From Rhizobiales bacterium dw_265 (GTDB lineage: Bacteria; Pseudomonadota; Alphaproteobacteria; Micropepsales; Micropepsaceae), in contig JAAVUU010000004.1 of the NCBI GenBank assembly GCA_018449595.1, positions 62,001 to 126,000 of the forward strand: 64,000 nucleotides of DNA, read 5' to 3'. The notes under the pieces are model-generated. The model ran no database searches, was not told where the DNA came from, and saw only the letters and a program-made list of their open reading frames with translations. This document shows positions 1 through 64,000 of this stretch, in pieces. Both the position numbers and the translations under genes were made by a program. The stretch's first letter is position 1. Every line of letters begins with the position of its first letter.

Positions 1-2
1 AT

Positions 3-68
3 GATGGCCGCTTCATGGATCAGAAGGCTGATCCCAAGCCCTTTAAAGGCGTCCGCAAGGAAGACTAA
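3..68 (+). CDS. C-terminal end of an unidentified upstream gene (partial)
   Basis: The window opens inside a reading frame that ends with TAA at 66-68, forty bases before uvrB. The visible tail is 21 residues and is polar and lysine-rich, ending in KGVRKED. That composition suits a soluble protein's C-terminus, but nothing identifies the family. The frame was chosen over frame 1, which also stays open to a stop at 76-78, because its residues look more protein-like; this is a weak argument. Confidence 0.35.
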   Translation, partial: DGRFMDQKADPKPFKGVRKED

Positions 69-107
69 AGTCGTTTAACCGGGCCGATTAAATCCTATAT
101 TCCTCCC

Positions 108-2477
<2,370 letters not shown>

Positions 2478-2553
2478 GTCACCCCGGGCATTCCCTCGAA
2501 AGCTTCTGAGACGCCCAGCCCTGACAATAAGGCTTAAGATCGTTGGCCAAATT

Positions 2554-2567
2554 GCTCAATTTTGAGC
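2554..2567. promoter_or_regulatory. Inverted repeat upstream of the ParA-like operon, possible operator
   Basis: GCTCAA-TT-TTGAGC is a perfect 6-bp inverted repeat in an AT-rich stretch 52 bases before the first gene of the island. A -10-like TATAGT lies at about 2580-2585 and a strong GGAGG ribosome site at 2610-2614. A role in autoregulation is inferred from placement only. Confidence 0.4.
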
Positions 2568-2618
2568 TATGTTGGTTCATATAGTTGCGTATTGGGAGGC
2601 AATATATCCGGAGGATAA

Positions 2619-3479
2619 ATGCCAGGCGGGAAAGTTATTTCCACACTAAACATGAAGGGCGGAGTCGGTAAAACGACGATAACCGCCCACGTCATGAGAA
2701 TCCTTTTCAATCAACATAAAAAAAAGATTTTGCTGGTTGATCTCGATCCGCAGTTCAATCTTACACAGTGCCTAAGAACGCGGGCCGCCTATGAAGCCTT
2801 AAAGAAGGCTAATAAAACTGTTTTTGCTGCGATGGAGCCCCCATCCGATGTGGGCTTATTCGACGTTGCGACGACCCATCACGCGCCGCCGGATGCAGAA
2901 TCGCTGGCAGTAAGGCTGTGGCATTTCAAAGATGGGTCAGCGCACCTTGACCTCTTGCCGGGCAACTTTGAGCTTGTGAAATACAGCCTAATTTCGGACT
3001 CGGGGAAATTGGCCGCGGTACAGAAAAGGTTTTTGCATTTTATTGCAAACGCTCGGCAGAAGTACGATTTGGTAGTGATAGACTGCAACCCTAGCAGTTC
3101 CTTTATCACCCTATGCGCTTTGCACGCATGCTCTCACATTCTTGTCCCTGTTAAACCAGATCGTTATTCGATGCTTGGTTTGGAACTATTGGCGGATTTT
3201 TTAGATCGGATACCAACTATCCATCCTAAACCAGAGATTGCCGTTCTGTTGAACGGAATACCTCGGACTAACTATGACCCATTTACTGAAAATGAGTTGC
3301 GTGCCCACCCTGTTTTCGGTCCAAAGGTGCTGACCAATAAGTTGAAAAAGTCGAAACTGCTGGAGGCGCACTCGGGTTACACTGGGTTCGCAACTGATAA
3401 ACCAGTTCCGTACCGAGCATTGCTCGCTACCGAAATTGGTGAAATAGCGAGTGAGCTTGTGCAGAAGTGGAACATCTGA
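2619..3479 (+). CDS. ParA/Soj-like ATPase, first gene of a three-gene island
   Basis: A 286-residue SIMIBI-class ATPase of the ParA family. The deviant Walker A K-GGVGKTT sits at residues 13-20, with its signature lysine. Walker A' is LLVDLDPQ (Asp41) and Walker B is LVVIDCNPSSS (Asp155). No DNA-binding N-terminal extension precedes the P-loop, so it resembles small ParA/Soj ATPases. No ParB or centromere-like repeat is present, and the next two genes overlap it, so plasmid-style partition is unlikely to be its job. Base composition is clearly more AT-rich than flanking uvrB and csp genes, with more AAA/AAT/TTT codons, which suggests horizontal acquisition. A strong GGAGG ribosome site precedes ATG 2619. 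A role as an ATPase switch for the downstream HEPN-like proteins is inference. Confidence 0.85.
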   Translation: MPGGKVISTLNMKGGVGKTTITAHVMRILFNQHKKKILLVDLDPQFNLTQCLRTRAAYEALKKANKTVFAAMEPPSDVGLFDVATTHHAPPDAESLAVRLWHFKDGSAHLDLLPGNFELVKYSLISDSGKLAAVQKRFLHFIANARQKYDLVVIDCNPSSSFITLCALHACSHILVPVKPDRYSMLGLELLADFLDRIPTIHPKPEIAVLLNGIPRTNYDPFTENELRAHPVFGPKVLTNKLKKSKLLEAHSGYTGFATDKPVPYRALLATEIGEIASELVQKWNI

Positions 3480-3952
3480 TGAAAGACCCAGCCGAGCAGG
3501 TCATACTTTTACTTGCTGCGTCAGGATTGACCGAGGACGATATCCATAGAGCAATCCGCGCTTTGGAAAGACTGGGCGCGTCCAGGACTACTGAAATTGT
3601 ATATCAGGCTCGCAAACGCATCCGAACTCTAGATTTCACCTTACTGAAGCAGAGTGCGCCATTAGCTCACTATTCTGCTGTGAATGACGACATCTATAGA
3701 CTGTTAATGTTGGAGGCAGGCTTAACTACCGCTGAAGCCGGATCACGCCTCTATCAGTCGATGAAGAGCAGTATGGGGAGACAAATGGCTATTCCGCCAT
3801 TTCGCCCTAAGCAAGGGTTCCGGACATGGCTTAGCCAAGTACTACAGAAAATCGCGCCCAGCGAAGTGCTACACCACGCAACTAAGGTGCGTAATGACGC
3901 AGTTCATCGCGGCACGAAATCTGACTGGCCGTTGCGAGATAGAGAAACGTGA
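3479..3952 (+). CDS. Unknown protein with a HEPN-type RxxxxH motif
   Basis: 157 residues, predicted mostly helical, second gene of the island. The start ATG at 3479 overlaps the stop of the ParA-like gene (TGATG); an in-frame GTG at 3467 is a possible alternative. Near the C-terminus is VRNDAVHRG: Arg138-Asn139-x3-His143, the Rx4-6H motif with a polar residue after Arg that marks HEPN-domain ribonucleases. The helical N-terminus (residues 5-55) has LxxxGLxEDDIHRAIRALE. HEPN proteins are common effectors in toxin-antitoxin, abortive-infection and CRISPR-associated systems; assignment here rests on the motif and its helical context only. Codon use is AT-rich like its neighbours. Tight coupling to both neighbours implies one functional unit. 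Confidence 0.6.
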   Translation: MKDPAEQVILLLAASGLTEDDIHRAIRALERLGASRTTEIVYQARKRIRTLDFTLLKQSAPLAHYSAVNDDIYRLLMLEAGLTTAEAGSRLYQSMKSSMGRQMAIPPFRPKQGFRTWLSQVLQKIAPSEVLHHATKVRNDAVHRGTKSDWPLRDRET

Positions 3953-4638
3953 GTGCCGCAGCGGAAGCTACCGCTTTGAAAGCAGCTGTTGACGCACATT
4001 ATGCTGCATCCCTGTCAGCCTACGTCGACAAAGTCACATCAGAAACAGATCTGCTGTTAAATTGGATAGATTATCTCCGCAAATCGGCAAAAAATAAAAA
4101 TGCTGTCCGGCTTTTAGATGCCGTTCAGGGCGCAATCATCGAAACGGCTGGCTGCTTATCTCTTGGCCTGGTTCGACCAGCAATATTTTCTGTACGGATT
4201 CAATTAGAATTGTTGGTTGCGTGGATTTATTTCGAAGACCACGCGGTCGAATGGTCTCGGATAGAAGGAGGGAAAGACTTTCCTATGCGATCCTTCTATC
4301 TGAAATACATGAGCGAAAATGGAAGCGAATTTTCTACTCGGATGAAGCTTTTAGAAGACAAAAGGCAGCGAAAGCATGCAGACCCTTACGGCATCCTTTC
4401 TGTATATGTTCATAGCACATCCCCTTACTCAGCCCCGCAGGTGGGCCCGCTCGCGGCCTTGGTGTTCCCGTCGGCAAAATGCGATGAATGTGTCGAGCTA
4501 CAGAGAGATGTCGCCGAGTACCTGACAGACATCTTGGCGGCATGGAACATTAGTAAATGGCATGATCTCCCTGAACTTATTAGGGCGAACATGACTGCTC
4601 GGCTGCCGCCGAAGGATTTGAGTAAGCTCTGTAGCTGA
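3949..4638 (+). CDS. Unknown alpha-helical protein, third gene of the island
   Basis: 229 residues, starting with a GTG that overlaps the previous stop by four bases (GTGA). The sequence looks all-helical: residues 55-97 form a hydrophobic stretch containing RPAIFSVRIQLELLVAW, and residues 147-155 carry YGILSVYVH followed by STSP. An LSxxVH pattern after a helical pair recalls HEPN-like DUF5677-type proteins, but the canonical RxxxxH is not present, so it may be an inactive partner, an antitoxin or a sensor. No signal peptide is visible and I do not recognise the family with confidence. The gene is AT-rich and closes the island; beyond it base composition returns to the genome's GC-rich style. 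No terminator is obvious after it. Confidence 0.6.
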   Translation: MSAAAEATALKAAVDAHYAASLSAYVDKVTSETDLLLNWIDYLRKSAKNKNAVRLLDAVQGAIIETAGCLSLGLVRPAIFSVRIQLELLVAWIYFEDHAVEWSRIEGGKDFPMRSFYLKYMSENGSEFSTRMKLLEDKRQRKHADPYGILSVYVHSTSPYSAPQVGPLAALVFPSAKCDECVELQRDVAEYLTDILAAWNISKWHDLPELIRANMTARLPPKDLSKLCS

Positions 4639-5061
4639 ATTCAATTGCAACGATAAAGCAGCAACTCTCGAACTCAACGTCAAACATTACAACTTATCCT
4701 CACGCTCCTGCGTCACTGTAGAATTCGCGCATGGCAAAGCGCGATGACGAAATATCAGCGGGCGGAGGAAGAGCGCGGACAGGCGCGCGTGGACAAAGGG
4801 GGGAGGCCCCCGAAAAATTCCCCGAAACGCCCGCGCCATTCCTGCCTTCGCGCCCTCGCCGCCGTGGCACAGCGCGATGCGGACAAGCCGCGCCGTTTGC
4901 TATTTCCCCGCATAAGGCGCATGACCCGCGTGCGACTGCCGCCAGACGAAGCGCCAATCCCGACCCGCACGTCTCCGCGCGCCTGGCCCAGCCCTCCCTA
5001 TCCGCCGTTTTCGCCGCCTGTGCATTCCGTGCGGGCGCATCTTTTTCAAAGGACTACACTC
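4639..5061. other. Gene-free interval between the island and the first csp gene
   Basis: About 420 bases without a credible gene. The first 90 are AT-rich and belong to the island's tail; composition turns GC-rich near 4720-4735, which probably marks the island's right edge. The open frames here (from 4731 and 4744) have no coding signature and only read into csp. A long 5' leader is usual for csp genes, and much of 4740-5061 may be such a leader. No clear direct repeat matches the left edge near 2480-2550. Confidence 0.5.
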
Positions 5062-5265
5062 ATGACCATCGGCACCGTGAAATTCTTCAATTCCTCCAAG
5101 GGCTTCGGCTTCATCTCGCCCGAGGGCGGCGCCAAGGATGTGTTCGTCCACGCCACCGCGCTGGAAGCCGCCGGCATGACCTCGCTCGGCGAAGGCGAAA
5201 AGGTGTCGTTCGACATCCAGCCCGACGCCAAGGGCTCCAAGGCCGTGAACCTGGCCCGCGCCTGA
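5062..5265 (+). CDS. Cold-shock protein, CspA family (copy 1)
   Basis: A 67-residue single cold-shock domain that binds single-stranded RNA/DNA and melts mRNA structure. RNP1 is KGFGFI (residues 13-18) and RNP2 is VFVH (27-30), both intact. AAAGGA lies upstream of ATG 5062. An in-frame open stretch reaches back to 4744 but is unrelated in composition, so the short form is chosen. It is the most divergent of three paralogues in this window (SSKGFGFISPEGGAKD, DIQPDAKGSK), the others being at 6081 and 8042. It has its own terminator at 5277. Confidence 0.95.
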   Translation: MTIGTVKFFNSSKGFGFISPEGGAKDVFVHATALEAAGMTSLGEGEKVSFDIQPDAKGSKAVNLARA

Positions 5266-5276
5266 TTTCCAATACC

Positions 5277-5312
5277 GGCGGCGGGGACATTCGTCTCCGC
5301 CGCCGCCTTTTC
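5277..5312 (+). terminator. Rho-independent-like terminator after csp copy 1
   Basis: A 12-bp stem GGCGGCGGGGAC / GTCTCCGCCGCC (one G-T pair) closes an ATTC loop and is followed by GCCTTTTCT. It begins 12 bases after the csp stop and precedes the gene at 5331, so it may attenuate rather than fully stop transcription. Confidence 0.75.
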
Positions 5313-5330
5313 TCCCACCCGAAAGGCCTC

Positions 5331-5678
5331 ATGCTGCACCGCCACCGCCGTCCCTTCGTTCCCGACGAGAAGCAGGAGGCCATCCTGCTGGACGAGCTGG
5401 TCGCCGTGCTGACACCGCATCCCGCCGGCCTGCGCCGCTGGTCGGTGATGAACGGCGTGCGCAAGGCCCGCCGCGCCGCCTCCCGCGACATTCCGCTGAA
5501 GCTGGAATCCGATGTCGAACGCATCTTCCGCCGCTTCTGCGCCAACGATGGCGCGCGCGATCCCGGAACGCAGCGCTTTTGCCGCCCGCCTGAAACCGCC
5601 GGCGAGGTCTGGGCCCTGAACCCGGCCTTTGTCGCCGACGATGCGTCTCCCGAACCATCCAGGGAAGCGGCGGAATAG
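5331..5678 (+). CDS. Conserved-looking hypothetical protein, 115 aa
   Basis: Starts at ATG 5331 with GAAAGG just upstream and ends one base before the next gene's ATG. The protein is rich in Arg and Ala, has no signal peptide or membrane segment, and contains a basic middle (NGVRKARRAASRDIPLKLESDVERIFRRF is split by Ile-Pro) that could contact nucleic acid. The N-terminal half DEKQEAILLDELVAVL is amphipathic helix. I recognise no family. Position directly behind the csp terminator and tight coupling to the next small gene suggest a small stress-linked operon. A minus-strand frame over the same bases is a mirror. Confidence 0.55.
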   Translation: MLHRHRRPFVPDEKQEAILLDELVAVLTPHPAGLRRWSVMNGVRKARRAASRDIPLKLESDVERIFRRFCANDGARDPGTQRFCRPPETAGEVWALNPAFVADDASPEPSREAAE

Positions 5679-5834
5679 ATGGCGCCCAGGCCCCCGAATT
5701 ATTCGCAGGACCGCCTGCAGCGCGAACGCGCCCAGGCCATCAAGACCCGCGAAAAGGCCGAGCGCCGCGCCGAGGAAAGCGCCCGCCGCAAGGCCGAAAA
5801 GACCGAAACCAAGCCGGATGACGGCGCGGCCTGA
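5679..5834 (+). CDS. Small highly charged protein, 51 aa
   Basis: Begins MAPRPPNYSQDRLQRERAQ and continues as an Arg/Lys/Glu/Ala-rich helix to the stop at 5832-5834. It starts at the base directly after the upstream stop codon, so it is translationally coupled. Short alphaproteobacterial proteins of this form (an N-terminal PPNYSQDR-like segment, then a charged helix) are common near cold-shock and ribosome-associated genes; the function is unknown. It lies in a different frame from the open reading frame that starts at 5629 and is easily missed because it is so short. Confidence 0.6.
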   Translation: MAPRPPNYSQDRLQRERAQAIKTREKAERRAEESARRKAEKTETKPDDGAA

Positions 5835-6080
5835 ATCCGGTCTTCGCAACCGCAAAATCCCTGCGCGCCGCGCGGTCATTGTTATTTAAGCCCAAATGGC
5901 CTATACAAAGCGCTCGTGGTTCTTGCGTCCTAAAGTCAGACGAAGCGCTTTCCGTCTATCCGACCCGCCTCACGGCGACAGGACGCACCGAAAATCTTCC
6001 CACCCGACCCGATGTTCTTGTTTCCACGGCCGTTCCCGCATTTCGCGTGGGCGGAACCCGATGCTCCCAAAGGAAATGTT

Positions 6081-6284
6081 ATGGCAATCGGAACCGTGAA
6101 GTTCTTCAATGCAACCAAAGGCTTCGGCTTTATCGCGCCCGATGGCGGCGGCAAGGACGTGTTCGTCCATGCCTCGGCTGTCGAAGCGGCGGGCATGCGC
6201 TCGCTCAACGAAGGCCAGAAGGTCAATTTCGACATCGTGCCGGACGCGCGCGGTGCCAAGGCGGCCAACCTGTCGGCTGCCTGA
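6081..6284 (+). CDS. Cold-shock protein, CspA family (copy 2)
   Basis: 67 residues with intact RNP1 KGFGFI and RNP2 VFVH. It starts at ATG 6081 with AAAGGA at 6069-6074. It is very close to copy 3 at 8042 (shared [33 protein letters not shown]), so these two look like a more recent duplication than copy 1. About 200 bases of leader between 5880 and 6080 have no gene, as expected for a structured csp 5' leader. Confidence 0.95.
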
Positions 6285-6293
6285 TTGAAAAGC

Positions 6294-6324
6294 CGGGCGG
6301 CGGTTTGCGCCGCCGCCCGATCTT
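6294..6324 (+). terminator. Terminator hairpin after csp copy 2
   Basis: A perfect 10-bp stem CGGGCGGCGG / CCGCCGCCCG with a six-base loop starts nine bases after the csp stop and is followed by ATCTTT. The short T-run makes it weaker than the one after copy 3. Confidence 0.7.
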
Positions 6325-6343
6325 TCAAGAAAAGGAAATCCTC

Positions 6344-6637
6344 ATGGATGACAACAATCCCTCTTTGAATCCTTCGCTGAATCCCTCCCTGGCCGCGCGC
6401 AAGCGCGACGCCGCCCAGCGCACCGCCAATGGCGTCTTCGCCGTCTGGGAAAAGCGCACCGCCCTGGTGAAGAACGAGATGGCCGCCGAAAGCGCCGCCA
6501 ACGACGCCAAGACCATCCGCCTCAAGGCCCTGCGCCTGGAAAAAGAAAAGCAGGACGCCGAAGCCGCCGCCATCGCGGCTGCCAACGCCCCCGCCCCTGT
6601 GCCGAAGAAGCGCGTCAAGCGCATTATCGCCGGCTGA
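6344..6637 (+). CDS. Small alanine/lysine-rich coiled-coil protein, 97 aa
   Basis: ATG 6344 follows AAAAGGA by seven bases. The N-terminus has a triple NPSL repeat (NPSLNPSLNPSL, residues 5-16) and then an Ala/Lys/Glu-rich helix through residue ~85 with a basic VPKKRVKRI tail. No signal peptide or membrane segment. The pattern suits a small coiled-coil or nucleic-acid-associated protein; I recognise no named family. It sits between a csp terminator and the Gre-type gene, 11 bases upstream of the latter, so the two may be co-transcribed. Confidence 0.6.
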   Translation: MDDNNPSLNPSLNPSLAARKRDAAQRTANGVFAVWEKRTALVKNEMAAESAANDAKTIRLKALRLEKEKQDAEAAAIAAANAPAPVPKKRVKRIIAG

Positions 6638-6648
6638 TCCGCGCTGCC

Positions 6649-7098
6649 ATGAGCCGCGCCTTTGTAAAAGAAACCGCTGAATCGGCGCCTCCGCCCGAAC
6701 GGATGGTTGACGACGGCCCCAACCTGGTGACGGCGGAAGGCCTTGCCGCCATCCACGCGCATGTCGCGCGCATTGAAGCCGCGATGCAGACCGAAACCAA
6801 TGTCCTGCTGCGCGAAACCCTGGCGCGCGACCTGCGCTATTGGGAAATCCGCCAGGCCTCGGCCCAGCTTGTGGCGCCCGCCCGCAACGGCACGGTCGCT
6901 TTCGGCTGCCGCGTCACCATCGCCCGCAAGGGCCGCACCCAGAATTTCCGCATCGTCGGGGTGGATGAGACCGACGCCAAGGGCCTGGTCAGCTTCCGCA
7001 GCCCGCTGGCGGCCGCGATCCTGGGCGCCCGCCCCGGCGATATCGTCGAGGCGCCCGCGCCGCTGGGAGAAATCGAGATTCAGTCCGTCGAAGACTGA
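6649..7098 (+). CDS. GreA/GreB-family transcription elongation factor
   Basis: A 149-residue protein beginning MSRAFVKE, the typical GreB-like start. Residues 28-80 form the predicted N-terminal coiled coil ([16 protein letters not shown]...[15 protein letters not shown]) that enters the RNA polymerase secondary channel. Residues 85-148 are the FKBP-like C-terminal domain ([38 protein letters not shown]). Gre factors rescue backtracked polymerase by stimulating transcript cleavage. The acidic coiled-coil tip is not clearly of the DEA type, so cleavage activity is uncertain. The next gene (tdk) converges on it with only a few bases between stops. Confidence 0.85.
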
Positions 7099-7105
7099 GG
7101 CGGCG

Positions 7106-7753
7106 TCAGCCGGCCCGCTTGGCGCGCAGCGGCACCGCCGCCACGGATTCATAGCAGGCGCGGCAGCGCACCTGGTATTCGCCGGCATCGCCCACCACCA
7201 GCTGCTCGGCGCCCGGTATGATGCGGTGGCTGATATAGCCATCGTCCGAACCGCAGACCATGCAGACGCCGGTCAGCTTCTCGACATGGTCGGCCATCGC
7301 CAGCAGTCCGGGAATGGGTCCGAAGGGCTGTTCGGTGAAGTCCATGTCCAGCCCGGCCACGATGATGCGCAGGTCGGACCTGGCCTTCTCGCGCAGCAAG
7401 CCGCGAATGGCGCGGCCGAACCAGCCCAGGCTGTCGCACATCGGCTCGTCCAGCGGGAAGAATTGCGCCTCGTCCACCGCCAGCACGTCGAACGCGCCAT
7501 CGGCGAGGTGCCGCGCGAAATCGGCGGCGTTGCGCACCATCAGGGCGGACAAGGTCGCCGTCACCTCGACGCTGCCGTCGGCATTCACCGCGCGGGCGGC
7601 GATGCTGCCCTGGGTGCGGGTATCATGCGCCGGCTTGAGGATACGCACCCGCTTCCTGGCATATTGCGCGCGATGCAACCGGGCGATCAGGCGTTCCGTT
7701 TTCCCGGAAAACATCGGCCCGACGATCACTTCCAGACGCGCGGTCATCGGCAT
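7106..7753 (-). CDS. tdk: Thymidine kinase (type II)
   Basis: Phosphorylates thymidine to dTMP in the salvage pathway. The P-loop is GPMFSGKT (residues 12-19), the catalytic/Walker B stretch VDEAQFF, the lasso region [11 protein letters not shown], and a C-terminal zinc site is made by CMVC and CRAC. The start at 7753 (MPMTARLEV) is chosen because GGGAG lies five bases upstream; the open frame extends 16 codons further without similarity to the family. At 215 residues it is of normal length. It converges on the Gre gene. Confidence 0.95.
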
Positions 7754-8041
7754 GCAACTCCCTTGGAACCACAACACATGGTGAATCGCGCCGGCCCGCA
7801 AGCCATGCTGCGGCGCAATCCACAGACGCCGCCGTCATGCTCCCTTTCTTGCCAATATCGGCCCGCGGGCGTAATGTCCCCCTCACGAGGCGTTACGGCC
7901 CGTTACAGTGAAGCGCACCTAGAATTCCCTGCCCGCCTTGAGTGCGCGCCTGGACGACGGTTGAACTTCCTTCCCTGCAACACCGTAAAGCCCCGCCCAC
8001 CCGGCATCCGCCGTATGGGAAAACCATGCAGGAACTGTTTA

Positions 8042-8245
8042 ATGACCATCGGAACCGTGAAATTCTTCAATACCTCCAAGGGCTTTGGCTTCATCGCGCC
8101 AGAAGGTGGCGGCAAGGATGTGTTTGTGCACGCCACCGCCGTGGAAGCGGCCGGCCTGCGCTCGCTGAACGAAGGCCAGAAGGTCTCGTTCGACATCGTG
8201 CCCGACGCGCGTGGCGCGAAGGCCGCGAACCTGAAGGCCGTCTAA
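8042..8245 (+). CDS. Cold-shock protein, CspA family (copy 3)
   Basis: 67 residues, RNP1 KGFGFI and RNP2 VFVH intact. ATG 8042 follows CAGGAA. It differs from copy 2 at only a few positions (for example NTSK for NATK, GLRS for GMRS). A 288-base leader separates it from the divergent tdk start; this stretch holds no gene and likely contains the csp promoter and leader. It ends in the strongest terminator of the three csp genes. Confidence 0.95.
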
Positions 8246-8266
8246 ACACGATCTGACGGTTTAGAC

Positions 8267-8303
8267 AAAGGCCCGGTGGAGCAATCCGCCGGGCCTTTTT
8301 CTT
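8267..8303 (+). terminator. Strong terminator after csp copy 3
   Basis: A 14-bp stem (AAAGGCCCGGTGGA / TCCGCCGGGCCTTT, one G-T pair) with a GCAA tetraloop is followed by TTCTTTG. It lies between two converging genes and may serve both strands, because the AAA on the left arm reads as TTT on the minus strand. Confidence 0.88.
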
Positions 8304-8360
8304 TGTCCATTACGCCGGAGCCGGGCGCCGGCCCGGCGTCAGGGCGCGCCACCAAAAAAA

Positions 8361-8813
8361 TTACTGCGCGGACGGCACAGCCGGACGCGCAAAGGCGATG
8401 GTGACTGTCTTCTGGGCGCCGCCGCCGCTGGTGGTGAAATTGGCGCTGTGCGCCCCACTTCCGGATGAACCACCGCTGCCACCGATCATGGCGGCGGTGG
8501 CGGTGTAGCGGCCTGCCGGCGCCTTGAACAGGATCCAGGGCGCATCGCAATCGGTTTCGACCAGGATTTGGTCGCCCCTGGCCAGGGTGATATGGGCATT
8601 GGCGAGATTGGCGCCGCCCGCCGTCGCCAGCACGATCTTCACCGGAAAAGCGCTCCAGCGCGGATCGTCCTTGGCCGAGCCGACCCCGGTGCAGACCACA
8701 TCCACCCCGTTCTGGCTGGTGGGGGTGTCCTGCACCGCCAGCGCCTGGCCGGCCATCATGACGGTGGCAAGGACGGAAACGGCGGCCGCCGCGGTCATCA
8801 CGAAAATGCGCAT
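8361..8813 (-). CDS. Secreted hypothetical protein, 150 aa
   Basis: An N-terminal signal peptide (hydrophobic AAAAVSVLATVMMAGQ, cleavage probably after ALA at residue ~26) predicts export to the periplasm. The mature part is beta-rich; a GRYTATAAMIGG stretch and ANAHITLARGDQ resemble a carboxypeptidase-regulatory-like beta sandwich. Two cysteines (DVVCTGVG, ETDCDAPW) could form a disulfide. A Gly/Ser-rich linker (SGGSSGSGAHS) precedes the C-terminal strand. Similar small secreted proteins occur in alphaproteobacteria but I know of no function. It is divergent from the SodC-like gene at 8918. Confidence 0.65.
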   Translation of the reverse strand: MRIFVMTAAAAVSVLATVMMAGQALAVQDTPTSQNGVDVVCTGVGSAKDDPRWSAFPVKIVLATAGGANLANAHITLARGDQILVETDCDAPWILFKAPAGRYTATAAMIGGSGGSSGSGAHSANFTTSGGGAQKTVTIAFARPAVPSAQ

Positions 8814-8917
8814 TGTTTAAATCTCCTTTGGCCACCCCGCCTGAAAGCGTACAGGCGGCAATCGGGTTCCACCCGCCCTGGCGCTATGGCAAGCTGACGC
8901 CGGCTTTTGGGGGCCTC

Positions 8918-9475
8918 ATGAAGAAATATGTGGTGCTGCTGCTGGCGCTTGGCCTTTGCCCGGCCCTGGCTGCCGGCAAGAAGGCCCATGCCGTCGCCCG
9001 CATGGCCGGGTTGGACGGCAAGTCCCTGGGCAGCGTCGAATTCAGCGCCGTCAACCGGGGCGTGCTGATCGTGTTCGACCTTCACGACCTGCCGCCTGGG
9101 CCCCATGCCATCCACCTGCACACCTCCGCCAATTGCGACGCCAAGTCGGGCTTCACGGCGGCGGGGCCTATCCTGACATTGGTCCCCGGCAAACAGCATG
9201 GCTATCTGGCGGAGGGCGGCCCGGAAGCCGGCGACCTGCCCAGCCAGTTCGCGGACGCCGACGGCCACCTGCATGCCAGCGTCATCACCAACAGCTTCAG
9301 CCTGGGCAACGGCAAGAAGTCCATTTTCGACAAGGACGGCGTCGCCATCATCGTGGACGAGCGGGGCGACGACTACCGCACCCAGCCCCTGGGCAATGCG
9401 GGCAACCGCATCGGCTGCGGCGTGGTGATACGGACGGTGGGACCGGCCGCGCGCCACAGGCGCGCCATCAAATAA
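8918..9475 (+). CDS. Cu/Zn superoxide dismutase-like protein with missing metal ligands
   Basis: A 185-residue exported protein (signal peptide to about residue 19, ALAAG) with the SodC fold. The copper loop HAIHLH keeps His66 and His68, the zinc-loop His94 (QHG) and Asp106 (GDLPS) are kept, as are the active-site Arg164 and the disulfide cysteines 73 and 167 (GNAGNRIGCGV). Aligned by eye to classical enzymes, however, the bridging His is Ile85 (AAGPIL), the zinc His is Glu103 (GPEAGDL) and the fourth copper His is Asp147 (IVDERGDDY). It therefore probably does not dismutate superoxide in the usual way; metal binding, a copper-only or structural role are possible. ATG 8918 was chosen for its signal peptide. 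Confidence 0.8.
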   Translation: MKKYVVLLLALGLCPALAAGKKAHAVARMAGLDGKSLGSVEFSAVNRGVLIVFDLHDLPPGPHAIHLHTSANCDAKSGFTAAGPILTLVPGKQHGYLAEGGPEAGDLPSQFADADGHLHASVITNSFSLGNGKKSIFDKDGVAIIVDERGDDYRTQPLGNAGNRIGCGVVIRTVGPAARHRRAIK

Positions 9476-9562
9476 GCGCCGGAAGCGCCATAAACCGTAA
9501 CCCCGTCAAGGGCTTTCCAGCTTTAGGTTGCGAAGACGGGATGGGAGGGGGTAACAAAACCC

Positions 9563-12346
9563 ATGGGTCTGGAAAAACCGCAAACCCTCGCCCTACGCGA
9601 GTTGATAGACGCCGACGCCCTGCGCCGCGACCTGACCGCCATGGCCAAGGCGGCCGGCGGCGATCCCGGCAATCTGCGCAAGGAGGGCCTGGCCCTGATC
9701 AAGCAGGCTTTCCTGGCGGCCCGCGAAAAGGTCAAATATTCCGTCGAAAAGGAGGGCCTGCCCGGCCTGGCCGCCGCCCGCGCCCTGTCGCAGTTGCAGG
9801 ACACCATCATCCAGGTGATCTACGACTTCGCCGTCAAGCATGTCTATTACGCCCAGAACCCGTCCAGCGCCGAGCGCATCTGCGTGGTGGCGACCGGCGG
9901 CTATGGCCGGGGCGAACTGGCGCCGGGCTCCGACATCGACCTGTTGTTCCTGCGCCCCTTCAAGCAGACCGCCTGGGGCGAAAGCGTCATCGAGTTCATC
10001 CTCTACATGCTGTGGGACCTGGGGCTGAAGGTCGGCCACGCCACCCGCAGCCTGGCCGAAAGCGTGCGGCTGTCCAAGCTGGACATCACCATCCGTACCG
10101 CGGTGCTGGAAGCGCGCTATCTGTGGGGCGACCGCGGGCTTTTCGAAGAGCTGCGCAAGAAATTCTGGAACGAGGTCACCACCGGCAATGGCCGCGACTT
10201 TGTCGAAGCCAAGCTTAACGAGCGCAACCAGCGCCATGCCCGCCAGGGCGAAAGCCGCTATCTGGTCGAGCCCAACATCAAGGAAGGCAAGGGGGGCCTG
10301 CGCGACCTGCAGACCCTCTACTGGATCGGCAAGTATCTCTATCATGCCGACGACGCCGCCGACCTGATCGAGCACGGCGTCTTCACCCGCGACGAATACC
10401 GCACCTTCCAGAAGGCGGAAGCCTTTCTGTGGAATGTGCGCGTGCACCTGCATTATCTGCTGGGGCGCGCCGAGGAACGGCTGTCCTTCGACGTGCAGCC
10501 GCTGCTGGCGGCGCAACTGGGCTACAGCGACCCGGAAAAGCCGCGCCGCGCCGTCGAGGCCTTCATGCGCGCCTATTTCCTGGTGGCCAAGGATGTCGGC
10601 GATCTCACCCGCATCTTCTGCGCCGCGCTGGAGATGCAGCACAGGAAGCCGCGCCCCTCCCTGCGCCGCATGCTGCCGGGCTTTCTCAAGCCCCGCAGCC
10701 CCGGAGACGATTTCTATGTCGAGAATGGCCGGCTGACCGCCAATCCCGCCATCTTCCGCGCCGATCCCGCCAACATCCTGCGCATGTTCCATATTGCCGA
10801 CATCAAGGGCGTGGACATCCATCCCGATGCCCTGCGCACGGTGACCCGTTCGCTGGACCTGATCACCGATGCCGTGCGCCACAGCCCGGTCGCCAACCAG
10901 GCCTTCCTGGAAACCCTGACCTCCCGCCAGGACCCGGAACGGGCGCTGCGGCTGATGAACGAGGCCGGCGTGCTGGGGCGTTTCGTTCCCGAATTCGGCC
11001 ATGCCGTGGGGCTGATGCAGTTCAATATGTACCACCATTATACGGTGGACGAGCATCTGATCCGGGCGGTGGGCAATGTCGCCTCGATCGAGCGCGGCGA
11101 GCACAAGGACGACAATCCCCTGGCGACCGAAGTGGTGCGCCGCATCCAGTCGCGCAATGTGCTGTATTGCGCCATCCTGCTGCATGACGTGGCCAAGGGA
11201 TTGCCGGGCGACCATAGCGATGTCGGGGCGGAGATCGCCCGCAGCCTGTGCCCGCGCCTGGGGCTCTCGGCGAATGACACCGCCGCCGTCGCCTGGCTGG
11301 TGAAAAACCATCTGGTGATGAGCGATACCGCCCAGCGCCGCGATGTCTCCGATCCCAAGACGGTGCGCGATTTCGTGGACATGGTGCAGTCGCCCGAAAT
11401 GCTGCGGATGTTGCTGGTCCTGACGGTGGCCGACATCCGCGCCGTCGGTCCCGGCGTGTGGAACGGCTGGAAGGGCCAGTTGCTGCGCGAACTGTATTAC
11501 GCGGCCGAGAACATGATGACCGGCGGCGACCAGTCGCCGGGGCGCAGCGCGCGCGTCGCCGCCGCCAAGGCGGCGCTGGAAGCGCGGCTGGGCGACCTGG
11601 CGCCCGAACTGCGCGAGAAGGCGCTGTCGCGCCACTATGACCATTACTGGCTGGCCTTCGACACCGACGAACTGGAACGCCACGCCCGGCTGATGATCAA
11701 GGCCGATGCCGAGAACCAGCTGCTGACCCTGGCGGCCGACACCAATAAATTCCGCGCCGTCACCGATGTGATCGTCTATACCCCGGACAATGCCGGACTG
11801 TTCTCGCAATTCGCCGGCGCCATCGCCATGTCGGGCGGCTCCATCGTGGACGCCAAGGCCTTCACCACCAATGACGGTTTCGCGCTGGACGTGTTCTCGG
11901 TGCAGGACCAGGACGGCGAGGCCTTTGCCGACAGGGAACGCCTGCAGCGCCTGACCCAGTCCATCGAAAAGACCCTGCGCGGCGAACTGCGCCCGGGCCA
12001 GCAACTGGCACGCAAGGCGCAGAAGACCAAGGCCAGCGCCTTCAGCATCCGCCCCAAGGTGCATTTCGACAATGAAGCCTCGCGCATCGCCACGGTGATC
12101 GAGGTGGAATGCCTGGACCGGCCGGGCCTGCTCTATGACGTGACCCAGGCGATCTTTGAATCGGGCCTCAGCATCTCCACCTCCATGGTGGCGACCTATG
12201 GCGAACGCGCCATTGACGTTTTTTATGTGCGCGACGGCTTCGGCCACAAGATCAGCCAGCCGGCGCGGCTGGATGCGGTGGAAAAGCGGCTGCGCGCCGC
12301 GCTGGCGCCTCCGCCCCTTGAAGTGCCGCAGCCTGCCAAGGCATAA
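9563..12346 (+). CDS. glnD: Protein-PII uridylyltransferase/uridylyl-removing enzyme
   Basis: The bifunctional nitrogen sensor that uridylylates PII proteins when glutamine is low and removes UMP when it is high. The nucleotidyltransferase motif [19 protein letters not shown] is near residues 112-130, followed by the helical GlnD domain. The HD domain has [13 protein letters not shown]. Two C-terminal ACT domains (from about residue 735 [17 protein letters not shown], and from about 835 [15 protein letters not shown]) bind glutamine. 927 residues is the normal alphaproteobacterial length. The next gene, trpS, begins seven bases after the stop; the lipid II flippase gene murJ, often found between glnD and trpS in this class, is not here. 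Confidence 0.97.
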
Positions 12347-12353
12347 GCAGCGC

Positions 12354-13370
12354 ATGACCCACGCGCCACTCGTTCTGTCGGGCATGCAGCCCACCAACAC
12401 CCTGCACCTGGGCAATTACCTGGGCGCGCTCAAGAACTGGGTTCGGATGCAGGAGGAGATGCCCTGCCTGTTCTGTGTGGTGGACATGCATGCCATCACC
12501 CAGGATGTCGGCTATGGCCATCCCGCCGAACTGGCGCAGGCGACGCGCGAGGTGACCGCCGCCTATATCGCCGCCGGCGTCGACCCCAGGCGTTCGCCCA
12601 TCTTCAACCAGGGCCAGGTGCCCGAACATGCCGAACTGGCCTGGATCTTCAACTGCGTGGCGCGGCTGGGCTGGCTGGACCGCATGACCCAGTTCAAGGA
12701 AAAATCCGGCAAGCACAAGGAACGCGCCAGCGTCGGGCTTTATACCTATCCCGTGCTGATGGCGGCCGACATCCTGGTCTACAAGGCCACCCATGTCCCG
12801 GTGGGCGAGGACCAGAAGCAGCATCTGGAACTGGCGCGCGACATCGCCGCCAAGTTCAACAATGATTTCGGCGTACCGGATTTCTTCCCCCAGCCCGAAC
12901 CTGTGATCACCGGCGCCGCCACCCGGGTGATGAGCCTGCGCGATGGCAGCAAGAAGATGTCCAAGTCGGACGAAAGCGACGCCAGCCGCATCAACCTCAC
13001 CGACGATGCCGACACAATCGCCAATAAGATCAGGCGCGCCAAGACCGATGCCGGGGAATTGCCTGACAGCGAAAAGGGGCTAGAAGGCAGGCCAGAGGCG
13101 GAAAATCTGATTAACATCTTTGCGGCTTTGGCGGAAAAACCCAAGCAGGACGTCATTAATCACTTCGCCGGCCAGATGTTCTCGACCTTGAAGGGTCAAC
13201 TGACCGATCTTGCGGTGGCGAAACTTGTCCCCATCACAGGACGCATGAAGGTTTTGCTGGCCGATCCCGGCGAGATCGACCGCATCCTGAAAGACGGCGC
13301 CCTTCGCGCCCGCAGCATCGCCACGCCCATCATGGACGATGTGAAAAAGGCGGTCGGCTTCGTCGCCTGA
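12354..13370 (+). CDS. trpS: Tryptophanyl-tRNA synthetase
   Basis: A class I aminoacyl-tRNA synthetase that charges tRNA-Trp. The HIGH-type signature is [10 protein letters not shown] (residues ~18-27) and the KMSKS loop is KKMSKSD. 338 residues is normal. The start ATG at 12354 gives [15 protein letters not shown], matching the family's SGMQPTGxLHLGN opening. It is the last gene of the glnD transcription unit; the cytochrome bd operon follows after 59 bases. Confidence 0.97.
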
Positions 13371-13429
13371 ATTGCCGCGCGGCGGCGCGTCGCGGGACAT
13401 TCGCCCGCGCCGGGCCTATAACCCCAGCC

Positions 13430-14812
13430 ATGACGCTTGATCCCCTGATCCTGTCGCGTCTTCAATTCGCCTGGGTTATCGCCTGGCATATTCTTCTGCC
13501 GGCGCTGACCATCGGGCTCGCATCCTATATCGCGCTGCTGGAAGGCATCTGGTTCGTCACCGGCAAGGAGATCTATTTCCGCATATCGGGCTTTTGGACC
13601 CGCATCTTCGCGGTCGCCTTCGGCATGGGGGTGGTGTCGGGCGTGGTGATGCCATTCCAGCTCGGCACCAACTGGAGCCGCTTTTCCGACGCCACCGCCA
13701 ATATCATCTCGCCCATGCTGGCCTATGAGGGCCTCACCGCCTTCACCCTGGAAGCCGGTTTCCTGGGCGTGCTGCTGTTCGGCCGCAACCTGGTGCCGCG
13801 CTGGGCGCATTTCGCCGCCGCGGTCCTGGTGGCGGTGGGCACGCTGTTCTCGACCTTCTGGATTCTGGTGACCAACAGCTGGATGCAGACGCCGGGCGGC
13901 TACAAACTGGTCGACGGCATCTTCTATCCCACCGACTGGATGGCAATCATCTTCAGCGCCTCCTTCCCCTACCGCTTCATGCACACGGTGGCGGCCTTTT
14001 ATGTCACCACCGGCTTTGTGGTGATCGGCGTGGCGGCCTATCTGTTGCGGCGGAACAAGTCTGCCGCCGAGGCGCGGATCATGCTGTCGGTGACCTTGTG
14101 GCTGCTGACTTTGATGGTGCCGCTGCAGATATTCCTGGGCGACCTGCAGGGCCTCAACACCCTGCATCACCAGCCCGCCAAGCTGGCCGCCATCGAAGCC
14201 CATTGGACCCGCGAGGCCCGCGCCCCCCTGGCCCTGTTCGCCATTCCCGACCAGAAGGGGGAGAAGAACGATTATGAGATCGAAGTGCCGCTGCTGGGCA
14301 GCCTGATCCTGACCCATGACATCAATGGCGTGGTGCCGGGGCTGAAGGATTATCCCAGGGAAGATCGCGCCCCGGTCATCATTCCCTTCTTTGCCTTCCG
14401 CATCATGGTGGGCGTGGGCTTCCTGATGCTGGGCGTGGTGCTGCTGGGCCTGTGGCTGCGCATCCGCAAGAGGCTCTATGACAGCGGCTGGTTCCTGCGC
14501 GCCCTGATGTTCGCCGCGCCGCTCGGCTTCATCGCCGTGGTGGCGGGCTGGACCACCACCGAGGTCGGACGCCAGCCCTGGACGGTCTATGGCGTGATGC
14601 GTACCGCCCATTCGGTGACGCCATCGCTGACCGGCTGGGACGTGCTGGTCTCGCTCGCCGGCTATATCGCGGTCTATGCCATCATGTTTCCGGCCGGCGC
14701 GTGGATGGTGGCGCGCATCGTGCGCGGCGGCGTTTCGGGCCAGGTGGATTCGCCCATCGAAGGCGGCCGTCCTTCCGCACCCGTTAAGCCGGTGCCGGGA
14801 GATGCGTCATGA
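13430..14812 (+). CDS. cydA: Cytochrome bd-type quinol oxidase subunit I (CioA-like)
   Basis: The heme-bearing subunit of the bd oxidase, a terminal oxidase that reduces oxygen with quinol electrons in the inner membrane. It has about nine membrane helices; His18 (WHILLP) and Met near residue 390-400 are in place for heme ligation, and GRQPWTVYGVMRT is the family signature near residue 380. The Q-loop (residues ~250-300) is short, as in cyanide-insensitive CioA, rather than the long E. coli type. It overlaps cydB by four bases (ATGA). No small CydX-like gene was found after cydB. Confidence 0.94.
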   Translation: MTLDPLILSRLQFAWVIAWHILLPALTIGLASYIALLEGIWFVTGKEIYFRISGFWTRIFAVAFGMGVVSGVVMPFQLGTNWSRFSDATANIISPMLAYEGLTAFTLEAGFLGVLLFGRNLVPRWAHFAAAVLVAVGTLFSTFWILVTNSWMQTPGGYKLVDGIFYPTDWMAIIFSASFPYRFMHTVAAFYVTTGFVVIGVAAYLLRRNKSAAEARIMLSVTLWLLTLMVPLQIFLGDLQGLNTLHHQPAKLAAIEAHWTREARAPLALFAIPDQKGEKNDYEIEVPLLGSLILTHDINGVVPGLKDYPREDRAPVIIPFFAFRIMVGVGFLMLGVVLLGLWLRIRKRLYDSGWFLRALMFAAPLGFIAVVAGWTTTEVGRQPWTVYGVMRTAHSVTPSLTGWDVLVSLAGYIAVYAIMFPAGAWMVARIVRGGVSGQVDSPIEGGRPSAPVKPVPGDAS

Positions 14813-15816
14813 TCCTGGACTTCGTGCCGATGTGGACCCTGATCCTGGGGCTGGCGGTGTTCTTCTATGTCCTGCTGGACGGCTTCGACCTGGGCGTGGG
14901 CATTCTCTACAATTTCGCTCCCGACACCCAGACCCGCAACCTGCTGATGAACTCCATCGCGCCGATCTGGGACGGCAACGAGACCTGGCTGGTACTGGGC
15001 GGGCTGGGCCTTCTGGCCGCCTTCCCGCTGGCCTTCGCCATCATCCTGCCCGCCGTCTATTTCCCCATCCTGGTGATGCTGCTGGCCCTTATCTTCCGCG
15101 GCGTGGCGTTCGAGTTCCGCTTCCGCGACGCCGAGCATCTCACCTTCTGGGACCGCGCCTTCGGCTGTGGCTCGGTGGTGGCGACCTTTGCCCAGGGCGT
15201 GGTGCTGGGCGCCTTCATCCAGGGCTTCCAGGTGACGGGCCGGCATTTCACCGGCGGCAGCCTGGACTGCATCACGCCCTTCTCGCTGTTCACCGGCATC
15301 GCCTTGCTGTTCGGCTATGGCCTGCTGGGCGCGGGCTGGCTGATCCTCAAGACCGAAGGTCAGTTGCAGGCGGCGGCGCGCAAGCAGGCGCGGCTGTGTT
15401 TCCTGGGCACCCTGGCTGCCGTCGCTATCGTCAGCCTGTGGACCCCGCTGGTGGACGGCGAAATCGCCCAGCGCTGGTTCGCCTGGCCCAATATCGCCTT
15501 CCTTGCGCCCGTGCCGTTGCTGACCGCTTTGTTCGGTGTATTGGAATGGCGCGCCATCGCCGACACCAGGGCAGACCTCAAGCCCTTCGTCTATGCCGTG
15601 CTGCTGTTCATCCTGTCCTATCTGGGCATCGCCATCAGCCTGTTCCCCATGATCGTGCCGCACCATTATTCACTGTGGCAGGCGGCCTCGTCTCCCGACA
15701 CGCAGATATTCCTGGGGATCGGCACCGTGTTCCTGCTGCCCGTCATCCTGGTCTATACCGGCTGGTCTTATTGGGTGTTCCGGGGCAAGGTGCGCGCCGA
15801 TACCGGATACCACTAA
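14809..15816 (+). CDS. cydB: Cytochrome bd-type quinol oxidase subunit II (CioB-like)
   Basis: The second membrane subunit of the bd oxidase, 335 residues and about eight helices. The typical N-terminus YVLLDGFDLGVGIL and the GNETWLVLGG motif (residues ~58-67) are present. Translation is coupled to cydA by an ATGA overlap. The following SDR gene starts eight bases later in the same direction, so the folate-type genes may be read from the same transcript. Confidence 0.95.
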   Translation: MILDFVPMWTLILGLAVFFYVLLDGFDLGVGILYNFAPDTQTRNLLMNSIAPIWDGNETWLVLGGLGLLAAFPLAFAIILPAVYFPILVMLLALIFRGVAFEFRFRDAEHLTFWDRAFGCGSVVATFAQGVVLGAFIQGFQVTGRHFTGGSLDCITPFSLFTGIALLFGYGLLGAGWLILKTEGQLQAAARKQARLCFLGTLAAVAIVSLWTPLVDGEIAQRWFAWPNIAFLAPVPLLTALFGVLEWRAIADTRADLKPFVYAVLLFILSYLGIAISLFPMIVPHHYSLWQAASSPDTQIFLGIGTVFLLPVILVYTGWSYWVFRGKVRADTGYH

Positions 15817-15823
15817 GCACGCG

Positions 15824-16573
15824 ATGAAGAATGTCCTTGTTACCGGCGCCGCCAGGCGGCTGGGGCGCGCCATCGCCCTGGACCTGGCGGATGCCGGCTG
15901 GAATGTGGCGATCCACTATCATGGCTCGGTGGCCGATGCGCAAAGCGCCGCGGCCGAGGCGCGCGCCAAGGGTGTCAAGGCCGCCACCGTTCAATGCAAC
16001 CTGTCCCAGGAAAGCGAAACCATGAAGCTGGTGGAGCAGGCAGCCGCCGCCATCGGCCCGCTGACGGCGCTGGTCAATTGCGCCTCGCTGTTCGAGAGCG
16101 ACGACTGGCAGTCGGCCAGCCGCGCGAGCTGGGACAATCACATCGAGACCAACCTGCGCGCGCCGCTGGTACTGTCGCAGGCCTTCGGGAAGCAACTGCC
16201 CGAAGGCGCCAAAGGCAATATCATCAATATCGTGGACCAACGCGTGCTGAAGCCGACGCCGCAATTTCTGTCCTACAGCCTCAGCAAGGCCGGGCTGCAC
16301 TGGCTGACCGCCACTTTGGCGCAAGGCATGGGGCCGCGCATCCGGGTCAATGCCGTGGCGCCGGGACCGACCATCCGCAACGCCCGCCAGTCGCAGCAGG
16401 ACTTCGATCGCCAACTGGACGCCACCATCCTCAAGCGCGGCGCGGAGCCCGGCGATATCTGCGCCGCCATCCGCTACCTGCTGGGGGCGCAGGCCGTCAC
16501 CGGCGAGATGCTGGCGGTGGATGGCGGCCAGCACCTGATCTGGCAGACCGCCGACGTACAGGTGACGGAATGA
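15824..16573 (+). CDS. Short-chain dehydrogenase, pteridine-reductase-like (FolM type)
   Basis: A 249-residue NAD(P)H-dependent reductase. The cofactor motif is TGAARRLG (residues 7-14), the TGxxxRxG form that marks pteridine reductases rather than TGxxxGxG. The catalytic region holds NIVDQ and the YSLSKAG tetrad Tyr/Lys. The next gene, overlapping by ATGA, is dihydroneopterin aldolase, which supports reduction of dihydrofolate or dihydromonapterin as the reaction. A general SDR role cannot be excluded. Confidence 0.85.
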   Translation: MKNVLVTGAARRLGRAIALDLADAGWNVAIHYHGSVADAQSAAAEARAKGVKAATVQCNLSQESETMKLVEQAAAAIGPLTALVNCASLFESDDWQSASRASWDNHIETNLRAPLVLSQAFGKQLPEGAKGNIINIVDQRVLKPTPQFLSYSLSKAGLHWLTATLAQGMGPRIRVNAVAPGPTIRNARQSQQDFDRQLDATILKRGAEPGDICAAIRYLLGAQAVTGEMLAVDGGQHLIWQTADVQVTE

Positions 16574-16950
16574 GCGACCACTTCGCCAGCGCCGCGCGCA
16601 ACATCCGCCATGTCTTCATCCGCAACCTGGAACTGCCGGCCCATATCGGCGTGTACCGCCAGGAAGAGGGCCGCACCCAGCCGGTGCGCATCAATGTGGA
16701 CCTGGCCACCGACGATGTCGCCGACGCCCAGGACATGCTGGAAAATGTCGTGGACTATCACATCATCGAAAAGCGCATCCGCGCCATCCTCGCCGAGGGC
16801 CATGTCCGGCTGGCGGAAACCCTGGCCGAACGCATCGCCGCCGCCTGTTTCGAGGATGGCCGGGTGCGCACGGTGCGGGTGCGGGTGGAAAAGCTGGAAG
16901 CCCTGACCCATGCCGAAAGCGTCGGAATTGAGATCGAGCGCACCCGCTAA
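16570..16950 (+). CDS. folB: Dihydroneopterin aldolase
   Basis: Converts 7,8-dihydroneopterin to the 6-hydroxymethyl form in folate biosynthesis. The 126-residue protein has the family opening [16 protein letters not shown] (residues ~15-30), the conserved [12 protein letters not shown], the [10 protein letters not shown] helix and a C-terminal [19 protein letters not shown]. Translation is coupled to the SDR. Eleven bases separate it from uvrC. Confidence 0.92.
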
Positions 16951-16961
16951 TATATAGGGCC

Positions 16962-18836
16962 ATGGATTCCCCCGAACCGGCCCTGAAGGGCGCGGAGCGC
17001 ATAACCGCCTATCTCAAGACCCTGCCCGACGCGCCGGGCGTCTACCGCATGCTGAATGCGGCGGGCGATGTGCTGTATGTCGGCAAGGCCAAGAGCCTGA
17101 AGAAGCGGGTGACCTCCTATGCCCGCGGCGCGGTGCACAGCGAACGCCTGATGCGCATGGTGGCCGAAACCATGGAAATGGTGTTCGTCACCACGGCGTC
17201 GGAAACCGAAGCCCTGCTGCTGGAATCCAACCTCATCAAGCGGCTGAAGCCGCGCTATAATGTCAGCTACCGCGACGACAAGAGTTTCCCCAACATCCTG
17301 CTGCGCGAGGACCATCCCTTTCCGCAGCTTTTGAAGCATCGCGGCGCCAAGACCGCCAAGGGCGTTTATTTCGGGCCCTTCGCCTCGGCCGGCGCCGTCA
17401 ACCGCACCCTCAACACCCTGCAACGCGCCTTCCTGCTGCGTTCCTGCTCGGATTCGGTGTTCGCCGCGCGCACCCGGCCCTGCCTGTTGTTCCAGATCAA
17501 GCGTTGCAGCGCGCCCTGCGTCAGCCGCATCGACCTGGGCGGCTATCACGAACTGGTGGAAGAGGCCGAAAGTTTCCTCAACGGCAAAAGCCAGGCGGTG
17601 CAGACGGAATTGAAAGCCGAGATGACCAAGGCCTCCGACGCCCTGGATTTCGAGGCCGCCGCCAAGCTGCGCGACCGGCTGAAGGCCATGAGCCATATCC
17701 AGTCGTCGCAAGGCGTCAATCCCGCGACCTTCGACGAAGCCGACCTGTTCGCCGCCTTCAGCGAGGGCGGCCATACCTGCATCCAGGTCTTCTTCTTCCG
17801 CGCCGGGCAGAACTGGGGCAACCGTCCCTATTTCCCGCGCCATGACCGCGACCTGCCGCTGGCCGAGGTGCTGGAAAGCTTTGTCGGCCAGTTCTATGAC
17901 GAACGCACCGCGCCCAAACTGATCCTGGCATCCGAGGAACTGGCCGGCGCCGGCCTGCTGGCCGAGGCGCTGGCGCTGCGCGCCGGGCATCGCGTCGAAA
18001 TCTCCACCCCCCAGCGCGGCGAAAAGCGCGAGATCATGGAACGCGCCATGACCAACGCCCGCGAACAGCTGGGCCGCCGCATGGCGGAGAACAGCGCCCA
18101 GACCCAGTTGCTGGAAGGCGTGGCCGATGTCTTCGGGCTGGAGCAGCCGCCGCGCCGTATCGAGGTCTATGACAATTCCCACATCCAGGGCGCGCATGCG
18201 CTGGGGGCCTTCATCGTGGCGGGACCGGAAGGCTTTGAGAAAGCCCAGTACCGCAAGTTCAACATCAAGGCCGAAGACCTCACGCCAGGCGACGATTACG
18301 CCATGATGCGCGAGGTGCTGACCCGCCGCTTCGCCCGCATGATGAAGGAGGAAGCCGCTGAAAGCCTGCAGCCGGAGAAATGGAAGCGCCCGGACCTGGT
18401 GCTGATAGACGGCGGGCCGGGCCAGCTTTCCATCGCCTGCCAGGTCTTCGCCGACCTGGGGGTGGAGGATGTGGCGCTGGCCGGCATCTCCAAAGGCCCC
18501 GACCGCGATGCCGGCCGCGAGCATTTCTACATGCCGGGCAAGGAACCTTTCCGCCTCGATCCCAAAAGCCCGGTTCTGTACTATCTGCAACGGTTGCGCG
18601 ACGAAGCGCATCGTTTTGTCATCGGCGGCCATCGCAAGAAGCGCAGCGCCGCCATCGGCGCCAATCCGCTGGACGAAATCGCCGGGGTCGGCGCGGGCCG
18701 CAAGCGTGCGCTGTTGCAGCATTTCGGTTCCGCCCGCGCCGTGGCGGGGGCCAGCCTGTCCGACCTGTCTTCGGTCGGCGGGGTGAGCGAGACACTGGCC
18801 CGGAAAATCTTCGATTTCTTTCACCCAGGCGGATGA
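16962..18836 (+). CDS. uvrC: UvrABC system protein C (excinuclease subunit)
   Basis: Makes the 3' and 5' incisions in nucleotide excision repair. The GIY-YIG domain is at residues ~22-100 ([18 protein letters not shown]), the UVR helical motif [15 protein letters not shown] at ~220, the RNase H-like endonuclease core at ~390-540 ([12 protein letters not shown] and [11 protein letters not shown]) and a helix-hairpin-helix pair at the end ([18 protein letters not shown]). 624 residues is normal. The start ATG 16962 follows a weak ribosome site. A 625-residue frame runs opposite and is only a mirror. Confidence 0.97.
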
Positions 18837-18867
18837 CCTGCGGCTGGCGGGGTTCTAAACTGCGGCC

Positions 18868-19512
18868 ATGCTCGCCTTGCCCAATGCCCTGACCATCCTG
18901 CGTATCGTGCTGGTGCCGGTTTTCGCCATCGCCTTTGTCATTCCCGGCGAGGCGGCGCGGCTGGTGGCTTTTCTTGTCTTCGTGATGGCGGGGGTCAGCG
19001 ACTGGCTGGATGGTTTCGCCGCCCGCAAGCTGAAGGCCGGTTCGGATTTCGGCCGCATGCTGGACCCCATCGCCGACAAGGTGCTGGTGGCGGTGGCGCT
19101 GATGATGCTGGTCGCGGAGGGCACCTTCACGCGCTACAACGCCACCACCGGCATGTTGAGCCTGGTCCGGCTGGTGCCGGCGCTGATCATCCTGACGCGC
19201 GAGATACTGGTGTCCGGCCTGCGCGAATTCCTGGCCGGCACCCGTGTCAGCGTGCCGGTCACCGCCGTGGCCAAGCTCAAGACCGCGATCCAGATGATCG
19301 CCATCGGGGCGATGATCCTGACGCCGCTGTTCGATACCTTCGTGCCTGGCATTCCCTCGATCACCTATGCGGCGCTGGCGTATTTCCTGCTGTATGTCGC
19401 CGCGGCGCTGACGGTTTACACCGGGGTGATCTATTTCAGGAACGGGCTCAGCCACCTGCGCCCCGGCACCACGCCGGAGCCCGACCCCACGAGGCTGCGC
19501 GAACCGGCGTGA
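18868..19512 (+). CDS. pgsA: CDP-diacylglycerol-glycerol-3-phosphate 3-phosphatidyltransferase
   Basis: Makes phosphatidylglycerol phosphate in the inner membrane, the first step to phosphatidylglycerol and cardiolipin. The CDP-alcohol phosphotransferase motif is seen at residues 47-75: SDWLDGFAAR then G-x3-D-PIAD. There are about four to five hydrophobic helices. It follows uvrC, an arrangement found in many proteobacteria, and overlaps the next gene by four bases. Confidence 0.93.
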   Translation: MLALPNALTILRIVLVPVFAIAFVIPGEAARLVAFLVFVMAGVSDWLDGFAARKLKAGSDFGRMLDPIADKVLVAVALMMLVAEGTFTRYNATTGMLSLVRLVPALIILTREILVSGLREFLAGTRVSVPVTAVAKLKTAIQMIAIGAMILTPLFDTFVPGIPSITYAALAYFLLYVAAALTVYTGVIYFRNGLSHLRPGTTPEPDPTRLREPA

Positions 19513-20405
19513 GCTTTTTATGGGTTGTTTTCACGCTGTTCGGCGCCGCCGGCCAGGTGGCGCGCAATACCATGCAGCGCGGCCTGACGCCGAAGCTGGG
19601 CGCGCTTGGCGCTACCCTGGTGCGCTTCCTGTTCGGCTTTCCCTTCGCGCTGCTGTTCCTGGCCGCGGTGATGGCCTGGAGCGGCACGGCGCTGCCCGCC
19701 GTGAACGCCCCGTTCGCGCTGTGGACCATGATGGGCGCGCTGACCCAGATCGGCGCCACCGCCCTGATGCTGATGACCATGGAGCGGCGCTCTTTCGTGG
19801 TCACCACCGCCTATCTCAAGACCGAGCCGCTGCTGGTGGCGCTGATGGGGCTGTTGTTCCTGCACGATCCCCTGACACCGGCGATGGCGCTCGCCATCAG
19901 CTTGGCCATGATGGGCGTGGCGATCGTATCGGTCAAGCCGGGGGCGCTGACGGGAGGCCTGACACCGGCGCTGCTGGGTCTGTCATCGGCGGCACTGTTC
20001 GCAGGCTCCGCCATCGGCTATCGCGGCGCCATCCTGTCGCTGCATGCGTCCAGCTTCGTCATGGCTTCGACCTTCTCGCTGGCGGCGGGCCTGACCTTGC
20101 AGACCGCGCTGCTGCTGGCCTGGCTGCTGCCGTTCAAGCGCGGCACCCTGAAAGCCCTGGCGGCGCTGTGGAAGCCAAGCCTGCTGGCGGGCTTCACCGG
20201 CGCGGCGGCATCGCAATTCTGGTTCCTGGCCTTCGCGCTGGCGACGGCGGCCAGCGTGCGCACTCTGGCGCTGGTCGAGGTGCTGTTCGCCCAGGGCGTG
20301 ACGCGCTTCGTCTTCAAGCAGAAGACCACGGCACGCGAGGCCTGCGGCATCGCCCTGCTGCTGGCGGGCGCGGTGCTGATCGTCTGGAGCAGCCCGAAAG
20401 CCTAG
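19509..20405 (+). CDS. EamA/DMT-family membrane transporter
   Basis: A 298-residue protein with ten predicted membrane helices in two EamA repeats (residues ~1-135 and ~145-295). Its start GTG at 19509 overlaps the pgsA stop. Drug/metabolite transporters of this group export amino acids, nucleotides or other metabolites; the substrate cannot be read from sequence. The C-terminal end meets the converging ilvE gene, their last codons overlapping by four bases. Confidence 0.85.
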   Translation: MSFLWVVFTLFGAAGQVARNTMQRGLTPKLGALGATLVRFLFGFPFALLFLAAVMAWSGTALPAVNAPFALWTMMGALTQIGATALMLMTMERRSFVVTTAYLKTEPLLVALMGLLFLHDPLTPAMALAISLAMMGVAIVSVKPGALTGGLTPALLGLSSAALFAGSAIGYRGAILSLHASSFVMASTFSLAAGLTLQTALLLAWLLPFKRGTLKALAALWKPSLLAGFTGAAASQFWFLAFALATAASVRTLALVEVLFAQGVTRFVFKQKTTAREACGIALLLAGAVLIVWSSPKA

Positions 20406-21292
20406 GCAGGCACCTTCACGCCGCGAACTTCGTCGGCATAGGCGTTCATCAGGGTCTCGGTCAGGGCGCCGGGCTTGAAGGTGTAAGGCCCGATCTCCGA
20501 CACCGGGGTGACTTCCGCCGCCGAGCCGGTGAGGAAACATTCGGTGAAGCCCGACATCTCCTCCGGCATGATATGCCGCTCCACCACCTTGACGCCGCGC
20601 GCCTTGGCAATCGCGATCACCGACTGGCGGGTGATGCCGTTGAGGAAACAGTCGGGATCGGGGGTATGCAGCACGCCGTCCTGCACGAAGAAGACATTGG
20701 CGCCGGTCGCCTCGGCCACGTAACCGCGATAGTCGAACATCATCGCGTCGGCATAGCCCTTGGCTTCGGCTTCATGCTTGGAGATGGTGCAGATCATGTA
20801 GAGGCCCGCCGCCTTGGCATGCACCGGCTCGGTCTCCGCCGAAGGCCGCTTCCAGCGCGAGATGTCCAGCCGGATGCCTTTCAGCTTTTCCGCCGGGCTG
20901 AAATAGGACGGCCAGGGCCAGCAGGCGACGGCGACATGGATGGTCGTGCTTTGCGCCGACACCGCCATCATCTCGCTGCCGCGAAACGCCACCGGACGCA
21001 GGTAACCGTCCTTGATGTTCTGCACCGCAGCGGCGTCAATACAGGCTTGGTTGATCTGGTCCTTGGTATACGGAATCGTCATGCCCAGCGCCTCGGCCGA
21101 CTTGAACAGCCGGTCGGTATGTTCCTGCAGCTTGTAGATCTTGCCGTTGTAGATGCGCTGGCCCTCGAACACGCAGGAACCGTAATGCAGGCCATGGGTC
21201 AGCACATGGGTCTTGGCGTCCTTCCAGGGCACCAGCTTGCCGTCATGCCAGAGCGAGCCGTCGCGCTGGTCGAAAGGGATCACGTCTGCCAT
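20402..21292 (-). CDS. ilvE: Branched-chain amino acid aminotransferase
   Basis: A PLP-dependent fold-type IV transaminase that converts the 2-keto acids of Val, Leu and Ile. The 296-residue protein has the N-terminal GLHYGSCVFEGQR motif, the PLP lysine in HAKAAGLYM (residue ~158), and EATGANVFFV and FLNGITRQSV near the active site. Length is normal for class IV enzymes. It diverges from the OmpR-like gene; the gap holds a GC-rich hairpin near 21320-21365. Confidence 0.95.
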   Translation of the reverse strand: MADVIPFDQRDGSLWHDGKLVPWKDAKTHVLTHGLHYGSCVFEGQRIYNGKIYKLQEHTDRLFKSAEALGMTIPYTKDQINQACIDAAAVQNIKDGYLRPVAFRGSEMMAVSAQSTTIHVAVACWPWPSYFSPAEKLKGIRLDISRWKRPSAETEPVHAKAAGLYMICTISKHEAEAKGYADAMMFDYRGYVAEATGANVFFVQDGVLHTPDPDCFLNGITRQSVIAIAKARGVKVVERHIMPEEMSGFTECFLTGSAAEVTPVSEIGPYTFKPGALTETLMNAYADEVRGVKVPA

Positions 21293-21454
21293 CGTCTTAA
21301 AGTCCTGTTCCTCTGCCCCCCTCCCCTATCGGGGCGCGGGCTTGCCCGTCCCCATGGGAGGGCCTAGTTTTTCTGGGATGTATTGCAGCATGACGGGTGT
21401 GAAACCCGCAAGGGTCACATGGGCTTTTTGGCCCTTTCCAAAGGCATGGCAGCC

Positions 21455-22174
21455 ATGAGTATCCCGGTTCCGGCGGGCCCCGTTCCAGTGGGAGACGAAC
21501 CGCACCTTCTGGTGGTTGACGACGATGAACGGCTGCGCGCCCTGCTGCAGCGCTATCTGTCGTCCAACGGCTACCGGGTGACGGCGGCGCCGGGCGCGGC
21601 CGAGGCCCGCGCCCTGATGAAAAGCATGGAATTCGACCTGCTGATCCTGGATGTGATGATGCCCGGCGAATCCGGCCTGGACCTGACCGGCAGTGTGCGC
21701 AAGGACTCCACCGTCCCCATCCTGATGCTGACGGCGCGCGGCGATCCCGCCGACCGCATCGCCGGGCTGGAACAGGGCGCCGACGACTACCTGCCCAAGC
21801 CGTTCGAACCGCGCGAACTGCTGCTGCGGGTGAATTCGCTGCTGCGCCGGGTGGCGCCGCCGGAAGCCCCCGCCATCGGCCCGGTGCGGATGGGCGCGGC
21901 GCTGTTCGATCCCGCCAATGCCCGGCTGACCCGTTCGGGAAAGCCGGTGAAGCTGACCGGGGCGGAAGCCGCCCTGTTGCAATTGTTCGCCACCCATGCC
22001 GGGCGGCCGTTTTCCCGAAGTGAATTGTGCAAGCGGCTGAATGTGGCGCTGGAACGCTCCATCGACGTGCAGGTGACGCGCCTGCGCCGCAAGATCGAGG
22101 AAGACCCCAAACTGCCGCTCTACCTGCAGACAGTGCGTGGCGTGGGTTACATGCTGGTGCCTGATCGTGGATGA
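21455..22174 (+). CDS. OmpR-family response regulator
   Basis: A 239-residue two-component regulator. The receiver domain has the acidic pair VDDDE (residues 21-25), phosphoacceptor Asp66 (LLILDVMMPG), and the switch TARG and lysine KPF. The winged-helix DNA-binding domain ends in RGVGYMLVPDRG. ATG 21455 (MSIPVPAG) is used because AAGG lies ten bases upstream; ATG 21446 is an alternative. The partner kinase follows. Between them is a second, diverged copy of the regulator's C-terminal tail (see 22227). Confidence 0.92.
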   Translation: MSIPVPAGPVPVGDEPHLLVVDDDERLRALLQRYLSSNGYRVTAAPGAAEARALMKSMEFDLLILDVMMPGESGLDLTGSVRKDSTVPILMLTARGDPADRIAGLEQGADDYLPKPFEPRELLLRVNSLLRRVAPPEAPAIGPVRMGAALFDPANARLTRSGKPVKLTGAEAALLQLFATHAGRPFSRSELCKRLNVALERSIDVQVTRLRRKIEEDPKLPLYLQTVRGVGYMLVPDRG

Positions 22175-22199
22175 CGTCATCACGCCCCGCTTTTTAAAT

Positions 22200-22223
22200 G
22201 CCCCAATGCGGACGCATTGGGGC
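22200..22223. repeat. Perfect hairpin in the regulator-kinase junction
   Basis: GCCCCAATGCG-GA-CGCATTGGGGC is an 11-bp perfect inverted repeat with a two-base center. It is not followed by a T-run. It lies in the extra DNA between the regulator stop and the leftover regulator tail. Confidence 0.7.
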
Positions 22224-22226
22224 GGG

Positions 22227-22265
22227 CGCGGGGTCGGCTATATGCTCGTACCTGGCCGTGGGTGA
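22227..22265 (+). pseudogene. Leftover C-terminal tail of a second OmpR-like regulator
   Basis: Thirteen codons read RGVGYMLVPGRG then TGA, nearly the same peptide as the end of the intact regulator at 22136-22174 (RGVGYMLVPDRG then TGA), yet nine of the codons differ, mostly at third positions. Nothing regulator-like precedes it. The stop overlaps the kinase GTG start at 22258, which looks like the ancestral regulator-kinase overlap. Confidence 0.75.
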
Positions 22266-23586
22266 ACCCTTCCGCATCAAGCATGTCCTGCCGCGCCATT
22301 TGTTCGGCCGCTCGCTGATCATCATCGTCGCGCCCATCGTGCTGCTGCAGGCGATCGTCGCCTATGTCTTTTTCGAGCGCGACCTCGACACCACCACAAG
22401 GCGGCTGGCGCGCGACGTCGCCGCCGACATCGCCTTGCTGGTGGCGGTGGAAGACAATCATGCCGGCGCCGACCGGCTGCGCCTGCGGGCGCTGGCGGCG
22501 CGGCAGCTGGACTACCAGATCCGCTTCCTGCCGGGAGACAATCTGCCGCCCTTCCATGGCAAGCTGACAAGCACCATCGACGTGGCGCTGGACGACATCC
22601 TGGAACAGCGCATCGGCAAGGACCGCGACTTCCGCGCCGCGCGCAGCGGCGACGGCTTCGAGATTCGCGTCGACGTGCATGACGGCGTGCTGGCCGTGCA
22701 GGTGCCGCGCGAACGCATCACCGTTTCCAAGCCCGACATCTTCATCCTGTGGATGGTGGGATCGGCGCTGATCCTGATGGGCGTGGCCATCCTGTTCCTG
22801 CGCAACCAGGTGCGTCCCATCGAAAGACTGGCGCGCGCCGCCGACAATTTCGGCAAGGGCCGGGCCGTGCCCGATTTCAAGCCCTATGGCGCGGTGGAAG
22901 TGCGCCGCGCCGCCCAGGCCTTCATCACCATGCGCGAGCGCATCGAGCGCCATGTCAGCCAGCGCACCGAAATGCTGGCCGGCGTCAGCCACGATCTCAA
23001 GACGCCGCTGACCCGGCTGAAACTGGCGCTGGCCATGATGCCCGACGATCCGGAAGCCGCCTCGATGCGCGGCGACATCGCCGAGATGGAGCACATGCTG
23101 GACGAATATCTCGCCTTCGCGCGCGGCGAGGGCGGTGAGGAATCCGCCGTCACCGACCTGGGCGAGCTGGTGCGCGATGCCGCCGCCGCCAGCGCCAAGG
23201 CCCGCCAGCGCGAGGATGTGACGGTGACCGCGCCGCCCCGTGTCGAGGTCAGCGTCAAGCGCGCGGGGCTGCGGCGGGTGCTGACCAACCTGATAGACAA
23301 TGCGCTGAAACATGGCAGCCGGGTGGCGGTGACCCTGACCCAGAACCGCGAGGAGCGGGTGGTGGAAATCGCGGTCGAGGACAATGGCCCCGGCATTCCC
23401 GAAGCGCGGCGGGAGGAGGCCTTCCGCCCATTCCACCGCCTGGACCAGGGCCGCAACCTGCAAGTCGGCGGCTCGGGCCTCGGCCTGGCCATCGCCCGCG
23501 ACATTGCCCGCGCCCATGGCGGGGATATCCTCCTGGGCACTTCCGCCCTGGGCGGACTGAAGGCTGTGGTCCGCCTGCCGATGTGA
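22258..23586 (+). CDS. EnvZ-like sensor histidine kinase
   Basis: A 442-residue inner-membrane kinase read from GTG 22258. TM1 is at residues ~17-39 (LIIIVAPIVLLQAIVAYVFF), a periplasmic sensor loop spans ~45-158, TM2 is ~161-181, and then come HAMP, the H-box VSHDLKTP (His245), and the HATPase domain with LIDNALKHG, DNGPGIP and GSGLGLAI. The order matches EnvZ. The GTG start is inferred from the overlap with the old regulator stop and from the PFRIKHVLPRHLFGRSL opening typical of alphaproteobacterial EnvZ homologues. Its substrate is presumably the regulator at 21455. Confidence 0.93.
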   Translation: MGEPFRIKHVLPRHLFGRSLIIIVAPIVLLQAIVAYVFFERDLDTTTRRLARDVAADIALLVAVEDNHAGADRLRLRALAARQLDYQIRFLPGDNLPPFHGKLTSTIDVALDDILEQRIGKDRDFRAARSGDGFEIRVDVHDGVLAVQVPRERITVSKPDIFILWMVGSALILMGVAILFLRNQVRPIERLARAADNFGKGRAVPDFKPYGAVEVRRAAQAFITMRERIERHVSQRTEMLAGVSHDLKTPLTRLKLALAMMPDDPEAASMRGDIAEMEHMLDEYLAFARGEGGEESAVTDLGELVRDAAAASAKARQREDVTVTAPPRVEVSVKRAGLRRVLTNLIDNALKHGSRVAVTLTQNREERVVEIAVEDNGPGIPEARREEAFRPFHRLDQGRNLQVGGSGLGLAIARDIARAHGGDILLGTSALGGLKAVVRLPM

Positions 23587-23809
23587 GCGGCTTTTGCTAT
23601 CCAACAGATTTTCGGCTGGAATCCGCGCAAAGCGCGGGTGTTTCCAGCGAAAAATCCCGCCCCCTCCCCCCTTGTCCACCATCATCCGCATGCCGCATCG
23701 CACCTTTCGAGGGCGATTTTACCACCGGCGAACAGCGTGTGGATAAGGCGCGGCGAATGCTGACATAATTGCGGGCAAATATCGGTCCCAGCACACGCAA
23801 GGAGCGACC

Positions 23810-24511
23810 ATGGCCGCCAGCCTGCCCACCCTGATGCCCACCCGCGCCAGCGGCGAGACTTTTGGCGGCGTCACCTATCACATTGATGGCGAACTGGTGC
23901 CGGTCTTGTCGGTGGATGTTACCACCATGCCGGTCTATTTCGAGCATCATATCCTGCTGTGGAAGCATCCCAGCGTGCGTATCACCCTGAAGGCGCTGAA
24001 GGGCATGCTGAAGCGCATGATGGCGGGAATGCAGATCTTCGTCACCCAGGCGGCGGGCAATGGCATCGTCGCCTTCAGCCGCGACGGCGCCGGCCATATC
24101 GTGCCCATCCATCTGGCGCGCGGCCAGGAGATCATGGTGCGCGAACACCAGTTCCTCGCCGCCACCGACAATATCGACTACAGCTTCGAGCGGGTGCGCG
24201 GCATCTCCAACATGCTGTTCGGGCAGTCGGGCTTCTTCATCGACCGCTTCCACGGCCACCAGGGCGACGGCGTGTTGTGGCTGCACGGCTATGGCAATGT
24301 CTTCGAGAAGGTGCTGGCCGCCGGCGAAAGCATCGACATCGAACCCGGCGGCTGGCTCTACAAGGACAGTTCGGTGCGGATGGAGACGGTGGTGGACCGG
24401 CTGTCCAGCGGACTGTTCGGGGCGTCGTTCAACTTCATCGTCAACCGCTTCACCGGCCCGGGCCGGGTCGGCATCCAGAGCATGTATCTGCACATGCCCA
24501 GTGAGGAGTAA
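23810..24511 (+). CDS. AIM24-family protein
   Basis: A 233-residue soluble beta-rich protein of the TIGR00266/AIM24 group, named after a yeast mitochondrial protein; the bacterial role is not established. The family signature is in TYHIDGELVPVLSVDV, VPIHLARGQEIMVREHQFLAA and the C-terminal GPGRVGIQSMYL. No signal peptide. The gap before it (23587-23809) has no gene. A copy of the palindromic repeat follows its stop within five bases. Confidence 0.85.
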   Translation: MAASLPTLMPTRASGETFGGVTYHIDGELVPVLSVDVTTMPVYFEHHILLWKHPSVRITLKALKGMLKRMMAGMQIFVTQAAGNGIVAFSRDGAGHIVPIHLARGQEIMVREHQFLAATDNIDYSFERVRGISNMLFGQSGFFIDRFHGHQGDGVLWLHGYGNVFEKVLAAGESIDIEPGGWLYKDSSVRMETVVDRLSSGLFGASFNFIVNRFTGPGRVGIQSMYLHMPSEE

Positions 24512-24515
24512 TCCC

Positions 24516-24549
24516 GTCATGGCCCGCAAATGCGGGCCACCCAGGTGAC
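24516..24549. repeat. Dispersed palindromic repeat, copy A
   Basis: Core TGGCCCGCA-AA-TGCGGGCCA (perfect 9-bp arms, 24520-24539), flanked by GTCA on the left and CCCAGGTGAC on the right. Same family as copies at 24591, 36738, 52183 and 52248. Confidence 0.85.
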
Positions 24550-24590
24550 ATCCGCGTTATCCTGTCAGGCATCGCGATGCATCAAACTGG

Positions 24591-24615
24591 ATGGCCCGCA
24601 TGAAGCGGGCCATGA
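24591..24615. repeat. Dispersed palindromic repeat, copy B (short form)
   Basis: Arms ATGGCCCGC / GCGGGCCAT with a five-base loop (24600-24604), then GAC. It lacks the CACCTGGG flank on the left. It stands 41 bases from copy A. Confidence 0.75.
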
Positions 24616-24657
24616 CGAATTGGGTGGAGGCAATAGCAGGCTGCTGAGCGGCGAGCC

Positions 24658-25464
24658 TCAGCCCAGTTCTTCCGCCCGCTTGCGGGCGGCGGCGACGGCG
24701 CGTTTGACCAGCGGCGTCAGGCCGTCCGCGGCCATGAACACCGATAGCGCGGCGTGCGTGGTGCCGCCGGGGCTGCTGACGGCTTCGCGCAGGGCGCTGG
24801 CGGGCGACTTGTCCGCCGCCAGCAACGCGCCCGCCCCCGCCACCGTGGCGCGGGCGAATTTTTCGGCCTGGGCGCGCGGCAATCCTTCCGCGATGCCCGC
24901 CTCGGTCAAGGCTTCGGCGAACAGGAACAGATAGGCCGGGCCGGAACCCGATACCGCCGTGACGCTGTCAATCAGCTTTTCTTTCGCAACCCATTCGGTG
25001 GCGCCCAAGGCCGACAGCAACGAAACCGCCTTCTTGCGATCCGCCGCGGTCACGCCTTTGGCGGCATAAAGCCCGGTGATGCCATGGCCGATGGCGCCCG
25101 GGGTGTTGGGCATGGCGCGAATGATGCGCGCTTTCTTGCCCCAGGCTTTCGCCAGCGCCGAAACCGACGTGCCCGCCGCGATGGAGATCATCAGCGCCGA
25201 TTGCGCGAAGCCAGCCAGCGCCGCCGCCTCGCCTTTCAGGATTTGCGGCTTGATCGCCACGATGCAGACCGAGGGCTTGGCTTTTCCCTGTGTTGGCACC
25301 TGCGACGGCGCGGCGAACAGCGCGATCTTTTTCGCCCTGGCGAGTTTGCGGATTTCCGCCGAGGGCCTGGGCTCGACCACCGCGATGGATTTGACGCCGG
25401 TCTTGAGCCAGCCCTTGAGCAGGGCCGAACCCATCCTGCCCGCGCCGACAAGAAGAAGGCTCAC
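24658..25464 (-). CDS. proC: Pyrroline-5-carboxylate reductase
   Basis: Last step of proline synthesis: reduces 1-pyrroline-5-carboxylate with NAD(P)H. The Rossmann motif is LLVGAGRMGSALL (residues 4-16), and the family marks SGSGPAYLFLF and SSPGGTT are in the C-terminal half. It starts with GTG 25464, overlapping the upstream gene's stop by four bases (GTGA); reading further upstream enters an unrelated gene. 268 residues is normal. Confidence 0.93.
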   Translation of the reverse strand: MSLLLVGAGRMGSALLKGWLKTGVKSIAVVEPRPSAEIRKLARAKKIALFAAPSQVPTQGKAKPSVCIVAIKPQILKGEAAALAGFAQSALMISIAAGTSVSALAKAWGKKARIIRAMPNTPGAIGHGITGLYAAKGVTAADRKKAVSLLSALGATEWVAKEKLIDSVTAVSGSGPAYLFLFAEALTEAGIAEGLPRAQAEKFARATVAGAGALLAADKSPASALREAVSSPGGTTHAALSVFMAADGLTPLVKRAVAAARKRAEELG

Positions 25465-25967
25465 GCTTGTCCGGCGCACTCCAGCACCGCCGCCGCGATC
25501 GCTTCGTCCGCCGTCTTGCCGCCCCACAGCACGAACTGGAAGGCCGGGTAGTAATGCTCGCAGGCTTCCAGCGCCAGGTTGAGCAGCGCCTCGCACTGGG
25601 CGGCGCTGGCCTCGGCGTCGGGAAAGATCATGGCGTGGCGGAAGATGATGGTGCCGTCCTGCGGCCACAGGTCGAAATGGCCGATCCACAGCTTGGCGTT
25701 CACCGCCATCAGCAGGTCGGCGACATTCTGGCGGCGGGTGCCCTCGCTGATGCGCATGTCGAAGGCGCTGGACAGGTGCAGCGACTGCAGGTCTTCCCGC
25801 CAGGAAAAGCTGAAATGATGGTCGCTCCACTTGCCCGCTACCGACAGGTTGAGTTCGTCGCGGCCCGCCCGCTCGAAGGCCCAGCCATTGGCTTCCACCG
25901 CATGCTCCAGCAAATCCAGGGGATGCAGGGTGTCCAGCGGCTCGTCATCGAGATGGGTAATGGTCAT
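25461..25967 (-). CDS. YbjN domain-containing protein
   Basis: 168 residues, start ATG 25967 (MTITHLDDEPLD). YbjN proteins have an alpha/beta fold resembling type III secretion chaperones; the role is unclear, with a suggested link to sensing or protein interaction. The conserved stretch is FERAGRDELNLSVAGKWSDHHFSFSWRED, and the middle has NAKLWIGHFDLWPQDGTIIFRH. It is translationally coupled to proC, a pairing often seen in alphaproteobacteria. Confidence 0.85.
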   Translation of the reverse strand: MTITHLDDEPLDTLHPLDLLEHAVEANGWAFERAGRDELNLSVAGKWSDHHFSFSWREDLQSLHLSSAFDMRISEGTRRQNVADLLMAVNAKLWIGHFDLWPQDGTIIFRHAMIFPDAEASAAQCEALLNLALEACEHYYPAFQFVLWGGKTADEAIAAAVLECAGQA

Positions 25968-26130
25968 CGTGCAATCTCCCAGCCGGGCACAAAACGAAGC
26001 AGTAGGAATCCAAACTGGCACAACATCTGGAGAAAACAAGAGTCCGCCGCGCCTGATCCCCGCCGGGAAAAAAGATTCCACAGCTTTGATTCAGCACACA
26101 GATTCGTGACGCGGGAGTCGGGGATGACTC

Positions 26131-26382
26131 CTAAGTGCTTGATTTGGATTCCAAAGCGGCCACACGCGCGGCAAGGGCTTCGTTCTCGGCACGGGCCTTG
26201 GCGGCCATCGCCTTCACCGCCTCGAATTCCTCGCGCGGCACGAAATCCATGTCGGCCACCAGCCGCTCCAGCCGCTGGCGCATGAAGGTGTCGATCTCGG
26301 TACGGACGCTCTGGGCCATGCCGGCGGCGTCGGTGAAGGCCTTCGCCATGCCGTCCAGGAACGGATTATCGGTCTGCGCCAT
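26131..26382 (-). CDS. UbiK-family accessory factor (BMFP domain)
   Basis: An 83-residue protein: helical BMFP-type N-terminus (FLDGMAKAFTDAAGMAQSVRTEID) and C-terminal coiled coil with many Ala/Glu residues. UbiK assists late steps of ubiquinone biosynthesis in the Ubi complex; in Salmonella-type members the same fold was described as a membrane-fusogenic protein. ATG 26382 is used because GGAGG lies five bases upstream; an in-frame GTG at 26394 is less likely. It is divergent from lgt. Confidence 0.8.
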   Translation of the reverse strand: MAQTDNPFLDGMAKAFTDAAGMAQSVRTEIDTFMRQRLERLVADMDFVPREEFEAVKAMAAKARAENEALAARVAALESKSST

Positions 26383-26461
26383 GAAAACCTCCACTTTCCC
26401 GTTCTATACCACCGGAAAGCCGCCTTGACACAAGCCGCAAAGCACCCCCGTTTACGCCCGA

Positions 26462-27343
26462 ATGATCCAGGCCCTGCTTCCCTATCCCCATATCGACCCG
26501 GTGCTGCTGCATATCTGGGGGCCGCTGGAAATCCGCTGGTACGCCATCAGCTATATCGCCGGCATCGTGCTGGGCTGGTGGGGCGTGGTGCGGGTGCTGC
26601 GGATAAAGCCGCTCTGGGCCCATCCGCCCTTCAACGGCAAGCCCCCGGCGACCGAGGACGATATCGGCGACCTGGTGGTGTGGGCGACCTTCGGCGTCAT
26701 CCTGGGCGGGCGGCTGGGCTGGGTGCTGATCTACGGCACTCTTTTGTGCAGCGTCACGCCGCAATATGCCTCCTTCTGCGACGGACTGCCGATGGGGTTC
26801 CTCAACGATCCCATCCGCATCATCGCTGCCTGGGAAGGCGGCATGTCCTTTCATGGCGGCCTGTTGGGCGTGGTGGTCGCGGTCTGGCTGTTCTGCCGCA
26901 GCCGCAAGTTGAAGATGATGCCCATCGCCGACCTGGCTTGCGCCTTCGCGCCGCTGGGGCTCTTGTTCGGACGGCTGGCCAACTTCATCAATGGCGAGTT
27001 GTGGGGCCGGGTGACCGATATGCCCTGGGCGATGATCTTCCCGCGCGGCGGGCCGCTGCCGCGCCATCCCAGCCAGTTGTATGAAGCGGCCCTGGAAGGC
27101 GTGGTGCTGTTCGTGCTGCTGCAGATCGCGCTGCGGGTATTCCGCGCCAACGAGCGGCCCGGCCTGATATCCGCGCTATTCTTCCTGGGCTATGGCACTT
27201 TCCGTTTCATCTGCGAATGGTTCCGCGAGCCCGACACCCAGTTCATCGGCCCTGTCAGCATGGGCATGGCCTTGTCCGTCCCGATCTGGCTGGCGGCGGG
27301 GCTGCTGTTCTGGATCGCCTATAAAAAGCCAAAAGCAGCATGA
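26462..27343 (+). CDS. lgt: Prolipoprotein diacylglyceryl transferase
   Basis: Attaches diacylglycerol from phosphatidylglycerol to the lipobox cysteine in the inner membrane, the first lipoprotein-maturation step. The conserved SFHGGLLG contains the catalytic-region His, and the signature GRLANFINGELWGRVTDMPW follows; RHPSQLYEA is also intact. About seven hydrophobic helices. 293 residues. It overlaps the methyltransferase by four bases, in the lgt-midA-pgeF order known in alphaproteobacteria. Confidence 0.96.
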   Translation: MIQALLPYPHIDPVLLHIWGPLEIRWYAISYIAGIVLGWWGVVRVLRIKPLWAHPPFNGKPPATEDDIGDLVVWATFGVILGGRLGWVLIYGTLLCSVTPQYASFCDGLPMGFLNDPIRIIAAWEGGMSFHGGLLGVVVAVWLFCRSRKLKMMPIADLACAFAPLGLLFGRLANFINGELWGRVTDMPWAMIFPRGGPLPRHPSQLYEAALEGVVLFVLLQIALRVFRANERPGLISALFFLGYGTFRFICEWFREPDTQFIGPVSMGMALSVPIWLAAGLLFWIAYKKPKAA

Positions 27344-28422
27344 GGCTCGGCGGCCGTATCGCGGATCTGATCGAGGCCCAAGGGCCGATGTCGGTGGCGC
27401 AGTTCATGACCATCGCCCTGCTCGACCCGCAGGACGGCTATTACGCCACCCGCGATCCTTTCGGCGCAGGCGGCGATTTCACCACCGCGCCGGAAATCAG
27501 CCAGATGTTCGGCGAAATGGTGGGGCTGTGGCTGGTGCAGGCCTGGGCCGACCAGGGCTGTCCGAAAAATTCCCGGCTGGTGGAACTGGGTCCGGGGCGC
27601 GGCACACTCATGGCCGACATCCTGCGCGCCGCCGCGGTGGCGCCGGAATTCCTCGCCGACCTGGAGGTGGTGCTGGTGGAGGCCAGCCCGGTGCTGCAGC
27701 AGATGCAGGCGGAGAAGTTGCGCGGCTCCGGCGCGGATATTTCCTGGCAGAACCAGTTCGACGACAGTCTGGGCGACCGGCCGCTGTTCCTGGTCGCCAA
27801 CGAATTCTTCGACGCCCTGCCGGTGCGCCAATACGTCAAGACGCCGCGCGGCTGGTGCGAGCGCATGGTGACGGTGCTGGATGGCGAACTGGCCTTCGCG
27901 CTGGCGCCGGTGCCCGCCCACAAGACCCTGGTGCCCGCCGACCGCGAGGCCGCGCCCGAGGGCGGTGTTTATGAGACCTCGCCCGCCGCCATCGCTCTGT
28001 GCGAGACAATCGCCCGCATCGTCGCCGCCAGGGGCGGCGCGGCGCTGATGATCGACTATGGCTACAGCGCCGTCACGGGATTTGCGGAAACCCTGCAGGC
28101 GGTGGGCGGCCACCAGTTCGCCGAGGTGCTGGCCGAGCCCGGCGAGGACGATCTGTCCGCCCATGTGGATTTCGCGGCGCTGGCGGCGGCCGGCAAACGT
28201 GGCGGGGCCAATGTTTGCGGGCCCGTGACACAGGGCATGTTCTTGGCCACCATCGGCATTGTGGAGCGCGCCGAACAGCTGATGAAAAGCCACCCCGCCG
28301 AAGCCGAAAGCCTGCTGGCCGCCACCGGGCGGCTGATCGGAGGCGATCAGATGGGCACCCTGTTCAAGGCGCTGGCCTTCGTGCCGCCCTCGGTCGGCGA
28401 TGTCGCGGGTTTCGCGCCATGA
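27340..28422 (+). CDS. MidA/NDUFAF7-type SAM-dependent methyltransferase
   Basis: A 360-residue COG1565 arginine methyltransferase. In mitochondria the NDUFAF7 homologue methylates an arginine in a complex I subunit. The N-terminal motif GYYATRDPFGAGGDFTTAPEISQMFGE (residues 29-55, split by pattern) and SAM site LVELGPGRGTLM are present. The start ATG overlaps lgt; pgeF overlaps its end. Confidence 0.92.
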   Translation: MRLGGRIADLIEAQGPMSVAQFMTIALLDPQDGYYATRDPFGAGGDFTTAPEISQMFGEMVGLWLVQAWADQGCPKNSRLVELGPGRGTLMADILRAAAVAPEFLADLEVVLVEASPVLQQMQAEKLRGSGADISWQNQFDDSLGDRPLFLVANEFFDALPVRQYVKTPRGWCERMVTVLDGELAFALAPVPAHKTLVPADREAAPEGGVYETSPAAIALCETIARIVAARGGAALMIDYGYSAVTGFAETLQAVGGHQFAEVLAEPGEDDLSAHVDFAALAAAGKRGGANVCGPVTQGMFLATIGIVERAEQLMKSHPAEAESLLAATGRLIGGDQMGTLFKALAFVPPSVGDVAGFAP

Positions 28423-29234
28423 CCCAGATCAAAAGACTGCAAGCCGCCAACCTCAATGCCCCCGGCATCGCGCACGGCTTCTTCGGCAACAGCGGCGGGG
28501 TGTCGGACGGGCTTTATGCCTCACTGAATTGCGGCCCCGGCTCACAGGACCAGGCCGGGGCGGTGGCCGAGAACCGCCGCCGCATCGCCGAAACATTGGG
28601 GCCGGATGTCCAGCTCGTCAGCCTGTCCCAGGTCCATAGCGCCGTCGTCCACACCCTGCCCATATGGGACAGCGAGGCAAGACCGGCCCCGTCGCGCGAA
28701 GGCGCGACAAGAGTGGAAGGCGACGGCATGGTCACGACCACCCCGAATGTGGCGCTGGGCATCCTGACCGCCGACTGCGCCCCGGTGCTGCTGGCCGACC
28801 CCCGGGCCAAGGTGATCGGCGCCGCCCATGCCGGCTGGAAAGGCGCCCTGGGCCGGGACCGGCGCGGGGTGCTGGAAGCCACGGTCGAGGCGATGGAGAA
28901 GCTGGGCGCCAAGCGCGAGGGCATCCGCGCCGCCATCGGTCCCAGCATCAGCCAGGCCAACTACGAGGTGGGCTGGGACTTCCGGGACAGGTTCCTGGAA
29001 CTGGGGCTGCGCAACCGCCAGTTCTTTACCGCGTCGGACAAGGAAGGCCATTACCGCTTCGACCTGGAAGGCTATGCCGCCCATCGCCTGGCCATGGCGG
29101 GGGTGATGTCGGTCGAGAAACTGGGGGTCTGCACCTATCCGGCGGACAGCGGCTTTTTCAGCTTCCGCCGCACCACCCATGCCGGCGAGCCCGATTATGG
29201 CCGCCAAATCTCGGCAATTGTGCTTACCGGGTAA
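28419..29234 (+). CDS. pgeF: Peptidoglycan editing factor (laccase-domain)
   Basis: A 271-residue YfiH/LACC1-family protein. In E. coli the homologue removes misincorporated L-Ser in place of L-Ala from the peptidoglycan precursor. Zinc-site motifs are QVHSAVV (His), LTADCAPVLL (Cys) and AAHAGWKGAL (His). The start ATG overlaps the methyltransferase stop by four bases, closing the operon. Confidence 0.94.
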   Translation: MTQIKRLQAANLNAPGIAHGFFGNSGGVSDGLYASLNCGPGSQDQAGAVAENRRRIAETLGPDVQLVSLSQVHSAVVHTLPIWDSEARPAPSREGATRVEGDGMVTTTPNVALGILTADCAPVLLADPRAKVIGAAHAGWKGALGRDRRGVLEATVEAMEKLGAKREGIRAAIGPSISQANYEVGWDFRDRFLELGLRNRQFFTASDKEGHYRFDLEGYAAHRLAMAGVMSVEKLGVCTYPADSGFFSFRRTTHAGEPDYGRQISAIVLTG

Positions 29235-29357
29235 CAGACGCTTAGGCGAAAACCCAAGCGGCGCGCCTGCGGCGCTCCTGTGACCCCGGCCCCTGTTGCG
29301 GATGCGAAGCCCAGCCGCTAAAAGCCCGTCACCAAAATTTCATGCGTCGCAGCGTGT

Positions 29358-29436
29358 CCTCCCCCGCGCGCGAAGCGCTTGCACGGGGGAGGTGGCCGTA
29401 GCCAGCCCTTGGGCTGGCGAAGGCCGAAGGGGGCGA
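29358..29436. repeat. GC-rich hairpin repeat between pgeF and prs
   Basis: CCTCCCCCG (29358-29366) pairs with CGGGGGAGG (29384-29392) across a 17-base loop that also has a GCGCGAAGCGC fold. A second hairpin, GCCAGCCC-TT-GGGCTGGC (29402-29419), follows, framed by TGGCC and GGCCGAAGGGGGC. This layout matches a dispersed GC-rich repeat type known in many alphaproteobacteria. Its 3' end touches the upstream possible start of prs. Confidence 0.7.
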
Positions 29437-29464
29437 AGTGACGGATCTGAACGGATCGCGGGGC

Positions 29465-30397
29465 ATGCGCCTCATCACGGGCAACGCCAACCGCCCGCTG
29501 GCGGAAGACATCAGCCGCTATCTCGACCTCACCCTGGTCAGCGCCGATGTCCGCCGCTTCTCCGACGACGAGGTCTTTGTCGAGGTGCAGGAAAATGTCC
29601 GTGGCGAGGACATGTTCGTCATCCAGTCCACCAGCGCCCCCGCCAACGACAATCTGATGGAACTGCTCATCATGATCGACGCGCTGCGCCGCGCTTCGGC
29701 CCGGCGCATTACCGCGGTGATCCCCTATTTCGGCTATGCTCGCCAGGACCGCAAGGTCGGCCCGCGCACCCCGATCTCGGCCAAGCTGGTCGCCAACCTG
29801 ATCACCGAGGCCGGCGCCAACCGCGTGCTGACGGTGGACCTGCATGCCGGGCAGATCCAGGGCTTTTTCGACATCCCGACCGACAACCTGTTCGCCCAGC
29901 CGGTGATCGTGAAGGACATACTGGACCATCTGAAAGGCGAGACGCCGATGGTGGTGTCGCCCGATGTCGGCGGCGTGGTGCGCGCCCGCAGCCTGGCGCG
30001 CCGCCTCAACACCGATCTGGCCATCGTCGACAAACGCCGCGAAAAGGCGGGCGTGTCGGAAGTGATGAACATCATCGGCGATGTCGAAGGCCGCGCCTGT
30101 ATCCTGATCGACGATATCGTGGATTCCGGCGGCACCCTGGTCAACGCCGCCGACGCGCTGCTGGAGAATGGCGCCACCGAGGTCTATGCCTATACCACCC
30201 ATGGCGTGCTGTCGGGCCATGCCGTCGAGCGTATCCAGAATTCGCGGCTGAAATCCATGGTGGTGACAGACACCATCGCGCCGACGCCGGAGATGCTGGC
30301 CTGTTCCAATATCCGCATCATCACCATCGCGCCGCTGCTGGGCGAGGCGATGAGACGAATCAACAACGAGGCCTCGGTATCCTCGCTGTTCGATTGA
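29465..30397 (+). CDS. prs: Ribose-phosphate pyrophosphokinase
   Basis: Makes PRPP from ribose 5-phosphate and ATP for nucleotide, His and Trp synthesis. From ATG 29465 the protein is 310 residues and opens [16 protein letters not shown], the usual family start. The conserved [20 protein letters not shown] and PRPP loop [13 protein letters not shown] are present. An in-frame GTG at 29438 follows a GGGGG run from the adjacent repeat and would add nine residues; the ATG fits family length better. The site before ATG 29465 has no good Shine-Dalgarno. Confidence 0.94.
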
Positions 30398-30404
30398 GGC
30401 GCGC

Positions 30405-31040
30405 ATGCTGAAGCTGTTCTATTCCCCCAATGCCTGTTCGCTGGCGGCGCATATCGCGCTGACCGAAGCCGGGGCCGAATTCCAGGCGGTACGGGTGGAC
30501 CTGAAAAGCGGCGAACAGCGCGGCCCGGCCTATCTCGCCATCAATCCCAAGGGCCGGGTTCCCGCGCTGGTGACGCCGCGCGGGATACTCACCGAAAATC
30601 CCGTGATCCTGGGCTGGATCGCGACGATGTATCCCGATGCCCATCTCAAGCCGGCGGGCGACTTCTTCAACTTCAGCGAGATGCAGGCCTTCAACATGTA
30701 TCTGGCCAACACCCTCCATGTCACCTTCGCCCATCTCTTCCGTACCGAACGCTATGCCGACAGCGATGCGGCCAGGGCCGAGATCAAGACCAAGGTGCCA
30801 TCGTCGCTGGCGCAGCAATGGCTGCTGGTCGAAGACCGGCTGGCCGATGGGCGGCCCTGGGTCTGCGGCGAGCAGTACACGGTGGCCGATCCCTATCTCT
30901 ATGTCTTCGCCCGCTGGCTGGAGCGCGATGGCGCCGGGGGCAGCGTCGGCATGCCGCTGACCAGGGCGCACCGCGACCGCATGCAGGGCCGCGCGGCGGT
31001 GCGGACGGTTCTGGCGGCCGAGGGGATCGCACCGCTCTAG
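30405..31040 (+). CDS. Glutathione S-transferase family protein
   Basis: A 211-residue GST. The N-terminal thioredoxin-like domain reads LKLFYSPNACSLAAHIAL with the GKVPAL-type NPKGRVPALVT turn and ENPVI GSH-binding region; the helical C-terminal domain includes WVCGEQYTVADPYLYVF. It is similar to beta-class bacterial GSTs (SPNACS near residue 8-13). It may detoxify electrophiles. A second GST-like gene is at 34664 and is not a close copy. Confidence 0.9.
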   Translation: MLKLFYSPNACSLAAHIALTEAGAEFQAVRVDLKSGEQRGPAYLAINPKGRVPALVTPRGILTENPVILGWIATMYPDAHLKPAGDFFNFSEMQAFNMYLANTLHVTFAHLFRTERYADSDAARAEIKTKVPSSLAQQWLLVEDRLADGRPWVCGEQYTVADPYLYVFARWLERDGAGGSVGMPLTRAHRDRMQGRAAVRTVLAAEGIAPL

Positions 31041-31127
31041 GTCCGGTTGCGCGCGGCCGGACCTTCGGCTACAAGCCGCCTTCTTTCGGGGCCCCCTTCG
31101 GGGTCTGGGAAACCTAAGGAATTAAAA

Positions 31128-31844
31128 ATGTCGCAGATTCAGGATCTTAAGGTTGAAACGCGGGCCGGCACGGGCAAGGGCCCGTCCTACCAGACCCGCC
31201 AGAAGGGCCTGATTCCGGCCGTCATCTATGGCGGCGAAGGCGATCCGGAAACCGTGGCCGTGGACGCCCGCACCCTGGAGCGCCATGTCGAGGCCGGCCA
31301 TTTCCTCACCACTTTGTTCCTGCTGGACAAGGCCGGCGCCAAGACCCGCGTCATCCCGCGCGCCGTGCAGCTGGACCCGGTCAGCGACCGTCCGGTGCAT
31401 GTGGACTTCCTGCGCCTGGCCGAAGGCGCCAGCGTGCGGCTGCAGATTCCGGTGCATTTCCATGGCCAGGACGTCTCGCCCGGCATCAAGAAGGGCGGCG
31501 TGCTGAACATCGTTCGCCACAGCATCAACCTGCTCTGCCCGGCCGACAATATTCCCAACACCATCGAGATCGACGTCTCGGCCCTGGACATCATGGAGAC
31601 GGTCCATATCAACGACATCGCCCTGCCCGAAGGCGTGAAGCCCCTCATCAAGGGCCGCGACTTCACCATCTGCTCGATCGTGGCTTCGACCAGCGTCAAG
31701 GAAGAGCAGAAAAAGGCCGCCGCCGGCGCCGACGCCCCCGCCGCCGAAGCGGCCCCCGCTGCCGCCGCGCCCGCCGCCGGTGCCAAGGCTGCTGCTCCGG
31801 CTGCCGCCGCCAAGGCTCCCGCCAAGCCCGCCGCCAAGAAGTAA
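31128..31844 (+). CDS. rplY: 50S ribosomal protein L25 (TL5/Ctc type)
   Basis: Binds 5S rRNA. From ATG 31128, preceded by AAGGA, the 238-residue protein has the L25 N-domain (residues 1-95: VETRAGTGKGPSYQTRQKG, PAVIYGG) and the Ctc C-domain (to ~185), then an unusual Ala/Pro/Lys tail of about 45 residues (AAAPAAGAKAAAP). Alanine-rich tails of this kind are found in several alphaproteobacterial L25 proteins. It is first of the classic rplY-pth-ychF cluster. An IR GGTCCGG/CCGGACC (31040-31063) follows the upstream GST gene. Confidence 0.95.
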   Translation: MSQIQDLKVETRAGTGKGPSYQTRQKGLIPAVIYGGEGDPETVAVDARTLERHVEAGHFLTTLFLLDKAGAKTRVIPRAVQLDPVSDRPVHVDFLRLAEGASVRLQIPVHFHGQDVSPGIKKGGVLNIVRHSINLLCPADNIPNTIEIDVSALDIMETVHINDIALPEGVKPLIKGRDFTICSIVASTSVKEEQKKAAAGADAPAAEAAPAAAAPAAGAKAAAPAAAAKAPAKPAAKK

Positions 31845-31865
31845 TCCGGCGCCGGAGGGGGCGGC

Positions 31866-32465
31866 ATGGATACGCCGCTTCTCATCGCCGGTCTGGGCAA
31901 CCCCGGCTCGCAATATGCGAAGAACCGGCACAATGCCGGCTTTATCGTGCTGGACGAACTGCACGCCGCGCACCGCTTCGGGCCGTGGAAGGTAAAGTTC
32001 GACGGCTTGTTGTCGGAAGGCATGCTGGCGGGTCGCAAGACGTATCTGCTGAAGCCCCAGACCTTCATGAACCTGTCGGGTGACTCCATCGGTCCCGCGC
32101 TGCGCTTCTTCAAGCTGCCGCTGTCGGCCCTGGTTGTGGTGCATGACGAGATCGACCTGGCCGCCGGCAAGCTGAAGGTCAAGACCGGCGGTGGCGATGC
32201 CGGGCAGAACGGGTTGCGCTCCATCACCGCGACGCTTGGGCCCGACTATCGCCGGGTGCGGCTGGGCATCGGTCATCCCGGCGAGAAAAGCCGCGTCACC
32301 GGCCATGTGCTGCAGAATTTCTCGAAAGAGGATATCGAATGGCTTGCGCCGCTGGTAAAGGCGATGGCCGAGGCAGCACCCCTGCTGGCCAGGGATGACG
32401 ATGCCGGTTTCATGAGCAAGGTGGCGCTGTTGCTAAAGCCGCCCGCCAACAAGAAAGATGCGTAG
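31866..32465 (+). CDS. pth: Peptidyl-tRNA hydrolase
   Basis: Releases peptide from dropped-off peptidyl-tRNA. The 199-residue protein has GLGNPGSQYAKNRHNAGF (catalytic His), KPQTFMNLSGDSI and VVVHDEIDLAAGKLKVKTGGG. Start ATG 31866 follows GGAGGGG. It sits in rplY-pth-ychF order with the GTPase starting at the next base. Confidence 0.96.
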   Translation: MDTPLLIAGLGNPGSQYAKNRHNAGFIVLDELHAAHRFGPWKVKFDGLLSEGMLAGRKTYLLKPQTFMNLSGDSIGPALRFFKLPLSALVVVHDEIDLAAGKLKVKTGGGDAGQNGLRSITATLGPDYRRVRLGIGHPGEKSRVTGHVLQNFSKEDIEWLAPLVKAMAEAAPLLARDDDAGFMSKVALLLKPPANKKDA

Positions 32466-33563
32466 ATGGGTTTCAAATGCGGAATCGTGGGCCTGCCCAA
32501 TGTCGGCAAGTCCACTCTGTTCAATGCCCTGACCCAGACCGCGGCGGCGCAGGCGGCCAACTATCCGTTCTGCACCATTGAACCGAATGTCGGCGACGTG
32601 GCGGTGCCGGACCCACGGCTGGAGACGCTGGCCAAGATCTCGGGCTCGCAGGAGATCATTCCCACCCGCATCACCTTTGTCGACATCGCCGGGCTGGTGC
32701 GCGGGGCGTCCAAGGGCGAAGGGTTGGGCAACCAGTTCCTCGCCAATATCCGCGAGGTCGATGCGGTGGCGCATGTGCTGCGCTGTTTCGAGGATGACGA
32801 CATCACCCATGTCGAGGGCAGGATCGATCCGGTGTCGGACGCCGAGACGGTGGAAACCGAACTGATGCTGGCCGACCTGGAATCGCTGGAAAAGCGGCTG
32901 AAGCCGCTGGAGAAGAAAGCCAACAGCGGCGAGAAGGAAGCCAAGGAACAGCTCGCCTTGATGATGAAGGCGGTGACCCTGCTGCGCGAAGGCAAGCCCG
33001 CCCGCCGCGCCGAACTGGCGCCGGAAGAACGCGCACCCTATTCGCAGTTGGGCCTGATGACCGCCAAGCCGGTGCTGTATGTCTGCAATGTCGAGGAGGC
33101 CAGCGCCGCCACCGGCAATGCGATTTCGGCGCGCGTCGAAGCCATAGCCAAGGCCGAGGGCGCGCGCAGCGTGGTGATCAGCGCCAAGATCGAGGAAGAG
33201 ATCGCCCAGATGCCGACCGAGGACCGCAAGGATTTCCTGGATTCGCTGGGGCTGGAAGAGCCGGGCCTGAACCGGCTGATCCGCACCGGCTATGACTTGC
33301 TGGGGCTGCTGACATTTTTTACCGTGGGGCCCAAGGAAGCCCGCGCCTGGACCGTGACCAAGGGCTCAAAGGGCCCGCAGGCGGCGGGTGTGATCCATTC
33401 GGATTTCGAGCATGGCTATATCCGCGCCGAAACCATCGCCTTCGACGATTATGTCGCGGGCAAGGGCGAGGCGGGCGCGCGCGAGGCAGGCAAGTTCCGG
33501 CTGGAAGGCAAGGATTACGTCGTCCAGGACGGCGACGTGATGCACTTCCGGTTCAATACCTGA
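32466..33563 (+). CDS. ychF: Redox-regulated ATPase/GTPase YchF
   Basis: An Obg-family P-loop NTPase of the OLA1/YchF type that hydrolyses ATP and associates with ribosomes. G1 is GLPNVGKST (residues 8-16), G3 FVDIAGLVRGASKGEG, and the NxxE-type specificity motif VCNVEE (ATP preference) is present; a TGS domain forms the C-terminus (TFFTVGPKEARAW...). It starts directly after the pth stop. 365 residues is normal. Confidence 0.97.
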   Translation: MGFKCGIVGLPNVGKSTLFNALTQTAAAQAANYPFCTIEPNVGDVAVPDPRLETLAKISGSQEIIPTRITFVDIAGLVRGASKGEGLGNQFLANIREVDAVAHVLRCFEDDDITHVEGRIDPVSDAETVETELMLADLESLEKRLKPLEKKANSGEKEAKEQLALMMKAVTLLREGKPARRAELAPEERAPYSQLGLMTAKPVLYVCNVEEASAATGNAISARVEAIAKAEGARSVVISAKIEEEIAQMPTEDRKDFLDSLGLEEPGLNRLIRTGYDLLGLLTFFTVGPKEARAWTVTKGSKGPQAAGVIHSDFEHGYIRAETIAFDDYVAGKGEAGAREAGKFRLEGKDYVVQDGDVMHFRFNT

Positions 33564-33587
33564 CCGCCCGCTGACGCCAATTATTTC

Positions 33588-34663
<1,076 letters not shown>

Positions 34664-34667
<4 letters not shown>

Positions 34668-35251
34668 GCCGGGGCGGTCGCCTTCATCGACGGGTATTCG
34701 CAAAAGCGCGCATACCAGGAGGCCAATTTGGGGCGTGTCGCCTTCCAATCAAGATCGGGCAGGCGAAATTCGATATAGCCGATGGCGCAGGCGGCGGCGA
34801 TTTCGCCGATGGTGGGATCGTCGGCGAATTTGATATTTTCCAGCGCATCCAGCCCGGTTTCCACCGCGCGCATGTGATGGGCGATCTGGTCGGCATTGGG
34901 CACGGCCTGGCGGCTTTCCACCACCCGCGCCACCGCCGCATCGGCGATGCCGTCGCCCAGCGCCTGCAGCACCGCCGCCTTCCAGCGGCCGGTGTTCTGG
35001 CGCCAGATGCTGGCGCCGGGAAAGAACTTCCCGCCGCCCAGCTGGTTGAGATATTCGCAGATCACCGGGGAATCGAACAGCACCGAGCCGTCATTCAGCG
35101 CCAGCGCCGGAACCTTGCCCAGGGGATTGATGCGGCGGAATGCTTCCGGGTCGGACGGGCGCGGCAGCAATTCCAGCGTCAGGCCCAGTTCGTGGGCGAT
35201 CACCATCGCCTTGCGGGTGAAGGGCGAGACCGGCGTGCCGTACAGTTTCAA
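34664..35251 (-). CDS. Glutathione S-transferase-like protein in the methionine-salvage operon
   Basis: 195 residues. The N-terminal domain [17 protein letters not shown] (Ser/Thr/Cys position near residue 9-13) and [10 protein letters not shown] show a GST fold, and DSPVICEYL binds the gamma-glutamyl part of glutathione in the family. It starts one base upstream of apt's stop and overlaps mtnA by four bases, so it is firmly part of this operon, although methionine salvage does not need a GST. A link to detoxifying the reactive intermediate aldehydes or ketones is speculation. Confidence 0.88.
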
Positions 35252-35252
35252 C

Positions 35253-35780
35253 TCAGTGACCTTCGAAGGCGACCAGCGCCTCGACCGGCATGCCCAGGGC
35301 GCGCAGCTTGTCGGCGCCGCCCAGGTCCGGCAGGTCGATCACAAAGGAACAGCCGATCACATGGGCGCCGGCGCGTTCCAACAGCTTGATGCCGGCAAAG
35401 GCGGTGCCGCCGGTGGCGATCAGGTCGTCCACCAGCAACACGCGCTCGCCCTTGGCGATGGCGTCGGTGTGGATTTCCACCCGGTCGGTGCCGTATTCCA
35501 GCTGGTAATCCTCGCCAATCACCGTGAAGGGCAGCTTGCCCTTCTTGCGCACCGGCACAAAGCCGACGCTCAACTGATGCGCCACCGCGCCGCCCAGGAT
35601 GAAGCCGCGTGCTTCCAGGCCCGCCACCTTGTCGATCTTGAGCCCGGCATAGGGCTGCACCATCTCGTCCACGGCGCGGCGGAAGGCGCGCGGATTGCCG
35701 AGCAGGGTGGTGATGTCGCGGAACATGATGCCCGCCTTGGGATAATCGGGAATGGTGCGAATGACGTCTTTGTAGTCCAT
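35253..35780 (-). CDS. apt: Adenine phosphoribosyltransferase
   Basis: Converts adenine and PRPP to AMP. 175 residues with the PRPP loop [14 protein letters not shown] (residues ~120-133), the FRDIT start region and [13 protein letters not shown]. It recovers the adenine released by MtnP, which explains its place four bases after mtnP in this operon. Confidence 0.96.
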
Positions 35781-35784
35781 AGGG

Positions 35785-36663
35785 TCAGGCCTTTTTCAGC
35801 ACGCGGCCGGCCACCGCGTCGAGTTTCGCCATCAGGGCGGGATCGCGCTTGTCGGGCGCGGTGATCAGCGCCATGTCGAGCATGGTTTCCACCCCCAGCG
35901 GGCTGGGCTGGCGCTCCGGCCCCAGCTTGGAAGCGACGGCGGCGACCAGCCTGCGGGCATTGGCGGCATTCTGGTGCATCACCTTGATGACGGCATCCAC
36001 CGTCACATGCTCATGATCGTCGTGCCAGCAGTCGTAATCGGTGACCATGCCGACGATGGCGTAGGGCATCTCGGCCTCGCGCGCCAGCTTGGCTTCCGGC
36101 ATCGCCGTCATGCCGATCACGGCGCAATCCCAGGAGCGGTAGAGGAAGCTTTCGGCGCGGGTGGAGAATTGCGGGCCTTCCATGCAGATATAGGTGCCGC
36201 CCTCGCTGTGGTCGATCTTCTGCTCCCGCGCCGCCAGGGTCAGCGCGCCCGACAGCCTGGGGCAGACCGGATGCGCCATGGGCAGATGGGCGACGAAGCC
36301 GGGGCCGAAGAAGCTTTTCTCGCGCGCGAACGTGCGGTCGATGAACTGGTCGGCCATCACGAACGTGCCGGGCGGCAGTTCCTCGCGCAGCGAGCCGCAG
36401 GCCGAGACGCTGATGACATCGGTGACACCGACGCGCTTCAAGGCGTCGATGTTGGCGCGGTAGTTGATCGAGGTCGGGGTCTGGACATGGCCGCGGCCAT
36501 GGCGCGGCAGAAACACCATGTCCACGCCGTGAAACGTGCCGGTCAGAAGCTGGTCGGAGGGCTCGCCCCAGGGCCCCTTGACGGTCTGCCAGCGGGCGTT
36601 TTCCAGCCCGTCGATCTGGTAAAGGCCGGAACCGCCGATGATGCCGAGAACGGTTTTGGTCAT
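35785..36663 (-). CDS. mtnP: S-methyl-5'-thioadenosine phosphorylase
   Basis: Phosphorolyses MTA to adenine and methylthioribose 1-phosphate, the first step of methionine salvage. 292 residues from ATG 36663 ([15 protein letters not shown]). Conserved [29 protein letters not shown] and [11 protein letters not shown] are present. In-frame GTG codons upstream at 36672-36675 are rejected for lack of family similarity. It heads the operon; downstream are apt, GST and mtnA. Confidence 0.94.
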
Positions 36664-36737
36664 GATCTTCACCACGGATAGCGGCGCCTTTTAGCACAAA
36701 AGAAACAAGGCGCGAGCCTTGCGGCGCCGCGCCCGTT

Positions 36738-36798
36738 TCACCTGGGTGGCCCGGTCGCTAGCAACAGCGTAGCGCGACGCGGGCCATGACAGTTTTAT
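36738..36798. repeat. Dispersed palindromic repeat, copy C
   Basis: TCACCTGGGTGGCCCG at 36738-36753 and GGGCCATGACAGTTTTAT at 36781-36798 enclose a variable 27-base interior (with a CGCTA/TAGCG pair). It abuts the petC stop codon and has the AGTTTTAT tail seen also in copy E. Confidence 0.8.
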
Positions 36799-36799
36799 C

Positions 36800-37597
36800 T
36801 CAGTGGGCGTCCTTCCAGACCTTGCGATAGGCGGCGAACAGCACACCCGCCAGCAGCACCAGGAACGCCAGCACGCCGAAGCCGAAGCGCTTGCGCTCCT
36901 CCATCTTGGGCTCGCTGGCCCAGGTCAGGAAGGTGACCACGTCATGGGCTTCCTGCTCCACCGTGGCCTTGGTGCCGTCGGAATAGCTGACGGTGTTGGC
37001 CTTGAGCGGCGGCGGCATGGAGATGTTCCAGCCCTCGAAATAGGGATTGTAATACTTGCCGTCCGTCACCTTGAAACCGTGCGGCGGGGTGCCGCCGAAG
37101 CCGGTCAGAATCGAATAGACATATTGCGGGCCGCCTTCGCGGGCCTTGACCACCATCGAAAGGTCGGGCGGCAGCGCCCCGCCATTGTTGGCGCGGGCGG
37201 CCTGTTCGTTGGGGAAGGGCGAGGGGAAATGGTCGGCCAGGGTGGCCGAGCGCATCAGCGGCGCGCCCTTGTCGTCGGTGGTCTCGCCCTTGTCGTTGGG
37301 ATCGGCCGGCAGCTTGCCGGCGGTCGCCAGGGCGCGGGCCTGGGCCTCGGTGAATTCCGGGCCGCCCGCTTCCGCCAAGTCGTGGAAGGCCAAGTGGTTG
37401 GCGCTGTGGCAGGCGGCGCAAACTTCCTTGTAGACCTGATAGCCGCGCTGCAAAGAGCCGCGGTCATAGGTGCCGAAGGGGCCTTCGAACGAGAATTTCT
37501 CGTCCTTGGGCTCCAGCCGCTTGGTGTCCAGCGCCATGGCCGAAGTGGAGGCCAGCAGGCCGACGACCAGACCGAGAGAGAGTGTCTTCAGATACAT
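36800..37597 (-). CDS. petC: Cytochrome c1 subunit of the bc1 complex
   Basis: The heme c subunit of ubiquinol-cytochrome c reductase. From ATG 37597 it is 265 residues: a signal peptide (to about residue 22, AMA), CAACH heme site at residues 60-64, a GGALPPDLSMVVKAR segment, the PPPL-type ISMPPPL with the Met heme ligand, and a C-terminal anchor helix (FGFGVLAFLVLLAGVLFAAY). It sits last in petABC. Confidence 0.94.
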   Translation of the reverse strand: MYLKTLSLGLVVGLLASTSAMALDTKRLEPKDEKFSFEGPFGTYDRGSLQRGYQVYKEVCAACHSANHLAFHDLAEAGGPEFTEAQARALATAGKLPADPNDKGETTDDKGAPLMRSATLADHFPSPFPNEQAARANNGGALPPDLSMVVKAREGGPQYVYSILTGFGGTPPHGFKVTDGKYYNPYFEGWNISMPPPLKANTVSYSDGTKATVEQEAHDVVTFLTWASEPKMEERKRFGFGVLAFLVLLAGVLFAAYRKVWKDAH

Positions 37598-37605
37598 GGC
37601 GGTTC

Positions 37606-38859
37606 TCACTCGGCAGGCGCGGCGGAAGCGCCGAGCACGGATTGCGCGATCGAAGCGGGCAGCTTCTTGGGTGTCTCGATCAGGCCGATGATGGGCATGA
37701 TCAACCAGAAGAAGCCGAAGTAGTACAGCGTCGCCAGGCGCGCGACCCACACCAGCGGTACGCCGGCGATCGCCGCGTCCACCGGCTGCGAACCGCAATA
37801 GCCCAGCAGCACACAGACCACCGCGAAGGCCCAGAAGAACTGCTTCATCATGGGGCGGAAGCTGCAGGAACGCACGCGGCTGGTATCCAGCCAGGGGATG
37901 AACACCAGGGTAACGATGGCGCCGCCCATCACGATCACGCCCATCAGCTTGTTCGGGATCGAGCGCAGCATGGCGTAGAAGGGCAGCAGATACCATTCCG
38001 GCACGATGTCGGGCGGCGTCACCAGCGGATTGGCGGGCTGGTAATTGTCCGGGTTGCCGAAGAAGTTCGGGGCGTAGAAGACGAACACCGCGAACAGGAT
38101 CACGAACAGCACCAGGTAAAAGGCGTCCTTCACCGTGTAGTACGGATGGAAGGGCACGGTGTCCTGCGGGGTCTTTACGTCGATGCCCAGCGGGTTGTTG
38201 TTGCCCGGCACATGCAGGGCCCAGATGTGCAGCCCGACCACCGCCGCGATGATGAACGGCAGCAGGTAATGCAGCGAGAAGAAGCGGTTCAGGGTGGCGT
38301 CGCCCACCGCGAAGTCGCCCCACAGCCAGGTGGCGATATGGGTGCCGATCACCGGAATGGCGCTGAACAGGTTGGTGATGACGGTGGCGCCCCAGAAGGA
38401 CATCTGGCCCCAGGGCAGCACATAGCCGAAGAAGGCGGTGGCCATCATCAGCAGATAGATCAGCACGCCGATGATCCAGATCAGTTCGCGCGGGGCTTTA
38501 TAGGAGCCGTAATAGAGGCCGCGGAACATGTGGATATAGACCGCCAGGAAGAACATGGACGCGCCGTTGGCGTGCATGTAGCGGATCAGCCAGCCGTAAT
38601 TGACGTCGCGCATGATGCTTTCGACGCTGTCGAAGGCCAGCCCGGCATTGGCGACATAATGCATCGCCAGAACGACGCCGGTGACGATCTGGATCGCCAG
38701 GCAGAAGGTGAGGATGCCGCCGAAGGTGTACCAGATATTCAGGTTCCGGGGCGTCGGGAAGGTCTGCATCGTGTCGTGCATGAGGCGCGGCAGCGGCAGG
38801 CGCTGGTCGATCCACTTCTCGATGCCGGACTTGGGGGTATAGGTCGAAGGGCCTGACAT
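37606..38859 (-). CDS. petB: Cytochrome b subunit of the bc1 complex
   Basis: 417 residues with eight membrane helices. The two heme His pairs lie in LAMHYVA / [20 protein letters not shown] and [10 protein letters not shown] / [10 protein letters not shown]; the Qo motif [13 protein letters not shown] (PEWY) is intact. ATG 38859 follows AGGAG by six bases; the open frame extends further upstream without similarity. Between petA and petC in one operon. Confidence 0.96.
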
Positions 38860-38869
38860 TGTGTTCTCC

Positions 38870-39439
38870 TCAACCGACCTTGATACGGGTATCAGACAGG
38901 AAGCTGTAAACCGGGACCGCCAGATTCTGCGGCGCAGGCCCCTTACGGATGCGGCCCGCGACGTCGTATTGCGAACCATGGCAGTGGCACAGCCAGCCGC
39001 CATAATCGCCTTCCGGGATCGCCGGGGTGGAGACGGTGGGGGTGCAGCCCAGATGGGTGCAGACGCCGATCAGGATCAGCCATTCCGGCTTGGTGGCGCG
39101 GCTGGCGTCGTCGGCCGGGGCGCTGTCGGGCAGGTTGGCGTTGCGCGCCAGGGGATCGGGCAGGGAGGCGACCGGCACGGCCTTGGATTCGGCGATCTCG
39201 GCCGGGGTGCGGCGGCGCACGAACAGCGGATGGCCACGGAACTTGTAGACGATCTGCTGGCCCGGCTGGATGGCCGAGATGTCGATCTCGGTGGTGCCGG
39301 CGGCCAGCGCCGCGCTGGACGGGTTCATCTGGTCGATAAAGGGCCAGGCGATGCCCGCGACGCCCACGGCGCCGATCGCGCCCGACGCCACATACAGAAA
39401 ATCGCGTCGCGTGCCCGCGTCACTTGTCGTCGCTGCCAC
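38870..39439 (-). CDS. petA: Rieske iron-sulfur subunit of the bc1 complex
   Basis: Carries the [2Fe-2S] cluster that takes electrons from quinol. From GTG 39439 the protein is 189 residues: a twin-arginine segment [11 protein letters not shown] (residues 10-20) with an uncleaved anchor helix, then the cluster motifs CTHLGC (127-132) and CHCHGS (151-156). GTG 39439 is preferred because TAAGGG lies eight bases upstream; GTG 39448 is a near alternative. First gene of petABC. The 244 bases before it hold no gene on either strand, only the operon's promoter region. Confidence 0.92.
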
Positions 39440-39683
39440 TGGGTTCACCCTTAAAGACTTGCCAGAAAATCTGGGCGGAAGAAAACGTATGACCTCTTGC
39501 CACAAACAAGCACGGTTGCGGTACTGACGCGGTGACGCGCCGGGCTTTATTTGTGACCAAATTGCCCCCCGGCTTGCTTGTTCGTTCGGCCGGTAAAATA
39601 GAGAGTCGATTTTCGAGGGTCTTGCGGCACGATGACGCAGAAAATGCCTTTTCCTGCCGCGACTTGGCGGAATCGCGCCCTTG

Positions 39684-40097
39684 TCAGCAGGCAATGGCCG
39701 CAAGATGACCTTCCGCCGCATAGTCCAGCAGGGCGCGGTCGCGTGTCAGAAGTGTGAAACCGCACTCCCGCGCCGTCGCCGCCATGATGCGGTCGGCGGG
39801 ATCGCCATGCAGGTCGCCGGGCAGGAAAGACGAGGCCAGCAGCACCTCCGGACTGAGATCGCAGACCGCCAATCCCGGCAGATCGCGTAGCCGGTCGAAC
39901 CAGCGCTGGGGCGACAGGGAAGACCGGAAGCGGCCCTTGCGCGCCAGCAGTCCGATCTCCCATGCCGTGATGGGCGAGATTTGCAGCGCGGACCCCGCCT
40001 CGCCAGCCTGGGCGATGGCCGCGACCGCCGCATCGGAAAGCGGCGCGCCCGCCACCAGCCATAAGGCGGCGCAGGTATCCAACAGCAAAGGCTGCAT
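39684..40097 (-). CDS. PIN-domain toxin (VapC-like)
   Basis: 137 residues, a likely ribonuclease of a type II toxin-antitoxin pair. PIN acidic residues: Asp7 (LLLDTCAALW), Glu47 (AWEIGLLA), Asp99/Asp102 (GDPADRIMAA) and Asp120 (LLTRDRAL). Its ATG at 40097 overlaps the antitoxin stop (TGATG). This subtype, with LDTxAxLW and AWEI, normally pairs with Phd/AbrB-like antitoxins; the antitoxin here is different (see the next gene). Confidence 0.92.
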   Translation of the reverse strand: MQPLLLDTCAALWLVAGAPLSDAAVAAIAQAGEAGSALQISPITAWEIGLLARKGRFRSSLSPQRWFDRLRDLPGLAVCDLSPEVLLASSFLPGDLHGDPADRIMAATARECGFTLLTRDRALLDYAAEGHLAAIAC

Positions 40098-40570
40098 CAC
40101 CGGACCTTGAGGCCTTGGTCGGCCATCATGGCGGTGCACTCGATGCCGGCCTCCAGGTCGGCAATATCGGCGGGGTCCAGTGCGGGATTGGAAAGATCCC
40201 AGCCCGGTTCGATGGTGAAGGTGCCTTCGAGGGCCCCGAACAGAGACGGAACCGCTTCTTTCGGGCGAAAATCGCGTGCCCGTTCAGAAAGGCCACGCAC
40301 CGAAGATGGTGCCGGAATGTCAGGCGTGGCACGGCGAAACACCAACTTCTGGCGCGCCATGTCTACCTGCGATGTTTCATATCCAGCTTTCAGCCACGTT
40401 TTGGCATGGCTGTGACCCGTGGCCTCATTGGCCCACCAGGGGCGGTGGCGATAGGCAGATTGCGGCAAATCCCGTCCCAAGATTTGGGCGATCTCCGCAA
40501 AGGTCATAGGAACTTCCTGAAACGAAGTTTCATTCAGAAACTTTCCTAGGGGATCGTAGACACTGACCAT
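40097..40570 (-). CDS. Antitoxin-like protein: DUF7662-like domain plus toxin-binding tail
   Basis: 157 residues, directly upstream of and overlapping the PIN toxin gene. Residues 3-80 (YDPLGKFLNE, MTFAEIAQILGRDLP, RHRPWWANE, KTWLKAGYETSQVDMARQKLVFRR) match a small domain that I know as DUF7662-like. Residues 108-132 (PSLFGALEGTFTIEPGWDL) resemble the FGxLKGxIxIxxDFD tail by which Phd/VapB antitoxins grip PIN toxins. The Phd or AbrB DNA-binding domain is absent, so the DUF7662-like part may do operator binding. A 14-bp palindrome lies 34 bases before the ATG at 40570. The pairing and tail support antitoxin function; it is inferred. Confidence 0.78.
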   Translation of the reverse strand: MVSVYDPLGKFLNETSFQEVPMTFAEIAQILGRDLPQSAYRHRPWWANEATGHSHAKTWLKAGYETSQVDMARQKLVFRRATPDIPAPSSVRGLSERARDFRPKEAVPSLFGALEGTFTIEPGWDLSNPALDPADIADLEAGIECTAMMADQGLKVR

Positions 40571-40603
40571 ATCATACCGCCATCAGAATATAAGATGGAC
40601 AAA

Positions 40604-40617
40604 ATAGTAATTACTAT
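40604..40617. promoter_or_regulatory. Perfect 14-bp palindrome in the toxin-antitoxin/trmL divergent promoter
   Basis: ATAGTAATTACTAT is a perfect AT-rich palindrome in an otherwise GC-rich genome, between the divergent antitoxin (start 40570) and trmL (start 40638). A -10-like TATATT for the antitoxin lies at 40587-40592. An autoregulatory operator is the natural reading. Confidence 0.6.
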
Positions 40618-40637
40618 TGACAGTCAAGGAATACTTC

Positions 40638-41093
40638 ATGCGCCTGGCCCTATATGAGCCCGATATCCCGCAGAATGCAGGCGCCATGATGCGGCTGGGC
40701 GCCGCGCTGGGCGTAGGTCTGGACCTGATCGAGCCCTGTGGATTTGCCCTGTCCGATCGCGGGTTGAAGCGGGCGGGGATGGACTACCTCAAAAGCGCCG
40801 ATATCCGCCGTCATGAATCCTGGACAAGTTTTTATGATGGCTTCACAGGGCGCTTGGCCTTGCTGACCACCCGGGGAGACATGGCCTATACCGATTTCGC
40901 CTTTCAGCCCGGCGATACCCTGCTGGTGGGGCGCGAAAGCGCCGGGGTGCCGGACGCGGTCCATGCTGCGGCGCAGGCGCGGCTGGTGATCCCCCTGCGG
41001 CTGGGGCTGCGATCCTTGAATGTGGCCCAGGCCGCCGCGATGGTGCTGGGCGAAGCCTTGCGGCAAACCAGTGGCTTCCCGGGGGCGGCGTAG
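40638..41093 (+). CDS. trmL: tRNA (cytidine/uridine-34 2'-O)-methyltransferase, SPOUT family
   Basis: 151 residues; methylates the wobble ribose of tRNA-Leu isoacceptors using SAM in a knotted SPOUT fold. Family motifs: LYEPDIPQNAGAMMRL at the start, VGRESAGVPD, IPLRLGLRSLNVAQAAAMVLGEALR at the end. ATG 40638 follows AAGGA by seven bases. One base separates its stop from the TerC-like gene. Confidence 0.92.
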   Translation: MRLALYEPDIPQNAGAMMRLGAALGVGLDLIEPCGFALSDRGLKRAGMDYLKSADIRRHESWTSFYDGFTGRLALLTTRGDMAYTDFAFQPGDTLLVGRESAGVPDAVHAAAQARLVIPLRLGLRSLNVAQAAAMVLGEALRQTSGFPGAA

Positions 41094-41702
41094 ATGGAAA
41101 TGACATTATTTCACGCCGGCGGCCTGCTCGCGCTGGCCCAAGTGCTGATGATCGACATCGTGCTGGCCGGCGACAATGCCGTGGTGATCGGCCTGGCTGC
41201 AGCGCGGGTGCCCGCAGACCTGCGGAAAAAGGTGATCCTGTGGGGCCTGGCCGCGGCGGTGGTGCTGCGGATCGGGCTGGCGGTGATCGCGGTGTCGCTG
41301 ATGAATGTGATCGGCCTGCGGCTGGCCGGCGGCATCCTGCTGCTGTGGGTGTGCTGGCGGTTCTGGCGCGACATAAGGGGCGGCGCGCACAAGGCCCACG
41401 CCGACCTGGCGCTGCAGGGCAAGGCCTCGCTCAAGCGCGCCATCCTGCAGATCGTGCTGGCCGATGTCTCCATGTCGCTGGACAATGTGCTGGCGGTGGC
41501 CGGCGCGGCGGTCGGCCATCTGGACGTGCTGGTGATCGGGCTGCTGCTGTCGGTGGCGCTGATGGGCGCGGCGGCGAACCTGATCGCCAAGCTGCTCGAG
41601 AAATACCGCTGGATCAGCTACGTCGGCCTGGCGATCGTCTTATATGTCGCGCTGTCCATGATCTGGCATGGCGGACATCAGGTCTGGACGGCGATTAACT
41701 GA
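41094..41702 (+). CDS. TerC/YjbE-family integral membrane protein
   Basis: 202 residues with six to seven helices. The charged membrane motifs LAGDNAVVIGLA (residues ~25-36) and DVSMSLDNVLAVAG (~123-136) are diagnostic of the TerC superfamily, whose members move manganese or calcium out of the cytoplasm or act in tellurite resistance. It may be co-transcribed with trmL. Its last bases overlap the converging PP2C gene's stop. Confidence 0.88.
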   Translation: MEMTLFHAGGLLALAQVLMIDIVLAGDNAVVIGLAAARVPADLRKKVILWGLAAAVVLRIGLAVIAVSLMNVIGLRLAGGILLLWVCWRFWRDIRGGAHKAHADLALQGKASLKRAILQIVLADVSMSLDNVLAVAGAAVGHLDVLVIGLLLSVALMGAAANLIAKLLEKYRWISYVGLAIVLYVALSMIWHGGHQVWTAIN

Positions 41703-42531
41703 GCTTCAGCAGCAGCGCCGTGGCATCGTCCGATTGCTTGAAGCGGGGAAATTTCGCGCCGTCGGCATCGCCGGCCTCAATGGCGCGCAATTCCTCGCCC
41801 AAGGCCGCCAGGCCCCCCGACAGCGCCGCCGCCATCAGGGTCTCCGCGCTGTAGGCGCCATAGTCCGAGGCCAGCGCCAGGAACCCGTCCGAACACAGCA
41901 GCAGATGGGTGCCAGGTGCCAGCTTCATCACCCGGCGGCCGACATGCGACGCGGCTTTTTCATCCGGCGTGAACAGCCAGTAATCGCCGCTGTTGATCCG
42001 GTTGCGGCTGGCGCGCAAGGCATCCATGAACTGGAAACGGTCGGTGGATGGTTGCTTGCGCGCCTTTGCCAGCGCCCCGGCGCGCTGGCTTTCCTCGGCC
42101 TTCTTGTCGAGGGTCTCGCCCACGATCGTCACGGCGGCATTGCCCTGCTTCACCAGCGCGGCGCAGTCACCGAACCATAAAAACTCCATCCCGGCATCGG
42201 TCTCGGCCGCCAGCATCATGCTGGCACACGGCGTTTCCCACATTTCCTCCGGCGCACGCCGCCTGAGCGCTGTAAAGCTCTTCTGGGCATCGCCCAGCGC
42301 CGAGCGCAGCGCCTTGCGCGCGCCCTCGCCGTCTTTCAGATGCGCCAAGAGCCGCCGCGCCCCGAAATGCGCGATCCAGGCCGCGTCGCTGGGCCCCGGC
42401 ATCAGGCCGTCACCCAGCGGGGTGGCGCCGTCCAGCACCGCCGCCGCCGCCGCATCATGCCCGAAGGCGTCTTCATTCGCCTTGGCGATGTCGCCGGGCA
42501 GCGAGAGAAATTCCACCAGTTCCAATGTCAT
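41695..42531 (-). CDS. PP2C-type serine/threonine phosphatase
   Basis: 278 residues. Metal-binding motifs are ANEDAFGH (residues ~18-25), VLDGATPLG, FLWFGDCAAL, LLCSDGFLAL and the last Asp in SDDATALLL, so the catalytic set looks complete. PP2C enzymes remove phosphate from Ser/Thr in bacterial signalling. It overlaps the CCA-adding-type gene by four bases, so the two are coupled. No kinase partner lies nearby. Confidence 0.88.
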   Translation of the reverse strand: MTLELVEFLSLPGDIAKANEDAFGHDAAAAAVLDGATPLGDGLMPGPSDAAWIAHFGARRLLAHLKDGEGARKALRSALGDAQKSFTALRRRAPEEMWETPCASMMLAAETDAGMEFLWFGDCAALVKQGNAAVTIVGETLDKKAEESQRAGALAKARKQPSTDRFQFMDALRASRNRINSGDYWLFTPDEKAASHVGRRVMKLAPGTHLLLCSDGFLALASDYGAYSAETLMAAALSGGLAALGEELRAIEAGDADGAKFPRFKQSDDATALLLKLS

Positions 42532-43751
42532 GCCTTGCCCGCCAGGATATCCGCCATGCGGCCGCGCAGCGCGCCTTCATCGGCGGCGAAATCGCCTTCC
42601 ACCCACCAGTCTTCGACAGCGGCCAGCACGCGGCCGACCTCGGGGCCTTCCGCCACCCCGGCCTGGATGACATCGCGGCCGGTGAGCGCAAAGCGCGGCC
42701 GCTGCCAGTTGGCGGCCATCTCCAGCAGCATGCGGAACTTGAGCGCATTGGCGCCCCTGGCGGATGCGGCCCATTGCAGCATGACCTTGTCGCGAAAGCG
42801 CGCCACGCCGATGCGGTAGAGCAGCGCCCGCGCCTCCCGCGCCGAGACATGCGCCTTGATGCGGTCGCCGCCCAGCGCCTGTTCCAGCCGCAGGCGGTCG
42901 GCATTGGACAGCTTCAGCGCATCGGCGCAGGCATGCGCGGCCTCTTCATTGTCGGGCAGCAGCGCCGCCAGCCGCAGGATGGCGTCGCGGGGAAAGAAAT
43001 TGTCGGCATCCAGCTCGGTCAGCCGCTCCAGCCGCTGCAATTGCAGCGCCCCCGGAAGCAACTCCGGCAGGATGCCGGTCGCCGCCATCACCCGCAACAC
43101 CGGCGCGGGATTGCCCGCTTCCAGCAGCCGCAGCAGTTCCTTGGCCACGCGCTCGGCAGACAGGGTTTTCAATCTGTCCTTGGCTTCGGCGGCGGCATGC
43201 AAGCCTTCGGCGTCGATCTCGCCCTTGCCGTACCAGGCATGGAAGCGGAACAGCCGCAGCACCCGCAGGTAATCTTCCGCGATGCGCCTCCTGGCGTCGC
43301 CCATGAAGCGCACCTTGCCGGCGATCAGGTCTTCGACCCCGGTGGCATAGTCGAAGATCTCGCCATCGGCCGAGGCATAAAGCGCATTGATGGTGAAATC
43401 GCGCCGCGCCGCATCCTCGGCCCAGTCGTCGGTGAAGGCGACCACCGCATGGCGGCCATCGGTTTCCACATCCCGGCGCAGCGAGGTGATCTCGAAGGCA
43501 TGCGTCCCCGCGATGGCGGTGACCGTGCCGTGATCCATCCCGGTCTGGATCACCTTGATGCCCTTGTTGGTCAGCAGCGCCAGGGATTCGCTGGGCGGCA
43601 TCGGCACGGCGATATCTATGTCGGCCACCGCCGCGCCCAGGAGCGCGTTGCGCACCGCCCCACCGACAAAGCGCGCCTCGCCGAGAGCTGCCATGACGGC
43701 CAGCGTCTCGGGCGCCGTCATCCAGCCATGCTGCTTGGGATCAATCCGCAT
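42528..43751 (-). CDS. CCA-adding-type tRNA nucleotidyltransferase / poly(A) polymerase
   Basis: 407 residues. The class II nucleotidyltransferase site GGAVRNALLGAAVADIDIAV (residues 33-52) and the neck region RRDFTINALY, DLIAGKVRFMG and EDYLRVLRLFRFHA are all present. Alphaproteobacterial members of this size usually add or repair the CCA tail of tRNA, which the tRNA at 57133 would need because it lacks an encoded CCA. Poly(A) polymerase activity cannot be excluded. Its start region overlaps the Nudix gene's end. Confidence 0.9.
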   Translation of the reverse strand: MRIDPKQHGWMTAPETLAVMAALGEARFVGGAVRNALLGAAVADIDIAVPMPPSESLALLTNKGIKVIQTGMDHGTVTAIAGTHAFEITSLRRDVETDGRHAVVAFTDDWAEDAARRDFTINALYASADGEIFDYATGVEDLIAGKVRFMGDARRRIAEDYLRVLRLFRFHAWYGKGEIDAEGLHAAAEAKDRLKTLSAERVAKELLRLLEAGNPAPVLRVMAATGILPELLPGALQLQRLERLTELDADNFFPRDAILRLAALLPDNEEAAHACADALKLSNADRLRLEQALGGDRIKAHVSAREARALLYRIGVARFRDKVMLQWAASARGANALKFRMLLEMAANWQRPRFALTGRDVIQAGVAEGPEVGRVLAAVEDWWVEGDFAADEGALRGRMADILAGKA

Positions 43752-44388
43752 GACCTAAACTTACACCATTTAACCGTTCCGCCAGATTGACGATGATCGC
43801 CGCCGTGGCGCCCCAGATTTCATGCCCCTGATGGGTGAAGGCGTAAAAGCTGCGCATCCGCCCGCCCAGCATCCGCGTTTCCCGCCGCCGGTTGGCGGGG
43901 TCCAGCAGGAAGGCCAGCGGCACCTCGAACACCGACGCCACTTCGCGCGGATCGGGCGCAAGCGAAAAGCCCTCCGCCAGCAATCCCACCACCGGCTGGA
44001 TGTCGAACCCCGTGCCGGTGAGATAGCGGTCGAGATAGCCCGTGATCGTGACAAAGCCCGGCGCGATGCCGGTTTCCTCGAAGGTTTCGCGCAAGGCCGT
44101 CGCCACCGGCGTCAGGTCGTCGGCCTCGCTGCGCCCGCCGGGGAAACTCACCTGGCCGCTGTGCCGGGCCAGGGTTTCGGTGCGGCGGGTGAACAGCAGC
44201 ATCGGTTCCGCGCGCAGGGTCACCGGCAGCAGCACCGCCGCCTTCACGGCACCGAACTGCGCCGGGCGATGCGCCGGGTCCAGGTCGTAATCGTCATGTT
44301 CGGTGATCTCGGGCAGCGTCTGGCGCAGCCGCCCGCGCAGTTGTTCCGCGAAAGTCATGTCCCCGGCCTGGCTGCGAATCCGTGCCAT
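43741..44388 (-). CDS. CoA pyrophosphatase-type Nudix hydrolase
   Basis: 215 residues. The Nudix box GGRSEADDLTPVATALRETFEETGI (positions ~88-112 read as G-x5-E-x7-REUxEExGU) and the adjacent UPF0035 stretch LLFTRRTETLARHSGQVSFPGG mark the CoA diphosphatase group. A start at ATG 44358 (MTFAEQLR) is possible; the longer start was kept. It ends overlapping the CCA-type gene, so Nudix, CCA and PP2C form one minus-strand operon. Confidence 0.9.
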   Translation of the reverse strand: MARIRSQAGDMTFAEQLRGRLRQTLPEITEHDDYDLDPAHRPAQFGAVKAAVLLPVTLRAEPMLLFTRRTETLARHSGQVSFPGGRSEADDLTPVATALRETFEETGIAPGFVTITGYLDRYLTGTGFDIQPVVGLLAEGFSLAPDPREVASVFEVPLAFLLDPANRRRETRMLGGRMRSFYAFTHQGHEIWGATAAIIVNLAERLNGVSLGHAD

Positions 44389-44530
44389 CCGCCCAAAAAA
44401 TCGCCTGCCGTCATGACGCCATATTTAGCGGTTTTCTGTTGGAAATTAAGGACATCAGGGCTGCATTCAGGGTTGCGGCCCCCGCTGCCCACGGTGCAAC
44501 ATATCTATTACACCAGCAAGTACAGGCCCG

Positions 44531-45526
44531 ATGAACAAAGTGGACATACTGGACGATCCGGGCAAGCGCCTGTCCGCGGCGAGCGAAACCTTCCGCAGGG
44601 TGCGCGACGGCCTGGGCGCGGTGATTTTCGGCCAGGATGAGGTGATCGAGCAGACCCTGATAACCCTCTTGGCCGGCGGCCATGGCCTGCTGATCGGCGT
44701 GCCGGGCCTGGCCAAGACCAAGCTGGTGGACACGCTGGCCACCGTGATGGGGCTGGACTCCAGCCGGGTGCAGTTCACCCCCGACCTGATGCCGTCCGAC
44801 ATCACCGGCTCGGAAGTGATGGAAGAAAGCGCCGGCGGCGAACGCGCCTTCCGCTTCATCCGGGGCCCGGTGTTCACGCAATTGCTGATGGCCGATGAAA
44901 TCAACCGCGCGTCCCCACGCACCCAGTCGGCGCTGCTGCAGGCGATGCAGGAAAAGCATGTCACCGTCGCCGGCGCGCGCCACGACCTGCCCAGGCTGTT
45001 CCATGTGCTGGCGACGCAGAACCCGCTGGAGCAGGAAGGCACCTATCCCCTGCCCGAGGCCCAGCTCGACCGCTTCCTGCTGCAGATCGATGTCGGCTAT
45101 CCCGACCTGGAAGCGGAACGGCGCATGCTGCTCGCCACCACCATGGGCGAGGAGAACCGCCCGGTGAAAGTCTGCGGCCCCGACGAATTGCTGGATGCGC
45201 AAGGCCTGGTGCGCCGCATCCCGGTGGGCGAACAGGTGATGGAGGCCATCCTGACCCTGGTGCGCGCCGCGCGTCCCGACAGCGATCATGACAGCGGCGT
45301 GAAAACCCAGATCGCCTGGGGCCCCGGCCCGCGCGCCAGCCAGGCGCTGATGCTGGCGGTGCGCGCCCGCGCGCTGCTGGATGGCCGCTTCGCGCCCTCC
45401 ACCGACGATGTGGTGGCGCTGGCCGGGCCGGTGCTGCGCCATCGCATGGCGCTGAATTTCTCCGCCCGGGCGGAAGGCATCACCACGGCCGGCGTGATCG
45501 AGCGGCTTTGCCATGACCTGTTCTGA
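44531..45526 (+). CDS. MoxR-family AAA+ ATPase
   Basis: 331 residues. Walker A is GVPGLAKTKLV (residues ~55-65), Walker B LLMADEINRASPRTQSALLQAMQE, and the C-terminal lid is typical MoxR. MoxR ATPases act as chaperones for insertion of metal centres or assembly of von-Willebrand-type membrane proteins, usually beside DUF58 and BatA-like genes, as here (45539-51178). Confidence 0.94.
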   Translation: MNKVDILDDPGKRLSAASETFRRVRDGLGAVIFGQDEVIEQTLITLLAGGHGLLIGVPGLAKTKLVDTLATVMGLDSSRVQFTPDLMPSDITGSEVMEESAGGERAFRFIRGPVFTQLLMADEINRASPRTQSALLQAMQEKHVTVAGARHDLPRLFHVLATQNPLEQEGTYPLPEAQLDRFLLQIDVGYPDLEAERRMLLATTMGEENRPVKVCGPDELLDAQGLVRRIPVGEQVMEAILTLVRAARPDSDHDSGVKTQIAWGPGPRASQALMLAVRARALLDGRFAPSTDDVVALAGPVLRHRMALNFSARAEGITTAGVIERLCHDLF

Positions 45527-45538
45527 CGCGAGCATCGT

Positions 45539-46402
45539 TTGACCCAATTCTCCGCGCTTCAGCATGAAGCCGATGGCCTGTCGGCCGGGCTGCCGCCGCT
45601 GATGGTGCAGGCCGACCACCTGGCGGCGTCGGTGGCGCTGGGGGTGCATGGCCGCCGCCGCGCCGGCATGGGCGAAAGCTTCTGGCAGTTCCGCCGCTAT
45701 GCCAGCCACGATTCCGCCGCCGCCATCGACTGGCGGCAATCCGCCAAGTCGCAGCACATCTTTGTGCGCGAGCGCGAATGGGAAGCCGCCCAGACCGTGT
45801 GGTTCTGGCGCGATGCTTCGGCCAACATGAGTTTCAAGTCGGGCCCAAAAGAAAACAGCGTGTCCAAGCGCGCCCGCGCCGACCTGTTGCTGCTGGCGCT
45901 GGCCTCGCTGCTGGTGCGCGGCGGCGAGCGCGTCGGCTTCCTGGGCATGGAGGGTGCGCCCGCCTCGTCGCGGCTGGCGCTCACCCGCATGGGCCGCGCC
46001 CTGTTCGGGCGCGGCGACTCCGCCTTGCCGCCGCAAGCCCCCCTGGCGCGCGGCAACCAGCTGATGTGGTTCAGCGACTTTCTGGAAGACGGCGCCTTCG
46101 AGGCCATGGCGCGTCTGTCGCGGCAGGGTGTCAGCGGCCATCTGGTACGGGTGGTGGACCCGGCGGAGGAAGACTTCCCCTATTCCGGCCGCACCCGCTT
46201 TGAATCGCCAGACGGCGGCGAAGACGAAATCTTCGGCCGCGCCGAACGGGTGCGCGGTTCCTATCGCGCCCGCTTCACCGCCCATGGCGAGCGCGTCGCC
46301 GCCGAGGCCGCGCGGCTGGGCTGGAGCTGCACCAGCCATCGCACCGATCACGCGCCCCAGGCGGCCCTGATCGCGCTGCATGCCGCCATCGGCGGCGTTT
46401 AA
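45539..46402 (+). CDS. DUF58 domain-containing protein
   Basis: 287 residues, probable start TTG 45539 (12 bases after moxR). The DUF58 core GESFWQFRRYASHDSAAAIDWRQSAKSQHIFVREREWE is at residues ~45-82. A von-Willebrand-A-like fold with an MIDAS-like DASANMSF is likely. DUF58 proteins act with MoxR ATPases; substrate unknown. It overlaps the next gene by about 23 bases if that gene begins at 46380. Confidence 0.88.
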   Translation: MTQFSALQHEADGLSAGLPPLMVQADHLAASVALGVHGRRRAGMGESFWQFRRYASHDSAAAIDWRQSAKSQHIFVREREWEAAQTVWFWRDASANMSFKSGPKENSVSKRARADLLLLALASLLVRGGERVGFLGMEGAPASSRLALTRMGRALFGRGDSALPPQAPLARGNQLMWFSDFLEDGAFEAMARLSRQGVSGHLVRVVDPAEEDFPYSGRTRFESPDGGEDEIFGRAERVRGSYRARFTAHGERVAAEAARLGWSCTSHRTDHAPQAALIALHAAIGGV

Positions 46403-49112
46403 AGTGCCTTTCGACCTGCCGCTGAGTTTCGGAGCGCCGCTATTGCTGGCGGCGCTGGTGGCGCTGCCGCTGCTGTGGTGGCTGCTCAAGGTGACGCCGC
46501 CGCTGCCCAAGCGCACCTTGTTTCCGCCGCTGCGGCTGTTGCGCGGGCTGGAAGACGAGGAACAGACCCCCGCCGCCACGCCCTGGTGGCTGCTGCTGCT
46601 GCGCCTGCTGGCGGCGGCGCTGCTGATTATCGCCTTGGCCGATCCCCTGCTGGGCCGCAGCCCCAGGCTGGCCACCAATGGCCCGCTGGTGCTGGTGATT
46701 GACAATGGCTGGACGGCGGCCAGGGACTGGGACCAGCGCCAGTCGCTGATCGCGGATTTGCTGCACAGCGCACAGGGACGCCCCGTGGCGATCATCCCGA
46801 CTGCAGGTCCCACGCCAAACGGTTTGTTGAATGAAGGCGAGGCCGCGCGCCTTGCGAAAGAACTGAAGCCGATGCCCTGGCCGGGCGACCGCGCCGCTGC
46901 CGCCGCGGCCCTGGGCCGTTTCAAATTCTCCGCCCCACCGGCGCTGTACTGGCTGTCGGACGGCGTCGAAAACAACAGCAAGCCGTTGCGCGAGGCATTG
47001 CACCGCTATGGCGGCGTCGCCGTCTATGCCCCGTCGCGGCTGGCCATGGGCCTGTTGCCGGTGTCGCGCGACGCCAGCGGCTTTGCCCTGGCGGCGCTGC
47101 GACCCGACGCGCGCGCGGCCCAGGATATCGAGGCCGCCGCCATCGGCGTGCGCGGCGAAACCCTGGCCGCCACCAAAATCCATTTCAAGCGCGGCCAGAT
47201 TCGCGCCGGGGGCCATATCGCCCTGCCCATGGAAGTGCGCAACGCCACGGCCCGGCTGGCCATCACCGGCGAAGACAGCGCCGGCAGCGTGCAATTGCTG
47301 GACAAGGGCGCGGCCCAGCGCAGCGCCGGCATCGTCTCGGAAAGCACCAGCAGCGAAGGCCAGCCGCTGCTGAGCGATGTCTATTACCTGGAGCGGGCCC
47401 TCAGCCCCTATGCCGAGATCGCCAAGGGCAGCATCGGCCAGTTGCTGGACAAGCATGTCTCGGTGCTGCTGCTGGCCGATGTGGCGAAAATCTCCGGCGA
47501 CGACATGGCCAGGGTGAAGGATTTCGTCGGCAAGGGCGGGGTGCTGATCCGCTTTGCCGGCGAGCGCATGACCGGCGGCAGCGACGATCTGGTGCCGGTG
47601 CGGCTGCGTGTCGGCGGGCGTTACCTGGGCAGCGCCATGGCCTGGGGCGCGCCGCAGCACCTGGCCGCCTTCGGCGCGCTGTCGCCGTTCAACGGACTGG
47701 AGATTCCATCCGAGGTCACGGTGACGCGGCAGGTGCTGGCCGAGCCCTCGTCGGAACTGCAGGGCCGCACCTGGGCGCAACTGGCCGACGGCACGCCGCT
47801 GATCACCGCCCAGGCGATCGGCGGCGGCTGGGTGGTGCTGTTTCACATCGCCGCCAGCCCCGGCTGGTCGTCGCTGCCGCTGTCGGGGCTTTATGTGGAC
47901 ATGCTCAAGCGGCTCCTGGCGCTGTCGGCGGGCACCCCGGCGCGCGATCTGGCCGGGCTGACCAGCCTGCCGCCGGTATCGGTGCTGGACGGCTTCGGCA
48001 AGCCCATGCCGCCGCCCGGCGATGCCGCCCCGATCGACGCCCGGACTTTCAGCCAGACGCTTGTGTCGCCGCGGCATCCGCCGGGGCTTTATGGCGCGCA
48101 TGACGTCGAAAGCGCGCTGAATGTGATGCGTCCGGGCGATAGGTTGACACCCCTGACGGGCGAAAGCTTCCAGGCCTATGGCAACACCCATGCCCGCGCT
48201 TTGGAGCCCTATCTGCTGGCGGCGGCCCTGCTGCTGCTGCTGTTCGACTGCCTGTTATCGCTGTGGTTGCGCGGCTTCACGCCGGCAAGGCTGCGCTGGC
48301 CCGCCGCAACAACCCTTGCGGCGGCGCTTTTGCTCTTTGTGCCGCACGCACATGCCGACGACGCCATGAACATGAAGGCGGCGCTGGACACCCGCCTGGC
48401 CTATGTGAAGACGGGTCTTGCCGATGTGGACGCCACCAGCCTGGCGGGCCTTACGGGGCTGGGGGCGGTGCTGAAGGCGCGCACATCTTACGAGCCTCTG
48501 GAGCCGATGGGGGTGGACCCGGAGCGCGACGACCTCTCCTTCTATCCCCTGCTCTACTGGCCGATGGACCCGCGCGAGAAGAACCTGTCGCCGCGCGCCC
48601 TGTCGCGCATCGGCGACTATATGCGCAATGGCGGCACCATCGTGTTCGACACCCGCGATCTCTCATTGGGCGCGGCGCGCGGCCCCACCTCGCCGGGCGA
48701 GCAGACGCTGCGGCGGCTGACCGGCGGGCTGGACCTGCCGCCGCTGCAGCCGGTGCCCGCCGATCATGTCCTGACCAAGACCTTCTATATCCTGCGCGAC
48801 TTTCCCGGCCGCTGGACCGGTGGGCAATTGTGGGTCGAGGCGCTGCCGCCCGCGCCCAAAAATGGCGCAGCCCCGGCGCGCGGCGGCGACGGCGTGTCGC
48901 CGGTGATCATCGGCGGCAATGACTGGGCCAGCGCCTGGGCGGTGGATTCAAGCGGGCGTTATCTCGCCACGCCCTCGCCCGGCGGGGAATTGCAGCGCGA
49001 GATGGCGCTGCGCTTCGGCGTCAATCTGGTGATGTATGCCCTGACCGGCAACTACAAGGCCGATGTGGTGCATGCGCCGGCGCTGATCCAGCGCCTGGGG
49101 ACGGAACGGTAA
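46380..49112 (+). CDS. BatA-like membrane protein with a DUF4159 domain
   Basis: 910 residues. The N-terminus resembles BatA: FGAPLLLAALVALPLLWWLLK (TM, residues ~17-37), PLPKRTLFPPLRLL, then another TM (LLLLRLLAAALLIIALADPLLG) and VLVIDNGWTA at the start of a vWA-like domain. A second membrane block is at ~598-615 and 640-655, and DUF4159 follows from about residue 680 (DDLSFYPLLYWPMDPREKN, MRNGGTIVFDTRD). A later ATG may be the true start. The gene lies between DUF58 and a partner (49112) whose ATG overlaps its stop. Confidence 0.82.
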   Translation: MPPSAAFKVPFDLPLSFGAPLLLAALVALPLLWWLLKVTPPLPKRTLFPPLRLLRGLEDEEQTPAATPWWLLLLRLLAAALLIIALADPLLGRSPRLATNGPLVLVIDNGWTAARDWDQRQSLIADLLHSAQGRPVAIIPTAGPTPNGLLNEGEAARLAKELKPMPWPGDRAAAAAALGRFKFSAPPALYWLSDGVENNSKPLREALHRYGGVAVYAPSRLAMGLLPVSRDASGFALAALRPDARAAQDIEAAAIGVRGETLAATKIHFKRGQIRAGGHIALPMEVRNATARLAITGEDSAGSVQLLDKGAAQRSAGIVSESTSSEGQPLLSDVYYLERALSPYAEIAKGSIGQLLDKHVSVLLLADVAKISGDDMARVKDFVGKGGVLIRFAGERMTGGSDDLVPVRLRVGGRYLGSAMAWGAPQHLAAFGALSPFNGLEIPSEVTVTRQVLAEPSSELQGRTWAQLADGTPLITAQAIGGGWVVLFHIAASPGWSSLPLSGLYVDMLKRLLALSAGTPARDLAGLTSLPPVSVLDGFGKPMPPPGDAAPIDARTFSQTLVSPRHPPGLYGAHDVESALNVMRPGDRLTPLTGESFQAYGNTHARALEPYLLAAALLLLLFDCLLSLWLRGFTPARLRWPAATTLAAALLLFVPHAHADDAMNMKAALDTRLAYVKTGLADVDATSLAGLTGLGAVLKARTSYEPLEPMGVDPERDDLSFYPLLYWPMDPREKNLSPRALSRIGDYMRNGGTIVFDTRDLSLGAARGPTSPGEQTLRRLTGGLDLPPLQPVPADHVLTKTFYILRDFPGRWTGGQLWVEALPPAPKNGAAPARGGDGVSPVIIGGNDWASAWAVDSSGRYLATPSPGGELQREMALRFGVNLVMYALTGNYKADVVHAPALIQRLGTER

Positions 49113-51178
49113 TGACGCGCATCGTCTTTGCCCCGGTGCTTCCCGTCAGCCTGCTGGCCGCCCTGGCCGCGGTGGCGCTGCTGATTATCGCCTACAGCTT
49201 TTATGTGCGGGCGCGCGGCGCCTGGGCGCGCGGGCTGGCCTTCGCGGTGCTGCTGTTCGCGCTGGCGGGGCCGCTGCTGGTGACGGAAAAGCACAGCCCC
49301 CTGCCCGATGTGGCGGTGATCGTCACCGACCGCTCGCAGAGCATGGCGCTGGGCAGGCGTACCCAGATGGCGGAAGCCGCCCGCGCCCAGGTGCGCCGCC
49401 TGCTGGCGCAGCAGCCGGGGCTGGTGGTGCGCGAGACTTCGGTCACCACCACCGCCACCGGCGAGAATAACGGCACCCAGGCCTTCGCGGCGCTGAACGC
49501 GGCTTTGGCCGATGTCGCGCCCAACCGGGTGGCGGGCGCCATAATGATCACCGACGGCCAGGTGCATGACGCACCCTCGCCCCAGACACTGTCCTTGCAT
49601 GCGCCGCTGCAGGTGCTGGTAGCGGGCGGGCGCGGCGAGCGCGACCGCAAGCTGACGGTCAAGACCGCCGCGCGCTTCGCCATTGTCGGCCAGGCCGCAA
49701 CCATGCGCCTGCGGGTGGACGACTTGGGCAATGAAAGCGGCGGCGAGACCAGCGCGGTGCTGGACATCCGCATTGACGGCAAGCCCTTCGGCTCGCGGCT
49801 GGTGCCGGTGGGCAAGGACACCGACATCAGGATTCCGGTGGCGCACGAAGGCGAAAACCTGGTGGAACTGTCCGCCGCGCCGGGCCCCGCCGAACTGACG
49901 CTGCAGAACAATCACGCGGTGGTGACCGTCTCGGGCGTGCGTGATCGATTGCGGGTGCTTTTGGTCTCGGGCGAGCCCCATGCCGGCGAACGGGTGTGGC
50001 GCAACCTGCTGAAGGCCGATCCCTCGGTGGACCTGATCCATTTCACCATCCTGCGCCCGCCGGACAAGCAGGATTCCACCCCGATCAACGAACTGTCGCT
50101 GATCGCCTTTCCCTATCGCGAACTGTTCCAGGAAAAGCTGGGTTCGTTCGATCTGGTGGTGTTCGACCGCTATCGCGAGCGGGGCATCCTGCCGCTGGCC
50201 TATTTCCAGAATATCGCCTCCTACGTCCAGGACGGCGGGGCGCTGCTGATCTCGTCGGGGCCGGAATTCGCCGGGCCCGAAAGCATCTATCGCACGCCCT
50301 TATCCCAAGTCTTGCCCGTGCAACCGACCGGGCAGGTGATCACCGGCCCGTTCAAGCCGGTGGTGACGCCGGACGGCCTGGCCCATCCGGTGACGCGCGA
50401 ACTGGCCGGTCGAAACCAGGACAAGATGCCGCCGGCCTGGGGCCGCTGGTTCCGCATCATCGGCGGCAACAAGGTGGCGGGGCAGAGCCTGATGGCGGAT
50501 GCCGCCGGGCGGCCGCTGCTGGTGCTGGACCGCGTCGGCAAGGGCCGGATCGCCGAGCTGATGAGCGACCAGACCTGGCTGTGGGCGCGCGGCTTCGAGG
50601 GCGGCGGGCCCCAAGCCGAACTGCTGCGCCGCCTGGCGCATTGGCTGATGAAGGAGCCGGAACTGGAGGCCGAGAGCCTGGCCGCCGACATAACCGGCAA
50701 CGAGCTGCGCATCACCCGGCGCACCATGGCGGCGCAGACCCCGCCGGTGACCCTGACCCTGCCGTCGGGAAAATCGGTGGTGCTGCCCCTGAGCCATGCC
50801 GAGCCCGGCGTCTGGCGCGCAACCGCCAAAGCCGACGAGATGGGGCTTTACCGCGCCAGCGACGGCATCCTGTCCACCGTCACCGCCGCCGGGCCGCTCA
50901 ATCCCAAGGAAGTGGCCGACATGCGCGCCACCGCCGAGGTGCTGGAGCCCGATGCGGCGGCGACCGGCGGCAGCGTCCACTGGCTGGAAGACGGCCTGCC
51001 GGACATCCGCCGCGTCGAACCCGGCGACAGCGCCAACGGCGACAAATGGATCGGGTTGCGCGCCAACGGCGCCTATCGCGCCACCGCGCTGGAACAGCAA
51101 AAGCTTCTGCCGCAATGGCTGGCGCTGCTCATTATCGTCGGCGCGCTGCTGCTGGCGTGGCGGCTGGAGGGGCGATAG
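49112..51178 (+). CDS. Membrane protein with vWA-like and glutamine-amidotransferase-like regions
   Basis: 688 residues, two helices at the N-terminus (LLAALAAVALLIIAYSFYV, FAVLLFALAGPLLV) and one at the C-terminus (ALLIIVGALLLAWRLEG). Residues 65-105 contain VAVIVTDRSQSMALG, a vWA-like MIDAS. The middle (residues ~270-420) has RVLLVSGEPHAGERVWRNLLKADPS and LISSGPEFAGPESIY, as in the class I amidotransferase-like part of such proteins. The unit MoxR-DUF58-BatA/DUF4159-this protein is a four-gene system of unknown role; the ATG overlaps the previous stop. Confidence 0.82.
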   Translation: MTRIVFAPVLPVSLLAALAAVALLIIAYSFYVRARGAWARGLAFAVLLFALAGPLLVTEKHSPLPDVAVIVTDRSQSMALGRRTQMAEAARAQVRRLLAQQPGLVVRETSVTTTATGENNGTQAFAALNAALADVAPNRVAGAIMITDGQVHDAPSPQTLSLHAPLQVLVAGGRGERDRKLTVKTAARFAIVGQAATMRLRVDDLGNESGGETSAVLDIRIDGKPFGSRLVPVGKDTDIRIPVAHEGENLVELSAAPGPAELTLQNNHAVVTVSGVRDRLRVLLVSGEPHAGERVWRNLLKADPSVDLIHFTILRPPDKQDSTPINELSLIAFPYRELFQEKLGSFDLVVFDRYRERGILPLAYFQNIASYVQDGGALLISSGPEFAGPESIYRTPLSQVLPVQPTGQVITGPFKPVVTPDGLAHPVTRELAGRNQDKMPPAWGRWFRIIGGNKVAGQSLMADAAGRPLLVLDRVGKGRIAELMSDQTWLWARGFEGGGPQAELLRRLAHWLMKEPELEAESLAADITGNELRITRRTMAAQTPPVTLTLPSGKSVVLPLSHAEPGVWRATAKADEMGLYRASDGILSTVTAAGPLNPKEVADMRATAEVLEPDAAATGGSVHWLEDGLPDIRRVEPGDSANGDKWIGLRANGAYRATALEQQKLLPQWLALLIIVGALLLAWRLEGR

Positions 51179-51190
51179 CCCCCCTGTGGT

Positions 51191-52069
51191 TTAAATCAAG
51201 TTCGCCTTGTACAACGCGCCCAGGTTCGACCACGCCCGTTCGGCCTCGGCCTGGTTGTAGACAGCGCCGCCCGGCACGCACCAGCCATGGTTGGCGGCAT
51301 AGACCTCCACCGTCGCCGTCTTGCCTGCCGCCGCGAAGGCGGCCTTGAGGTCATCCTTCACCTTGGGATTGCTGGCATCGTCATTCTGCGCCTGGCAGAC
51401 CAGATAGGCGGCGTTGGTCTTGGCGATCAGCAGATGCGGGCTGTCGGGCTTATCGGTGACCAGCCCGTTGCCGCCGTGGAAGCTGCCGACACCGCCAATG
51501 CGGCCCGCGACAGCGGCCGCACTACGAAAAGCCAGCGCCCCGCCCATGCAATAGCCCTGCACCCCGGCCTTCTTGCCCTTGTCCGTCACAGCTTGAACAT
51601 CGAGGAACGCCAGATAGGCCGCCGCGTCACGGTCGATGCCGTCATTGGTCATGGCGGCGCGATAGCCGGTCAGCCGGGCGCGCGCCTCGGGATTGCTGAA
51701 ATCGAAATTGTCGCCGATCACCGGCGCATGGGCGCTGCGGTAGAAGGGATTGACCACCAGCACCGTGTAACCCTGCGAGGCGAGACGTGCGCCCATGTCG
51801 CGGAAGGCCGGCCGAAGACCCATGATGTCGGGCCAGATCAGCACCGCCGGCCACTTCTCTTTTGAAGAGGGGCCCTTCGAATTGGGATGGAACAGCACCG
51901 CGTCGCAGGCGCCGTCGGGCGTCTTGACCGTGACCTCGGTGGAAGCGGCGTTGGACTGCGCCAGGGCGCTGCCCGCCGTGCCGGCGGCGGCGGCGGTCAT
52001 CAGGCCGAAGCGGCGGCGCGACAGGCGGGAATCGGAAACCAGGCCCGGATGGATGAATTCATCGCACAT
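51191..52069 (-). CDS. Secreted dienelactone hydrolase-family protein
   Basis: 292 residues. A twin-arginine signal SRRRFGLMTAAAAGTAGSALAQ (split by pattern) is at residues 17-38, so it is exported folded. The alpha/beta-hydrolase nucleophile is Cys in GVQGYCMGGALAF, with the His in YAANHGWCVPG; Asp is likely in the strand before it (CQAQNDDASN). It is convergent with the BatA-like cluster. Substrate unknown. Confidence 0.88.
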   Translation of the reverse strand: MCDEFIHPGLVSDSRLSRRRFGLMTAAAAGTAGSALAQSNAASTEVTVKTPDGACDAVLFHPNSKGPSSKEKWPAVLIWPDIMGLRPAFRDMGARLASQGYTVLVVNPFYRSAHAPVIGDNFDFSNPEARARLTGYRAAMTNDGIDRDAAAYLAFLDVQAVTDKGKKAGVQGYCMGGALAFRSAAAVAGRIGGVGSFHGGNGLVTDKPDSPHLLIAKTNAAYLVCQAQNDDASNPKVKDDLKAAFAAAGKTATVEVYAANHGWCVPGGAVYNQAEAERAWSNLGALYKANLI

Positions 52070-52182
52070 GAAATCGCTCCCTTTGTTCCGCGCTTGTTGG
52101 CGGTTTGGGAAGCAAAACAGAAAATGGCCGATGTGAGGAGTCTAGGGTTCGGACTCAATTGCCGGCAGCTAAATCACAACTT

Positions 52183-52217
52183 GTCATGGCCCGCCGGAGA
52201 GCGGGCCACCCAGTTGG
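52183..52217. repeat. Dispersed palindromic repeat, copy D
   Basis: GTCATGGCCCGCCGGAGAGC (52183-52202) and GGGCCACCCAGTTGG complete the element; inner arms TGGCCCGC / GCGGGCCA surround CGGAGA. Orientation matches copy A and is opposite to C and E. Confidence 0.8.
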
Positions 52218-52247
52218 TGCGCCTACGATGTCGGCATGGGAGTCTGC

Positions 52248-52289
52248 GTCACCTGGGTGGCCCGGTTTCCCGGGCCATGACAGTTTTAT
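52248..52289. repeat. Dispersed palindromic repeat, copy E
   Basis: GTCACCTGGGTGGCCCGG, TTTC and CCGGGCCATGACAGTTTTAT make a tight hairpin. It is 30 bases from copy D in the opposite orientation and 25 bases from the GNAT gene's stop. Best-conserved copy, with the same AGTTTTAT tail as copy C. Confidence 0.85.
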
Positions 52290-52314
52290 TTTGAATTTCA
52301 ATTGCGTACAGACC

Positions 52315-52875
52315 TTAGCCGACGGCGGCGCCCACCGCCGTCACGGGATGGTCGATCTTCGCCCGGCGAATCTGGCCCGACAGGGTCAGCATCTCGCCGC
52401 CCTTAAGCGACAGGCCCAGGATGCGGTTCTGGTCCACCGGGCCGGGAAACTTCACCCGCCCCGGCGGCAGGCGCGAAAAGCCCACCCGGGTATAGTAAGG
52501 CTCGTCGCCCACCAGCAGGACACCGCGCCACGGCCCCCGCCGCGCCGCTTCGATGCCCGCCAGCATCAGGGCGATGCCGATGCCCCGGCCGCGCTGGCCG
52601 GTCTGCACCGCCAGGGGGCCCAGCAGCAATTCCTCATGGCCGCCGACACTGATGGGCCAGAAGCGCACCGAGCCACGCAACAGGCCGTCCTCGATGGCGA
52701 CAAAGCTGAGTTCTGCCACCGGGTCCACGCCCTCGCGCAGGCGATAGGCGGATTTGGCGAAACGGCCGGGGCCGAAGCTTTCGGCGTTCAGGGTTTCGAC
52801 ACTGGGAAAATCGTCCGGCGCTTCCAGGCGGACCTGCCAGGACGGGCTTTCTGCGACGATCACGGGCGCGTTCAT
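52315..52875 (-). CDS. GNAT-family N-acetyltransferase
   Basis: 186 residues from ATG 52875, AAAGG just upstream (an in-frame start ten codons earlier lacks one). The acetyl-CoA site is LGPLAVQTGQRGRGIGIALM, with YYTRVGFSRLPPG at the end. Substrate not evident. Repeat copies D and E lie downstream. Confidence 0.9.
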   Translation of the reverse strand: MNAPVIVAESPSWQVRLEAPDDFPSVETLNAESFGPGRFAKSAYRLREGVDPVAELSFVAIEDGLLRGSVRFWPISVGGHEELLLGPLAVQTGQRGRGIGIALMLAGIEAARRGPWRGVLLVGDEPYYTRVGFSRLPPGRVKFPGPVDQNRILGLSLKGGEMLTLSGQIRRAKIDHPVTAVGAAVG

Positions 52876-52914
52876 AAGCCTTTCCGCTAACGGCCAAAGC
52901 GGCAAAAGGCAAGC

Positions 52915-53331
52915 CTACCAGTAGGGCGACAGGGGCGCGCCGCACAGCTCCCGCAGCCGCGCCAGGGTCGCCTGTGTGGTATCGGGCGGCGGGCTGGCCG
53001 GATCGGCAAAGCAGATCTCCCGGATTTCCAGGCTGGGGCGGAAGGCGATGGCGCCGCCGGTGACGCGGTAAAACGCCACCACATTGGTCGCCCATCCCGC
53101 CTTGCGGCTGTAAAGGCCGAAAAATTCCGCCGTCCCGCCCGTCAGACCCACTTCCTCGCCCAGTTCCCGCAGGATCGCGGCCTGGGGCGGCTCACCCCGG
53201 TCCACCCCGCCGCCGGGCAGCTGCCAGCCCGGCATGTAACTGTGACGGACCAAAAGCACCTGTCCGTTCCGGTCCAGCACCGCGCCGCTCACGCCAAAGG
53301 CGGTGGGCGACCACAACGCCTTGGCTGTCAT
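52915..53331 (-). CDS. Nudix hydrolase, ADP-ribose-type
   Basis: 138 residues. The Nudix box GGGVDRGEPPQAAILRELGEEVGL (residues ~40-63, G-x5-E-x7-REUxEExGU) is complete, and the N-terminal LDRNGQVLLVRHSYMPGWQLP fits. Start ATG 53331 is chosen; a TTG at 53349 is possible. No good ribosome site is seen for either. Substrate not evident. It lies 40 bases upstream of the GNAT gene in the same direction. Confidence 0.9.
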   Translation of the reverse strand: MTAKALWSPTAFGVSGAVLDRNGQVLLVRHSYMPGWQLPGGGVDRGEPPQAAILRELGEEVGLTGGTAEFFGLYSRKAGWATNVVAFYRVTGGAIAFRPSLEIREICFADPASPPPDTTQATLARLRELCGAPLSPYW

Positions 53332-53485
53332 GAAAAGGGAATAGAACAAGCTCTTGCGGCCTTTCGCCGGTTACACCGGCGTAACGGTTCAATAACCACG
53401 TCAGTGTAACCTGCGGTGGAACATTTGGCATGCGGGACGAAAAGCCGGGCGCGCAGGCGTGTGGCAGCGTGGGGCGTAACAGGGC

Positions 53486-53998
53486 ATGTCCGGGGCCGGT
53501 TTTGAAAGGCTGAAGACGCTCATTGTCGAGGACAATGCGCATATGCGGTCGCTGCTGCGCGCGCTGCTGAATTCCGTCGGCATCAAGGACATCGCCGAAG
53601 CCGCCCATGGCCAGGCCGCGATCGGCATCCTGCGCGAGCGCAAGCCCGACCTGGTGCTGAGCGACCTGGCGATGAAGCCGATGGACGGCATCGAATTCAC
53701 CCGTCATATCCGAACCCATGAAAGCAGCCCCAATCCCTTTGTGCCGATCATCATGATCACCGGCCATACCGAGAAACACCGGGTGGAGGCGGCGCGCGAC
53801 GCCGGGGTCACCGAATTCCTGGCCAAGCCGATCACCGCCCACAACCTGTTTTCCCGCATCGCGGAGATCGTGGAACGGCCCCGCGGCTTCGTGCGCTGCC
53901 CGAGCTATTTCGGCCCCGACCGCCGCCGCCGTCAGATCGACAATTATGCCGGCCCGTGGCGGCGCCATGACGATTACCAGGACATGCAGGTACGCTGA
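53486..53998 (+). CDS. CheY-like response regulator (receiver domain plus short tail)
   Basis: 170 residues. Receiver domain: acidic pair Glu15-Asp16, phosphoacceptor Asp60 (LVLSDLAMKP), Thr92 (MITG) and Lys114 (LAKPIT). After ~residue 128 there is a 40-residue Arg/Tyr-rich tail (CPSYFGPDRRRRQIDNY) with no output domain. Its stop overlaps the next gene's ATG. A phosphorelay with the Hpt-like neighbour and a link to motility through motA next door are inferred. Confidence 0.9.
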   Translation: MSGAGFERLKTLIVEDNAHMRSLLRALLNSVGIKDIAEAAHGQAAIGILRERKPDLVLSDLAMKPMDGIEFTRHIRTHESSPNPFVPIIMITGHTEKHRVEAARDAGVTEFLAKPITAHNLFSRIAEIVERPRGFVRCPSYFGPDRRRRQIDNYAGPWRRHDDYQDMQVR

Positions 53999-54486
53999 TG
54001 ACCAAGCCCGAAAAACAGCAGGCCCAGTTCATTTCGCCGGAGTCCTATCCGCAGATGATGAGCAAGCAGAACGCCGCGCTGGCGCTCAGAACCCTGCGCT
54101 CCTCCCGGACCATGGACAAGGCGCAGGTGGCGATGGAACAGGCGGTGCCGCCGCTGAAGGCCGCCATCCTGCAATATGTCGCCGAACTGGATGCGGGCGC
54201 CCGCGACATGGCGGTGGTGTTCGACAAGATCCACGAGATCCGCGGCTTTGCCGAGAATGCCGGCATGCTCTCGACCGGGCGCATCGCCGAGGTCCTGTGC
54301 CACTACATGGACGACATGGACCGCCTGGGCCTGCCCGCCGACGCCGCCATCGTGGCGCTGCATGTCAGCGCCATTTCCCGCGCCGCCGCGGCCGAGGAAG
54401 ACGATGTGCGCATGGGCGAAATCGTCGCCGCCGAACTGGCCGCCCTGGTGACCCGCAAGCTGCTGGAAGCCCAATCTTCGGCTTGA
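53998..54486 (+). CDS. Hypothetical helical protein with an Hpt-like segment
   Basis: 162 residues, all-helical. Residues 76-97 (FDKIHEIRGFAENAGMLSTGRI) recall the histidine-containing phosphotransfer helix (H-x-LKG-xx-xNxG), with His79 as the candidate phosphorylation site followed by RGFAENAGM. It starts at the last base of the CheY-like gene (TGATG). Together they would pass phosphate from a kinase that is not in this window. A CheZ-like or anti-receiver role is the alternative. Confidence 0.6.
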   Translation: MTKPEKQQAQFISPESYPQMMSKQNAALALRTLRSSRTMDKAQVAMEQAVPPLKAAILQYVAELDAGARDMAVVFDKIHEIRGFAENAGMLSTGRIAEVLCHYMDDMDRLGLPADAAIVALHVSAISRAAAAEEDDVRMGEIVAAELAALVTRKLLEAQSSA

Positions 54487-54501
54487 GTTTTGGGCAGGAG
54501 C

Positions 54502-54516
54502 TTAAGGCACGTTAAC
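54502..54516. promoter_or_regulatory. CtrA-like half-sites upstream of motA
   Basis: TTAA-N6-TTAAC, one base short of the canonical TTAA-N7-TTAAC CtrA box, lies 91 bases before motA. Further TTAA half-sites are at 54555 and 54569. Confidence 0.4.
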
Positions 54517-54606
54517 CTCCGGCGTCCGCATCCGGGACGGCGGTTCACGCCTCCTTAAGCGGTCGCCGTTAATGATGACCGGGATATTCACCGGGTTTCC
54601 CAGTCC

Positions 54607-55479
54607 ATGCTTCAAATCGGCGGCATCGTTGTTCTGTTTGCCTGTGTGTTCGGCGGCTATCTGATGACCGGCGGCTCGCTGGGGGTGGTGATCGAAGCGG
54701 CGCCGCACGAAATGCTGACCATCTTCGGCGCCGCCCTCGCCGCCATGCTGATCGCGGGCTCGATCTACAACGTCAAGAAAATCTTCGGCGGCCTGGGCCA
54801 GGTGATCTCCGGCCCGCGCTGGAAGCCCAAGGACTATAACGACCTGCTCTGCCTGCTGTTCCTGCTGACCAAGACGATGAAGTCCAAGGGCTTGATCGCG
54901 CTGGAAGCCCATATTGAAAAGCCCGATGACTCCTCGATCTTCAAGCGCTTTCCCAAGATCTGCAAAGACCATTTCGCGCTGGATTTCATCTGCGACACCC
55001 TGCGGATGATGACCATGAGCCTGGAAGACCCGCACCAGGTCGAAACCGCGATGGAAAAGCAGCTGGAAAAGCATCACCACGAAGCTTTGGTCGGCGCCAA
55101 TGCGTTGAGCGCCATGGCCGACGGCCTGCCCGCGCTGGGCATCGTCGCCGCCGTCTTGGGCGTCATCAAGACCATGGGCGCGATCAGCGAGCCGCCGGAG
55201 GTGCTGGGCGGCATGATCGGCTCGGCGCTGGTCGGCACATTTCTGGGCGTGTTCCTGGCCTATGGCATCGTCGGCCCGATGGGCGTGCGGCTGAAGGCGG
55301 TGATCGACGAGGATGCGTTGTTCTATCACGTCATCCGCGACATCCTGGTGGCGCATCTGCACGGCAATGCGGCGCAGGTGTCGGTGGAGATCGGCCGCGG
55401 CAGCGTGCCGTCCGAATACCAGCCCAGCTTCCAGGAAATGGAAGCCTCGCTGAATTCGATCCCGCCCGAAGGCGCGTAG
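54607..55479 (+). CDS. motA: Flagellar motor stator protein MotA
   Basis: 290 residues. Four membrane helices: two near the N-terminus (IGGIVVLFACVFGGYLMTGG, ~residues 4-23, and 35-52) and two after a cytoplasmic loop (LPALGIVAAVLGVIKTMG and ~205-225). The proton-path proline region is GLPALG. The start ATG 54607 is coded in CAGTCCATG. MotB is not adjacent, which is uncommon outside alphaproteobacteria but normal in Caulobacter-like species. The stop lies inside a repeated sequence (55474). Confidence 0.94.
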   Translation: MLQIGGIVVLFACVFGGYLMTGGSLGVVIEAAPHEMLTIFGAALAAMLIAGSIYNVKKIFGGLGQVISGPRWKPKDYNDLLCLLFLLTKTMKSKGLIALEAHIEKPDDSSIFKRFPKICKDHFALDFICDTLRMMTMSLEDPHQVETAMEKQLEKHHHEALVGANALSAMADGLPALGIVAAVLGVIKTMGAISEPPEVLGGMIGSALVGTFLGVFLAYGIVGPMGVRLKAVIDEDALFYHVIRDILVAHLHGNAAQVSVEIGRGSVPSEYQPSFQEMEASLNSIPPEGA

Positions 55480-55559
55480 GCGAGAGCCGGAGCGACCACT
55501 AAAAAGAGCGTAGGCGAGGTCGGTAGCGACAGCGTACCGACGAGCGACCAACAAAAAGA
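55474..55559. repeat. Imperfect tandem duplication overlapping the motA stop
   Basis: Two units start with GCGTAGGCGAG and end with a run of five A followed by GA (55474-55507, 55508-55559). The second is longer by an inserted hairpin GTCGGTA-N9-TACCGAC. The first unit covers the motA stop codon TAG at 55477-55479. Confidence 0.7.
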
Positions 55560-55573
55560 GCCTGACGCTTTCC

Positions 55574-55804
55574 TTAGCGGTACTTTTCCCAGCGCTTCTT
55601 GTAGGCGTCCTGCGGCTCCCAGCGCTCCTTGTAGGAGAGCTGCGCCTCGGACAGCGAAACAAAGAACATTGCCAGCACACCCGCGAACACGCCCAAGGGC
55701 ACGGCGTAATAGACCTCGATATCGGTGCCGAAGGCCACGATCCCGGTCACGATGACGCCCGTGAGCTGCGCCACGCTCCGTGGAAGAGGAAATCCGCCCC
55801 GCAT
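55574..55804 (-). CDS. Small membrane protein preceded by a CtrA box
   Basis: 76 residues from ATG 55804: two predicted helices (VAQLTGVIVTGIVAFG and YAVPLGVFAGVLAMFFVSL, residues ~10-54) and a charged tail with a doubled motif YKERWEPQDAYKKRWEKY. No named family. A full CtrA box (TTAA-N7-TTAAC, 55849-55864) and two extra half-sites lie just upstream, so cell-cycle or motility control is likely. It sits between motA and ilvA. Confidence 0.6.
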   Translation of the reverse strand: MRGGFPLPRSVAQLTGVIVTGIVAFGTDIEVYYAVPLGVFAGVLAMFFVSLSEAQLSYKERWEPQDAYKKRWEKYR

Positions 55805-55848
55805 GACGCGAGTGTTAGGAAGAGGGTGTCCCAAAGTGAAACAGAGCC

Positions 55849-55864
55849 TTAATAGAAGGTTAAC
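55849..55864. promoter_or_regulatory. CtrA box, full site
   Basis: TTAA-TAGAAGG-TTAAC matches the canonical TTAA-N7-TTAAC exactly. Further TTAA half-sites at 55875-55878 and 55882-55885 extend the cluster. It stands 45 bases before the small membrane-protein gene, in the ilvA-gene gap. Confidence 0.65.
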
Positions 55865-55897
55865 CGCGACGACGTTAACCCTTAAGGCGGGCCCGCG

Positions 55898-57106
55898 CTA
55901 GATCTGACGAAATCCCTGGGCGGCCAGCCGGTCGCGGATTTCCTGGGCATGCTCGGCGTCGCGCGCCTCCACCACCAGGCCCAGGGTGGTGGATTTGGCC
56001 GGCGTGCCCACCATCATGCGGTGATGGTTGACCTCCAGCACGTTGCCGCCGGCATCGGCGATGATGCGGGCGATGTCGGCCAACTGGCCGGGGCGGTCCT
56101 CCACCTGCAGTTCCAGCGCGATGATGCGGCCCTCGCGCGTCAGTTCGCGCAGGATCAGGTTGGATAGCAGCCGCATGTCGATATTGCCGCCCGACATCAC
56201 GATGCCGACATGGCGATCCTTGAAGCGCGCCGTGTTGGCCAGCAGCGCCGCGAAGCTGGCGGCGGCGGCGCCCTCGATCACCGTCTTCTCGATTTCCAGA
56301 ATGTCGGCCAGGGCATGTTCGATCTCGTCCTCGCGCACCACGAAGATGTCGTTGACCAGCGCCTTGACGATCTGGCGGGTGAGCAGGCCGGGCTGCTTGA
56401 CCGCGATGCCTTCGGCGATGGTGGAAAAGGACGGCGTGGCGGGCGGCGTCAGGCCCTTCATCAGGTCGTGCATCGCCGGATAGAGTTCGGTCTGGGCGCC
56501 GTAGATTTCAATTTCCGGCTTCATGCCCTTTGCCGCTATGGCGCAGCCCGAGATCAGCCCGCCGCCGCCCACCGGCACGATCATGGCGTCAAGCTGCGGC
56601 ACGTCTTCCAGCATCTCCAGCGCCAGGGTGCCCTGGCCCGCGATCACCAGCGGATCGTCATAGGGATGAATGAAAGTCAGGCCCTGCTCGGCGGCGATGC
56701 GGCGGGCCTCGGCATCGGCCTCCATCAGGGTCTGGCCGTGTAGGATCACCGTCGCGCCGAAATCGCGGGTGTGCTTGACCTTGTTGAAGGGGGTGGTCAG
56801 CGGCATGACGATGGTCGCCGGGATGCCCAACCGCCCGGCATGATAGGCGACGCCCTGGGCATGATTGCCGGCGCTCATCGCCGCCACGCCGCGGCGCTTT
56901 TCGTCTTCGCCCAGCGCCAGGATGCGGTTCAGCGCCCCGCGCTCCTTGAAGCTGGCGGTGAACTGGCGGTTCTCGAATTTCAGCCACACATCGCAGCCGG
57001 CAATGCCCGACAGGGTGCGCGAGTGGCGGATGGGCGTGCGCACCAGCGCGGGCGTGATCGCCGCCTGGGCGCGTTTTATGTCGGCGAAGGTGGGTGCGGC
57101 GGTCAC
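55898..57106 (-). CDS. ilvA: Threonine dehydratase, biosynthetic/catabolic type
   Basis: PLP-dependent deamination of threonine to 2-oxobutanoate. From GTG 57106 (AGGAAA seven bases upstream) it is 402 residues: PLP lysine in FTASFKERGALN (residue ~53), the GGGGLI phosphate cup, and a C-terminal ACT domain (IALELQVEDRPGQLADIARIIADAGG). A longer frame enters the tRNA and is rejected. Single ACT domain, so the shorter regulatory form. Confidence 0.93.
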   Translation of the reverse strand: MTAAPTFADIKRAQAAITPALVRTPIRHSRTLSGIAGCDVWLKFENRQFTASFKERGALNRILALGEDEKRRGVAAMSAGNHAQGVAYHAGRLGIPATIVMPLTTPFNKVKHTRDFGATVILHGQTLMEADAEARRIAAEQGLTFIHPYDDPLVIAGQGTLALEMLEDVPQLDAMIVPVGGGGLISGCAIAAKGMKPEIEIYGAQTELYPAMHDLMKGLTPPATPSFSTIAEGIAVKQPGLLTRQIVKALVNDIFVVREDEIEHALADILEIEKTVIEGAAAASFAALLANTARFKDRHVGIVMSGGNIDMRLLSNLILRELTREGRIIALELQVEDRPGQLADIARIIADAGGNVLEVNHHRMMVGTPAKSTTLGLVVEARDAEHAQEIRDRLAAQGFRQI

Positions 57107-57132
57107 GCGGGATTTCCTGAAGAACCGGCCGG

Positions 57133-57204
57133 TAGCAGCGGCAGGATTTGAACCTGCGACCAAAGGATTATGATTCCCCTACTCTACCACTGAGCTACGC
57201 TGCC
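57133..57204 (-). tRNA. tRNA-Met (CAT), elongator type
   Basis: The minus strand folds as GGCAGCG acceptor, TA, GCTC/GAGT D arm, GGGGA stem, ATCATAA loop (anticodon CAT), TCCTT stem, GGTC variable loop, T arm GCAGG/CCTGC, then CGCTGCT and A73. The loop GGAATCATAATCC is typical of alphaproteobacterial elongator Met tRNA. Bases after A73 read CCG, so the terminal CCA is not fully encoded and must be added. It lies just upstream of ilvA. Confidence 0.93.
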
Positions 57205-57295
57205 AAGCCGGGACGGACCGCACCCGGTCCGGGCGGGCGGTTTAAGCGGGGCACCCTAACCTGTCAAGATAAGCCCGAAAACAGCCGGATCGCGC

Positions 57296-58735
57296 CTATT
57301 TGTGCTTTGATTTTTCCTGGGGCTTTTCCTGCACCGGGAGTTCCTGGTCCGCGCCGGGAATGGGCGGGTTGGGCAGATTGGCGGCGGCATAGCGCGCCAG
57401 GTGCAGCATCATGCCGGTATCGGGCACGCCGGGCGGCGCGGCAGGCGTCTGGCCGAAGCGGAAGGCCGCCGTCAGGTCGCCAAAGGCCGTGCGCCGCCAG
57501 TCCGAGATATTGGGCTCGCGCACGCCGGTGAAGCGCTCCAGGAACTGCAGGATCGAGGTGTGATCGAAGGGCTGGCTGCAGACCCAGCCGCCGGCGGTCC
57601 AGGGGGAAATGACGATGCAGGGCACGCGGAAGCCGCCGCCGATGGGCAGCCCGTCAATGAATTCCAGCGGCGTGCCTTCGGGCGGAACCGGCGGCGCGAC
57701 ATGGTCGAACAAGCCGTCATTCTCGTCGTAATTGACGATGAAAACGGTCTTGGCCCAGACATCGGGATTGGCGGCCAGGGCGTTCAGCTTGGAGGCGATG
57801 AATTCCGCGCCCGCCGCCGGCAGCCTGTCGGGATGCTCGCAGGCATCGCCGGTGGGGCACAGCCACGACACCGCCGGCAGCCGGTCGTTGCGGGCGTCAT
57901 ATTCGAACTGGCCTTCCGGCGAGAGCGTCACGCCTTTGGTGCGCAAAGGCGATCCCGGCGGCGCCTCTTTGAACTGCCGGAAGTTCTGCAGCATGTTGAA
58001 GCCGTTGCCATCGTCGGGCTGATAGACCTTCCAGCCGATGCCTGCCTGCTCCAGCCGCTCGGCATAGGTGGTCCAACCATAGCCGCCATCGGGCGCCTTG
58101 TTCTGGATGACCGGGCCGCCATTCCTGCCTTCGGGATCGATGCTGCCGGTGAACCAGTGCAGCCGGTTGGGCCAGGTCGGGCCCATGACGGAGCAATGGA
58201 AGTTGTCGCAGATGGTGAAACTTTCGGCCAAGGCATAGTGGAACGGGATGTCGGCGCGCTTGAAATAGCCCATGGTATAGGGGCCCTTGGCGCCGTCGGC
58301 GGCGCGATGGGCCGGCATCCACTGGTCCATCTTGCCGTTATTCCAGGCGCGGTGCTGCACCGCCCAGGCATGGCTGGTCGAGGGCAGCTTCTGGGCATTG
58401 GTCTGGAAGCTGTCCAGATGGAAAGGCAGCATATAGCCCCTGGGATTTTCGGTATCGGGCTGGTGAAAGACGCTGAGCCCGGTGGAAAGTTTCAGCGCCT
58501 TGGGATCGCCGAAGCCGCGCACCCCGGCCATGGAACCGAAATAATGGTCGAACGACCTGTTCTCCTGCATCAGCATCACGACATGCTTGATGTCGCGCAG
58601 CGAGCCTTGATGGCTGGGTTGCCTGGCCAGCAGCTTTTGCACATTGGGCGGCAGCAGCATCGCGGCCGCATCCAGGGCCGCGACCTGTGCGGCGTTCTTC
58701 AGAATCCGGCGGCGCGTGAATGACGTTGGGTTCAT
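57296..58735 (-). CDS. Exported phospholipase C/acid-phosphatase-type phosphoesterase
   Basis: 479 residues. A twin-arginine signal (TRRRILKNAAQVAAL, residues ~7-21) marks export. The family signature MLMQENRSFDHYFG (residues ~54-67) and FVNYDENDGLFDHVAPP (with metal-binding Asp/Glu, as in PLC and AcpA) are present, as is the C-terminal WTAGGWVCSQPFDHTS. It hydrolyses phosphate esters such as phospholipids. The length is that of the shorter AcpA-like members, without the long C-terminal domain of PlcN. Confidence 0.88.
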   Translation of the reverse strand: MNPTSFTRRRILKNAAQVAALDAAAMLLPPNVQKLLARQPSHQGSLRDIKHVVMLMQENRSFDHYFGSMAGVRGFGDPKALKLSTGLSVFHQPDTENPRGYMLPFHLDSFQTNAQKLPSTSHAWAVQHRAWNNGKMDQWMPAHRAADGAKGPYTMGYFKRADIPFHYALAESFTICDNFHCSVMGPTWPNRLHWFTGSIDPEGRNGGPVIQNKAPDGGYGWTTYAERLEQAGIGWKVYQPDDGNGFNMLQNFRQFKEAPPGSPLRTKGVTLSPEGQFEYDARNDRLPAVSWLCPTGDACEHPDRLPAAGAEFIASKLNALAANPDVWAKTVFIVNYDENDGLFDHVAPPVPPEGTPLEFIDGLPIGGGFRVPCIVISPWTAGGWVCSQPFDHTSILQFLERFTGVREPNISDWRRTAFGDLTAAFRFGQTPAAPPGVPDTGMMLHLARYAAANLPNPPIPGADQELPVQEKPQEKSKHK

Positions 58736-58817
58736 GTGTCCCGCTCCCGCTACAGAATGTCAGCCATCATCCACGCTTAACAGCGGCGCATGACATTTTG
58801 TTGGAGCCAAGCGGCTT

Positions 58818-59936
58818 TCAGGCGACGGCGCGCATCGGCTCCGCGCCCACGATCCAGCCGCCGCCCAGCACCCTTGAGCCATTGGCGTCATAGAAAACGC
58901 AGGCCTGGCCCGGCGCGATGGCGTCTTCCGGCATCGCCAGTTCCACCCGCGCCGCGCCGGCCGCCAGGGGCGTGACCGTGGCGGCGACCGGCGGGCGCAT
59001 GGAGCGCACTTTCACCCGCGCTTCGAACGGACGGCCGTGCGCGCCCAGCCAGTTCACCGCGCGCAGCAGGATGCTGGACGACCCCAGCGCGGCCCGCGGC
59101 CCCACCACCACCCGCGCATTCACCGCGTCCAGCTTCAGCACGAACAGCGGCTCTTCATTGCCGGACAGGCCCAGGCCCTTGCGCTGGCCGACGGTGAAAT
59201 TGGCGATGCCGTCATGGCGGCCGACCACCGCGCCATCCAGGGTCACGATCTCGCCCGGCCGCGCCGCATCGGGGCGGAGGCGGTTGACGATCGCGGTGTA
59301 GCGCCCTCTTTTTGAATCGGAAGTGGGCGGCACAAAGCAGATGTCCTGGCTGTCGGGCTTTTGGGCATTGACCAGGCCCAGTTCGGCGGCGATGGCGCGG
59401 ACCTGCGTCTTTTCCAGGTCGCCCAGCGGAAAGCGCAGATAGTCGAGTTGCGCCTGGGTGGTGGCGAACAGGAAATAGCTCTGGTCGCGCGCCGCGTCGG
59501 CGGCGGCATGCAGTTCGGCGCCGCCCGCGCCTTCGACGCGGCGGACATAATGGCCGGTGGCCATCGCTTGCGCGCCCAGTTCGCGCGCGGTGTCCAAGAG
59601 GTCGGCGAACTTCACTTTCTGATTGCACTGCACGCAGGGGATCGGCGTCTCGCCCCTGGCATAGCTGTCGGCGAAATCCTCGATCACCGCCTTTTTGAAG
59701 CGGCTTTCGTAATCCAGCACATAATGGGGAATGCCGATCTTTTCGGCCACCGCCTTGGCGTCGTAGATATCCGCTCCGGCGCAGCAGGCGCCCGCGCGCG
59801 CCGGGCCCTTGTCCTCGGGATAAAGCTGCAGGGTGATGCCCACCACGTCATAGCCCTGCTTTTTCAGCAGCGCGGCGGTGACGCTGGAATCCACGCCGCC
59901 CGACATGGCGGCCACGATGCGGGGGCCTTTGCTCAT
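58818..59936 (-). CDS. mnmA: tRNA 2-thiouridylase MnmA
   Basis: Thiolates U34 of tRNA-Lys, -Glu and -Gln. From ATG 59936 ([14 protein letters not shown]) it is 372 residues: PP-loop [13 protein letters not shown] (residues ~10-22), catalytic Cys in [10 protein letters not shown] and [10 protein letters not shown] longer frame is rejected for lack of family match. The spacing to the next divergent-side gene flgL is about 50 bases. Confidence 0.94.
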
Positions 59937-59985
59937 TTCGGCGATATAGGCTCGCAAGCGCCAAACCGCAAGAAATACGGAAAAA

Positions 59986-60942
59986 TCAGCCAGTAGTGGT
60001 GGTTGGCAGGTAGTTCAGCAACGATAGCTGGTTCAGCCCGGCGGTGACCTGCAGCGCCGCCTGCAACTGGGTCTGGTTCAGCGACAGTTGGGTGGCTGCC
60101 GCCGCCAGGTCGGTATCCTGGATGTTGGAGACGAAGCCCTTGTAAAGCGTGTCCATCGAGGTCTGCTGGGCGGTGGCGTCGGTCAGCCGGTTGGAGACAT
60201 AGCCGTTCGACGCCGTGACGGCGGTGAGGCCGGTGTTGACGTTGGTGACCTGGCTGATGGCGTTGGTCAGGAAGGTGGACTGGGCGCCGGTGAGGGCGGT
60301 GGCGTCGTTGAGGTCGCCGGTCGGGCCGGCGTCGAAATCCGCGATGTCCTTCAGCGCCTGCATCAGCCCGGTGCCGACGTCCGAAGCGGTGACGCCATAG
60401 GTGACATTCTGGCCGTCGGCCACCTGTACCGACTTCTTGATGTCGCCATTGGCGAAGGCGTCCGAGGTCGCGGGCAGCGCCTGCAGCGCCGACAGCGAAT
60501 CCACCGTCACCGGCGCGGTGTCGGTCTTGCCGCCGCTGTAGATGTAATCGCCGTTGGCGTCCTTGGAATTCAGGATGGCGCTGGCCTGGTCGAAGATGCT
60601 GGAGGCCTGGGTCATCAGGGTGGAGGCGTCGTTGTTGGCGACGGCGTCGCTCACCGCCTTCTGCAACTGCGCCGCCAGGCTGGACAGGCTGGTCAGTTGG
60701 GTATCCTGCAAATCGACCTGGGTGGTGGCGAGGCCGGTGGCGGTGGTATAGGCGGAATTGCGGGCATTGGCGGCGATGGTCGCGGTCAGCACCTGGGTCT
60801 GGTTGCCGAAGCCGGCATAGATGGTGGAATTCTTGGTCGAAGCGATCTGCTGCTGGGTCTTGTCCAGCGCGCTGCCGGCGTTTTCGATCTGGGCCAGGAA
60901 ATAGGCGCTCTGGGCGGCGGTGGCGACGCGGTTAACGGTCAT
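59986..60942 (-). CDS. flgL: Flagellar hook-associated protein FlgL (flagellin-like)
   Basis: 318 residues. The N-terminus resembles flagellin and HAP3: [35 protein letters not shown], and the C-terminal helix [34 protein letters not shown]. It links filament and hook. Divided from flgK by about a dozen bases in the same operon, after flgK. Confidence 0.9.
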
Positions 60943-60954
60943 GATTCGATGTCC

Positions 60955-63093
60955 TTACTGGATCTGCAGCAGGGTCTGGTACAGCTGGTCAACCGTCGTC
61001 AGGATGCGCGCCCCCGCGGCATAGGCCTGCTGATAGGACGACAGCGAGGTCAGTTCCTCGTCCAGGCTGACGCCCGAATAGGACGACACCCGCGACTGGG
61101 CCTCGGCCAGGCGGTCGTCCTGGGTGGTCTGGTTGGCGGTGACGGTGTTCGATTGGGTCGCGAGATTCTGGTAGAAGCTGGCGGCATAGTCCGACAGCGA
61201 GGCGGTCTGGGCGGCGATGCCGCCGGCGGCATCGAAGCTCTGGGTCTTGGTGATGGCGTTCTGCAGCGCGATGGCGCCGGAATTGTCGCCCGCCGACACG
61301 ATGGTGTCGCCCACCGCGCTGGTGGCGGTGATGGCCGGGGTGGCAAAACCGATATTGCCCGGATTGTTGGCGACGGCGGAGGTCACGCTGAAGCCGCCGG
61401 CCTGCATCGACTGGGCATTGGCGCCGATCCCGAAGATCTGGCTGAAGCTCATGCCGGTGGTGCCGCGCGAGGTCGTGTCGCCCGTCACGTTCAGGGTATA
61501 GCCGGGATAGACCGCGCTGGTGGCGGTGGAGATCGAGCCGTCGCTGCCCAGGGTGAAGGTCGCCGCCCCGCCCATCGCCGTGTTCAGCGACGCGACGATC
61601 TGGCCGATGGTCATGCCGGCGGTGGTGGTGACCGAAACCTTCTTGGCGATGTCGCCGTCCGGGCCCTTGAGCGACAGCGAGATGGTGCCGCCCGCCGCGA
61701 TGCCGCTGGCGTCGCCCGCCGAAAGCCCGGTGGCGGTCAGGGACGGCATCTGCGACTGGAACACATCGTTCAGGCCGAAGAATTGCGAGAAGCCGGCACC
61801 GCCCCGCGATGACGGGGTGGAGGCGTCGTCCTGCACCAGCACGCCGTTGCCGCCGGTGGCGGAAATCGAAAGCTGGCCGTTGGCGAAGCTGGCGGTGCCG
61901 TTGGCGCCCAGGGCGGTGTTCAGCGCGGTGGTGAAGCTGCCGATGGTGCCGCCGATCGGCTGCGCCGCGCCGCCATTCACCGACAGGGTGCCGGCGCTGA
62001 AATCCACGTCGATGCGCGACACCAGATTGCCGCTGGGATCGGTGACCGCCAGGGTGGTCTTGCCGGTGAAATTCAGGCCGTCGGTGGAAAGCATGCCGGT
62101 GTCGCGGCCGGTCAGCGAGGTCGGCGGCGGACAGGCGGCATTGGCATTGGCCTGGGCGTTGAAGGCCTGGGCCGTGCCCTGCGCCAGGTTGCCCAGGGTC
62201 TGGCTGAGATTGCCCAGCACCTGGTCGCGCATGTCGATCATGCCCTTGAGCGAGCCGCCCGACAGATGGGGGTCCAGCGCCTGGACCTGGCCGATCATCT
62301 GGCCGTTCTGGGGATTGACGTCCTGGATCTGGATATTGCCGTAGCTGCCGTTCTGGGCGCCACCGGCATAAGAGAGCTGGGCATAGGTGTTGGACACCAG
62401 GTTGGTGCCGTCGGGCGTGGAAACATCGACGCTGCCGTCGCTGTTGGTGGTGGTGGAGATGCTCATCACCTGGGCCAGGTTGGTCAGCGCCACGTCGCGC
62501 TGGTCCAGCAGGGCGCTGGCCTGGTCGCCGCCGGCATTGGCGGTCTTGATCTGGGTGTTCAGGTCGTAGATCTGCTTGATCAGGGTGTTGGTCGAGCCGA
62601 TCGAATTCACCGCCTGCTGGTCGATCTGGGTCTGCAGCGAGGTGATGGTGCTGGAGACATCGGAGAAGGTGCTGGCCAGGCTGTTCAGGGCGTTGGCCAC
62701 GCCGGTGCGGCTGGCGCTGGAGGTCGGCGACTGGGAGGCGGTGGCGAAGGCCGACGCCAGGTTGGTGAGCTGGGTGGCGACGGACTGGTTGTCGCCGGGC
62801 GCGCCCAACAGCCCGTTCAACTGCGAGAACAGGTCGGACATGGTGTCATACTGTGCCGCCGAACCGCCCGCCGCCAGTTGCTCCTGCTGCAGGAACTGGT
62901 TGGTGACGCGCTGCACGCTGGCGATGTCCACGCCCATCAACTGGCCGCCGGCGCTCAGCGTCTGTTCATTGACGACACGCCGGGCATAGCCGGGGGTGTT
63001 GAGATTGGCGACGTTGCCCGACACCACGCTGAGCGCGGCGCTGTTGGTTTTGAGCGCGCTGATGGCGCTGGCGGTAATTCCGTTCAGGCTCAC
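60955..63093 (-). CDS. flgK: Flagellar hook-associated protein FlgK
   Basis: 712 residues, HAP1 joining hook and filament. N-terminal signature LNGITASAISALKTNSAALSVVSGNVANLNTPGYAR matches the flagellar rod/hook start; the C-terminus ends SLSSYQQAYAAGARILTTVDQLYQTLLQI, the FlgK/Flg_bbr_C motif. The long middle is beta-rich, Ser/Thr/Gly-rich. It is read from a sigma-54 promoter at 63132. The ORF opposite is a mirror. Confidence 0.94.
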   Translation of the reverse strand: MSLNGITASAISALKTNSAALSVVSGNVANLNTPGYARRVVNEQTLSAGGQLMGVDIASVQRVTNQFLQQEQLAAGGSAAQYDTMSDLFSQLNGLLGAPGDNQSVATQLTNLASAFATASQSPTSSASRTGVANALNSLASTFSDVSSTITSLQTQIDQQAVNSIGSTNTLIKQIYDLNTQIKTANAGGDQASALLDQRDVALTNLAQVMSISTTTNSDGSVDVSTPDGTNLVSNTYAQLSYAGGAQNGSYGNIQIQDVNPQNGQMIGQVQALDPHLSGGSLKGMIDMRDQVLGNLSQTLGNLAQGTAQAFNAQANANAACPPPTSLTGRDTGMLSTDGLNFTGKTTLAVTDPSGNLVSRIDVDFSAGTLSVNGGAAQPIGGTIGSFTTALNTALGANGTASFANGQLSISATGGNGVLVQDDASTPSSRGGAGFSQFFGLNDVFQSQMPSLTATGLSAGDASGIAAGGTISLSLKGPDGDIAKKVSVTTTAGMTIGQIVASLNTAMGGAATFTLGSDGSISTATSAVYPGYTLNVTGDTTSRGTTGMSFSQIFGIGANAQSMQAGGFSVTSAVANNPGNIGFATPAITATSAVGDTIVSAGDNSGAIALQNAITKTQSFDAAGGIAAQTASLSDYAASFYQNLATQSNTVTANQTTQDDRLAEAQSRVSSYSGVSLDEELTSLSSYQQAYAAGARILTTVDQLYQTLLQIQ

Positions 63094-63131
63094 GGCCTAA
63101 AAATCCAAAGACTGTGTTGCGCACGGCATGT

Positions 63132-63147
63132 CGCAAGCCCCATGCCA
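63132..63147 (-). promoter_or_regulatory. Sigma-54 promoter of flgKL
   Basis: On the minus strand the sequence is TGGCATGGGGCTTGCG, matching TGGCAYR-N4-TTGC with GG and GC ten bases apart. It is 39 bases before flgK's ATG at 63093. Flagellar hook-associated genes are sigma-54 dependent in Caulobacter-like bacteria. Confidence 0.8.
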
Positions 63148-63311
63148 CGCCGCGCCCTTGATTTTTCCGCGGGTTTGCGGGCTTTTTACACTGTTCGGAT
63201 GGGGGCCGGAGGCGGCAGACTTTGCCGCACCGGCAGGTCCTGCCCGTCTTTTACTGCAGTTCGTGCAGGGCGTTCGCCGGGAAAATGCAGCGAAATCGCA
63301 GCTCCGGCATC

Positions 63312-63327
63312 CGGCACGGCGTTTGCG
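63312..63327 (+). promoter_or_regulatory. Sigma-54 promoter of the fliK-like gene
   Basis: CGGCACGGCGTTTGCG has GG (63313-63314) and GC (63325-63326) ten bases apart, close to consensus TGGCACG-N4-TTGC. A start site near 63337 would fall just before GTG 63361. Confidence 0.65.
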
Positions 63328-63360
63328 ATGGGTTCTGGCGGATCATCATCGGCAGACCTC

Positions 63361-64000
63361 GTGCGAGCATCAGCGACATCCCGGATTTTACACCAGACGA
63401 ACCTGCATGTCGCGCAGGCTGCGGATGCCAACAAGGCGGACGATACCTCGCCCTTTGCCCTCCTGCTGCAGTCCACCGCCGCCAGGCCCAAGGCGGACAG
63501 CAAGGATTCGCAGGACGACAAAACGGCGGACGATCGCAAGGCCGACGCCCAGACCAACACCAAGAGCGACAATGCCGGCGCCGCCGCACAGACCGCGAGC
63601 CAGGCGCAGGCCAAGCCGGTCAAGAACGCCGACAAGAGCGACGGCAAGCCTGCCGACAAGGCCGACAACACCGCCGATGCCGCCCAGGCCGCGGCGGCCC
63701 AGGCCGCCACGCCGCAGCAGCCGGTGACACCACAGCCGGCGCAGCCCTTGCCGCTGCCGCAGCCGGCGTTTGCCGCCGCCACCGCCAACGCCAATGAAGA
63801 GGACGGCGGCGACACCGATGCCATTTCCGGCACAAGCCAGGCGCAAGCGCCGCAGGCCGCCGGCCAGCAGGCCGGCCTCACCGCCACGCCAAATGCCGCA
63901 AGCCAGGCACAAGCGCCGCAGGCCGCCGACCGGCTGGCCAGCCTCGCCGCCGGGGCAAAGCCCGCGGATGCCAAAGCCGCCAAACCCGACCGGAAGGCCG
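63361..64000 (+). CDS. FliK-like flagellar hook-length-control protein (partial)
   Basis: The frame is open to the window's end. From GTG 63361 the protein has SATSRILHQTNLHVAQAA, then SPFALLLQSTAARP, and a long Ala/Gln/Asp/Lys-rich low-complexity stretch (AQAAAAQAATPQQPVTPQPAQPLPLPQPA is broken by Gln runs), typical of the N-terminal ruler of FliK. The C-terminal FliK domain would be outside the window. GTG 63361 is chosen because a sigma-54 promoter lies at 63312-63327; ATG 63328 falls inside it. The gene is divergent from flgK. Confidence 0.65.
   Translation, partial: MRASATSRILHQTNLHVAQAADANKADDTSPFALLLQSTAARPKADSKDSQDDKTADDRKADAQTNTKSDNAGAAAQTASQAQAKPVKNADKSDGKPADKADNTADAAQAAAAQAATPQQPVTPQPAQPLPLPQPAFAAATANANEEDGGDTDAISGTSQAQAPQAAGQQAGLTATPNAASQAQAPQAADRLASLAAGAKPADAKAAKPDRKA

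Follow-up and report, generated by a model that had tools for sequence, protein, structure and literature searches.

Three overlapping open reading frames, at 2619-3479 (286 aa), 3479-3952 (157 aa) and 3949-4638 (229 aa), were found in the window (the whole stretch of 64,000 nucleotides analysed), with overlaps of 1 and 4 bases. Upstream of gene 1 lies uvrB (108-2477) and downstream of gene 3 a cold-shock gene near 5061, both identified by eye; three closely spaced csp (cold-shock) genes were seen by eye between 5061 and 8250. The sequence GGAGG stands immediately 5' of the gene 1 ATG. In 500-base windows fully within the cassette, G+C ranged from 0.47 to 0.51, as against 0.60 to 0.69 in those fully outside it within positions 1-12000. 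The tight overlap of the genes, the AT-richness relative to the flanks and the strong GGAGG start, all pointed out in a previous sequence-only reading, were thereby confirmed. Since homologous modules with the same gene order occur in Bordetella, Xanthomonas, a Rhodanobacter MAG and viral contigs, the three genes are, by sequence comparison, more than chance ORFs.

An inverted repeat that had been placed in the promoter was also found (GCTCAA-TT-TTGAGC, positions 2554-2567, 6-base arms, no strand assigned, upstream of gene 1) and is possibly an operator. As evidence it is weak, because 115 of 2000 shuffles of the 141-base gap held as many such repeats as the two observed there.

The 3' side of uvrB (2478-2618 in the window, loci L191-L199 in relatives) showed variable G+C and differing cargo within this genus. 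Of the 12 same-genus uvrB loci retrieved, six (the window's own included) allowed a scripted read-through of uvrB. Downstream of uvrB, G+C in the genus ran from 0.49 to 0.63, and one relative carried a Schlafen AlbA_2 protein there, while in another family of the same class a cassette of the type found at locus L064 lay directly behind uvrB. This variability of G+C and cargo, together with the L064-type cassette, makes the region behind uvrB a likely insertion hotspot. No phage gene was recognised by eye among the ORFs of 1-9000; the window copy sits between uvrB and a cold-shock gene and, over that span, in no recognised prophage or prophage immunity region.

Gene 1 and the ParA tree

Gene 1 (2619-3479, plus strand) encodes a ParA/AAA_31 ATPase of the SIMIBI type (Pfam AAA_31, E 1.5e-30) with the Walker A motif KGGVGKT, called RemA-like here from its position. 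Genes 2 and 3 had no ParB family match in Pfam, PADLOC or NCBIfam, and inspection by eye of the interval from gene 3 to csp showed no ParB-like ORF, in agreement with the earlier description of a ParA/Soj-type ATPase without ParB. When aligned with the ATPase of a Gifsy-1-like prophage (L126), 72 of 225 positions were identical (32%; BLASTP E 5e-24).

A tree of 76 ParAs was rooted at its midpoint, and the program warned of long branches, a TIR-fused row among them. One group (support 95/90) brought together 62 of the 63 cassette ATPases, including that of the window, and the one TIR-fused ParA. Outside it fell the other 13 rows: partition-type ParAs, a small number without assignment, and the ParA of L044, whose locus nonetheless has the cassette layout; the ParB-type label of the L063 row was assigned without view of its neighbour gene. 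Homologues of the ATPase sitting with parB, which the sequence-only reading had named as an argument against itself, were seen by eye only for ParAs outside the cassette group.

The seven rows of the window clade were joined with the TIR-fused row at a support of 100/100, and without it at 88/33. In this TIR-fused protein (L065:5422-6729), a TIR-like domain (TIR_2, E 2.3e-4, below the Pfam cut-off) is fused N-terminally to ParA, and the next downstream gene lies on the opposite strand. In one subgroup of cassettes (L033, L038, L046, L049), the ParA Walker A motif reads KGGVCKT instead of KGGVGKT.

The ParA identity of gene 1 and its KGGVGKT motif would also suit a partition or segregation system of a mobile element, made up of ParA, a small protein that binds the centromere and one further factor; phage copies were named ParA partition proteins by annotators or PHROGs, and gene 2 weakly matches HTH-type DNA-binding folds. 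This explanation is nevertheless quite unlikely, as the cassette ParAs grouped apart from the partition-type ParAs, partition is unneeded for a chromosomal copy such as that of the window or for the several phage copies beside integrases, and phage titres rise when the Salmonella relative is deleted (PMC9879122).

Distribution of the cassette

Scans of viral contigs with ParA queries gave 45, 32 and 80 loci, with many contigs repeated, and complete cassettes were found by script at 30 of 45, 31 of 32 and 72 of 79 new loci. The loci lacking a scripted complete cassette include repeated contigs, contig ends and ParB-type ParAs (by eye). The layout was defined as a ParA followed by a protein of 85-215 aa and one of at least 170 aa, with length limits varying slightly between scripts; it was present in 149 entries, window copy and repeats included, or 63 non-redundant ones (gene 3 <80% identity). 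The family ranged over E. coli, Bordetella, Xanthomonas, a Rhodanobacter MAG and Fusobacterium, as well as phages of Lactobacillus, Lactococcus and Streptococcus. By eye, several of the copies in phages or prophages adjoin integrases or lie near prophage terminase genes. The cassette is conserved and mobile.

Cassette DNA was matched in 201 of 5426 complete E. coli genomes, in 16 of these over at least 80% of the cassette; among the matches listed, the remainder covered only part of the ATPase gene. A ParA with two hypothetical genes was present in all four E. coli chromosomal regions viewed; three of these regions belong to prophages, and the fourth adjoins a type I RM system and DarTG. Each of the three records viewed out of 186 low-identity E. 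coli records holds the whole cassette. The type I RM/DarTG neighbours in E. coli and the location of many homologues in prophages or islands favour a role in phage defence.

Other loci showed particular neighbours. At L064:8062-13439 the cassette adjoins genes for an AAA-type protein and for one of 1355 aa that weakly matches NACHT (E 0.0014), which suggests a defence island. At L009:5317-7538 (S. meliloti psymA), a SIR2-like and then a HerA-like gene (by eye) follow a ParA and a small gene; the SIR2 gene was considered as an exchanged effector and dropped, the adjoining HerA-like gene (by eye) indicating that it probably belongs to a separate defence system.

A search with window gene 1 found one viral contig encoding a ParA 53% identical, with relatives of genes 2 and 3 behind it in the same order (31% and 38%). 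The search with a two-row gene 3 alignment retrieved Bordetella hinzii, Xanthomonas hortorum, a Rhodanobacter MAG and another viral contig, and that with a six-row alignment two more relatives. ParA, gene 2 and gene 3 followed one another in each clade relative except L011, at a contig edge, and the order was the same in L006, L012, L013, L014, L016 and L022. The ParA of L022 is interrupted by the contig end; in L013 (Xanthomonas hortorum; 5818-6393) the ParA start is apparently missing and genes 2 and 3 are intact. Some 3 kb away from the Bordetella copy is the gene of an AAA_15 ATPase that weakly matches OLD-TOPRIM.

Gene 3 was found in none of 95 other genomes of the order and gene 2 in none of 397 other genomes of a phylum sample; clade gene 3 was likewise absent from 368 other genomes in the class of L012 and from 296 others in the family of L013. 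Window gene 3 matched nothing in genome contigs or plasmids, window gene 2 nothing in plasmids, and Bordetella gene 3 nothing in plasmids or phages, while the Bordetella cassette DNA had no match in E. coli genomes. This patchy distribution resembles that of mobile defence genes. The same patchiness, with gene 3 missing from the order and gene 2 from the phylum sample, could also befit a degenerate or domesticated remnant devoid of defence activity, but that is very unlikely, the three frames being intact, with their overlaps and ribosome-binding site, and the conserved residues being retained.

Genes 2 and 3 and the HEPN-like fold

Gene 3 (3949-4638, plus strand) was predicted to encode an all-helical HEPN-like protein (pLDDT 90.3, pTM 0.87), and it reads LSVYVH as reported earlier for an alpha-helical partner. 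The model, built from a nine-row alignment, was compared with 698 structure chains. Its best matches include 2q00 (Z 7.0), the sacsin HEPN domain 3o10 (6.9), 1ufb (6.8) and HEPN 1o3u (6.8), followed by HEPN 2hsb (6.5), HEPN 4nqf (6.4) and the HEPN homologue 1wol (6.3); 1ufb and 2q00 are presumably HEPN structures too. The HEPN matches span 111-135 residues, and their modest Z of 6.3-7.0 stays below the level excluding chance helical bundles; unrelated gp41 five-helix bundles reached 6.2-6.5. Csm6 chains and HEPN toxins scored 4.7-5.5. Foldseek alone gave E-values above 0.5 for gene 3, and against a viral library it returned no significant match for the gene 2 or the gene 3 model, so that these models could not be tied by structure to phage gene 3. 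Gene 3 had no Pfam match at E 1 and no convincing NCBIfam or PADLOC family, the PADLOC search giving a weak Csn2 match (E 0.0098 over 42 residues).

R83 and H155 were invariant in all nine clade gene 3 rows, with E or D at position 87; H98 and E101 were also invariant, and Y147 was absent in L044. The canonical HEPN motif is Rx4-6H, of which no conserved pair was seen by eye in the nine-row alignment. In the gene 3 of the main family (55 sequences), the corresponding R and H were conserved at 100%, the E at 98% and the Y at 85%. In the window (Y147/H155) as in L126 (Y134/H142), the tyrosine precedes the histidine by eight positions, and the window clade and the main family have R-x3-[ED] ... 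Y-x7-H in common. The shorter R-x3-[ED] ... H occurred in 63 of 63 gene 3 representatives (shuffled mean 14, maximum 23), a descriptive figure for a pattern written after the sequences were seen.

Gene 2 (3479-3952, plus strand) was modelled as a small all-helical protein (pLDDT 83.9, pTM 0.53) with a C-terminal RNDAVH, whose Arg138 and His143 fit Rx4-6H. These two residues were the ground on which it had been called the HEPN protein. They are present, but the assignment was not supported: no HEPN chain was among the 46 matches listed for the gene 2 model, the best being weak and of HTH type (POU/XRE/DdrC, Z at most 5.4), and neither a Pfam family at cut-off nor a PADLOC or NCBIfam match was obtained.

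The sequence-only reading amounted to a toxin-antitoxin-like unit, with gene 2 as HEPN toxin, gene 3 as its partner and the ATPase as regulator. Its RNxxxH is kept in seven of eight clade gene 2 proteins, and the gene 2 of L064 carries MRNELAH; the motif is however lost in L016 and was seen in only 2 of 56 gene 2 representatives outside the clade, and the HEPN-like fold as well as the invariant R and H belong to gene 3, making such a unit unlikely. In the main family, gene 2 mostly has an S-R pair instead (91% and 95% of 55 sequences). The HEPN-like role in the cassette most likely falls to gene 3 and not to its neighbour. Gene 3 is therewith a candidate HEPN-like ribonuclease, in what would be the RemN position, and gene 2 a candidate adaptor or sensor in the putative RemI position.

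RemAIN and other known systems

On the grounds of gene content, ATPase kinship, predicted fold and motif, the window cassette was interpreted as a mobile three-gene system of phage defence (prophage competition) of the RemAIN type, with a probability of roughly 0.7. The pairing of a ParA-type ATPase with a HEPN-like protein for defence, as first conceived, is largely supported, with the effector moved from gene 2 to gene 3 and the system no longer a nameless one. In the proposed mechanism, the gene 1 ATPase, probably on DNA, would silence the HEPN-like RNase of gene 3 together with the gene 2 protein; phage replication would shift this ATPase/gene 2 complex, and the released gene 3 product would cleave tRNA, halting translation so that no phage progeny is made, as in RemAIN. 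The regulator RtcR responds to RNA ends of the type made by such RNases, and its dependence on the Salmonella region fits the mechanism proposed.

Somewhat tentatively, ParA-type ATPases may also be seen as a general class of defence switches which, like STAND ATPases, gate exchangeable effectors (HEPN-like RNases, a TIR-like domain), in which case the window clade, with gene 2 as a sensor of its own, would be distinct from RemAIN and not a copy of it. Under the preferred RemAIN-type reading, ParA ATPases, known as DNA movers, probably serve in phage defence to control an RNase, a TIR-fused form existing alongside, and R83, E87 and H155 of gene 3 are the residues to test family-wide.

The RemAIN system was reportedly described by Sargen & Helaine in 2024. 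In Gifsy-1 of Salmonella Typhimurium strain 14028s, it corresponds to STM14_3218 (840 bp, ParA-like, no ParB), STM14_3219 (309 bp) and STM14_3220 (663 bp), which are needed for activation of the RNA-repair regulator RtcR; deletion of the three-gene region abolished this activation and increased Gifsy phage titres 2- and 4-fold (PMC9879122). STM14_3218-3220 were identified as remAIN, which blocks the lytic cycles of resident and incoming phages and, in strain LT2, left phage FO1 unrestricted (PMC12724215). RemAIN has been classed as a tRNA-targeting system and RemN as a HEPN nuclease (PMC12409363). The earlier remark of knowing no named system with this gene set was not borne out, RemAIN of Salmonella Gifsy-1 having the same layout (PMC9879122, PMC12724215, PMC12409363).

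Another prophage ATPase of the ParA/AAA_31 type, GiPD474 from Gifsy-1 of S. Typhimurium 4/74, confers phage resistance; unlike the window cassette, it consists of one gene alone, which by its published coordinates encodes 361 residues and includes an additional domain of unknown kind, and it is described as lacking partner genes (PMC12724215). The gene 3 of L064 weakly matched DUF5677 (PF18928; E 0.0022, below the Pfam cut-off) around its R-x3-E region, unlike window gene 3, which lacks any Pfam match at E 1. Genes 1, 2 and 3 of the phage cassette L028 belong to PHROG 164 (ParA-like), PHROG 6264 and PHROG 7540 (the last two of unknown function), while window gene 3 and genes 2 and 3 of L006 had no PHROG match at E 0.1. 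PADLOC-DB 2.0.0 gave no convincing match for cassette genes 2 and 3. A term search did not find ParA in the main texts of Vassallo 2022 (PMC9519451) and of the DefensePredictor paper (PMC13092281), the literature searched did not cite the accessions of six cassette proteins from E. coli, and the part of PMC12626290 consulted added nothing on the cassette.

The cassette of the Gifsy-1-like prophage L126 comprises genes of 840, 393 and 663 nt, with an internal start in the second that gives 309 nt, and follows P-, O-, cII- and repressor-like genes (by eye). It was taken to be remAIN, because its gene lengths and neighbours match those published for STM14_3218-3220.

The window-clade genes 2 and 3 had no significant match to those of the main family in HMM searches with 1129 decoy ORFs, a few of these 'decoys' being relatives themselves, nor with hhalign, and the clade gene 3 HMM gave a ParA a higher score than it gave any gene 3 of the main family. 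What links genes 2 and 3 of the window to those of RemAIN is their placement within the cassette, their size, their fold class and a handful of residues. Like RemAIN, the window operon consists of a ParA-type ATPase without ParB, a small protein and a protein of about 220 aa; the ATPases are homologous (32% identity to the L126 copy), and the effector would be of HEPN type, its third place in RemAIN being deduced from the window fold and the name RemN. On the other side, genes 2 and 3 of the window have no significant sequence similarity to those of RemAIN, the window copy lies behind uvrB with no recognised prophage, and its gene 2 has RNxxxH where that of the main family mostly has the S-R pair. 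Taken together, these comparisons make the window cassette probably a distant relative of RemAIN rather than a brand-new defence system. The passages on RemAIN in PMC9879122, PMC12724215 and PMC12409363 concern Salmonella only, and the cassette family found here extends more widely.
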